From Oscillospiraceae bacterium (GTDB taxonomy: Bacteria; Bacillota; Clostridia; Oscillospirales; Oscillospiraceae), in the NCBI GenBank assembly GCA_017469795.1, contig JAFUFT010000045.1, forward strand, positions 1-32,416: a DNA stretch of 32,416 bases, written 5' to 3'. Positions 1-32,416 of this stretch are shown here, one piece after another (the stretch's first letter is position 1; each line of letters opens with the position of its first letter). The notes under the pieces were generated by a model. It did no database searches. It was not told where the DNA came from and worked only from the letters and a program-made list of their open reading frames with translations. Position numbers and translations under genes: made by a program.

Positions 1-1272
1 AGAGGGAGACGGGCTGGGTTCTTCACTGGGTTCCACTGAAGGACTCGGGCTCGGCGCCACAGACGGGCTCGGAACCACGGAAGCACTCGGGCTCGGCGCC
101 ACAGACGGGCTCGGAACTATGGAAGGACTCGGGCTCGGCGCCACGGAAGGTGTGGGCGTAGGAGTCGGAGACGGCTTAACCGACGGTTTCGGCGTGGGAG
201 TAGGAGTCGGAGACGGCTTAACCGACGGTTTCGGCGTGGGGGTAGGCGTCGGAGACACAGAAGGTGTGGGGATCGGCGTCGGCGTTGTGATCACCGGTGT
301 TGTAGTGGGTCTACGGGAAGGCGTCGCCGTGGGGGTAGGCGTAGAAGGCGCGCTGTGGTAGGAACCGAAGAATCCCCACTGTCCCACCGCCACTTCCGCG
401 GGAAGATCGTCGAATACCCAATGATCCCCGCCCTTGGATGCGTCAAGGTAGTATTCCCAGGTTTTATTCTCCGCATCTGTCCAGAAGACCTTAACCTTGC
501 AGTTGACGCTGGTGATCTTCGTGACTTCAAAGGAGGCATTTGCCGGCAGGAAAGAACCGCTGTTTGAAGTCGGCGCGTCCGGCAGCATCAGCAGGGAATC
601 TGTCCGTTTGACGCCCATGTAGCTCATGCAGTCATTGACATAGCGGGTGGAAAACGCTGAGGAGAGCATCTTATAAAAAGACGCGCCGTCCTTCAGCTCA
701 ATATTGGTCTCCGGATCTGTCTCGGAGATACTGGTCCGGGTTGTGCCGGTCCGTCCGCGAATCCACTGCTGATAGATCCGGCTGGCCCGCTCCAGATCCG
801 CTACGACCTCTTCCTTCAGATCCACCGGCGCGGGGGATCCGGTTACAGAGGGCTTCGGGCTCTCGGCAGGGTTCTGGGAGGGACTGGGCGCCTCAGAAAG
901 GATCACGTGATGCTCCTGGCTGTTCTCCGGCTCTTCCTCCCGGCTCTCCTGCTGATCAGGTCCCAGCAGCTGATTGTCCTTTTCTCTCATGTTTCTGAAC
1001 GCGAAGAGCAGCACCACCAGAGCGATCACAAAGACAATCACGATTCCCGAAACGATCACAGCAATCCGACGCCCGTCGATCTTCTTCTTTTGGGGCGTCG
1101 TACCCTTGGGATTCTGATTGTTTCCCGGCTGACCGGTCGGATGTGCCGGGCGCTGTGACTGTGCCTGCTTCGGCTGAGGCCGTACGGCAGGGGCAGCCTG
1201 TACCGCTCTGCCGCATTTCGGGCAGAACTTTGTACCATCCGCCAGCGGCGTTCCGCAAATTTGACAGTTCAT
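1..1272 (-). CDS. Zinc-ribbon, single-pass membrane protein with Pro/Ser/Thr repeat tail (3' end off the left edge)
   Basis: The frame is open from an ATG at 1272 to the left edge (424 codons, no stop seen), so the protein is incomplete at its C-terminus. AAGGAGG lies just upstream of the ATG. Residues 3-20 form a zinc ribbon (CQIC at 3-6 and CPKC at 17-20). A basic Pro/Gln-rich linker follows, then one transmembrane helix at about 70-92, then an extracytoplasmic part. Residues of about 130-300 look folded. Beyond about residue 310 the chain is almost only Pro, Ser, Thr, Val and Lys, encoded by 42-bp tandem repeats. The zinc_ribbon_2 plus membrane-anchor layout is common in Firmicutes, with a cytoplasmic ribbon and an outer domain of unknown role. 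A repeat tail like this could be a wall-spanning stalk (inference). I cannot assign a function. It is transcribed divergently from spoIIID. Confidence 0.8.
   Translation of the reverse strand, partial: MNCQICGTPLADGTKFCPKCGRAVQAAPAVRPQPKQAQSQRPAHPTGQPGNNQNPKGTTPQKKKIDGRRIAVIVSGIVIVFVIALVVLLFAFRNMREKDNQLLGPDQQESREEEPENSQEHHVILSEAPSPSQNPAESPKPSVTGSPAPVDLKEEVVADLERASRIYQQWIRGRTGTTRTSISETDPETNIELKDGASFYKMLSSAFSTRYVNDCMSYMGVKRTDSLLMLPDAPTSNSGSFLPANASFEVTKITSVNCKVKVFWTDAENKTWEYYLDASKGGDHWVFDDLPAEVAVGQWGFFGSYHSAPSTPTPTATPSRRPTTTPVITTPTPIPTPSVSPTPTPTPKPSVKPSPTPTPTPKPSVKPSPTPTPTPSVAPSPSPSIVPSPSVAPSPSASVVPSPSVAPSPSPSVEPSEEPSPSPS
41..270. repeat. 42-bp tandem repeats encoding the PST tail
   Basis: Two related 42-bp periodicities are visible. 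An 18-base block (ACTCGGGCTCGGCGCCAC) recurs at 43, 85 and 127. A second block beginning GGAGTCGGAGACGG recurs at 161 and 203. Both keep frame and encode 14-residue Pro/Ser/Thr units in the minus-strand protein. Being multiples of three, copy-number changes would alter stalk length without breaking the frame. This is not a CRISPR array: there are no unique spacers and the repeats are coding. Confidence 0.8.
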
Positions 1273-1444
1273 TTCTTTCCTCCTTGCTCCCATTCCGCAT
1301 CAAGGCCCGCGTTCTGGTCCGCAGTGCCCTGCGGATCAGGTGGAGATTCCGGGACTGCCGGAAGCATCCGATGATTTCGGCATACGTGATATGGGTGTCC
1401 GTGGCGCTCCCATCGGTCCAGTCACGTACTTTTTATAATATAAT

Positions 1445-1473
1445 ATTATAATCGTTCCTTTTTTCCTCGTCAA
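1445..1473 (-). promoter_or_regulatory. Sigma-A promoter for the zinc-ribbon membrane protein
   Basis: On the minus strand TTGACG (1468-1473) and TATAAT (1445-1450) are separated by 17 bp. The gene starts at 1272, leaving a leader of about 165 nt in which I see no ORF with a ribosome site. Confidence 0.7.
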
Positions 1474-1488
1474 CAACATTCTGGGTTC

Positions 1489-1517
1489 TCATAGCAGACT
1501 CTTTCTGCGCATATACT
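1489..1517 (+). promoter_or_regulatory. Candidate sigma-E-type promoter of spoIIID
   Basis: TCATAGC (1489-1495) and CATATACT (1510-1517) are separated by 14 bp. This resembles the mother-cell sigma-E pattern (an ATA-containing -35 and a CATACAnT-like -10). Transcription would begin near 1525, about 20 nt before the proposed TTG start. In B. subtilis spoIIID is known to be sigma-E dependent. The match is imperfect and judged by eye. Confidence 0.45.
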
Positions 1518-1545
1518 CCCACAGTACAACATGGGAGGTGCCTTC

Positions 1546-1660
1546 TTGCATAGAGACATGGAACAGCGGGCCTGTGAGCTGGCTGTATACATGATCGAGA
1601 ACCGGGCCACCGTCAGAGCTGCCGCCAGGCAATTCGGTGTCTCAAAGTCTACGGTACATA
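1546..1660 (+). CDS. spoIIID: spoIIID, 5' segment (gene interrupted by a recombinase element)
   Basis: This is the N-terminal part of SpoIIID, the small mother-cell DNA-binding regulator of sporulation. From TTG 1546 it encodes residues 1-38, including ATVRAAARQFGVSKSTVH, the first part of the helix-turn-helix. I chose TTG over the in-frame ATG at 1531 because GGGAGGTG ends 5 nt before it and the resulting N-terminus (MHRD...) matches the start of B. subtilis SpoIIID. Reading on past the core adds about 61 unrelated residues to a stop at 1845, giving a 99-residue product that lacks the rest of the recognition helix and the basic C-terminus. That product should not function. The matching 3' segment is at 6654-6787. 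The sequence split is seen directly; loss of function before excision is inferred. Confidence 0.92.
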
Positions 1661-1789
1661 CCGTTGTGACGGATTGGACCGCTTCGCCCTGTTTTGATTC
1701 TGCTCGATCAGAAGCCGGATCAGGATTTCCCGCGTCTCCTCTTTTGTATTCGGATCCCGGAATGAGAATGTCAGTTCCTTTCTGTTCAT
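1649..1789 (-). CDS. Small ORF at the left end of the element, 46 residues
   Basis: The product has 46 residues, starting MNRKELTFSF and ending NPSQRYVP, with charged, helix-prone sequence in the middle. GGAGGTGA lies about 6 nt before the ATG at 1789, a strong ribosome site, so I prefer this start to the longer in-frame one at 1873. The ORF points at the chromosome junction and ends across attL: its TAG stop lies partly in spoIIID sequence. In the excised circle the frame would gain one codon and stop at TGA, so the product barely changes. I do not recognise the family. Small proteins beside large serine recombinases can be recombination directionality factors, so this is a candidate, by position only. 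Confidence 0.55.
   Translation of the reverse strand: MNRKELTFSFRDPNTKEETREILIRLLIEQNQNRAKRSNPSQRYVP
1651..1686 (+). other. attL of the spoIIID element
   Basis: The core ACGGTACATA occupies 1651-1660. The element-side arm runs 1659-1686, starting TACCGTTGTG and ending GACCGCTTCG. Its reverse complement matches the attR arm at 26 of 28 positions. The non-palindromic centre is CA at 1657-1658, the likely crossover dinucleotide, since serine recombinases exchange strands at a 2-nt overlap. Left of the core is spoIIID coding sequence. Confidence 0.85.
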
Positions 1790-1988
1790 CAGCCTCACCT
1801 CCGCTGCATTGTATGCCCCATTCTTCGGTTTCATCCACGCACTGAGATCCCGGCCTCTCCGGCGAGGGATCAAATGGGGGATACAGGCTGAAATCCGAAC
1901 ATAGGAAATCCCGCTGCAGCCTGTTAAAATATAACAGACAGGATGATCCGACTTCCGTCAATTCGGAATATGGGAAAGAGGGATTAAA

Positions 1989-4229
1989 ATGATACAAAAC
2001 CACCGATTATTCGTAACCGCAGCTGCCCTGCTGTCGCTTTTGGCGGGTCTGGTACTGCCCACCGCCGCCATTGACGCAGACGCCGGCGCGCTGCAGATTC
2101 TGGATGGTTCTCCCGGCACGCTGGTCTCCAGCGATGAACAGCTGGCCTCCGTCGTGCTGGAGAACAGTTCCTCCCAAGATGCCGTCTTGAACGTGAGCGT
2201 GCTGGGTCACAAATCGGAAATCACGATTCCAGCCGGGCAGCAATATGCCTTTTCTGCGCCGGACCTCTACGACGAGGACGGCTGTGCCTACAAGCTGGTC
2301 CTGCTGGCGGAGGAAGAAGGCGGGATCACCGAATACCCTGTGACCGCCGGAACCGTTCTGAATCCGGAACTCTCCTATACCGCTGCGCTGGTGCGGGGCA
2401 TCTATGATGTCTATGAATCCCACGGGCAGCAGACGCCCCGGTGGATCACATGCCTGGTATATGCCGACGAAAACGGCGTGGACCCGGAGCGCTCGGCTCT
2501 TGCAGCCGTGGGTGATTCCGTTCCGGCAGGTGCTTCGGAGCTGACCGGTCTTTCCATCCGCTCTGAAAGCGACAACACCGCTGCCATCCGGGCAGGCGGT
2601 TCCGGCGCGCTCACGGTCCGGGACGCCGACATCCGTCTGTACGGCGACGGCGGCGACGATTTTACCGGCATCGGCTCCGCCCTCGGCGCTGCAGACACCG
2701 CCACTCTGACCGTCACAGGCAGCCGCATTTACACCGAGGGGATCCTGCGCAGCGCGATCTTCGCCGGAGATGAAGCCGTCATGGACCTGACTGATGTGGA
2801 AATCGACTGCGAGCCGGGGGAATATCAGTCCTCTGTCTCCATTCCCACCGCCGGTATGGCCTCCCCGCCCAACGGGCTGGGGATCTGGGGCAACTGCCGC
2901 GCCATGAACCTGGTGGACAGCGCCACGGTGACCATCCGGGATTCCGAGATCACCTCCCAGAACTGGGGCGCGCTGGGCGTGGACGACGTGACGGACGGCC
3001 ATCTCACCGTATCCGGATCCACCATCCGGATCACCGAGCAGGGCTACGGGGCATATGCGATCGGAAAGTGTGTGGATGTGTTCGATCACTGCACCTTTGA
3101 CATCGAATACGGCGTGGTGGGGTATGCCGCGGCGGGCGACGGCTCAGAGCTGATGCTGTCCGGCGGTTCCCAGGCAGACTCCAGAAACTATTACGGATTT
3201 GTCACCCACCAGTCCTTCAACGGTCAGAACTCCAAAATCACCGTCACCGGTGCGGATACGGCCCTTTATGCAAAACTCGGCGGCATCATCGCCAAGGGTC
3301 GGGGCGCGGACATTGAGATCAGCGACGGAGCCGTAGTCACAGCAGACAGCGGTGTTCTGGTCCGGGCGCAGATCAACGACGACACCGGTGCCGGCACCAT
3401 GGATGGAACCGAGGTTGTGAACGTGTCCATCCGGAACACCGGTCTGACTGGAGACATCATTCAGGGCATGGGAGCGCCCTACGATTCCCCCGCGGAGGAT
3501 GGCGTCCCGGCTATGGAGGACATGGGTCCCCCGCCGGATGACATGGGCATGCCGCCGGAGGGCATGGAACCCCCGCCGGAAGGCATGGGGCCCGGAGGCC
3601 CCGGCGGTCCTGGCGGTCCCGGCGGCTCCTCCAGAACAGAATCTGTCATGAACGTCACCCTGGACGGGGCCGATTTGGAGGGCGCGATCTCCTCTGCGGA
3701 GCTGACTCTGGCCATTGAGGACGGCAACATCTCCATGGACAACATCCGGGATGTGGGCGTTGTGACGCAGACTACGCTGACCCGCAATCCCTTTGCGGCA
3801 ATGAACGTGACCCTGCAAAACGGCGCCCGCTGGACCGTCACAGAGTCCTGCTTCCTCATGGAACTGACCTTAGACGATACCAGCGCTGTCAAAGCACCGC
3901 CGGGCTTCCTGCCGGTCCTGACAGTAGACGGGACGGAAACCGAGATTGCGGCAGGCACATATTCCGGTGAAATCGAGATTCGCCTGATGGAGGACCCGTC
4001 CTTCGTTCCGGAGGAAGCAGAATCCTCAGCCCCGGAAGCCTCCGCTGCGGAGCCGGTTTCCCAGCCTTCCCCCTCCCCGGACGTTTCCCCTGCGCCGTCC
4101 CTGTCCCCGGAGCCTTCGACCGGCTCTGAGAAATCCGGAAAGATCCCCACCGCCGCCGCTGTGCTAGGCGGAGCGGCCGTCATCGCCGCTGCCGGCGCGG
4201 GCGCAGTCCTGTGGCGCAGGAAGCGCTGA
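1989..4229 (+). CDS. Secreted, membrane-anchored beta-helix surface protein
   Basis: The product has 746 residues. Residues 1-28 are a signal peptide (short polar start, Leu/Ala-rich core, AxA-like end). About residues 180-480 hold repeated short strands such as LTVRDADIRL, LTVTGSRIYT, VTIRDSEITS and LTVSGSTIRI, typical of a right-handed parallel beta-helix. Residues of about 500-550 are a Met/Pro/Gly stretch (PPPDDMGMPPEGM, then GGPGG repeats). A second strand-rich part follows, then a Ser/Pro-rich linker at about 675-715, and a C-terminal hydrophobic helix ending WRRKR that would anchor it in the membrane. There is no LPxTG motif. The ribosome site is weak (AAGAGGG). It is cargo of the spoIIID element. 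Beta-helix proteins often bind or cleave polysaccharide, but I see no catalytic motif and assign no substrate. Confidence 0.85.
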   Translation: MIQNHRLFVTAAALLSLLAGLVLPTAAIDADAGALQILDGSPGTLVSSDEQLASVVLENSSSQDAVLNVSVLGHKSEITIPAGQQYAFSAPDLYDEDGCAYKLVLLAEEEGGITEYPVTAGTVLNPELSYTAALVRGIYDVYESHGQQTPRWITCLVYADENGVDPERSALAAVGDSVPAGASELTGLSIRSESDNTAAIRAGGSGALTVRDADIRLYGDGGDDFTGIGSALGAADTATLTVTGSRIYTEGILRSAIFAGDEAVMDLTDVEIDCEPGEYQSSVSIPTAGMASPPNGLGIWGNCRAMNLVDSATVTIRDSEITSQNWGALGVDDVTDGHLTVSGSTIRITEQGYGAYAIGKCVDVFDHCTFDIEYGVVGYAAAGDGSELMLSGGSQADSRNYYGFVTHQSFNGQNSKITVTGADTALYAKLGGIIAKGRGADIEISDGAVVTADSGVLVRAQINDDTGAGTMDGTEVVNVSIRNTGLTGDIIQGMGAPYDSPAEDGVPAMEDMGPPPDDMGMPPEGMEPPPEGMGPGGPGGPGGPGGSSRTESVMNVTLDGADLEGAISSAELTLAIEDGNISMDNIRDVGVVTQTTLTRNPFAAMNVTLQNGARWTVTESCFLMELTLDDTSAVKAPPGFLPVLTVDGTETEIAAGTYSGEIEIRLMEDPSFVPEEAESSAPEASAAEPVSQPSPSPDVSPAPSLSPEPSTGSEKSGKIPTAAAVLGGAAVIAAAGAGAVLWRRKR

Positions 4230-4242
4230 TCCGCAAGCCGGG

Positions 4243-4271
4243 TTGCCCTTCCGCCGTTTATCTGGTATGAT
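4243..4271 (+). promoter_or_regulatory. Sigma-A promoter for the LUD-domain gene
   Basis: TTGCCC (4243-4248) and TATGAT (4266-4271) are 17 bp apart, about 48 nt before the ATG at 4319. This implies vegetative expression of cargo, independent of sporulation. Confidence 0.6.
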
Positions 4272-4318
4272 GGAATCGTAGCCCATCATTCTGCAATCGC
4301 GTCAACAGGAGGTCAAAC

Positions 4319-4948
4319 ATGGACGAACGAATCACAAAGCGCAATGCGCTTCTGGCGCAAAAAGTCATCCGCGGACTGCAATCCCGGAATATGACGGGCC
4401 ACTATGCCGCGACCCGGCCGGAGGCCCTGGAGCTTGCCCTGTCCCTGATCCCGGAGGGCAGCGCCGTCACCATGGGCGGCGGGATGAGCATTCACGAGAT
4501 CGGTCTGGTGGACGCGCTGAAGCTCGGCCCCTATGATTTCATCGACCGGGACGAATACGAGGACAAGCGGGCGGCCATGCTAAAGGCCTACGACGCCGAT
4601 GTTTTTCTGGCCAGCGCCAACGCCATCACCGAAGACGGCGTGATCGTCAACATCGACGGCAACGCCAACCGGGTCTCCGCCATTGCGCAGGGTCCCCGGA
4701 AGGTCATTCTGATTGTCGGAATGAACAAGGTCTGCAGCGATGTGGACGGCGCGATGAAACGGGCCCGTAATGTTGCCGCCCCGATCAACGCCCAGCGCTT
4801 CGGCCTCTCCACCCCCTGCGCCAAAACCGGATCCTGCATGAACTGCAAGTCTCCGGACACCATCTGCTGCCAGTTCCTCATCACCCGGTTTTCCTGGCAC
4901 CCCGGCCGGATCCACGTGATCCTGGTCAACGACAGTCTGGGGTTCTGA
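4319..4948 (+). CDS. LUD-domain protein (LutC/YkgG, DUF162 family)
   Basis: The product has 209 residues and a perfect AGGAGGTC site 4-5 nt before the ATG. Family-like motifs are PEGSAVTMGGGMSIHEIGL at about 45-62, and ADVFLASANAITEDG followed by NIDGNANR at about 95-125. A Cys-rich segment near the C-terminus (PCAKTGSCMNCKSPDTICC) could hold a metal or cluster. LUD proteins occur in lactate-utilisation complexes (LutABC), but many stand-alone members in anaerobes have no known role. No lutA or lutB partner is in the window. It is the second cargo gene of the spoIIID element, with its own promoter and terminator. Confidence 0.85.
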   Translation: MDERITKRNALLAQKVIRGLQSRNMTGHYAATRPEALELALSLIPEGSAVTMGGGMSIHEIGLVDALKLGPYDFIDRDEYEDKRAAMLKAYDADVFLASANAITEDGVIVNIDGNANRVSAIAQGPRKVILIVGMNKVCSDVDGAMKRARNVAAPINAQRFGLSTPCAKTGSCMNCKSPDTICCQFLITRFSWHPGRIHVILVNDSLGF

Positions 4949-4991
4949 TGGGAACTTTCCCTGCCGCATTCCCAATGCAGAACAATCCAAG

Positions 4992-5041
4992 AAACACATC
5001 CGAACCGGTTTGGAGTTCCTCCCCGGTTCGGATGTGTTTTT
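4992..5041 (+). terminator. Intrinsic terminator after the LUD-domain gene
   Basis: A perfect 17-bp stem (4992-5008 with 5023-5039) with a 14-nt loop ends in a run of T. It separates the cargo gene from the recombinase, so the recombinase needs its own promoter. Confidence 0.85.
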
Positions 5042-5079
5042 GGTTTCGGCGCCCGGGCACATGCAAAGGGGATCCGACG

Positions 5080-5087
5080 CATACTAT
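5080..5087 (+). promoter_or_regulatory. Candidate mother-cell (sigma-E/K-like) -10 element of the recombinase
   Basis: CATACTAT at 5080-5087 resembles the CATA-type -10 element of sporulation mother-cell sigma factors. It lies about 35 nt before the chosen start and downstream of the terminator. The -35 region (ACATGCA, 5059-5065) matches sigma-E only weakly. I see no good sigma-A promoter in this gap. Confidence 0.35.
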
Positions 5088-5121
5088 TTCCTGAAAGGAA
5101 TTCAGGAAGGGGATGTGTGAA

Positions 5122-6654
5122 ATGAAGATCGCCGCATACTGCCGCGTTTCCACCGACAAGGCAGATCAGCTCAACAGTCTGGAGACCCAGAAGGCCTTTT
5201 TTCGGGAATACGCGGAACGCAGTGGGCATACTTTGGTCTGCGTCTATGCCGACGAGGGGATCTCAGGTACAAGGCTCAAATCCCGGACTCAGTTCCGGCA
5301 GATGCTGCTGGACGCGGAATCGGGCATGTTTGAACTGCTGGCCGTCAAGGACGTCTCCCGGTTTGCCCGCAATACTGTGGATTTTCTCCGAAGCATCCGG
5401 CATCTGAAATCCCTTGGCGTCGAGACGCAGTTCATCACCGCAAATATGACAAACATGGGCGACAGCGAGTTCATCCTCACGATCTTTGCCGCGCTGGCCC
5501 AGGAGGAGAGCGCCAACACCAGCAAACGGATCAAATTCACCAAGCGGATCAATGCCGAGAAAGGACGGGTACCAAATCTTGTGTTCGGATACGACAAGAT
5601 CAAAGGCGAATACTTTGACCTGCGGATCAATCAGAGGGAAGCGGAGATCGTCCGGGAGATCTACCGGATGTACGTCTGCGACGGGTTGGGGACATGCCGT
5701 ATCGCCGGCGATCTGAACCGGAAGGGATATACCACAAAGCGCGGATACCCGTGGAGCCAGGAGGCCGTGGCCCGGATCCTGTCCAATGAGCTATACATCG
5801 GGACAATCGTAAACGGCAAGGAGGAGGTGGCAGACTTCCTCACCGGCCGCAGGATTCAAAGGGAACCATCCCAATGGTACGTCACAGACCGGCCCGATCT
5901 GCGGATCATCGATCCCGGAATGTTCGATCAGGCCAGGCGCTTACGGCAGGAGCGCTCCGCCCGCCGCTCCTCAGCAGGTGAACGCCACAGCAGCCGTCAT
6001 CTGTTCTCCACCCTCATCAAATGTTCCGTCTGCGGCTCCTCCTTCCGAAGGATCGTAAGGAACGGTGGCAGCCCCAGCGTCCAATGGACCTGCACGGCAC
6101 GCAATCTGCGCGGCGCCGCCGCCTGCTGCAACGCGGTCCGGGTGGATGAAGCCGTCCTGACCGAGGCCCTGAACGAATACTTCTCGGAACTACTGGGTGA
6201 CAGAGAAACGCTGGCAAAGCGCATTACCCGTGCTCTCTCCGGGACGGAGGCATCCGGCGGGAGCGATCCGGCCCGCAGGAAGGATTTGAGCGACCGGCTG
6301 GCGCAGCTTCGGCGGACCCGGCAGAAGTATTTGGATCTGTACGCGGACGATCTCATTTCCAGGCGGGATCTGGAGACTCTGATCGGCGGGTCCGGGACCG
6401 AGATCCAATCCATTGAACAGGAACTGCAGGCGCTCTCCCGCAATTCGGAGTCATCTGTCTGTACTGCGGTTCCGGAATCAAGCAATCCCCTTCCGGACAC
6501 CGATCTGGACGTCGGCGCCCTGTCCAACACCCAGCTCCGGCAGGTGATAGAACGGATCACCGTATCCCCGGAGGGGCGTGTTTCCGTCTGTCTCAAGCGC
6601 TTTGGCACAGCTGCCCCGGAGCGAAGCGGTCCAATTCCTCACAACGGTACATAA
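5122..6654 (+). CDS. Large serine recombinase of the spoIIID element
   Basis: The product has 510 residues from ATG 5122; an ATG at 5113 adds three residues but sits directly on the AGGAAGGGG ribosome site, so I reject it. The N-terminal resolvase domain holds AAYCRVSTDK, with catalytic Ser10, and DVSRFARN with Arg80 and Arg83. A recombinase domain follows at about 155-275, with the typical NRKGYTTKRGYPWS and ILSNELYIG. A zinc ribbon lies at about 305-345 (CSVCG and a later Cys group), then a coiled coil at about 375-435. The family includes SpoIVCA, which excises skin, and phage-type integrases. It reads in the same direction as spoIIID. Its TAA stop (6652-6654) spans attR and depends on chromosomal bases; in the excised circle the frame would run 12 residues further. 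It is the evident catalyst for excising this element. Confidence 0.95.
   Translation: MKIAAYCRVSTDKADQLNSLETQKAFFREYAERSGHTLVCVYADEGISGTRLKSRTQFRQMLLDAESGMFELLAVKDVSRFARNTVDFLRSIRHLKSLGVETQFITANMTNMGDSEFILTIFAALAQEESANTSKRIKFTKRINAEKGRVPNLVFGYDKIKGEYFDLRINQREAEIVREIYRMYVCDGLGTCRIAGDLNRKGYTTKRGYPWSQEAVARILSNELYIGTIVNGKEEVADFLTGRRIQREPSQWYVTDRPDLRIIDPGMFDQARRLRQERSARRSSAGERHSSRHLFSTLIKCSVCGSSFRRIVRNGGSPSVQWTCTARNLRGAAACCNAVRVDEAVLTEALNEYFSELLGDRETLAKRITRALSGTEASGGSDPARRKDLSDRLAQLRRTRQKYLDLYADDLISRRDLETLIGGSGTEIQSIEQELQALSRNSESSVCTAVPESSNPLPDTDLDVGALSNTQLRQVIERITVSPEGRVSVCLKRFGTAAPERSGPIPHNGT
6622..6653 (+). other. attR of the spoIIID element
   Basis: The element arm 6622-6649 (starting CGAAGCGGTC, ending CACAACGGTA) is the inverted partner of the attL arm at 1659-1686. 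The core copy is 6644-6653, with the CA centre at 6650-6651. To the right lies spoIIID coding sequence beginning AAGGACCTT. In an excised circle the two arms meet as a near-perfect palindrome of 28-bp arms around CA. Confidence 0.85.
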
Positions 6655-6787
6655 GGACCTTACCACACGTCTTCCGAACCTCAGCGCATCCCTCTATCAG
6701 CAGGTTCGTTCGCTGCTGGATCAGAACCGGGCAGAGCGCCACATCCGGGGCGGTATGGCAACCCGCAGGAAATACAAAGGCGCATAA
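6654..6787 (+). CDS. spoIIID: spoIIID, 3' segment
   Basis: Counting from the core codons ACG GTA CAT, this segment supplies residues 39-82 of SpoIIID: KDLTTRLPNL..., then a helical part and RHIRGGMATRRKYKGA. It closely matches the B. subtilis C-terminus (KDLTERLP, then IRHLRGGEATKLKYK). The frame matches the 5' segment exactly at the core. Joined, the protein has 82 residues, normal for the family (about 80-93). The segment has no ribosome site or start of its own, so by itself it is silent. The conserved residues argue that it is still under selection and is not a decaying fragment. Confidence 0.92.
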
Positions 6788-6824
6788 AAAGGGAGCCGCA
6801 GAGCAAGAACTCTGCGGCTCCCTT
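6786..6824. terminator. Terminator between spoIIID and the flavoprotein gene
   Basis: A 15-bp stem (6789-6803 with 6810-6824) has a 6-nt loop. On the minus strand it is followed by TTTTTAT, so it terminates the flavoprotein gene. On the plus strand it directly follows the spoIIID stop codon but lacks a T run. Confidence 0.8.
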
Positions 6825-6829
6825 GCCGG

Positions 6830-8617
6830 TTATGAGAGATATTTCACCGCTTCTTCTCCCGCCAGATATCCGCCGCAGAAGGCGGAGGTCAGGGCTGACA
6901 GGAAGCTCTCGATGTACTGCACGCCGATGGCGCCGGGGAGCATGATGCCCCGGATATTGTCTCCCGCCGCAAAGAGGCCGGGAATGGGCTGTCCGTTCTT
7001 CAGCACCCGGACGTGGCCGTCCGTCGCCATGCCGCCCACGGCGTTCTCATGGAACAGCTTCACCCGCAGGGCGTAGAAGGGACCGTTGGCCAGCGGCGTG
7101 GGCTCCGGCATGTCCATGGGTCCGAACATGGGACCGTCGTCCTCGTCGTCTCCGCCGGGACCGCCGGGATGAGGTCCGCCGGGGCCCTCATCGTCATCTC
7201 CGCCGGGAGGAGGCCCGAAGGGCATCGGGTCGTGGATATGGGCGTTATGCTCCTCTACGGAAGAAAGGAACACCGCCCGGTCAACGCCGAGCTCATCCGC
7301 CAGACCCTCCAGTGTGTCCGCTTTTTTGATACTGCCCCATTCCACTTCCTGGTCGATCTCAAACTGGAAGTTCCGGTAGAGGCGATCCATGTCCACCCCA
7401 ACCGCATCGGGCTCCCGGCCCTGAGACCGGGCCATGGAATCCTCCAGCGCCGTCTGGTCCAGCACACTCCAGAGATACCGCTCCGGCACGTTAAGCGCCA
7501 CGCCGCTCACCTCCGTCATCTCCATGGGCGCGTTATAGAGCCGCCCCTGGGGATCCACCATCATGTTGCTGGCGCCCCGAGAGGCCGCCAGTCCACAGGT
7601 GCCGAAGGGATGCCGCGCCGGCCCAAACAGATTCACTCGACGGTTTACATAATCTATGTCCGCACCGATCTCATCGCACATGGTGATGCCGTCGCCGGTG
7701 CAGGTGGCACAGGTGAACACATGGACCGGTTCCGATCCGTCGTCCTTGTAGAAGATGGGCTGGAACTTGGCCATCAGTTCCTTACTGTGGGTGAACGCAC
7801 CGGCGGTGACGATGGTGGCGCCCGCATGGATCTCCACCTCTCCGCCCTCGTCGGCGCCGATCGCACCAGTCACTTTGCCCGTTTCATCGGTCAGAAGATG
7901 CTTGGCCGGCGTGTTATAGAGCACCTCGCCGCCGTTCTCCTCCAGAATGCCCAGCAGTTTCAGACACAGGAACCAGCCGTTGCCGCCCGGTCCGATGGAG
8001 GTGTCGATCCGCAGGTGGTTGTAGGGCACATCATAGGTGCCCACCAGTCCCTTGGCGTTAAAGGGACCGTCTCCCAGATAGTAGTCCTTACCCAGATCAT
8101 GGGACTGGATCAGCCAGTTGACGAAATCCACGTCGGCGTCCAACATATTCTTCACCAGTTCGCCGTCCACACGGCCCTGGGTCTTCTTCATGAACTTGTT
8201 GTAGAGCTTCTCCCGGGGATCTGGGATCCCCTCCGCCTCATGCCACACCGACCACTGGGACCGGAACATGTGGGCGTACCAGGCGCTGCCGCCCACCTCT
8301 TTATTCTTCTCCAGTACGATCACCTTTTTACCGCTGTCCGCAGCCCGGGCCGCAGCCGCCATACCGGCCGCACCGCCGCCGACCACCAGCACGTCGCAGG
8401 TTTTAACGATCTTCTCGTGGGGCGCCGCCTTCGGCGCGGGCGCGTCGGGATTGGTGATCACGCTGTTGTGGCAGACTTCGGCGCAATGTCCGCAGGAAAT
8501 ACACTTATCCGGGTCGATCCAGTACTTGGACCCTTTGAAGCGGATCGCCCCCACGGGACATTCCACCCGGCACCGATGACAACAGGAGCAATGGGCCTGA
8601 TCGATCACATAGGCCAT
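6830..8617 (-). CDS. Ferredoxin-domain FAD-dependent oxidoreductase (fumarate reductase flavoprotein-like)
   Basis: The product has 595 residues and AAAGGAGA before the ATG. Residues 1-60 hold two 4Fe-4S clusters (CSCCHRCRVECPVGA and CISCGHCAEVC). A Rossmann FAD-binding motif VLVVGGGAAGMAAAARAA follows at about 76-93, with the FAD_binding_2 fold typical of fumarate reductase/succinate dehydrogenase flavoproteins, and a C-terminal FAD motif near LFAAGDN. Residues of about 465-505 form an unusual Gly/Pro/Asp/Met-rich insert (GPPPGGDDDEGPGG...). No signal peptide is seen, so it is cytoplasmic. Stand-alone members of this family in gut anaerobes reduce diverse alpha,beta-unsaturated carboxylates or other acceptors with ferredoxin or flavin electrons. 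The substrate cannot be read from sequence. It has its own promoter and terminator. Confidence 0.88.
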   Translation of the reverse strand: MAYVIDQAHCSCCHRCRVECPVGAIRFKGSKYWIDPDKCISCGHCAEVCHNSVITNPDAPAPKAAPHEKIVKTCDVLVVGGGAAGMAAAARAADSGKKVIVLEKNKEVGGSAWYAHMFRSQWSVWHEAEGIPDPREKLYNKFMKKTQGRVDGELVKNMLDADVDFVNWLIQSHDLGKDYYLGDGPFNAKGLVGTYDVPYNHLRIDTSIGPGGNGWFLCLKLLGILEENGGEVLYNTPAKHLLTDETGKVTGAIGADEGGEVEIHAGATIVTAGAFTHSKELMAKFQPIFYKDDGSEPVHVFTCATCTGDGITMCDEIGADIDYVNRRVNLFGPARHPFGTCGLAASRGASNMMVDPQGRLYNAPMEMTEVSGVALNVPERYLWSVLDQTALEDSMARSQGREPDAVGVDMDRLYRNFQFEIDQEVEWGSIKKADTLEGLADELGVDRAVFLSSVEEHNAHIHDPMPFGPPPGGDDDEGPGGPHPGGPGGDDEDDGPMFGPMDMPEPTPLANGPFYALRVKLFHENAVGGMATDGHVRVLKNGQPIPGLFAAGDNIRGIMLPGAIGVQYIESFLSALTSAFCGGYLAGEEAVKYLS

Positions 8618-8656
8618 AAATGACTCTCCTTTCCAATAATTCAGTATCTAACGGTT

Positions 8657-8685
8657 ATTGTAATCGAAAAGACGTTTTATGGCAA
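8657..8685 (-). promoter_or_regulatory. Sigma-A promoter of the flavoprotein gene
   Basis: On the minus strand TTGCCA (8680-8685) and TACAAT (8657-8662) are 17 bp apart, about 40 nt before the start codon at 8617. The promoter lies between the spoIIE stop and this gene, so the two need not share a transcript. Confidence 0.7.
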
Positions 8686-8724
8686 ATATCAATAATAAAA
8701 ATCCAGGTGCCGATTCTTGTATCT

Positions 8725-10746
8725 CTATGTCCGGGCCTCCGTCACACGGACCGCCACCGCAGTCATATCGTCCTCTCCGCCCATTTCCGCCGCCCGGTCC
8801 ACCAGGCTGGCCGCCAGTGTTTTGACGTTGTCGCCGGCATATTCCCGGATTATCTGCTGGGTCTCCTCCTGATCCAGCCCATCGCTGGCCAATACCAGGA
8901 TATCTCCGCTCCAGAGGTTCAGCCGCAGGATCTCCGCCCGCTGCTCCGTGCCCAGCCCCGGAGGCGGGGCGGCTACTCCAAGCACCTTGAGGTCCCCGCC
9001 GGATTTGAGATAGCTTGGGGCGGCGCCCCACTTGTAGAGTGTACCCTGCCCGTTGATCAGATTCACCTCCAGAACATCCATGGTGGAAAAGTCGCCGCTG
9101 TCCCGGAGGATGTAGATCCCGTTGAGAAGTTCCATGGCGCTCTCCGGGGGCATACCCGCCCGGATCAGCGCCACCAGCGTGTCCACCGCCAGCAGGCTCT
9201 CTTCCGCAGCAGGCGCCCCGGTACCTACTCCGTCGCACAGCACCACATACATTCTGCCGTCCTCCGTGTGGAGACTGGCGCCCCGGTCTCCGCTGATCCG
9301 GGATCTGTCCCGGCCTCTGGCCGCCACCCCCAGCTTGATCCGGTATCCCTCCCGGGGCGGCGTCCGGTCCTTTCGGAGCAGCACCGCGTTGGACTCCATC
9401 ATGTTTCCCAGATGCAGAAGGATCCGGCTCACCACGATCCGTTCCTCCTGTCGGCGGGTGCGGCTGCGGCCGTCCCGCTGGATCTGCGACAGCTCCTGAT
9501 TGACCGCCAGAACCAGTCCGTCCAGCTGCCGGCAGGAATCTGCGAACTCCTCCGGGAAGTCCTCCCGTCTGGCTTCTCCCCGCTGAAGAATCTCCGGAAG
9601 CACCGGCGCAAGCATCCGGTAGGTCTCCCCGGCGCCCTTTTCCCAGCACTGGCTGTACCGGCTGCAGCGGCGGCACACCTGTGCGGCCGCCCGATCAAAG
9701 ACCCGGTTCTTTCCCCGGCTTTCCATCTGCTCGCCGCCCATCTCCCGGTAGAGCCGAAGAAATACGTCCCGTCCGCAGGACAGCCGTTCCTCCACCAGCT
9801 CCGCCGACTGCTCCACCGCGCTTCTCTCCCGTCCAACGATCCGCCCGGCCGGAAGCAGAAAGCCCAGCGCTGTTCCGACGCCCAGATCCCACCCGGCAGA
9901 CCTGCTCCAGATTCCAAGCAGAAAGATGCCCGCTGCCGAAACCGCCAAGAACACGCCCGTCCGTAGCCATCTGCTCCGGTTCCCTATTCCGGCCCCCGCC
10001 GCGGCTCCGATGCCCAGGATCAAGGTCCACACCGTCGTGCCCTGAGCCGCGTCCAGCGCCGCTCCGCTGCACAGCGCCACCGCCGCAGCCGCTGGCAGGT
10101 CTGCCCTCCGGGCGGCAAGGGACACCAGCGCGATCCCCGCCACGCATCCGGGATTGATCCCCGCCGGCGCCGGAAGAGCCGCCGCGCCGGCCAGGAAGGT
10201 CCCCGCTGCAAGCAGTGCGCCCGCAGAGCGAAAGCGCTTTGCCAGCAGCCGCTCGTAGCTCAGAGGCATGCAGGCCGCCGTCAGCACAGTGAGGACATAC
10301 TCTGACAGGATTGCCGGCGTGATCTGTCGGCTGACCAGGAAAATGCCGCCCACCCCCGCCGTCATCACGCCCGCCACCGCACAGCGGAACCAGCTTCGTT
10401 TCGTGACCCAAAGCGAGCCGAAGATGTAGTTGCACACATAGATCAGGATCCCGGAGCTGGTCAGCTGCAGGCCCTCGGCAAAGGGCTGCATGGTCAGGTA
10501 TCCGATTCCCAGCCCGACCAGACATCCGAGGCCACGGATCCCGCCGCCGACACATGCCAGGAATGCCAGCGCAAAGGCCAGCGGCTGCCCGGCAACGGTC
10601 CCGCAGGACAACACGAACCCGCCCACCAGACACGCTGCGCAGCACAGGGTCTCCCGGAGGGCAGGTCTGGTGATCACCAGTGGCGATTGGGTATAAAACC
10701 ATGCCTGAAGCCAGGGACTGTTTTTGAGTTTTTCCTTCAATTCCAC
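8725..10746 (-). CDS. spoIIE: Stage II sporulation protein E (serine phosphatase)
   Basis: The product has 673 residues from a GTG start with GGAGG 6 nt upstream. About the first 300 residues are strongly hydrophobic with many membrane helices. A middle regulatory region follows, with a Cys cluster (CRRCSRYSQC). A PP2C-type phosphatase domain fills about 450-670, with the metal-binding DGVGTG and a terminal GEDDMTAVAV motif. SpoIIE dephosphorylates the anti-anti-sigma factor SpoIIAA at the polar septum and so activates sigma-F in the forespore. It is somewhat shorter than the B. subtilis protein (about 830 residues), mostly in the central part. Its presence supports a working sporulation programme, which matters for the interrupted spoIIID nearby. 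I saw no convincing Spo0A box. Confidence 0.93.
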   Translation of the reverse strand: MELKEKLKNSPWLQAWFYTQSPLVITRPALRETLCCAACLVGGFVLSCGTVAGQPLAFALAFLACVGGGIRGLGCLVGLGIGYLTMQPFAEGLQLTSSGILIYVCNYIFGSLWVTKRSWFRCAVAGVMTAGVGGIFLVSRQITPAILSEYVLTVLTAACMPLSYERLLAKRFRSAGALLAAGTFLAGAAALPAPAGINPGCVAGIALVSLAARRADLPAAAAVALCSGAALDAAQGTTVWTLILGIGAAAGAGIGNRSRWLRTGVFLAVSAAGIFLLGIWSRSAGWDLGVGTALGFLLPAGRIVGRERSAVEQSAELVEERLSCGRDVFLRLYREMGGEQMESRGKNRVFDRAAAQVCRRCSRYSQCWEKGAGETYRMLAPVLPEILQRGEARREDFPEEFADSCRQLDGLVLAVNQELSQIQRDGRSRTRRQEERIVVSRILLHLGNMMESNAVLLRKDRTPPREGYRIKLGVAARGRDRSRISGDRGASLHTEDGRMYVVLCDGVGTGAPAAEESLLAVDTLVALIRAGMPPESAMELLNGIYILRDSGDFSTMDVLEVNLINGQGTLYKWGAAPSYLKSGGDLKVLGVAAPPPGLGTEQRAEILRLNLWSGDILVLASDGLDQEETQQIIREYAGDNVKTLAASLVDRAAEMGGEDDMTAVAVRVTEART

Positions 10747-10832
10747 TGCCTCCTCCGGGCGTTTTGTCCCATTGTACGGTTATGGAGCCGCAAACGCCGT
10801 CGGGAAAGGGCGCGGGAAATGGGAAAAAAGGC

Positions 10833-10861
10833 TTGCCAATGTGGGGGAAAGCGGGTAGAAT
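10833..10861 (+). promoter_or_regulatory. Sigma-A promoter of the CYTH gene
   Basis: TTGCCA (10833-10838) and TAGAAT (10856-10861) are 17 bp apart, 30 nt before the TTG start at 10891. Confidence 0.65.
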
Positions 10862-10890
10862 ACAGATAGAAAATTGCGGAGGCGGTTATT

Positions 10891-11517
10891 TTGGCAACAG
10901 AGATCGAAATGAAGCTCGGCGTTCCCGACAAAGCTACGCTGGACAGCGTCCTGTCCGACACGGAACTGCTGCAATACGCGAAAGATGATTTTGTGACCAG
11001 ACGCATGGTCAGCACATATTATGACACGCCCGACAACATGCTCCATCAGCGGAAATGGACCCTGCGGCTCCGGGACGAGGGCGGCCGGCCGGTGGTTGCC
11101 TTCAAGACGTCCAACCGGAGCGACGCAGCAGGCTTCTTTACCCGCAGCGAATGGCAGTGCGCCATGGACAACATTGAGGATGCGATTCCCGTCCTCATCG
11201 CCCAGGGCGCGCCCCGGGAACTGAAATCCATTCTGAAGGGCAAGGGACTTGTCTCCTGCTGCAGCGCGGATTTTGAGCGCAGATCCGTGTGCCTGTATAT
11301 GGACGAGGGTGTTCGAATCGAAATGGCCGGAGACTACGGCATTCTGGCCGGTGGAGGAAAGGAGCAGCCCATCTGTGAGCTGGAGCTGGAACTCCTTTAC
11401 GGCGACGCCGGGAGCCTGCCGCCCCTGTGCCAGCAGCTTATCGCGGAATACGGACTCCGGGAGGAAAAGCGCAGCAAATATGAGCGGGCCAGAAGCCTGG
11501 CCCTGGATGCCGAATAA
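10891..11517 (+). CDS. CYTH domain protein (triphosphate tunnel metalloenzyme)
   Basis: The product has 208 residues from a TTG start with GGAGGCGG 5 nt upstream. The N-terminus has the family signature ExExK (residues 4-8, EIEMK). Further tunnel residues include RLRDEGG and FKTSNRS, ERRSV, IEMAGDYG, and CELELELLYG. CYTH enzymes bind triphosphates within an eight-stranded tunnel; bacterial members act as inorganic triphosphatases or thiamine triphosphatases, or have unknown roles. The N-terminal two-thirds fits well, and there is no CHAD domain. It is monocistronic, between divergent spoIIE and convergent ribF. Confidence 0.88.
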   Translation: MATEIEMKLGVPDKATLDSVLSDTELLQYAKDDFVTRRMVSTYYDTPDNMLHQRKWTLRLRDEGGRPVVAFKTSNRSDAAGFFTRSEWQCAMDNIEDAIPVLIAQGAPRELKSILKGKGLVSCCSADFERRSVCLYMDEGVRIEMAGDYGILAGGGKEQPICELELELLYGDAGSLPPLCQQLIAEYGLREEKRSKYERARSLALDAE

Positions 11518-11560
11518 CAAAAAAAGATCGTTCCCGCCGCAGGGCAGGGACGATCTTTTT
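11518..11560. terminator. Bidirectional terminator between the CYTH gene and ribF
   Basis: An A run plus GATCGTTCCC pairs with GGGACGATC plus a T run (one bulged base). Each strand therefore reads a stem followed by T residues, as expected between convergent genes. It slightly overlaps the ribF stop. Confidence 0.8.
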
Positions 11561-12458
11561 ATACTTCCAGCAATCTCCGGGTTTCCGCCGCATTTCGGAG
11601 GATCTCCTGCTGAAGCTCCTCCAGTCCTGAGAATCGTTTTTCCCCCCGGAGGAACCGGCGGAACTCCACCCGGATGGTCTTTCCGTACAGGTCTCCATCA
11701 TAATCCAGGATCCACGGCTCCACCGTGACAGTTTCGGAATCCTCCACCGTAGGACGGACGCCCACGTTGGTCACGGCCATCTTGACTGTGCCGTCCGGCA
11801 GAACCACGTTGGACGCGTAGACGCCGAAAGCCGGGACAAGCACGTTCTCCGGAATCAGGAGATTCGCCGTGGGGATCCCGATGGTACGGCCGAGGGCCTT
11901 GCCGTGGACCACCTGCCCCGTGAGGCAGTGGGGATGGCCCAGGAAGCGCTCCGCCTCCGTCATATTTCCCTGTTCGATCAGCGTGCGGATGTAGGTGGAG
12001 CTGACCGTGATCCCGTCCAGTGACACCTGGGGCATCACATCCAGTCCAATGCCCAACTCCCGGCACTTTTCCCGGAGCCGTTCCGGATTGCCCGCACCCC
12101 TGTCTCCAAACCGGTAGTCGTATCCGCAGACCAGATGGGCCGCGCCAAGCCTGCCCAGCAGATAGTCCTCCACAAACACATCCCAGGGCATGCGCATCAT
12201 TGTCTCATCAAAATGGGCCAGGATCACGTCATCGACCCCGAAGCACCGGTGCAGGATCTCCCGCCGGTCCTTGAGGTCGTTAATCAGCGGCACCTGCCGG
12301 TGGAACACCAGCGTGTCCGGATGCAGGTCAAAGCTCATGACCGCCGGACGAAGGTTCCGCTCTGCCGCCCGCTGCTTTGCCATTTCAATGAGACTGGCGT
12401 GACCCTTGTGTACGCCGTCAAAAAAGCCGAGGGCGATGACCCGTGTGCGTTCCTTCAA
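11559..12458 (-). CDS. ribF: Bifunctional riboflavin kinase / FAD synthetase
   Basis: The product has 299 residues. The N-terminal FAD synthetase half carries GFFDGVHKGH (about 11-20) and SSTYIR (about 153-158). The C-terminal flavokinase half carries GKALGRTIGIPTANL (about 186-200) and the closing GLEELQQEI. It converts riboflavin to FMN and then FAD in the cytoplasm. It is the last gene of the nusA-infB operon and follows truB by 3 nt, the usual order in Firmicutes. The supply of FAD suits the many flavoproteins nearby. Confidence 0.95.
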   Translation of the reverse strand: MKERTRVIALGFFDGVHKGHASLIEMAKQRAAERNLRPAVMSFDLHPDTLVFHRQVPLINDLKDRREILHRCFGVDDVILAHFDETMMRMPWDVFVEDYLLGRLGAAHLVCGYDYRFGDRGAGNPERLREKCRELGIGLDVMPQVSLDGITVSSTYIRTLIEQGNMTEAERFLGHPHCLTGQVVHGKALGRTIGIPTANLLIPENVLVPAFGVYASNVVLPDGTVKMAVTNVGVRPTVEDSETVTVEPWILDYDGDLYGKTIRVEFRRFLRGEKRFSGLEELQQEILRNAAETRRLLEV

Positions 12459-12461
12459 CTT

Positions 12462-13337
12462 CTATTTCACCTCGAAAAAGCTCTTGACTGTTCGGAGGAT
12501 CTGCCCCCGGACTTCTCCGAGCATCAGAAACTCCCCATCTGGTCCGTAGACCCGATATTCCCCATCCGCCTGTTCCGCCGCCGGGATCTCCCCGCCGTTT
12601 TTACAGCGAATGGTCCAGGTACCGTCCAGCGTTACGGCCGGAAGATCTGCAAACAGTGTGTCGATTGGCCGGACCAGCTCCAGATGGGCCTCCCGATCCC
12701 GGGCTGCCTGGACCGTTTCCAGCGTCACGCAGTCCGCCGCGGTAAAGCGTCCCGCTCTGGTGCGGCGCAGGGCGCTCATACAGCCCCCGCAGCCCAGGGC
12801 CGCGCCGATGTCATGGCACAGCGTCCGGATATAGGTGCCCTTGGAGCACCGGACCCGCAGTCTTGCCTCCTGTCCGTCGTAAGACAGGAGTTCCAGCTCG
12901 TGAATGGTGATGGCCCGGGGCTTGCGTTCTACATCCTGTCCCTTTCGGGCCAGCTCGTAGAGCTTTCTTCCGCCGATCTTCACCGCGGAGTACATGGGCG
13001 GGATCTGGGTCTGCGGGCCGGTAAACCGTTCCAGCACTGCCCGAAGCTGTGCCTCCGGCACCTCGGCGGGATGGGTTTCGAGCACCTGTCCCGTGGTATC
13101 CTGCGTGTTTGTCACCGTACCCAGCAGCAGTCCGGCCTCATATTCCTTTTCATCATGCTCAAAGCGCTCCACCGCCCGGGTGGCCCGGCCCAGAAATACC
13201 ACCAGCACGCCGGTAGCCATGGGGTCCAGCGTTCCGGAGTGGCCGATCCTCTTTTCCCGATAGATGCCCCGGAGCTTGGCCACCACATCGTGGGAGGTCC
13301 AGCCCTGGGGCTTATCGATCACCAGGATGCCATTCAT
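12462..13337 (-). CDS. truB: tRNA pseudouridine(55) synthase
   Basis: The product has 291 residues. The catalytic motif GTLDPMATGVL contains the nucleophile Asp38. The N-terminus GILVIDKPQGWTSHDVV is typical, as is YSAVKIGGRKLYELAR, and a PUA-like C-terminus follows. It modifies U55 in the T-loop of tRNAs. Its ATG overlaps the nrnA stop by one base (TGATG), showing translational coupling. Confidence 0.96.
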   Translation of the reverse strand: MNGILVIDKPQGWTSHDVVAKLRGIYREKRIGHSGTLDPMATGVLVVFLGRATRAVERFEHDEKEYEAGLLLGTVTNTQDTTGQVLETHPAEVPEAQLRAVLERFTGPQTQIPPMYSAVKIGGRKLYELARKGQDVERKPRAITIHELELLSYDGQEARLRVRCSKGTYIRTLCHDIGAALGCGGCMSALRRTRAGRFTAADCVTLETVQAARDREAHLELVRPIDTLFADLPAVTLDGTWTIRCKNGGEIPAAEQADGEYRVYGPDGEFLMLGEVRGQILRTVKSFFEVK

Positions 13338-14284
13338 CAGAGAACCACGCCGCTTTCCGCGATGGCCTCAAGGATCCGCTTCTTGGCCTGTTCCATACCG
13401 TCATTGTCCTGGGCGCCTGCTGCAGCTGGATGTCCGCCGCCGCCCAGACGGCCGCAGATCTCCGAGGCGTTGTAGTCCTCTCCGGTCCGTAGGGAGATCT
13501 TCGCCCCACCCTGCCGCAGTTCCTTGATCAGTACGCCGATCTCAACGCCCTGAATGCTCCGCGGGAAGCTCGAGATATCGTCCGCATCGTCCTCCGTGGC
13601 GCCGATGGCGTCCATCAGGCTCTGGGAGATACAGCACACCGCCACCAGTCCCCCGGCGTAGAATTCCGCCGATTCCGTCAGCGCAGATTCCAGCCGCAGC
13701 CGGGCGATGGTCTTGGTGCCGTACATGATTTTGTTGATGTGGTAGGTGTCTGCGCCGAGATCCTTCAGCACGGCAGCTGCCCGGAGCGTATCTCCGGTGA
13801 CATTGGAGTATTGGAAGCATCCGGTATCTGTGGAAATGGCCAGATACAGCGCGTCGGCCGTCTCCCGGGAGACGGGCTCCAGCTCCGGCAGGATCTCCAT
13901 CAGCAGCTCCCCGCAGGCGGCGCATTTCGGATCCACGTTGGTCTCCGCGGCATAGCCGTCGTTGGACATGTGGTGGTCAATGGACAAGACGATCTTGCCC
14001 GCAAAGTCCAGTCCGTTCAGCGGCAGCAGGTTTTCTGTGGCGAGATCCACGGACACCAGCACCGCCCCGGCCGGGATATGCTCTGTCTCCAGTCCCTCCA
14101 GGAAGGGCTGATAACGCTCCGTGGTCTCCGGGTTTTTCCAGACTGCCGCAGTCTTCCCCATCTGCCGCAGGTGGCGGCACAGGGCGGCGGCAGACCCCAC
14201 CGCGTCCCCGTCGGGACGGCGGTGGTTAATGATCAGATAGTTGTCGTTGTCGCGAAAGAATTCAATCGTTTCCCTGTTCGTCAT
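13337..14284 (-). CDS. nrnA: DHH-family oligoribonuclease / pAp phosphatase
   Basis: The product has 315 residues from ATG 14284, chosen over an in-frame upstream ATG at 14344 because CGGAGGA lies just before 14284 and MTNRETIEFF fits the family start. It carries the DHH motifs NHRRPDGDAVGS (about 20-31) and SIDHHMSN, and the DHHA1 motif GGGGHPAAAG near the C-terminus. NrnA degrades short RNA fragments and 3'-phosphoadenosine 5'-phosphate. It overlaps the end of rbfA by 23 nt and the start of truB by 1 nt. Confidence 0.93.
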   Translation of the reverse strand: MTNRETIEFFRDNDNYLIINHRRPDGDAVGSAAALCRHLRQMGKTAAVWKNPETTERYQPFLEGLETEHIPAGAVLVSVDLATENLLPLNGLDFAGKIVLSIDHHMSNDGYAAETNVDPKCAACGELLMEILPELEPVSRETADALYLAISTDTGCFQYSNVTGDTLRAAAVLKDLGADTYHINKIMYGTKTIARLRLESALTESAEFYAGGLVAVCCISQSLMDAIGATEDDADDISSFPRSIQGVEIGVLIKELRQGGAKISLRTGEDYNASEICGRLGGGGHPAAAGAQDNDGMEQAKKRILEAIAESGVVL

Positions 14285-14633
14285 GGTCTTCCTCCGGGAT
14301 GTCCAGGGTGGACAGGATGTCAAAGATCCGGGTACCGTGCTCAATGGAGTGATCCTCGATGAAGATCAGCTCCGGCGTATAGCGCAGCTGCAGCGCGGAC
14401 CCGATATGCCGCCGGAGGTATCCCCCCGCGGACTTCAGACCCTTGAGCACTTCCCTGCTTTTTTCCTTATCAAAGACGGAAACGTAGACTTTGGCCGTGC
14501 GGAGATCCGACGCCGTGTCCACAGCAGTAATGCTGAGCATCTGCTGGACCCGGGGATCCTTGAGGCCCCGGATGGCGGTGGACAGCTCCCGCATGATCTC
14601 TTCGTTGATCCGTCCGATCCGGCTCTGGCTCAT
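14262..14633 (-). CDS. rbfA: 30S ribosome-binding factor A
   Basis: The product has 123 residues: SRIGRINEEIMRELS at the start, LSITAVDTASDLRTAKVYVSV in the KH-like core, and an acidic C-terminus. It helps mature the 16S rRNA 5' end and the 30S subunit. AAGGAG lies before the ATG. It sits 21 nt after infB in the conserved order. Confidence 0.95.
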   Translation of the reverse strand: MSQSRIGRINEEIMRELSTAIRGLKDPRVQQMLSITAVDTASDLRTAKVYVSVFDKEKSREVLKGLKSAGGYLRRHIGSALQLRYTPELIFIEDHSIEHGTRIFDILSTLDIPEEDHDEQGND

Positions 14634-14654
14634 AGTATCGCTCCTTCTTGCGGC

Positions 14655-17060
14655 TTATTCCTTGATCTGCTCCATGACGAAGCACTCAAAGACGTCGCCT
14701 TCCTTGATGTCGTTGTATTTTTCCACGGTCATGCCGCACTCATACCCGGCGGTGACCTCCTTGACGGAGTCCTTGAACCGCTGGAGAGAGCCCAGAGCGC
14801 CCTCGTAGATCACGATGCCGTCCCGGACTACCCGGACCGAGCCGGACCGCTCGATGCGGCCGTCGGACACATAGCAGCCTGCCACAGTGCCCACGGAGGA
14901 CACCTTGTAGACCTGGCGGACGGTGGCGTGGCCGATGACAGCCTCCCGGAACTTCGGATCCAGCATGCCCTTCATGGCCGCCTCGATCTCCTCGATGCAC
15001 TCATAGATGATCCGGTAGGTGCGGATCTCCACGCCGCTCCGGGAGGCACTGGCGTTGGCGGCGGAATCCGGCCGCACGTTGAAGCCCACGATGATGGCGT
15101 TTGCCGTCGAGGCAAGCAGCACGTCAGACTCGTTGATGGCGCCCACGCCGGAGTGGATGACCTTCACCCGGACCTCCTCGTTGGAAAGCTTCTGGAGGCT
15201 GGCCTTGACCGCCTCGGCGGAGCCCTGCACGTCGGCCTTGACGATGATGTTGAGCTCCTTCATGTTGCCCTCCTGCATCTGGGCGAACAGGTTCTCCAGG
15301 GTCACGGAGCCGGTGAGGCTCTTAAGCTTGGAGTCCTTTTCCGCCTGCTTGCGCTCATCGGAGAGCTGCCGGGCCATGCGCTCGTCAGCCACAGCGTTAA
15401 AGGTGTCGCCCGCCTGTGGAACCTCAGCCATACCGATGATCTCCACGGGAACGGATGGGCCGGCTTTCTTCATGCTCTTGCCCCGGTAGTCCGTCATGGC
15501 GCGGACACGGCCCACCGCCGTACCGGCGATGATGATGTCGCCCTGATTGAGGGTGCCGTTCTGCACCAGCAGCGTGGCCACAGGACCGCGGCCCTTGTCG
15601 AGCCTTGCCTCGATGACGGTGCCGGAAGCCTCCCGGTTGGGGTTGGCCTTCAGCTCCCGCATTTCCGCGGAGAGGACCACCATCTCCAGCAGTTCCTGGA
15701 TTCCCTGGCCGGTCTTGGCGGAAATCTGGCACATGATGGTATCTCCGCCGTAGTCCTCGGGGATCAGGTCGTATTTCATGATCTCCTGCTTGATCCGCTC
15801 GGGATTGGCGCCGGGCAGATCCATCTTGTTGATGGCCACAATGATCGGAATGTTGGCCGCCTTGGCGTGGTTGATGGACTCCACGGTCTGGGGCATGATA
15901 CCGTCGTCCGCCGCCACCACCAGAATGGCAATGTCGGTGCACATGGCGCCGCGGGCGCGCATGGAGGTAAACGCCTCGTGGCCCGGGGTGTCCAGGAAGG
16001 TGATGGTGTTGCCATTGACATCCACCTGATAGGCGCCGATGGCCTGGGTGATACCGCCGGCCTCCCCTGCTGCCACATGGCTCTTGCGGACGTAGTCGAG
16101 AAGGCTGGTCTTGCCGTGGTCGACATGGCCCATGACCACCACGACGGGGGGCCGCAGCTCCAACTCGTCCTCGGTGTCCACATGGTCGTTGATCAGCCGC
16201 TCCTCGGTGGTGACGATGACTTCCTTCTCCACCTTGCAGCCCATCTCCTCGGCGATGATGGCCGCGGTCTCAAAATCGATGATCTCGCTGACGGAGGCCA
16301 TAATGCCGTTTTTGATCAGGCACTTGACCACTTCCGCCCCGGTCTTTTTCATCCGGGAGGCCAGCTCGCCAACGCTGATCTCATCGGGGATCAGCACCTT
16401 TACGGGCGCCTTCTTTGCGATCTCCAGCTGGAGCCGGCGCATCTGCTCCTGCTCCTCGTTCCGGCGCTTATTGCCGAAGTTGCCCCGGTTCTTGTTTTTG
16501 TTCTTGTTGCCAACGCGCTCCTTCTTGTTGGTGTACTTCTGAGCGCGGTCCGGCACGAGGGAATCCACCCGGTCATCAAAGCGCGCCGCGTTCACCACCA
16601 CGCGGGAGGTATCCACCACCCGGCGCTCCTTCTTGCGCTTGGGCTGCTGGGCCGTGTTCTGATTCTGTGCCGGCTGGCCGCCCTGCTGGGGCTTCTGAAC
16701 CTGCTGAGGCTTCTGAACCTGCTGAGGCTTCTGGCCCTGCTGAGGCTTCTGGCCCTGCTGGGGCTTCTGGGCCTGTTCCGGCTTCGGCTCGGCGTTCTGG
16801 GCGGGCGTCTCCGCCGCCACCAGCTTTTCCGGCTCGTCCGCCACCGCCGCGGCGGCCGTGGCAAAGACCTCCTCGATGGACGCGATCTGGTTGTCCCGGG
16901 TGATCCGGTCAAAAATCACGTTCAACTGTTCGTCAGTCAGCACCTGCGCCGTGGACTTGGGCGCCTCGAAATATTCCGTCACCAGAGCCGTAACGGCCTT
17001 GGACGGCATATCAAAATCCTTCGCGACTTCGCGGATCTTATATTTCACAAAACTGCTCAT
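14655..17060 (-). CDS. infB: Translation initiation factor IF-2
   Basis: The product has 801 residues. An N-terminal IF2_N-like region (VREVAKDF-type helix at about 8-30) is followed by a Gln/Lys/Pro-rich linker at about 85-130 with six-residue repeats, a second IF2_N part at about 220-270, and the GTPase domain with GHVDHGKT (311-318), DTPGHEAF and NKMD. Domains II, III and IV complete the chain. It places initiator tRNA on the 30S subunit. A very long open frame on the opposite strand here is a GC-driven shadow. Confidence 0.97.
16684..16782 (-). repeat. 18-bp tandem repeats inside infB
   Basis: About five copies of an 18-bp unit encode QKPQQG or QKPQQV in the flexible IF-2 linker. They are in frame, so copy number could drift harmlessly. 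They are useful only as a length-polymorphic site. Confidence 0.75.
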
Positions 17061-17077
17061 AGAGCCACCTCCAAATA

Positions 17078-17488
17078 CTATCTCGTTCCTCGTTCCCGAT
17101 TCCGGCGCGGCTTGATCTGTTTGCGCCGGGCAATGGCCTCCGCCTTTTCCGTGACCTGAGCGAGCGCCTCGCCGTAGCGTTCCGGCTCCCCCAGCGTCTC
17201 GAGAAACGACCGGGCCAGTCTGATCTCCGTCAGCGCCGCCATGGCCACGCTGCTCCGGCCGAACATGCCGCCTAAGCGCGACTTGTCCGCGTCGATGGAG
17301 ATCACAGGCGTATGATGCAGGGCGCCGAATCCGTCAGCTCTGCGCCGGGTGTGTCCGGCTGCATCGGAAGCGAGGATGATGAGCCTCGCCTTTCCGGCCT
17401 GAGCTGCGGCGCCGACCGGGTCCTCCCCGATGGCAAGATTGCCGCCCTTCTGGGAAATGGCCAGAAGGTTCAGGGCTTTGTCAAGCAT
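17078..17488 (-). CDS. ylxQ: L7Ae-family RNA-binding protein YlxQ
   Basis: The product has 136 residues. The first about 95 form an L7Ae/L30e-like fold ([19 protein letters not shown], then [15 protein letters not shown]), followed by a basic C-terminal extension ending RRNRERGTR. Members bind kink-turn RNA; this copy in the nusA-infB operon is widely conserved but its exact role is unsettled. Its start overlaps the ylxR stop by 8 nt, with GGAGG 9 nt upstream inside ylxR. Confidence 0.88.
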
Positions 17489-17750
17489 CCTCCGTCGCCT
17501 CCAGTTCCTCCATCAGGCGGTCGTAGACGTCCTGGGGAATGGCAGTGGAAAAAGCACGCTCCAGCGCTTTGGACTTCATGGCCCGTCGGAGGCATTCCGC
17601 CTCCAGGCACACATAGGCGCCCCGTCCGGGGGCCTTGCCCTTGAGATCCATGGAAATCACGCCCTCCGGGGATTTCACCACACGAACCAGTTCTTTTTTC
17701 GGCTTCATTTCCCGGCAGCCCACACACTGTCGCATTGGGGTCTTTTTCAT
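17481..17750 (-). CDS. ylxR: YlxR family protein (RnpM, RNase P modulator)
   Basis: The product has 89 residues from ATG 17750 (GAGGTG 4 nt upstream), chosen over an in-frame ATG at 17768 because MKKTPMRQCVGCRE is the usual start. Family motifs are CVGCREMKPKKELVRVV and GKAPGRGAYVC. YlxR proteins bind RNA, and in B. subtilis RnpM has been linked to RNase P. It sits between nusA and ylxQ. Confidence 0.92.
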   Translation of the reverse strand: MKKTPMRQCVGCREMKPKKELVRVVKSPEGVISMDLKGKAPGRGAYVCLEAECLRRAMKSKALERAFSTAIPQDVYDRLMEELEATEDA

Positions 17751-17794
17751 ACCGCACCTCATTCTCACACGCCTGCCGCAATCTTGGAACAGGC

Positions 17795-18958
17795 TTATTC
17801 CGTAATCTCCGCTTCTGTCTCAGGCGTTTCCTCCGGAATGATGTCTTCCGGCTCCTCCGGCAGAGGCTCCTCCTCGCCGAAGTTCAGCGCGTCTGCGTCG
17901 CTTTCCGCCTTGATGTCGATCTTATATCCGGTCAGGCGGGCAGCCAGCCGGGCGTTCTGGCCCTCCTTGCCAATGGCAAGGGAAAGCTGATCGTCCGGAA
18001 CCACCACGCGGCAGTTCTTGGTGCCGGGCTGTACCAGCACCTCCACCACATCGGCGGGAGACAGGGCCGCCGCCACGAATTCCGCCGGATCCTCGGAGTA
18101 CTGGATGATATCCATCTTCTCTCCGTCCAGCTCGTCCACGACTGCGCCCACGCGGCCGCCCCGGGGACCGACGCAGGTTCCCACGGCGTCCACATCCGGG
18201 TCAGAGGACCAGACCGCCAGCTTGGTGCGGTTTCCGGCCTCCCGGGCGATGGATTTGACCTCCACGGTGCCGTCAGCGATCTCGGGCACTTCCCGCTCGA
18301 ACAGGCGCTTGACCAGTCCGGGATGGGTCCGGGACACGATGACCTGGGGGCCGTGACTGCTCCGGCGCACATCCACCACGTAGACGCGGATGCTGTCGCC
18401 CTCAGTGTAGCTCTCACCCCGGACCTGCTCCCCGGCGGCGAGCAGCGCGTTGGTCTTGTCGGTTCCGTTGCCTGTTCCTGCGGCGCCGGTGGCGATCCGG
18501 ATGATCATATCGCCGCTGTCCGGCTCGATCCGCAGGACCGTGCCGGTGATCATCTCGTGGGATTTGGAGGTGAACTTGTCAAAGATCACCGTGTGCTCCG
18601 CCTCCCGAATGCCCTGAATAATGACGTCCTTGGCGGTTTTCGCAGCGATCCGGCCAAACTGTCTGGCGTCGACCTCCACGTTGATGATGTCGCCCTCCAC
18701 CGCATCGGGCACCAGCTTCCGGGCGTTGTCCAGAGAGATCTCCGTGTCCGGGAACATCAGTTCCTCCACGGCCTCCTTCTGGACGAACATCTTCAGTTCG
18801 CCGTCCACCACACTGACCATCACGTTCTCGGTGTAACCGGTGTGGTCCTTCTTGTAGGCAGCCAGCAGAGCGGCGCTGATCTTCTCGAGCATATAATCCT
18901 TAGGGATGCCCTTTTCCCGCTCCAGCTGTTCCAGAGCTCCCATGATTTCGGCGTTCAT
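17795..18958 (-). CDS. nusA: Transcription termination/antitermination factor NusA
   Basis: The product has 387 residues. An N-terminal RNA polymerase-binding domain (to about 125) is followed by an S1 domain at about 130-200 and two KH domains (GTCVGPRGGRVGAVVDEL, and LSLAIGKEGQNARLAARLTGYKIDI). A short acidic tail ends the protein; the C-terminal repeats of E. coli NusA are absent, as in other Firmicutes. It modulates pausing and termination. It sits 18 nt after rimP. Confidence 0.96.
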   Translation of the reverse strand: MNAEIMGALEQLEREKGIPKDYMLEKISAALLAAYKKDHTGYTENVMVSVVDGELKMFVQKEAVEELMFPDTEISLDNARKLVPDAVEGDIINVEVDARQFGRIAAKTAKDVIIQGIREAEHTVIFDKFTSKSHEMITGTVLRIEPDSGDMIIRIATGAAGTGNGTDKTNALLAAGEQVRGESYTEGDSIRVYVVDVRRSSHGPQVIVSRTHPGLVKRLFEREVPEIADGTVEVKSIAREAGNRTKLAVWSSDPDVDAVGTCVGPRGGRVGAVVDELDGEKMDIIQYSEDPAEFVAAALSPADVVEVLVQPGTKNCRVVVPDDQLSLAIGKEGQNARLAARLTGYKIDIKAESDADALNFGEEEPLPEEPEDIIPEETPETEAEITE

Positions 18959-18976
18959 TTTTTCCGATTCCTCCCA

Positions 18977-19435
18977 TCAAAACTCGGCGTAAAGCCGCAC
19001 GAGCGCGGTCTCCGCCTGTGTAAATTCCATGGTTCCTTGTTCTGTCTCTATGGTGGTGGTCCCATCCTCGTAGGACTTCAGGACTCCCACATATTCTTTC
19101 CGGCCGTCTCTGGGCCGATACAGCTTGATCAGGACCTTACTGTCCAGAAACTGCTGAAAATCCCCGGGACGTTTCAGCACCCGCTCGCATCCGGCAGAGC
19201 AGACCTCAAAGGTGTAGCTGTCGGGAATGGGATCCTTTTCGTCCAGCAGAGGATCCACCGCCCGGGAGACCTTTTCGCAGTCGTTGATGTCCACCGGGCC
19301 GTCCTTGTCGATATACAGCCGCAGGAACCAGTCGGCGCCCTCCCGGACGTATTCCACGTCCCACAGTTTCAGGCCGAAGCCCTCCACCACAGGCTGCGCC
19401 AGTTCCCAGACCTGCTGAGTGATCTTCTTGCTCAT
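18977..19435 (-). CDS. rimP: Ribosome maturation factor RimP
   Basis: The product has 152 residues from ATG 19435, six bases after GGGAGG; the ATG at 19441 directly abuts that site, so I prefer 19435. It contains the typical GLKLWDVEYVREG and LRLYIDKDGPVDINDCEKVSRAVDPLLDE. It assists 30S maturation. It is the first gene of the operon that runs to ribF. Confidence 0.95.
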   Translation of the reverse strand: MSKKITQQVWELAQPVVEGFGLKLWDVEYVREGADWFLRLYIDKDGPVDINDCEKVSRAVDPLLDEKDPIPDSYTFEVCSAGCERVLKRPGDFQQFLDSKVLIKLYRPRDGRKEYVGVLKSYEDGTTTIETEQGTMEFTQAETALVRLYAEF

Positions 19436-19478
19436 TCGCATCCTCCCAATATCTGTAAATCTTTAAAACGCATAAAGA

Positions 19479-19500
19479 AGACTGGGCCGAAGCCCAGTCT
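19479..19500 (-). promoter_or_regulatory. Leader hairpin of the rimP-nusA operon
   Basis: On the minus strand AGACTGGGC and GCCCAGTCT form a 9-bp stem with a TTCG loop, followed by TCTTTAT. It lies between the promoter and rimP, about 30 nt after the expected transcription start. The form is that of a weak terminator, so it could act as an attenuator, perhaps responsive to NusA (inference). Confidence 0.6.
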
Positions 19501-19528
19501 CAATCTACCATACCAACTAACACGGGGT

Positions 19529-19557
19529 ATTATAGCACGTTGTCTTGTGGTTTGCAA
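19529..19557 (-). promoter_or_regulatory. Sigma-A promoter of the rimP-nusA-infB-ribF operon
   Basis: TTGCAA (19552-19557) and a consensus TATAAT (19529-19534) on the minus strand are 17 bp apart, about 95 nt before the rimP start. Confidence 0.85.
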
Positions 19558-19564
19558 GAGGTTT

Positions 19565-20074
19565 TCACAGGATATTATGTACAAATCGCATTCCAAAGCA
19601 TCGCTCCTCGATCTCTCCGAGGAGATAATCCATCGCCGGGTCGTTTTCGATCTCGAATCCTGCCGCGAAGTGCATCCGCAGGGAGGGTTCGTTCCGTTTG
19701 CTGACGCAGTCCCGGATCACCGCTTCCGGCCCCAGCTCCGCCTGCACCGCCCTCAGCAATTTCAGCGCATGGCCTTTCCGTCGCTCCCCGGGCTTTGTCT
19801 CCAGCGCTTCCAGCCACCAGCAATCCGCCAGCTTCGTCAGCCGCAGGGCCGCCACCCACTCCCCGCCTTCTTCCAGGACATACTGGACGTTTTCCATTTT
19901 CGGAAAGAATTCCTCCCGCAGGAAGCGGGCAAATTCCGCCTCCGCCTTTCGGATCCGCTCCGGCTCCGGCAGGTCCGGAAAGAAGTACGCGGCGTTTTCC
20001 TCGTTGCCCTCGGCGTAGATTGCCATGAGGGCGGGGACGTCCAGATCGTCCATTGACGTGATTTTCAGTAGCAT
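19565..20074 (-). CDS. GNAT-family N-acetyltransferase
   Basis: The product has 169 residues. The acetyl-CoA-binding segment is seen as LEALETKPGERRKGHALKLL (about 88-107), matching the Q/RxxGxG/A loop, with a following NEPSLRMHFAAGFE that fits the last strands of the fold. The substrate is unknown. It starts 2 bases after the fumarase subunit stop, so it is probably on the same transcript. Confidence 0.82.
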   Translation of the reverse strand: MLLKITSMDDLDVPALMAIYAEGNEENAAYFFPDLPEPERIRKAEAEFARFLREEFFPKMENVQYVLEEGGEWVAALRLTKLADCWWLEALETKPGERRKGHALKLLRAVQAELGPEAVIRDCVSKRNEPSLRMHFAAGFEIENDPAMDYLLGEIEERCFGMRFVHNIL

Positions 20075-20075
20075 T

Positions 20076-20918
20076 TCACAGCTCCCCGCAGGCGTGCCGC
20101 GTCACATGGCAGCTCATGTTCACCACGCAGGGCAGACCCGCGATATGGGTGGGATAGGGCCGGATGTGCACGCCTAGGGCCGTGACCCGGCCGCCCATGC
20201 CCTGGGGACCAATGCCCAGGCGGTTGATCTTCTCCAGAGTCTTCTCCTCCATATCCGCGTAGAAGGGATCTTCATTCGGCGCGTCCATTGGTGCAAGCAG
20301 GGCCTTCTTCGCCTCCAACGCGCACTGCTCTATGGTTCCTCCGATGCCGACCCCCACGATCACCGGCGGGCAGGGGTTGGACCCCGCCGTATTCACGCAG
20401 GACACGATCCACTCCTCGATGTCCTCCCGGGAGGCGGCGGGAGTGAACATCTTCATGGCGCTCATGTTCTCGCTGCCGAAGCCCTTGGGCGCAATGGTCA
20501 CCCGAAAGGCGTCTCCCTCCACAAGCTCCACGTGGAGCACCGCCGGGGTGTTGTCGCCGGTGTTCACCCGCCGGAGCGGATCCTCCACCACCGAGCAGCG
20601 CAGGGCACCGTTGAGATACCCGTCGTGAACGCCCATGTTCACCGCGTCCCGGAGGCTACCTCCGGTGATATGGACCTCTTGCCCCAGCTCCAGAAACACC
20701 ACAGCCATGCCCGTGTCCTGACAGATAGGCACACCCTTCTCCCGGGCCAGGAGGAAGTTGTCTTCAATATCCTGAAGGATCCCCTGCCCCACCGGGCTCT
20801 CCTCCGTCTCCCGGGCCGCATGGATGGTACGGCACAAGTCGTCCGGGAGTACCGTGGCTGCCTCGATACACAGCCGCTCCACCAGTTCCCGGATTTCGCC
20901 GCATGAGATTTCCCGCAT
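20076..20918 (-). CDS. Fumarate hydratase class I, alpha subunit
   Basis: The product has 280 residues from ATG 20918; a longer in-frame extension upstream is only a shadow of the hydrolase gene. Family motifs are GVPICQDTGMAVVF (about 72-85), GSNPCPPVIVGVGIGGT (about 185-201) and the closing MSCHVTRH. The three Cys would hold the catalytic 4Fe-4S cluster. In two-subunit class I fumarases this half needs a beta subunit, interconverting fumarate and malate (or tartrate dehydratase activity in relatives). No beta subunit gene follows; GNAT comes next. The start overlaps the upstream stop by one base (TGATG). Confidence 0.9.
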   Translation of the reverse strand: MREISCGEIRELVERLCIEAATVLPDDLCRTIHAARETEESPVGQGILQDIEDNFLLAREKGVPICQDTGMAVVFLELGQEVHITGGSLRDAVNMGVHDGYLNGALRCSVVEDPLRRVNTGDNTPAVLHVELVEGDAFRVTIAPKGFGSENMSAMKMFTPAASREDIEEWIVSCVNTAGSNPCPPVIVGVGIGGTIEQCALEAKKALLAPMDAPNEDPFYADMEEKTLEKINRLGIGPQGMGGRVTALGVHIRPYPTHIAGLPCVVNMSCHVTRHACGEL

Positions 20919-22072
20919 CAGACACATCTCCTTCCCTGAATAAACACTGCTTTGCACTCGCTGGACAGCTCCAGCGGATCCCGGGTAAATAGCGCCAGAT
21001 CCGCCCATTTCCCGGGTCTGAGTGATCCGATCCTGTCGTCCAGCTCGGCGATCCTGGCCGGGTAAATGGTGATGGCGCGGATGGCGTCCTCGTGGCTCAG
21101 GCCGCTTTTCTGCGCCACCGCAGCGCAGATGGTCAGATACTTGAGCGGCGTCTCCGGATGATCTGTGCAGATGGAACACAGCACTCCGGCCTTCCGCAGC
21201 TCCGCCGGACCGCCGAAGGTCATGTTCTTCAGCTCCGGCTTGCACCGGTCCAGCAGATTGGGACCAGTCACCACCCTTGCGCCCTCCGCCGCCATCAGAT
21301 CCGCCGCAAGGTAGCTTTCCGTTCCGTGGACGATCACATAGTTCAGCGAAAACTCCTTGGCGATGCGGATGGCAGTGAACACGTCGTCCAGCCGGTGGGC
21401 GTGGAAGTGGGCCTGGATCTCTCCCCGAAGCACGGGAAGAAGCGCCTCGTGCTTCATGTCGAAATCCGGCGGATCCAGCTCCGGGTTTTCCTCCGCCGCC
21501 TGCTTTTTCCGCCCATAGGCCTGCGCCTCAAACAGCGCCTGCCGGATTAGCGCAGCCGTGGCCATGCGGGTCACCGGGGTCTCGTCCCGGTCGTGATAGC
21601 AGCTTTTCGGGTTTTCGCCCAGGGCAAACTTCATCGCCAGCGGCGCCCGAATCACCATGTCGTCGATCCGCCGTCCCGATGTATGGATGGCCGTGATCTG
21701 CCCGCCGATGGGATTGGCGGATCCGGGCGCTACCGCAACCGCCGTCACACCGGATTGCAGGCTCTCACGGAAGGTGGGATCCATGGGGTTGATCCCGTCC
21801 ACCGCCCGCAGCTGGGGCGTGATGGGGTCGCCGACCTCGTTGCAGTCCTCGGCCTCAAAGCCCACCCCGTCGCCAAACAAACCCAGATGGGTATGGATAT
21901 CCACCAGACCAGGCAGGAGCCAGGCGCCCTCTGCGTCAAAGGTCTCCTCTCCTGCGGTAGGCGAAAAGTCCGCCATGGGGCCCATTTCCTCAATGATGTC
22001 TGAAAAACGCAGATACCCTTGTGGAATGGGATCTCCCTCCACGGGATAGATATAGGCATTGGTAATGACCAT
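20918..22072 (-). CDS. Amidohydrolase family protein
   Basis: The product has 384 residues with AAAGGAGA before the ATG. It shows the metal-dependent hydrolase layout: LLPGLVDIHTHLG (about 52-64, HxH metal site), HFHAHR (about 217-222), VHGTESY, CTDHPETP with the catalytic Asp near residue 310, and the closing GSLRPGKWADLALF. It resembles imidazolonepropionase-like or adenine deaminase-like amidohydrolases of clostridia without a defined substrate. It is co-transcribed with the fumarase subunit. Confidence 0.87.
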   Translation of the reverse strand: MVITNAYIYPVEGDPIPQGYLRFSDIIEEMGPMADFSPTAGEETFDAEGAWLLPGLVDIHTHLGLFGDGVGFEAEDCNEVGDPITPQLRAVDGINPMDPTFRESLQSGVTAVAVAPGSANPIGGQITAIHTSGRRIDDMVIRAPLAMKFALGENPKSCYHDRDETPVTRMATAALIRQALFEAQAYGRKKQAAEENPELDPPDFDMKHEALLPVLRGEIQAHFHAHRLDDVFTAIRIAKEFSLNYVIVHGTESYLAADLMAAEGARVVTGPNLLDRCKPELKNMTFGGPAELRKAGVLCSICTDHPETPLKYLTICAAVAQKSGLSHEDAIRAITIYPARIAELDDRIGSLRPGKWADLALFTRDPLELSSECKAVFIQGRRCV

Positions 22073-22074
22073 AT

Positions 22075-22441
22075 ATATTCTCCTTTTTTATATAAATTGG
22101 AGTTTGTTGAGGTCTTCCTGGGAGGCCTCCGGCGGCCAATTCCGTTTCGTTCCCACGCTCGAGTGTGCGTTCTAAGGCGCGACGGTAGGGGGTACTTGTC
22201 GGTCTCACCCGAAACGGGGCGAAGGCCAACCCATAGCCGCTCACGAAGTCAAGCGGCGACCACACGTCTTCGTTCGAGCGCTCGACGGCGCAGTGGGTTT
22301 CGCCACGCGGGCGGGATTCCAAAGGGCAAGGCCCTTTGGCTGCTCTTCCCTACTTCTGGCAGGGCAGAAGTAGGCCCCCGGAGGGATAACACAAAGCCCC
22401 CTACAAACTCCGAGATGCCATTTACAAGTATGAACCAATAG
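22075..22441. other. Non-coding block with several hairpins, possible dispersed repeat
   Basis: This stretch of about 370 bp between the amidohydrolase and the NuoF-like gene holds no ORF with a ribosome site and a plausible protein. It contains strong palindromes: CCAAAGGGC with GCCCTTTGG near 22320-22340, and CTACTTCTG with CAGAAGTAG near 22352-22375. The reading resembles intergenic repeats common in gut Oscillospiraceae, but no second copy is in this window and I cannot search. Confidence 0.4.
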
Positions 22442-22468
22442 AGGCCGGAGGATAACCCCCGGCCTCCG
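22442..22468 (-). terminator. Probable terminator of the iron-sulfur oxidoreductase operon
   Basis: On the minus strand GAGGCCGG and CCGGCCTC form an 8-bp stem about 15 nt after the stop at 22483, followed by TATTGGTT. The T run is poor, so the call is moderate. Confidence 0.5.
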
Positions 22469-22482
22469 CAGTTTGTATTCGA

Positions 22483-23157
22483 TTAGCCTCTGCGTCTGCG
22501 GCGGCCGCCACCGGCTCCGCCTGCAGCGTTCCCGAAGGAACCCACCGGCACAGGCGCCGGAGGACAGGGCGGCTTGATCGCGCCGCACTTCTTGATGGCA
22601 CCCAGGGGGCAGGAGGCGATGAATGCTTCGTTCTTCAGCTCCCGGTCGTTCTTGATCACGCTGATCATGCCGGCTCCGCCCAGAACGGCGCCGGAGGGAG
22701 CGGCCTTCAGGCAGGCGCCATTACCCTGGCACACGGCGGGATCGATATACAGATCATAGTAGCACACCAGGCTGGTGCAGCGGTTCCTGCGGACATGCAG
22801 ATCCCACTCGGAGGCGTAGGCCTCCAGATTTGCCTTGAGCAGCTCCGCGACCTTGACGGTGAAGGCGTCGCCGATGAGCTCCATGGCATCCAGGGTCTCC
22901 TTGTAGACCGCCAGATCCTCTTCGCCGGACTGACCGCGGGTGGCGCCCTCGATCATCAGCTGAAGCTGCCACAGGCCGTCCCGGCTCATGACGCTCTTGC
23001 CATCGGAAATGGCCCGGGCATCCTCCACGAGCTTCAGGCACCACTGCAGGGGGCAGGTTCCCTCGCCTACAGACTGTGCGGCGGAGATCTCAGGGAGTTT
23101 CGCCGCCAGTTCCAGGGCTAGCTTCTCTCTTTCAGCAAGCATTTCCTTGTTGATCAT
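22483..23157 (-). CDS. NuoF C-terminal-like iron-sulfur protein
   Basis: The product has 224 residues from ATG 23157, with AAGGAGGGG upstream; longer in-frame starts overlap the upstream gene. Residues of about 28-105 resemble the helical iron-sulfur region at the end of NuoF/HydB, but with only CPLQWC in place of the usual CxxCxxC. A ferredoxin-like part follows at about 130-200 (CTSLVCYYD, CQGNGAC, CPLGAIKKCG). The C-terminus is a Gly/Pro linker and RRRRRG. No FMN or NADH domain is present. It sits 13 nt after the NuoG/GltD-like gene, and the two probably form a soluble electron-transfer complex (inference). Confidence 0.75.
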   Translation of the reverse strand: MINKEMLAEREKLALELAAKLPEISAAQSVGEGTCPLQWCLKLVEDARAISDGKSVMSRDGLWQLQLMIEGATRGQSGEEDLAVYKETLDAMELIGDAFTVKVAELLKANLEAYASEWDLHVRRNRCTSLVCYYDLYIDPAVCQGNGACLKAAPSGAVLGGAGMISVIKNDRELKNEAFIASCPLGAIKKCGAIKPPCPPAPVPVGSFGNAAGGAGGGRRRRRG

Positions 23158-23170
23158 CTGATTCCCCTCC

Positions 23171-25330
23171 TTATCGCACGCCGTAGGCGTTGAAGTTTTC
23201 GACCTTCTTGATGGGCACGCGCAGGTCGCACTGCAGGCAGCGGCTGGCCTCGCACTGAGCCTTCTCACAGGTCCAGTTCTTGTCCACCTTATCCCACTTG
23301 TGTGCCTCGCTCATGCGGGTCTCGGGATCGGGGATCTCGGTGGGAACGCGAGGCTGCTGGCCGAACTTCTCCACAGGACCGATCTCGGGGTTCAGGGTCC
23401 GCTCCACCAGGGTCTCGTCGATCTTGCCGTCGCCGCCCAGATAGATGTCGATGCCGGAAGCGGCGTCACGGCCGCCGGCAATGGCGTCGATGACGAACTT
23501 GGTGCCGGTGATCACGTCGCCGGCGGTGAACACGCCCTCCACGCTGGTCTTGAAGCCGGACTTGCCCTGAGCAGGATCCACAGGATAACCGAAGCGGTTG
23601 AGCTCCAGACCAAAGTCTGCCGTCAGGCCGGTGACCTGACCGGATGCGAACACAATGGCGTCGCAGGGCAGGACCTTGGTGGAATCGGGGATCTGGTTCT
23701 CCACCAGATTCCGGTTCTCATCGAAGTAGAAGCTCTCCACCTCATGGACCCGCAGGCCGGTGACCTGATCAGGCGTACCCTCAATGGCCTCGTTGGAGTG
23801 GCCGTCGTAGAACTTGACGCCCTCCTCCCGGGCCTCCTTGATTTCCTGCTTGTCCGCCAGCATCTTTTCGCCCTTTTCCAGGCAGACGATGTTGACCTCG
23901 CAGCCCATGCGCCGCAGGGTCCGGGCCACGTCGATGGAGACGTTGCCGCCGCCGATGATGGAGACGGTCTTGCCCAGATCCAGCTCCATCTCATAGCTGG
24001 GATCCACCAACTTGATACGGTTGTATTTCAGGAGCTGCACGGCGGTGTAGACGTTCCGGAAGTCGGAGCCGGGCAGATAAGAGAGCTTCTTGCCCACGGA
24101 GGTGCCCACGGTAACGAGCACCGCGTCGTAGTCCTTCTTCAGCTCTGCCACATTCTCCACCGGGGAGTTCACCAGGATCTTCACGCCGATGTCCTCGATA
24201 GCCCGGATCTCACGCTGCACATCCGCCTGGGGAATCCGGAACTCCGGCATGCCCTTGGACATATGGCCGCCGGCAATGGGGTCCTTCTCATAGACGGTCA
24301 CATCGTGGCCCAGCTTTTTGAGGTAATAGGCCGCGGTGAGGCCGCAGGGGCCGCCGCCGACCACGGCGACCTTCTTGCCGGTGTCGGGCTTCTGGAAGCC
24401 ATTCTCCTTCCAGAGCTGGCTCTCGTCATGCTCCGCAGCAAAACGCTTCATGGAGCAGATGGACATGGTCTCGTTGAGCTTGCCGCGCTTGCAGCCGTCC
24501 TCGCAGCGGTGGTTGCAGACATAGCCCAGCGCATGGGGGAAGGGAACCTTCTCATGCATGACCGCATGGGCCTCGGCATACTTGCCCTCGGCCACAAAAC
24601 GCATGAACGCGGGGATGTCGATGTGGGCGGGGCACTCGGCCTGGCAGGGCACCAGCGCCTGCTCCCGGGGCAGGTCGGACCGGAACAGGCCCTCCATGTC
24701 GATGAGGGCGCCGGTGGGACATACCTCCACACAGGCGGAGCAGAACCGGCATCCGGTCTGGTTCAGAGGCAGGTCCTCGGGGGTGGAGATGTAGGTCTCC
24801 AGGCCCTTCTTCTGGTAGTCAATGGCGCCGACCTTCCGGAGGTCGTTGCAGGCCCGGACACAGCGGCCGCACTGGATGCACCGGTCGTTCTCCCGGATGA
24901 TCACATTGCTGCCGGTGCCGATTTTCAGAGTGGTCTTTTCCGGGAATTCATCCTTCATCCGGGCATGGAGCACACCCAGATACTGCCACATAGCCTGCAG
25001 CTCGCAGTTGCCGTAGGCCCGGCAGCCGGTGCAGTCATGGGGATGTCCGGCCATGATCAGCTCCAGCGCGATCTTGCGGAGCTGCTTGAGTTTTTCCGAC
25101 TTGGTGGTGACACGCATGCCCTCTTTGACCTCGGTGACGCAGGAGGAAACCGGCTTGGCCACACCGTCGATCTCCACCACGCACATCTTACATCCGCCGG
25201 TGGCAGGCAGGTCAGGATGCGAACACAGATGGGGGATATAGATATCCGCAGCCAGGGCCGCGTCCAGGACACTCATGCCCTCTTCGGCCTGGATCTGGGT
25301 CCCATCTATAAACAGAGAAACTTTACCCAT
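23171..25330 (-). CDS. NuoG/GltD-like NAD(P)H oxidoreductase with 2Fe-2S and 4Fe-4S domains
   Basis: The product has 719 residues from ATG 25330 (GGGAG 8 nt upstream). Domains in order: 2Fe-2S at about 5-75 (PHLCSHPDLPATGGCKMC, SSC); His-Cys3 4Fe-4S at about 95-110 (HDCTGCRAYGNC); two 4Fe-4S at about 145-210 (CIQCGRCVRAC, CRFCSACVEVC); a GltD-type Cys segment (CQAECPAHIDIP); and a pyridine-nucleotide oxidoreductase with FAD site VAVVGGGPCGLTAAYYL and NAD(P) site VSIIGGGNVSIDVARTL. This is the layout of flavin-bearing partners in formate dehydrogenase, hydrogenase and NfnB-like systems. The acceptor is not evident. It is the first gene of a two-gene operon. Confidence 0.88.
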   Translation of the reverse strand: MGKVSLFIDGTQIQAEEGMSVLDAALAADIYIPHLCSHPDLPATGGCKMCVVEIDGVAKPVSSCVTEVKEGMRVTTKSEKLKQLRKIALELIMAGHPHDCTGCRAYGNCELQAMWQYLGVLHARMKDEFPEKTTLKIGTGSNVIIRENDRCIQCGRCVRACNDLRKVGAIDYQKKGLETYISTPEDLPLNQTGCRFCSACVEVCPTGALIDMEGLFRSDLPREQALVPCQAECPAHIDIPAFMRFVAEGKYAEAHAVMHEKVPFPHALGYVCNHRCEDGCKRGKLNETMSICSMKRFAAEHDESQLWKENGFQKPDTGKKVAVVGGGPCGLTAAYYLKKLGHDVTVYEKDPIAGGHMSKGMPEFRIPQADVQREIRAIEDIGVKILVNSPVENVAELKKDYDAVLVTVGTSVGKKLSYLPGSDFRNVYTAVQLLKYNRIKLVDPSYEMELDLGKTVSIIGGGNVSIDVARTLRRMGCEVNIVCLEKGEKMLADKQEIKEAREEGVKFYDGHSNEAIEGTPDQVTGLRVHEVESFYFDENRNLVENQIPDSTKVLPCDAIVFASGQVTGLTADFGLELNRFGYPVDPAQGKSGFKTSVEGVFTAGDVITGTKFVIDAIAGGRDAASGIDIYLGGDGKIDETLVERTLNPEIGPVEKFGQQPRVPTEIPDPETRMSEAHKWDKVDKNWTCEKAQCEASRCLQCDLRVPIKKVENFNAYGVR

Positions 25331-25398
25331 TTGCTTAACTCCCTTATCTCGAATTTCCACCGGGGCGCAGTTACCCCGGCAGAGATTTTTCCGAGTGT

Positions 25399-25427
25399 AT
25401 TGTACCATACCCGCATCAGGCATTCAA
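25399..25427 (-). promoter_or_regulatory. Sigma-A promoter of the NuoG/GltD-like operon
   Basis: TTGAAT (25422-25427) and TACAAT (25399-25404) on the minus strand are 17 bp apart. The roughly 65-nt leader contains a CCGGGG/CCCCGG hairpin (25360-25379). Confidence 0.7.
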
Positions 25428-25493
25428 TCGTTTTTTCATCATATTTTTCGGTAAAAGCAGTGCAATTTGCATAATACAGGTTGATTTTTTACC

Positions 25494-26072
25494 TCAGTGA
25501 GTTGGCGCTAACTCCTCGTTTCCGCCGGTTTCCTGTCCTCTGACAAAAATCACCCGAAAGGCGGTCCGGATCAGTGGCTGGATAAAAAACAGCTGGGAGA
25601 AAAACGCAAACGGGAAATTAAAGCATACCAGCCTGCCCCAGTTTGCAAGCAGCGTTGCCACGTGAAACCCCGCGTAATAGGGGTAGTACAGGAACGCGGC
25701 AATGAAGCTCATGGCAGGGCACATGATCCCCACGGTTGCGCAGATGACCGCCGTCTCAAACAGCACCGGATGGGTTTCCTCCACACGGAAGCACTTAGCT
25801 GCCAGCCGAAAAGAACAGGGACTACCGACCAGCACCTCCAAACAGTAGGCCAGACAGAACTCCGTCAGCACCACCGCCCAGATGGGCACCATTCTCCCCA
25901 GCATATACACGCCGCCCTGGGTTCGGATTGCGGCAAGCACGCCGTCAGCCCCCGTGACGTCCATCAGCGTCTGTCCGTTGATAACATAAAGGCTGTAAAA
26001 CACATAGCAATGAACCGTCACAATCACGGTCATCAGGGCAAATATCATTCTCTCAAATTGGTTTTTCGGCAT
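25494..26072 (-). CDS. DUF2798-family membrane protein
   Basis: The product has 192 residues from ATG 26072 (GGGAGGAG 7 nt upstream); the in-frame ATG at 26105 lacks a site. It opens MPKNQFERMIFALMTVIVTVH, typical of the family, with about four membrane helices (about 9-30, 60-82, 107-130 and 142-170). DUF2798 proteins are small inner-membrane proteins of unknown function. It is monocistronic with a long structured leader. Confidence 0.8.
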   Translation of the reverse strand: MPKNQFERMIFALMTVIVTVHCYVFYSLYVINGQTLMDVTGADGVLAAIRTQGGVYMLGRMVPIWAVVLTEFCLAYCLEVLVGSPCSFRLAAKCFRVEETHPVLFETAVICATVGIMCPAMSFIAAFLYYPYYAGFHVATLLANWGRLVCFNFPFAFFSQLFFIQPLIRTAFRVIFVRGQETGGNEELAPTH

Positions 26073-26099
26073 ATCAAAACTCCTCCCGGGCACAAAAAA

Positions 26100-26178
26100 A
26101 CACAAGGGGCAGCGCTGCCACTGACTGCGAAAACATAGCTCCCGTAATCAGATTTACGTGCAGGCGCACCACTTGTGT
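26100..26178 (-). promoter_or_regulatory. Structured 5' leader of the DUF2798 gene (possible riboswitch or attenuator)
   Basis: On the minus strand ACACAAG (26172-26178) pairs with CTTGTGT (26100-26106), closing a multi-branch region that contains GTGC/GCAC, CGTAA/TTACG and the palindrome GGCAGCGCTGCC. A run of seven T follows at once (26093-26099), giving a terminator-like end only about 20 nt before the start codon. I could not match it to a known riboswitch class by eye. Confidence 0.45.
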
Positions 26179-26208
26179 CGTTTATGTCCTCTATTAAATT
26201 GCCCGGCC

Positions 26209-26238
26209 ATTTTACCAGATTTGTTTCAAAAAAGTCAA
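26209..26238 (-). promoter_or_regulatory. Sigma-A promoter of the DUF2798 gene
   Basis: TTGACT (26233-26238) and TAAAAT (26209-26214) on the minus strand are 18 bp apart. Transcription would begin near 26202, giving a leader of about 130 nt. Confidence 0.65.
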
Positions 26239-26250
26239 GGGTTTCCACAG

Positions 26251-26277
26251 AAAAACGCGCCCCGGATCCGGGGCGCG
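26251..26277 (-). terminator. Terminator of the PhlG-like / C_GCAxxG_C_C operon
   Basis: A perfect inverted repeat (26256-26277, CGCGCCCCGG and its complement) is followed on the minus strand by TTTTT. It lies 7 nt after the stop at 26284. Confidence 0.85.
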
Positions 26278-26283
26278 CAGCAG

Positions 26284-26667
26284 TCATTCCTCTGATAAAA
26301 ACGCATCCAGCGTCTCCACTGCATTACGGATGCAGTCCTCACAGGGGCAGAGCATTCTTCCGGTGTCGATCCCCTTGATCTCCCGGCATATCTGTCCGCC
26401 TGTTTTCTCCACGAACCCGGCCTGAATCCGCCGGGCGGCGGCGTGGAGAGGCCGTCCCTCATACCGCAGGAGTCCCAGAACCATCTGTGCCCCGCACAGA
26501 GCCCCGCAGGGCCCGTTCATGTTACCCATGCCTCCGCCGTAGGCCGCGCCCATGCGGCGGAGCGTCTCGTCGGGCAGGCCGGTCTCCTCGCCGTAGGCCG
26601 AAAGCACCGCCTGACAGCAGTTATATCCGTTTTTCTTCAGGGATACCGCAAGTTCTTTCCGTTCCAT
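26284..26667 (-). CDS. C_GCAxxG_C_C family redox protein
   Basis: The product has 127 residues. It shows the family Cys pattern: NCCQAVL (about 16-22), GPCGALCGAQ (about 52-61, the CGAxxG-like motif), ICREIKG and CPCEDC. The family is thought to be redox-active, possibly binding a cluster, with unknown function, and is common in anaerobes. It starts 11 nt after the PhlG-like gene and shares its terminator, so they form an operon. Confidence 0.87.
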   Translation of the reverse strand: MERKELAVSLKKNGYNCCQAVLSAYGEETGLPDETLRRMGAAYGGGMGNMNGPCGALCGAQMVLGLLRYEGRPLHAAARRIQAGFVEKTGGQICREIKGIDTGRMLCPCEDCIRNAVETLDAFLSEE

Positions 26668-26678
26668 GGCCGTCTCAC

Positions 26679-27452
26679 TTAAAACCGGACCGGGCCGTTC
26701 TCCGCCGGATAGTACAGGCCCTCTTCTCCTTCCGCCACCGTCAGGTCACACTGCACGTTCTGGCTGGGATCCGGATGGCCTTCCCAGAGCCGGTACAGTC
26801 CGGGCAGGAACCGGGGCCACATGGCGGCCTCGTACTCCGAATGATGGGCGCTGTCCTCGGGGGCGGGAGCGGAGGTGGGATCCTCCAGCACAAAGGCCGG
26901 GGGCTCGGTGCAGCGGGTGTTCGCCACCGCCGCCACCATATGGTTGCAGCCGCCCTCCGTATCCTCCCACATATGGATCGTGGAATCCACGAATTCACCT
27001 TTGGCGTTGAACACGCCCTCCACGATCACATGCCGGAGATGGCTGGTAAAGAAGAACCAGCTCAGATCCAGTCGGGTGATCTGCACGCCGCTGCCGCCGA
27101 ACACAGGTTTTCCGGGCACCATAGCCTCCGAAATGATATGTGCGGAATTCAGGAACCCGTATTCTCCGGGACTCCGGAGCCAGTTGAACCGCTTATGGGA
27201 GCCGGGCGCCCAGAGATAGTAGCCCTTTTCCATATTGGCCCACCACCAGTCCATCATCTTCGCCGTGACGCCGGGAAGGAAGTGCTGGGCCTGGGTGGTG
27301 ATCACATAGCCTTTTTCTTTCGCCGCCTCTGTCAGTTCCAGCGGCGCATAGGCCGGCTCCGGTTTTGCAAGAGGTTCAAAGGGCAGCGTCGGAACTTTCG
27401 TGTTTTCCTGAAAGGGCATAAAGGTCTGCCCGCCATTGGGGATATACTCCAT
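26679..27452 (-). CDS. Phloretin/DAPG hydrolase-like protein
   Basis: The product has 257 residues from ATG 27452, with GGAGTG 6 nt upstream. It contains PGVTAKMMDWWWANM (about 60-74), the YLWAPGSHKRFNW segment, HIISEAM, and HHSEYEAAMWPRFLPGLY near the C-terminus. This His/Glu set resembles the zinc ligands of the PhlG family, whose members cleave the C-C bond of 2,4-diacetylphloroglucinol or, in Eubacterium ramulus, phloretin. Length fits (about 270). The assignment rests on motifs; the actual substrate is not shown. A flavonoid-related role would suit a gut anaerobe. Confidence 0.75.
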   Translation of the reverse strand: MEYIPNGGQTFMPFQENTKVPTLPFEPLAKPEPAYAPLELTEAAKEKGYVITTQAQHFLPGVTAKMMDWWWANMEKGYYLWAPGSHKRFNWLRSPGEYGFLNSAHIISEAMVPGKPVFGGSGVQITRLDLSWFFFTSHLRHVIVEGVFNAKGEFVDSTIHMWEDTEGGCNHMVAAVANTRCTEPPAFVLEDPTSAPAPEDSAHHSEYEAAMWPRFLPGLYRLWEGHPDPSQNVQCDLTVAEGEEGLYYPAENGPVRF

Positions 27453-27480
27453 GTTGATCACTCCATTCGTAGTTTTCTTT

Positions 27481-27509
27481 ATTATACCGCTGCTCCCCGG
27501 CTTTGCCAA
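27481..27509 (-). promoter_or_regulatory. Sigma-A promoter of the PhlG-like operon
   Basis: TTGGCA (27504-27509) and TATAAT (27481-27486) on the minus strand are 17 bp apart, about 28 nt before the start codon. Confidence 0.75.
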
Positions 27510-27546
27510 TACCGATTTTCTCTGCGGGATAACCTGTGGTTATCGC

Positions 27547-29343
27547 TTACAGCAGTCTGAGCAGGATCCGCAGGGCGGTGCAGAGCAGAATTCCCACCCC
27601 GGTGGGAAGCGCCGCCGCCAAAAGGGTCCATTTCACGCTTCCCGTCTCCTTCCGGATGGTCAGACACGTGGTGGCGCAGGGCCAGTGGAACAGGAAAAAC
27701 ACCGCAGTGCACAGCGCCATCCGCCAGTCCATTTCCAGGAGCTCTGGCCCCAGCGCCGGAGCTCCCAGCTCCATTGCCCCGCTTACAGCCAGCGCCGCCA
27801 CCGGCAGCACGATCTCATTGGCGGGCCAGCCCAGAAGGAAAGCCAGCAGCAGCGCTCCGTTCATGCCAAGAAACCGCCCCGCAGGCTCCGCCCATGCTGC
27901 CAGCCTGCTCAGCAGATTGCCCTCTCCCAGCGGCACCGCCGTCAGCACCCACAGGATCAGTCCAGCCGGGGCCGCCGTTCCCGCCGCGCGACCTAAAACC
28001 TTCAGCGTCCGGTCCAGAACGGAACGGATCAGCACCTGCCCCACCCGAGGTACCCGGAACGGAGGCAGTTCCAGCACAAAGGCCGATGGCATTCCCCGCA
28101 GGATCGTTGCACTGAGGATCCTGCACACACCCATGCCCGCCAGCACGCCCAGGATCAGGAACAGTGTCAGTCCCAGTGCGGCCCCGGCGCTGCCGGCTAT
28201 CCCGGCGGGCAAGCAGACCGTCATCAGCAGAATCAGCGCACCAAACCTTCCGTTGCAGGGAATGAAGCTGTTGGTCAGGACGGCCAGCAGCCGCTCCCGG
28301 GGGGAGTCGATGATCCGGCAGCCCGTTACGCCGGCGGCGTTGCATCCAAGGCCCATGCACATCGTCAGCGCCATCTTGCCGCATCCGCCGCATCCTGCCA
28401 TGGGCCGGTCCAAATTATAGGCCATCCGGGGCAGATACCCCAGGTCCTCCAAAAGCGTAAAGAGCGGGAAGAAGATCGCCATGGGAGGAAGCATCACCGC
28501 CACGACCCGTCCAGCTGTCAGCAGCACGCCGTCCAGAAGCGCGCCCCGGAGCCACCAGGGCCAGCCTGCGCACCACCGGGAAAGGATCTCATATCCCCTC
28601 CGGATCCCCCGCCACAGCAGTTCGGAGGGCACATTTGCCCCTGCCACGGTCATCCAAAGCAGTACAAACAGCAGCAGCGCCATCACCGGAAGTCCGGTCC
28701 ATTTCCCGGTGAGGATCCGATCTGCCCGGCCTTTTTCTGTGCGTCCGGCGCACCTTGTCACCTGATCTGCCGTCTTTGCCGCCAGCGCCGCCCGCTCCCG
28801 CTTCCCCTCCGGAAGCTCCGGCAGGGCGCTCGGGTAGAACCCATCCACAACCCCGCGGATCTGTTCCCGCAGTCCGTCGATGCCCCGGTTCCGTCCCGCC
28901 GCCGTCTCCGTCACCGCTGTCCCCAGCAGGCGGGAGAGTTTTCTGCTGTCCACCGTGATCCCCTTCCGCTCCGCCTCGTCCATAAGGTTGACGCAGACCA
29001 CCACAGGCACCTTCAGTGCCAGGATCTGATAGACCAGGATCAGGTTGCGCCGCAGCATGGTTCCGTCGCATACCACCGCCACGCAGTCATAGTCCCTCCG
29101 CTCCAGGGCTTCCCGGGCCACCTGCTCCTCCACGCTCCGGGCGTCGAGGGAGTAGGTCCCCGGCAGGTCCACGAGCCGGTATTCCCTACCCTTGTACCGG
29201 TAGCGTCCCTCCGCCGTTTCTACGGTCTTCCCGGGCCAGTTGCCGGTGTGCTGCCGGAGGCCTGTGAGGCAGTTGAACACCGTGGACTTTCCCACATTGG
29301 GATTTCCCGCCAGAAGCACGCGGACCGGCCGGTTCATATACAT
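27547..29343 (-). CDS. feoB: Ferrous iron transporter B
   Basis: The product has 598 residues. A cytoplasmic G domain opens the chain: LLAGNPNVGKST (about 10-21), the switch DLPGTYSL, and NLMDE. A helical spacer follows, then a membrane permease region with two Gate-like motifs (about 260-590), including GLGCNAAGVTGCRII and FIPCNGRFGALI. It imports Fe2+. It is compact compared with the about 700-770 residues of well-studied FeoB, the shortening being mainly in loops and the C-terminus. The start overlaps feoA by 10 nt. No feoC is seen. Confidence 0.94.
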   Translation of the reverse strand: MYMNRPVRVLLAGNPNVGKSTVFNCLTGLRQHTGNWPGKTVETAEGRYRYKGREYRLVDLPGTYSLDARSVEEQVAREALERRDYDCVAVVCDGTMLRRNLILVYQILALKVPVVVCVNLMDEAERKGITVDSRKLSRLLGTAVTETAAGRNRGIDGLREQIRGVVDGFYPSALPELPEGKRERAALAAKTADQVTRCAGRTEKGRADRILTGKWTGLPVMALLLFVLLWMTVAGANVPSELLWRGIRRGYEILSRWCAGWPWWLRGALLDGVLLTAGRVVAVMLPPMAIFFPLFTLLEDLGYLPRMAYNLDRPMAGCGGCGKMALTMCMGLGCNAAGVTGCRIIDSPRERLLAVLTNSFIPCNGRFGALILLMTVCLPAGIAGSAGAALGLTLFLILGVLAGMGVCRILSATILRGMPSAFVLELPPFRVPRVGQVLIRSVLDRTLKVLGRAAGTAAPAGLILWVLTAVPLGEGNLLSRLAAWAEPAGRFLGMNGALLLAFLLGWPANEIVLPVAALAVSGAMELGAPALGPELLEMDWRMALCTAVFFLFHWPCATTCLTIRKETGSVKWTLLAAALPTGVGILLCTALRILLRLL

Positions 29344-29567
29344 GGCGTCTCCTCCAGAATGATCCCGGCTGCGTCTTTTCTCCGCAGTGCAACGGCAGCC
29401 CCCAAAATCTCATAGGCCGCCGGATCTCCAAAGGGCGCCCGGTGCAGGCACTTTAACTTCTGTCCCGGCGTGAACCCCAGATCCTCCAGTCTGTCCCGGA
29501 GCGCTCCATCCCAGAGGATCTCCCGCAGGACGCCCGAGGCTCCGGGCGGCAGTTCTGATAGTGTCAT
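29334..29567 (-). CDS. feoA: Ferrous iron transport protein A
   Basis: The product has 77 residues of SH3-like fold: LSELPPGASGVLREI at the start, LEDLGFTPGQKLKCLHRAPFGDP in the middle, and LRRKDAAGIIL at the end. It is a small cytoplasmic partner of FeoB. GGGAGGAGG lies upstream of the ATG. Translation is coupled to feoB by the 10-nt overlap. Confidence 0.92.
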   Translation of the reverse strand: MTLSELPPGASGVLREILWDGALRDRLEDLGFTPGQKLKCLHRAPFGDPAAYEILGAAVALRRKDAAGIILEETPCI

Positions 29568-29645
29568 ATGGCATCCTCCTCCCGGTGACGGCGGAACCCC
29601 ACTGTCACACTACCCCAGAATATGTCGGAAGCAGGAACTAAGTGC

Positions 29646-29678
29646 AAAAAAGTCCCGGAACCGATCCGGTTCCGGGAC
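29646..29678 (-). terminator. Terminator of the solute-binding lipoprotein gene
   Basis: A perfect 12-bp stem (29652-29663 with 29667-29678) with a 3-nt loop is followed on the minus strand by TTTTTT. It separates this gene from feoAB. Confidence 0.9.
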
Positions 29679-29697
29679 AGTGATTCAGAGGATAGGA

Positions 29698-31479
29698 TTA
29701 CTCCATTGCGCGGTCGTAAGCCTCCTGATAGATATCCAGGTAGCCCTGAATGTTCATGGCCTCGATGTCGGCCTTGAACTGGTCGTACTCGTCGAGAGAC
29801 TTGTCGCCGTTGATGAACTTGGCGATGGACTCCATGCACAGAGTCTGGATGTCGGTGTAGATGCTCATGGCATCGGTGGTCTCGTCCGCGCTCAGAGAGA
29901 CGGTGGAGGGGATCACATAGGCGTCATCCATGCCCTTGGCCCAGATCTCGGGCGCAGCCTTGTCCAGCTCGGAATAGCCGGAGGTCACGGCGTTGTTGTC
30001 GATGATGCAGCAGATCGTATTGTTGGAGCAGTAGATCAGCAGTGCGTCACGCATGCCCTCGGGGGCGTCGGTGACAGTCTCGTTGAGGGTGGGAACGCCG
30101 TCCACATAGTCGAAGGAAATGCCCTCAACGCCGTAGTTGGCCAGGAGGGAGCCTTCCTCAGAGTACCACCAGTCGCCCCACTGGCAAGCCAGCTCCACGT
30201 TGTCGCAGGAGGTGGTGATATGGAAGCCGTTGCCCACGGACTTGCTGGACTTGGCCAGGAAGTGGTTGACGGAGTCCTCGGTGGCGTGCATGTCATAGGC
30301 AGCCTCCACCGCGAAGCCCTCCACCTCGGACGCAGCCACATAGCCGCCCAGGTTGCCCTGATCGGCATAGAAGATGCCTGCATTGCCGGTGGTGATGGCG
30401 TTGCCGTAGTCGGGGCCGTTCCAGTTCATATTCTTGGAGATGAAGTCCTTGTCGATGTAGCCCTTCTCATACCAGTCATGGACCAGCGTGATGTAGTCCA
30501 CAAATCCCTCTTCCAGAGGACCGAACTTGATCTCGCCGTCCTTGACGAAGGTGGGGGCGACGCTCATGGGGAAGGAGTTGCAGAAGGCGGCCACGTCGAA
30601 GGCGGCAGCCAGCCAGTTGTCCTGGATGGCGCCGGGAGCCAGCATCATCAGAGGCTGCTCCAGGCCATCGTCCTTGAAGGCGGCCAGCACATTCTCATAC
30701 TCCTCGATGGTATAGGGCTTGTCCAGACCCAGCTTGTCCAGCAGATCGGTCCGGATCACAAGGCCCGCTTTGCCCAGGGACTCCTCAGTGACCACCGCGG
30801 CAAAGGCGGTGATGTAGCCGGAATCGGTCAGGGCAGTCTGGAGCAGCGTATCGTCCGTGCCCAGAACCTTGAAATAGTTGGGGGCGTACTGGGGGATGTA
30901 CTCGGTCAGATCCAGGTAGATGTCCTCTTCCACAGCGGCGTCGTCACCGGTGGCGTAGTTCAGGCCCCAGCCCACCAGGTCCGGATAGGTGCCGGAGGCC
31001 ATGATCACGTTGAACTGTTCCGCAGAAGCGGAGGTGGACAGCGGGGTGTAGGTCATCTTCACGCCGGTGGCCTTTTCCGCCTCCTGATAGATCAGGCAGT
31101 CGGCCATGCCGTTGGGATAGGAAGCGAACAGAGGATCGGGGAAGGTGGCCATCAGCTCCAGGGTCTCATCGGTGTCGATGGGATAGCTGACCGCCTCGGG
31201 AACCTCAGCGGTACCGAAAATCTCCTCGGCGTAGGCAGTGATTTCACCCTCGCCGACCTCAACGGGCTCCTCCGCGGTCTCGGTGGAACCCTCCGCCTCG
31301 GCCTCATCCTCGGCCGCGGGGGCAGCGTCCTCGGTATCCGCGGGAGCAGCAGCATCCTCGGCGCCGGTCTCTGCGGCGGAAGATCCTGCGGCGGCGGAAC
31401 TGCCGCTCTGGCTGCCGCAGCCGGCCATCAGTCCAAGGCACAGGCACAGCGCGAGAAGCAGCGCAAGCATTTTCTTCAA
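29698..31479 (-). CDS. Extracellular solute-binding lipoprotein (ABC transporter family 1-like)
   Basis: The product has 593 residues from TTG 31479, which follows GGTGAG by 4 nt and gives the usual lipoprotein start MKKMLALLLALCLCLG; an ATG at 31491 is in frame but has no ribosome site. The lipobox is LMAGC. An Ala/Glu/Asp/Ser-rich linker of about 50 residues follows, then a two-lobed binding-protein fold (EKATGVKMTYTPLS, WGLNYATG, LDKLGLDKPYTIEEYE). Similar proteins bind sugars or oligosaccharides in Firmicutes. No permease or ATPase gene is adjacent, so the partner transporter, if any, is elsewhere. Ligand unknown. Confidence 0.88.
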   Translation of the reverse strand: MKKMLALLLALCLCLGLMAGCGSQSGSSAAAGSSAAETGAEDAAAPADTEDAAPAAEDEAEAEGSTETAEEPVEVGEGEITAYAEEIFGTAEVPEAVSYPIDTDETLELMATFPDPLFASYPNGMADCLIYQEAEKATGVKMTYTPLSTSASAEQFNVIMASGTYPDLVGWGLNYATGDDAAVEEDIYLDLTEYIPQYAPNYFKVLGTDDTLLQTALTDSGYITAFAAVVTEESLGKAGLVIRTDLLDKLGLDKPYTIEEYENVLAAFKDDGLEQPLMMLAPGAIQDNWLAAAFDVAAFCNSFPMSVAPTFVKDGEIKFGPLEEGFVDYITLVHDWYEKGYIDKDFISKNMNWNGPDYGNAITTGNAGIFYADQGNLGGYVAASEVEGFAVEAAYDMHATEDSVNHFLAKSSKSVGNGFHITTSCDNVELACQWGDWWYSEEGSLLANYGVEGISFDYVDGVPTLNETVTDAPEGMRDALLIYCSNNTICCIIDNNAVTSGYSELDKAAPEIWAKGMDDAYVIPSTVSLSADETTDAMSIYTDIQTLCMESIAKFINGDKSLDEYDQFKADIEAMNIQGYLDIYQEAYDRAME

Positions 31480-31587
31480 TATACTCACCATCTTTCATAG
31501 ATTTATATGATATTCCGGGATTGCCGGATCATACACGATTATCATTTTTTGATCTGGAATATCAAAAACCAAACCGTAAGCAGTGGA

Positions 31588-31616
31588 ATGATACCACACT
31601 GGGGTTTGATTTGCAA
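31588..31616 (-). promoter_or_regulatory. Sigma-A promoter of the solute-binding lipoprotein gene
   Basis: TTGCAA (31611-31616) and TATCAT (31588-31593) on the minus strand are 17 bp apart. The leader of about 100 nt holds no obvious terminator. Confidence 0.7.
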
Positions 31617-31659
31617 CCACATTCCAAAAGGGACCGCACAAACCATCACAAAAGGTCAC

Positions 31660-31690
31660 AAAAATGCCAGACGCCCATAGGGCGTCCGGC
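31660..31690 (-). terminator. Terminator of the MarR regulator gene
   Basis: An 11-bp stem with one G-T pair (31666-31676 with 31680-31690) and a TAT loop is followed on the minus strand by ATTTTTGTG. It lies about 20 nt after the marR-type stop. Confidence 0.85.
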
Positions 31691-31709
31691 AAGCACTTGT
31701 TATTCCCGA

Positions 31710-32174
31710 TTATTCGTCGAACTTTTCTCCGGCGTTGAGGTTCTCCATGACCTGATGCAGGCACACCCGCATCGTCTCCACCTGCTCCTCCGTCAGTCCG
31801 GCGATCAGCGCGTCCTCGGCCTGATCCCGGGTTCTGTCCAGCATATCCCGGAGCTGAAGTCCCTTTTCGGTCAGAAGGATCCGCTTGTTCCGGGTGTCCT
31901 GAGGCAGGCGCTCGGAATAGATGAGCCCTTTCTGCTCCAGATTGCGCACAAGGGAACTGACGCTGGAGGCCTTGATGCCCAGAGCGTGCTCCAGGTCTCT
32001 CTGATTGACGTCACCTTTCCCCATCTGCGCAAACAGTCTGGTCAGGACACGGGATTGCGGATAGGTGATGCCGTATTCCGAAAAAAGATTCCCAAAGTAC
32101 TGGCGGATGGCATAGGAGATATTTGTGATCATATATCCCACGTCAGGATTCTGGCCCTCAAATTTATGGTCCAT
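31710..32174 (-). CDS. MarR-family transcriptional regulator
   Basis: The product has 154 residues with AAAGGAG upstream of the ATG. It has the winged helix-turn-helix: QRDLEHALGIKASSVSSLVRNLEQKGLI (about 55-85) and the wing ERLPQDTRNKRILLTEKG. MarR proteins are dimeric repressors that respond to small aromatic or other ligands. The regulated gene is not evident; the downstream lipoprotein gene has its own promoter. I saw no clear inverted-repeat operator at its promoter. Confidence 0.9.
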   Translation of the reverse strand: MDHKFEGQNPDVGYMITNISYAIRQYFGNLFSEYGITYPQSRVLTRLFAQMGKGDVNQRDLEHALGIKASSVSSLVRNLEQKGLIYSERLPQDTRNKRILLTEKGLQLRDMLDRTRDQAEDALIAGLTEEQVETMRVCLHQVMENLNAGEKFDE

Positions 32175-32230
32175 GGAAGGTTTCTCCTTTCCCAGGCGGC
32201 GAGCCGCTTCATTTCTCTTCTCTGAATAAA

Positions 32231-32259
32231 ATATTACCGTTTGCCCCCCGTTTTGTCAA
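32231..32259 (-). promoter_or_regulatory. Sigma-A promoter of the MarR regulator gene
   Basis: A consensus TTGACA (32254-32259) and TAATAT (32231-32236) on the minus strand are 17 bp apart, about 57 nt before the ATG. The intron end lies only 17 bp upstream of the -35. Confidence 0.8.
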
Positions 32260-32276
32260 GGATGATTCCGAAAAAC

Positions 32277-32416
32277 ATCGGGTAGGAGGTCACCCATTAG
32301 TTGAGTGACCGTCCTCCCACACCACCGTGCGTACCGTTCGGTACACGGCGGTTCAATCGCATAAGTGCAGATGCTCGTACAGGCCAAGGGCGCTTACAAG
32401 CCCGGCCTGTGCGAGC
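32277..32416 (-). mobile_element. Group II intron, 3' end (continues beyond the right edge)
   Basis: On the minus strand the sequence shows a domain V-like hairpin (about 32320-32354): ACCGCCGTG paired with CACGGTGGT, a 2-nt CG bulge, TACC/GGTA and a small loop. A domain VI-like hairpin follows (GGTCACTC with GGGTGACC, 32288-32310, with an unpaired A-containing loop), then CCTACCCGAT. Such an order and ending in AT is typical of bacterial group II introns downstream of the reverse transcriptase ORF. I place the 3' splice boundary at 32277. The reverse transcriptase would lie to the right, outside the window. Confidence 0.75.

Follow-up and report, generated by a model that had tools for sequence, protein, structure and literature searches.

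A serine recombinase element divides spoIIID in Oscillospiraceae and is probably excised during sporulation

The interrupted spoIIID locus

The window, a 32,416-nucleotide stretch of an Oscillospiraceae genome, carries spoIIID as two halves on the + strand, split by a 4,993-bp element with a 10-bp direct repeat at 1651–1660 and 6644–6653. The repeat (ACGGTACATA) contains the codons ACG GTA CAT, present in both halves, and the split falls at the S-T-V-H codons. The 5′ half (1546–1659) has a TTG start, a GGGAGGTG ribosome site and an inner ATG at 1558, and ends in ...SKSTVH, whereas the 3′ half (6650–6787, stop included) reads HKDLTTRL...RHIRGGMATRRKYKGA. Both match the TIGR02844 profile (1.2e-10 and 9.4e-19, respectively). 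The N half by itself stops short of the conserved RHIRGG C-terminus of SpoIIID. Recombination between the direct repeats at the element ends would restore the reading frame: joining 1546–1659 to 6653–6787 yields 82 codons and a stop. Counted from the inner ATG, the joined protein and the product of the intact gene in a sister species (G002) agree at all but 1 of 78 residues, and the joined flanks align with that locus in one 3,138-nt match at 90.8% identity. SpoIIID acts in the mother cell (PMC5025042), and it is the coding region of this mother-cell sporulation gene that the element interrupts.

The original prediction had described two same-strand halves with a shared 10-bp repeat, an 82-residue product on joining and a large serine recombinase in between, and our analysis bore out each of these points. 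Its comparison with skin elements is also supported, as the halves are open, there is no second copy, relatives in the genus are full-length and sporulation genes are uninterrupted. Specifically, the window genome, which measures 3.06 Mb in 101 contigs (completeness 100%, contamination 0.66%), yielded no further intact copy, the two halves being its only SpoIIID matches. All three other genomes of the genus carry full-length spoIIID, one of which was aligned at the same locus. In the window genome, sigE, sigK, spoIIGA and spoIVA are uninterrupted frames; sigK is a single open frame, and the element therefore does not lie in sigK.

The recombinase gene (5122–6654, + strand, frame open from ATG 5113) encodes Resolvase, Recombinase and zinc-ribbon domains (PF00239, PF07508 and PF13408), as in large serine recombinases, and its TAA stop overlaps the attR core. 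The protein shares 41–52% identity with 16 other recombinases aligned. Two further genes on the + strand form the cargo: one for a 746-aa protein (1989–4229) with a weak sorting-domain match below the cut-off, and one for a 209-aa LUD-domain protein (4319–4948; PF02589, 4.7e-49). Pfam and NCBIfam searches of the three large proteins of the element revealed no phage structural or replication genes, so that on this basis it does not classify as a temperate phage.

Attachment sites and recurrence of the split

The attL and attR cores, both ACGGTACATA on the + strand, occupy 1651–1660 and 6644–6653, with putative crossovers at CA 1657–1658 and CA 6650–6651. Because the 29-nt left arm (1659–1687) is 93% complementary to the right arm (6621–6649), the reconstructed 60-nt attP is near-palindromic (26/28), whereas attB is not (5/28). 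A common central CA, with attP more palindromic than attB, was found in all 24 elements compared and in 16 of 16 in a second set measured.

The split recurs widely. Both SpoIIID halves without a whole copy occur in 22 of 400 family genomes, representing 19 genera and including the window's own, and in a further 8 of 391 class genomes. For 18 of the 22 family genomes the junction was read in DNA and falls at the same codon; in the other four it was placed from match limits. The intervening DNA usually holds a recombinase gene of one clade, and elements of 2.6 to ~65 kb are found in several families. Complementary ends, a near-palindromic attP and the same split in other family genomes place the arrangement beyond chance. 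The fragmentation of the window genome into 101 contigs might raise the suspicion of an assembly artefact or chimera, but this is exceedingly improbable given that the arrangement is shared by many other genomes, titled isolates included, and that attP symmetry spans two element ends. The original prediction presented such an element as not known from spoIIID or from this family of bacteria; this holds for the literature searched, which yielded no case of a spoIIID-interrupting element, but not for genomes, in which the split recurs in the family and in other families of the class.

Among the 80 best recombinase relatives in titled genomes, 76 are followed by a SpoIIID C half (75 by tblastn and one, at a contig end, by eye), and the clade thus appears dedicated to the spoIIID site. 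Three loci (L143, L165 and L185) carry the recombinase at other sites. Culturable strains that bear the element include, by record title, Schaedlerella arabinosiphila DSM 106076 and Angelakisella massiliensis, each with the two halves at a single locus, Flavonifractor sp. An82, where G183 shows both halves, and Agathobaculum butyriciproducens DSM 100391, where the C-half junction was the part seen. Of 594 relatives from a viral collection, the 80 best included one above 50% identity, L193, with the next at 42%; this phage-like viral contig carries phage genes and, alongside the recombinase, the one unsplit attP seen. Among phage records, MT838016 matched at 54.8%, the other 11 listed of 569 remaining below 33%. 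This linear record of 6.4 kb proved to be an attR with a spoIIID C half; its reading as an excised circle was ruled out, as it lacks a terminal repeat and continues into the C half. Plasmid relatives reached at most 34.9% among the 12 listed of 541. Since larger relatives extend to tens of kb and include one phage-like contig, the small elements are suggested to descend from temperate elements that were stripped down or took on other cargo.

Contigs of G110, G258, G317, G419, G568 and L164 end at most 8 nt from the core, which fits the expectation if two junction forms coexist; strain mixtures could also be the source of such breaks. Breaks in G113, G137 and G287 lie more than 8 nt from the core and were not counted. 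N halves beside intact genes in G001, G211, G261 and G277 were first read as excised and integrated forms, a reading that was dropped: merely ~200 nt (gene plus upstream DNA) of the extra N half matches the intact copy in G261 and G277, and these halves are therefore not counted as signs of excision.

The small protein and sigma-E-type motifs

The element also encodes a small protein of 46 aa (MNRKELTFSFRDPN...; 1649–1789, − strand), matched by tblastn in other elements and missed in the original prediction, as was its mother-cell-type promoter motif. It has no Pfam or NCBIfam match. Using a family model that included the window's own sequence, we found relatives in 86 of 152 loci searched, in 65 of 80 loci from titled genomes, and in 22 of the 24 elements whose two halves share a single locus, the match in L081 being weak (E 0.006); none was found in L073 or in the 2.6-kb L077. 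A protein database held 218 relatives, and among the 120 listed only three were named, each as hypothetical or uncharacterized. The window's gene lies at the opposite end and on the opposite strand compared with most relatives. We consider this protein a likely recombination directionality factor, judging from its conservation with the element.

De novo analysis of the DNA upstream of the small-protein genes revealed a motif of 19.0 bits, compared with a mean of 9.4 and a maximum of 9.65 in 20 dinucleotide-shuffled sets, although the search did not select the promoter of the window's own small gene. The pattern [AC]TA-N16-CATA occurs in 43 of 52 non-redundant small-protein upstreams (160 nt), whereas 200 mononucleotide shuffles gave a mean of 1.5 and a maximum of 5. 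For the recombinase, 2 of 71 non-redundant upstreams (120 nt) carry it. Similarly, 27 of 41 intact spoIIID relatives carry ATA-N16-CATA upstream by pattern count, and the sigma-E promoter of C. difficile spoIIID is reported as ATA-N16-CATATATA (PMC3789822).

Within the window, pattern matching predicts sigma-E-type promoters for spoIIID (ATA-N16-CATATACT, 1491–1517, + strand), the small gene (ATG-N16-CATACAAT, 1808–1834, − strand) and the recombinase (ATG-N16-CATACTAT, 5061–5087, + strand). The corresponding pattern ATR-N16-CATANNNT, drawn up after the window's sites had been seen, has four matches against 0.54 expected, three of them directly 5′ of these genes. The motifs of the small gene and recombinase carry ATG, not ATA; the strict ATA form occurs in the window only at 1491 (spoIIID) and at 5208, inside the recombinase gene. 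Among the 71 recombinase upstreams, only that of the window matches ATR-N16-CATANNNT. From the motif, we infer that these genes would be transcribed by sigma-E.

Selection on the halves and a putative developmental switch

The dN/dS-like ratio was 0.16 for 38 N halves and 0.09 for 67 C halves, compared with 0.13 and 0.15, respectively, for intact controls; the halves were picked by a stop-excluding pattern, and synonymous change in the C half is near saturation (pS 0.64). Both halves look to be under purifying selection. The split would be neutral if the host could form spores with no SpoIIID at all or with just a shortened N-terminal product, and in C. difficile the loss of SpoIIID is reported to hurt sporulation less than that of sigE or sigK (PMC5025042). 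We regard such neutrality as very unlikely, as the ratios are low in both halves, including a C half that would be useless under a neutral split, and as the N half alone ends before RHIRGG. Decay of both halves in relatives had been named as evidence against the original prediction. The window's halves are open and near-identical to the sister gene, but G645 and G714, which belong to a single genus outside this family, have N halves with a frameshift or stops, so that some spoIIID insertions may be decaying.

These damaged N halves would also suit a scenario in which serine-recombinase phages or islands just happen to favour spoIIID as an integration target, sporulation being blocked or weakened and excision amounting to phage induction without developmental control. 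Serine recombinases often target one common gene (PMC10083194), the recombinase also occurs on a phage-like contig, and excision of the spoIIID element is itself a prediction. However, the mother-cell-type motif preceding 43 of 52 small-protein genes, the substitution ratios of both halves resembling those of intact genes and the retention of sporulation genes in the window genome argue against this scenario, which we consider improbable.

We instead think it probable that spoIIID is split by an element of recombinase and small protein whose developmental excision in the mother cell would restore the gene; that excision occurs during sporulation we infer from sequence. Sigma-E, acting before SpoIIID is available, would trigger excision; the element would exit the chromosome of the doomed mother cell and spoIIID would be rejoined. 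Because only this terminal cell would lose the element, it would persist in the spore. Since SpoIIID cannot be needed for its own repair, the trigger should be sigma-E alone. SpoIIID ordinarily takes part in triggering the excision of skin, so the switch proposed here should act one tier higher than sigma-K. SpoIIID-box-like repeats of the form GTAACAG lie upstream of the recombinases of many relatives. On balance, we lean towards a fuller account in which a recombinase clade of temperate phage and small cargo elements gave rise to a developmental switch at spoIIID in several Clostridia families: sigma-E alone would act through the unnamed directionality factor to release the element from the mother-cell chromosome, leading to SpoIIID and the sigma-K stage, and restored SpoIIID would shut the system off via the box-like repeats.

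As predicted for this element, C. difficile skin, with recombinase CD1231 and directionality factor CD1234, rebuilds a mother-cell regulator on excision (PMC5025042), but its target is sigK rather than spoIIID, and its excision is reported to need SpoIIID (PMC5025042), a dependence that cannot hold here. The window's small protein has no Pfam or NCBIfam match, and, unlike in C. difficile skin, the mother-cell-type motif also lies upstream of the recombinase. B. subtilis skin likewise occupies a mother-cell regulator gene, although a different one (sigK), and is developmentally excised by SpoIVCA, whose sporulation-phase expression (PMC5595907) is predicted for the window recombinase as well. 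The gin element of B. cereus ATCC10987, with recombinase GirC and factor GirX, is described as a non-phage element in gerE, a very small gene for a mother-cell transcription factor, and shares with the spoIIID element the pairing of a recombinase with a factor, a candidate one in the spoIIID element, and a short core, of 9 bp (PMC5595907). It measures 28.6 kb, carries three recombinases and is reported from some B. cereus and B. toyonensis strains (PMC5595907), in contrast to the size range and spread over several families of the spoIIID elements. In Clostridia, yin interrupts the sporulation gene yabG of Clostridium botulinum V73, and its integrated and excised forms were found in one culture (PMC10747680); unlike the spoIIID element, it is described as unique to V73, and yabG is under sigma-K (PMC10747680). 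Sporulation genes also house SP-beta (in spsM) and vfbin (in spoVFB), both of them phages or phage-like, and SP-beta rejoins spsM by a serine recombinase and a factor (PMC5595907, PMC10747680). Their targets are biosynthetic (spore polysaccharide and dipicolinate), whereas spoIIID encodes a regulator above sigma-K.

If correct, the proposed switch would be a programmed DNA rearrangement earlier in the mother-cell cascade than skin, and the series from phage-like contig to 2.6-kb element would offer an example of how mobile elements could be domesticated for developmental control. Many element-bearing bacteria come from gut or rumen samples according to record titles, and spores may carry such bacteria between hosts. 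The element is also a possible reason for broken or truncated spoIIID in draft genomes, so that calls of sporulation gene absence may be wrong. Finally, the small proteins form a candidate family of directionality factors that is new, and each comes with its own recombinase and attachment sites.

The split spoIIID gene and its intervening element

SpoIIID is encoded in the window by two same-strand halves, a 5′ half at 1546–1659 (+) and a 3′ half at 6650–6787 (+), each of which is recognized alone by SpoIIID models, PF12116 over its cut-off and TIGR02844 at 1.2e-10 and 9.4e-19, respectively, both below the whole-protein cut-off. The two share ACGGTACATA, which contains the codons ACG GTA CAT that the original prediction had placed within a repeat at the junction. 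Joined at this core, they encode 82 residues from TTG 1546, and the predicted joined SpoIIID agrees closely with that of G002, a sister species with an uninterrupted gene: counted from the inner ATG, 1 of 78 residues differs (6 synonymous and 1 nonsynonymous change), and the window flanks, joined by script and aligned, give a single 3,138-nt match to the G002 locus at 90.8%. Each of the three other genomes of the genus carries spoIIID at full length. In the whole window genome (3.06 Mb in 101 contigs, 100% complete) the two halves are the only SpoIIID matches, and no second intact copy was found.

The intervening element measures 4,993 bp from CA to CA. It encodes the predicted large serine recombinase (5122–6654, +), whose stop codon lies within the core, along with a LUD-domain protein (by domain match), a 746-aa protein whose sole match, to a sorting domain, is sub-threshold and, at the left end on the minus strand, a small protein that is a candidate directionality factor. 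The outer 29 nt are 93% complementary, and the rejoined ends (attP) form a palindrome around CA with 26/28 matches, against 5/28 for the joined host site (attB). Phage serine recombinase attP sites are likewise described as symmetric about a central dinucleotide (PMC5595907). By eye, repetitive DNA occupies positions 1–350 of the window.

Recurrence of the split and the recombinase clade

SpoIIID was matched in 326 genomes (325 over the cut-off) of a family sample of 400, evenly drawn from a larger group and including the window's. Match coordinates were taken for 45 of these, picked because they had more than one match or a poor top match, and revealed both halves and no full-length match in 22 genomes of 19 genera, the window's counted. 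The junction was read in DNA for 18 of these 22; the call for G052, G097, G144 and G352 comes from match limits and is least clear in G097. The clade recombinase was also seen in 18, the DNA before the C half lying outside the stretch covered in G052, G097 and G352 and the contig ending in G198. Four further family genomes (G166, G275, G284, G376) carry a C half alone, directly after a clade recombinase. The split falls at an identical codon, N halves ending in ...SKSTVH and C halves beginning with HKD. In a class sample of 391 genomes (280 with a SpoIIID match, coordinates taken for 42), eight, not counting the window's, carry the N and C halves without a full-length copy (G446, G457, G459, G534, G688, G696, G706, G754), and two more, G645 and G714, have a broken N half.

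All 24 full elements, those whose N and C halves lie on a single locus, share the CA and have an attP more palindromic than attB, as do all 16 pairs measured across two stretches, among which G459 is one locus. Element size ranges from 2.6 kb to about 65 kb (G534). Extra N halves occur alongside an intact gene in G001:C166, G211:C119, G261:C27, G277:C60, G450:C42, G558:C45 and G600:C61; those of G261 and G277 match the intact copy over only about 200 nt, including 50–90 nt of upstream DNA. Possibly such elements carry in a promoter and 5′ end with which they rebuild the gene on insertion.

An alignment of seventeen recombinases from split loci has a mean column identity of 73%. When titled species genomes were scanned for relatives, the best 80 of 585 (titles including Flavonifractor, Pseudoflavonifractor, Agathobaculum, Angelakisella, Blautia, Schaedlerella and Sporofaciens) had a SpoIIID C half after the recombinase in 75 loci by tblastn and in a 76th, L118, where it was recognized by eye beside the end of the contig; in L164 the contig ends right at the core. 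In L143, L165 and L185 the recombinase is followed by non-spoIIID DNA, perhaps secondary attachment sites. Among the 111 recombinases found, a tree was built from those longer than 380 residues; because its deep branches (L283, L292, L293, L290, L299, L081) likewise sit at split spoIIID loci, the preference for spoIIID looks old. In G367:C6 and L083 the recombinase frame reads through into the C half with no stop between them, predicting a recombinase–SpoIIID fusion when integrated.

The closest recombinases in a viral collection, among the best 80 of 594 relatives, were L193, at 51% to the query, and L194, at 42%. L193 comes from a 62-kb contig in which no spoIIID follows the recombinase and the site reads by eye as an unsplit palindromic attP; 8 of 10 proteins searched match phage families, including DNA polymerase, helicase/exonuclease, ligase, endolysin and tail proteins, and the small protein and its motif are also present.

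Selection on the halves and proposed control of excision

A split without consequence, with the host sporulating without SpoIIID or with a truncated N-terminal product, appears very improbable. Measured against the closest intact gene, pN/pS was 0.114/0.491 (ratio 0.16) for 38 N halves and 0.122/0.641 (ratio 0.09, pS being near saturation) for 67 C halves, with ratios of 0.13 (n = 44) and 0.15 (n = 39) in intact controls; counts are loci, some entered twice, within 30% of the intact gene, and halves were found by a stop-excluding pattern. Decay, which in both halves of relatives would have told against the original prediction, was seen in the N half in one exception, genus g209: the N half of G645 (L306, G645:C27) is frameshifted in an A7/T3 run, with an open C half and a recombinase partial at the contig end, and that of G714 (G714:C37) has three stops. 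G600 has a diverged N half 2.3 kb upstream of its intact gene, as would be expected once such a half serves no purpose. In the window genome the frames of sigE (over the PRK08301 cut-off), sigK (over PRK05803, under TIGR02846), spoIVA (over cut-off) and spoIIGA (adjoining sigE, match below cut-off) are uninterrupted.

We consider it likely that the element splitting spoIIID is excised under developmental control. G110, G258, G317, G419, G568 and L164 each have a contig that stops within 8 nt of the core, and in G258 an identical 77-nt overlap connects the N half to one contig's core end as well as to an intact gene on another. Coexisting integrated and excised junctions would be expected to give such branches; a strain mixture would look identical, and they are no proof. 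In known skin systems excision is timed by sigma-E together with SpoIIID (PMC5025042). The spoIIID element would differ: SpoIIID cannot help while its own gene is split, so sigma-E would have to start excision without it, and the switch would hold back SpoIIID and the SpoIIID-dependent sigma-K stage.

The small protein was found by clustering in 17 of the 24 full elements, at 54–83 aa, and by profile in 22, weakly in L081 and not in L073 or L077. The profile matches 86 of 152 loci searched, some being the same element twice or short pieces, and 65 of the 80 titled-genome loci, with less than 1 kb upstream of the recombinase in 7 of the 15 misses. It has no match in Pfam or NCBIfam and is likely the directionality factor. 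Upstream of its gene (52 non-redundant upstreams), an unsupervised search returned acTATTTT.aga....tTtTCATAGaatTG at 19.0 bits, against a mean of 9.4 and a maximum of 9.65 in 20 dinucleotide-shuffled sets. [AC]TA-N16-CATA occurs in 43 of these 52 (160 nt each; 200 mononucleotide shuffles gave a mean of 1.5 and at most 5). Among 71 non-redundant upstreams of the recombinase, 120 nt each, 2 have it. The sigma-E promoter of C. difficile spoIIID is ATA-N16-CATATATA (PMC3789822), and ATA-N16-CATA precedes 27 of 41 intact spoIIID genes in our dataset.

In the window, ATR-N16-CATANNNT, a pattern composed after its sites had been seen, matches four times against 0.54 expected (0/100 shuffles reach 4): at 1491, directly upstream of spoIIID; at 1834 (−), directly upstream of the small gene; at 5061, directly upstream of the recombinase; and at 5208, within the recombinase gene, strict ATA matching 1491 and 5208 only. 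From these sites, the window's recombinase and small gene both look to be under sporulation control. Most relatives, with no motif before the recombinase, resemble the C. difficile skin, in which the recombinase is made outside the mother cell too and the factor is the controlled part (PMC5025042). Because the window pattern is post hoc and L073 and L077 lack the small protein, we lowered our confidence in developmental excision slightly and raised that in a neutral split slightly. Many recombinases are preceded by a conserved GTTGTAACAGAACG...TAACAGAAAGGT box similar to KRTAACARK, the SpoIIID box of C. difficile (PMC5025042); at a guess, SpoIIID might feed back through the recombinase box. 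In L084, L124, L143, L144 and others, GTTGTAACAGAACG-N-TAACAGAAAGGT sits some 50 nt before the recombinase and follows a sigma-A-like promoter recognized by eye.

Published counterparts and cargo

Interrupted sporulation genes on record are sigK, spsM, spoVFB, gerE and yabG (PMC5595907, PMC10747680). The original prediction knew of no such element in spoIIID or in this bacterial family, and we recognized no report of one in spoIIID in the literature searched, which left out preprints and most subscription papers; in the genomes, the split recurs in 22 of 400 from the family. Strains of Anaerostipes hadrus are noted to vary in spoIIID (PMC12888040). A phage, phi6013, reportedly has a spoIIID gene of its own (PMC5027557), a situation distinct from an element splitting that of the host.

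Among the cargo proteins scanned, several had no match, some match AbiL/RloB-like and AriAB-like defence models, and others match an ATP synthase subunit, an ECF transporter, MmgE/PrpD, a chemoreceptor and a tyrosine integrase. An AAA ATPase is common to L116, L122, L123, L136, L139 and L156, beside a RloB/AbiLii-like protein in five of the six, a set that is, judging from these likenesses, defence-type cargo within a sporulation gene. In L116 the ATPase itself is AbiLi/AriA-like, and L136 additionally carries an AriAB-like protein.
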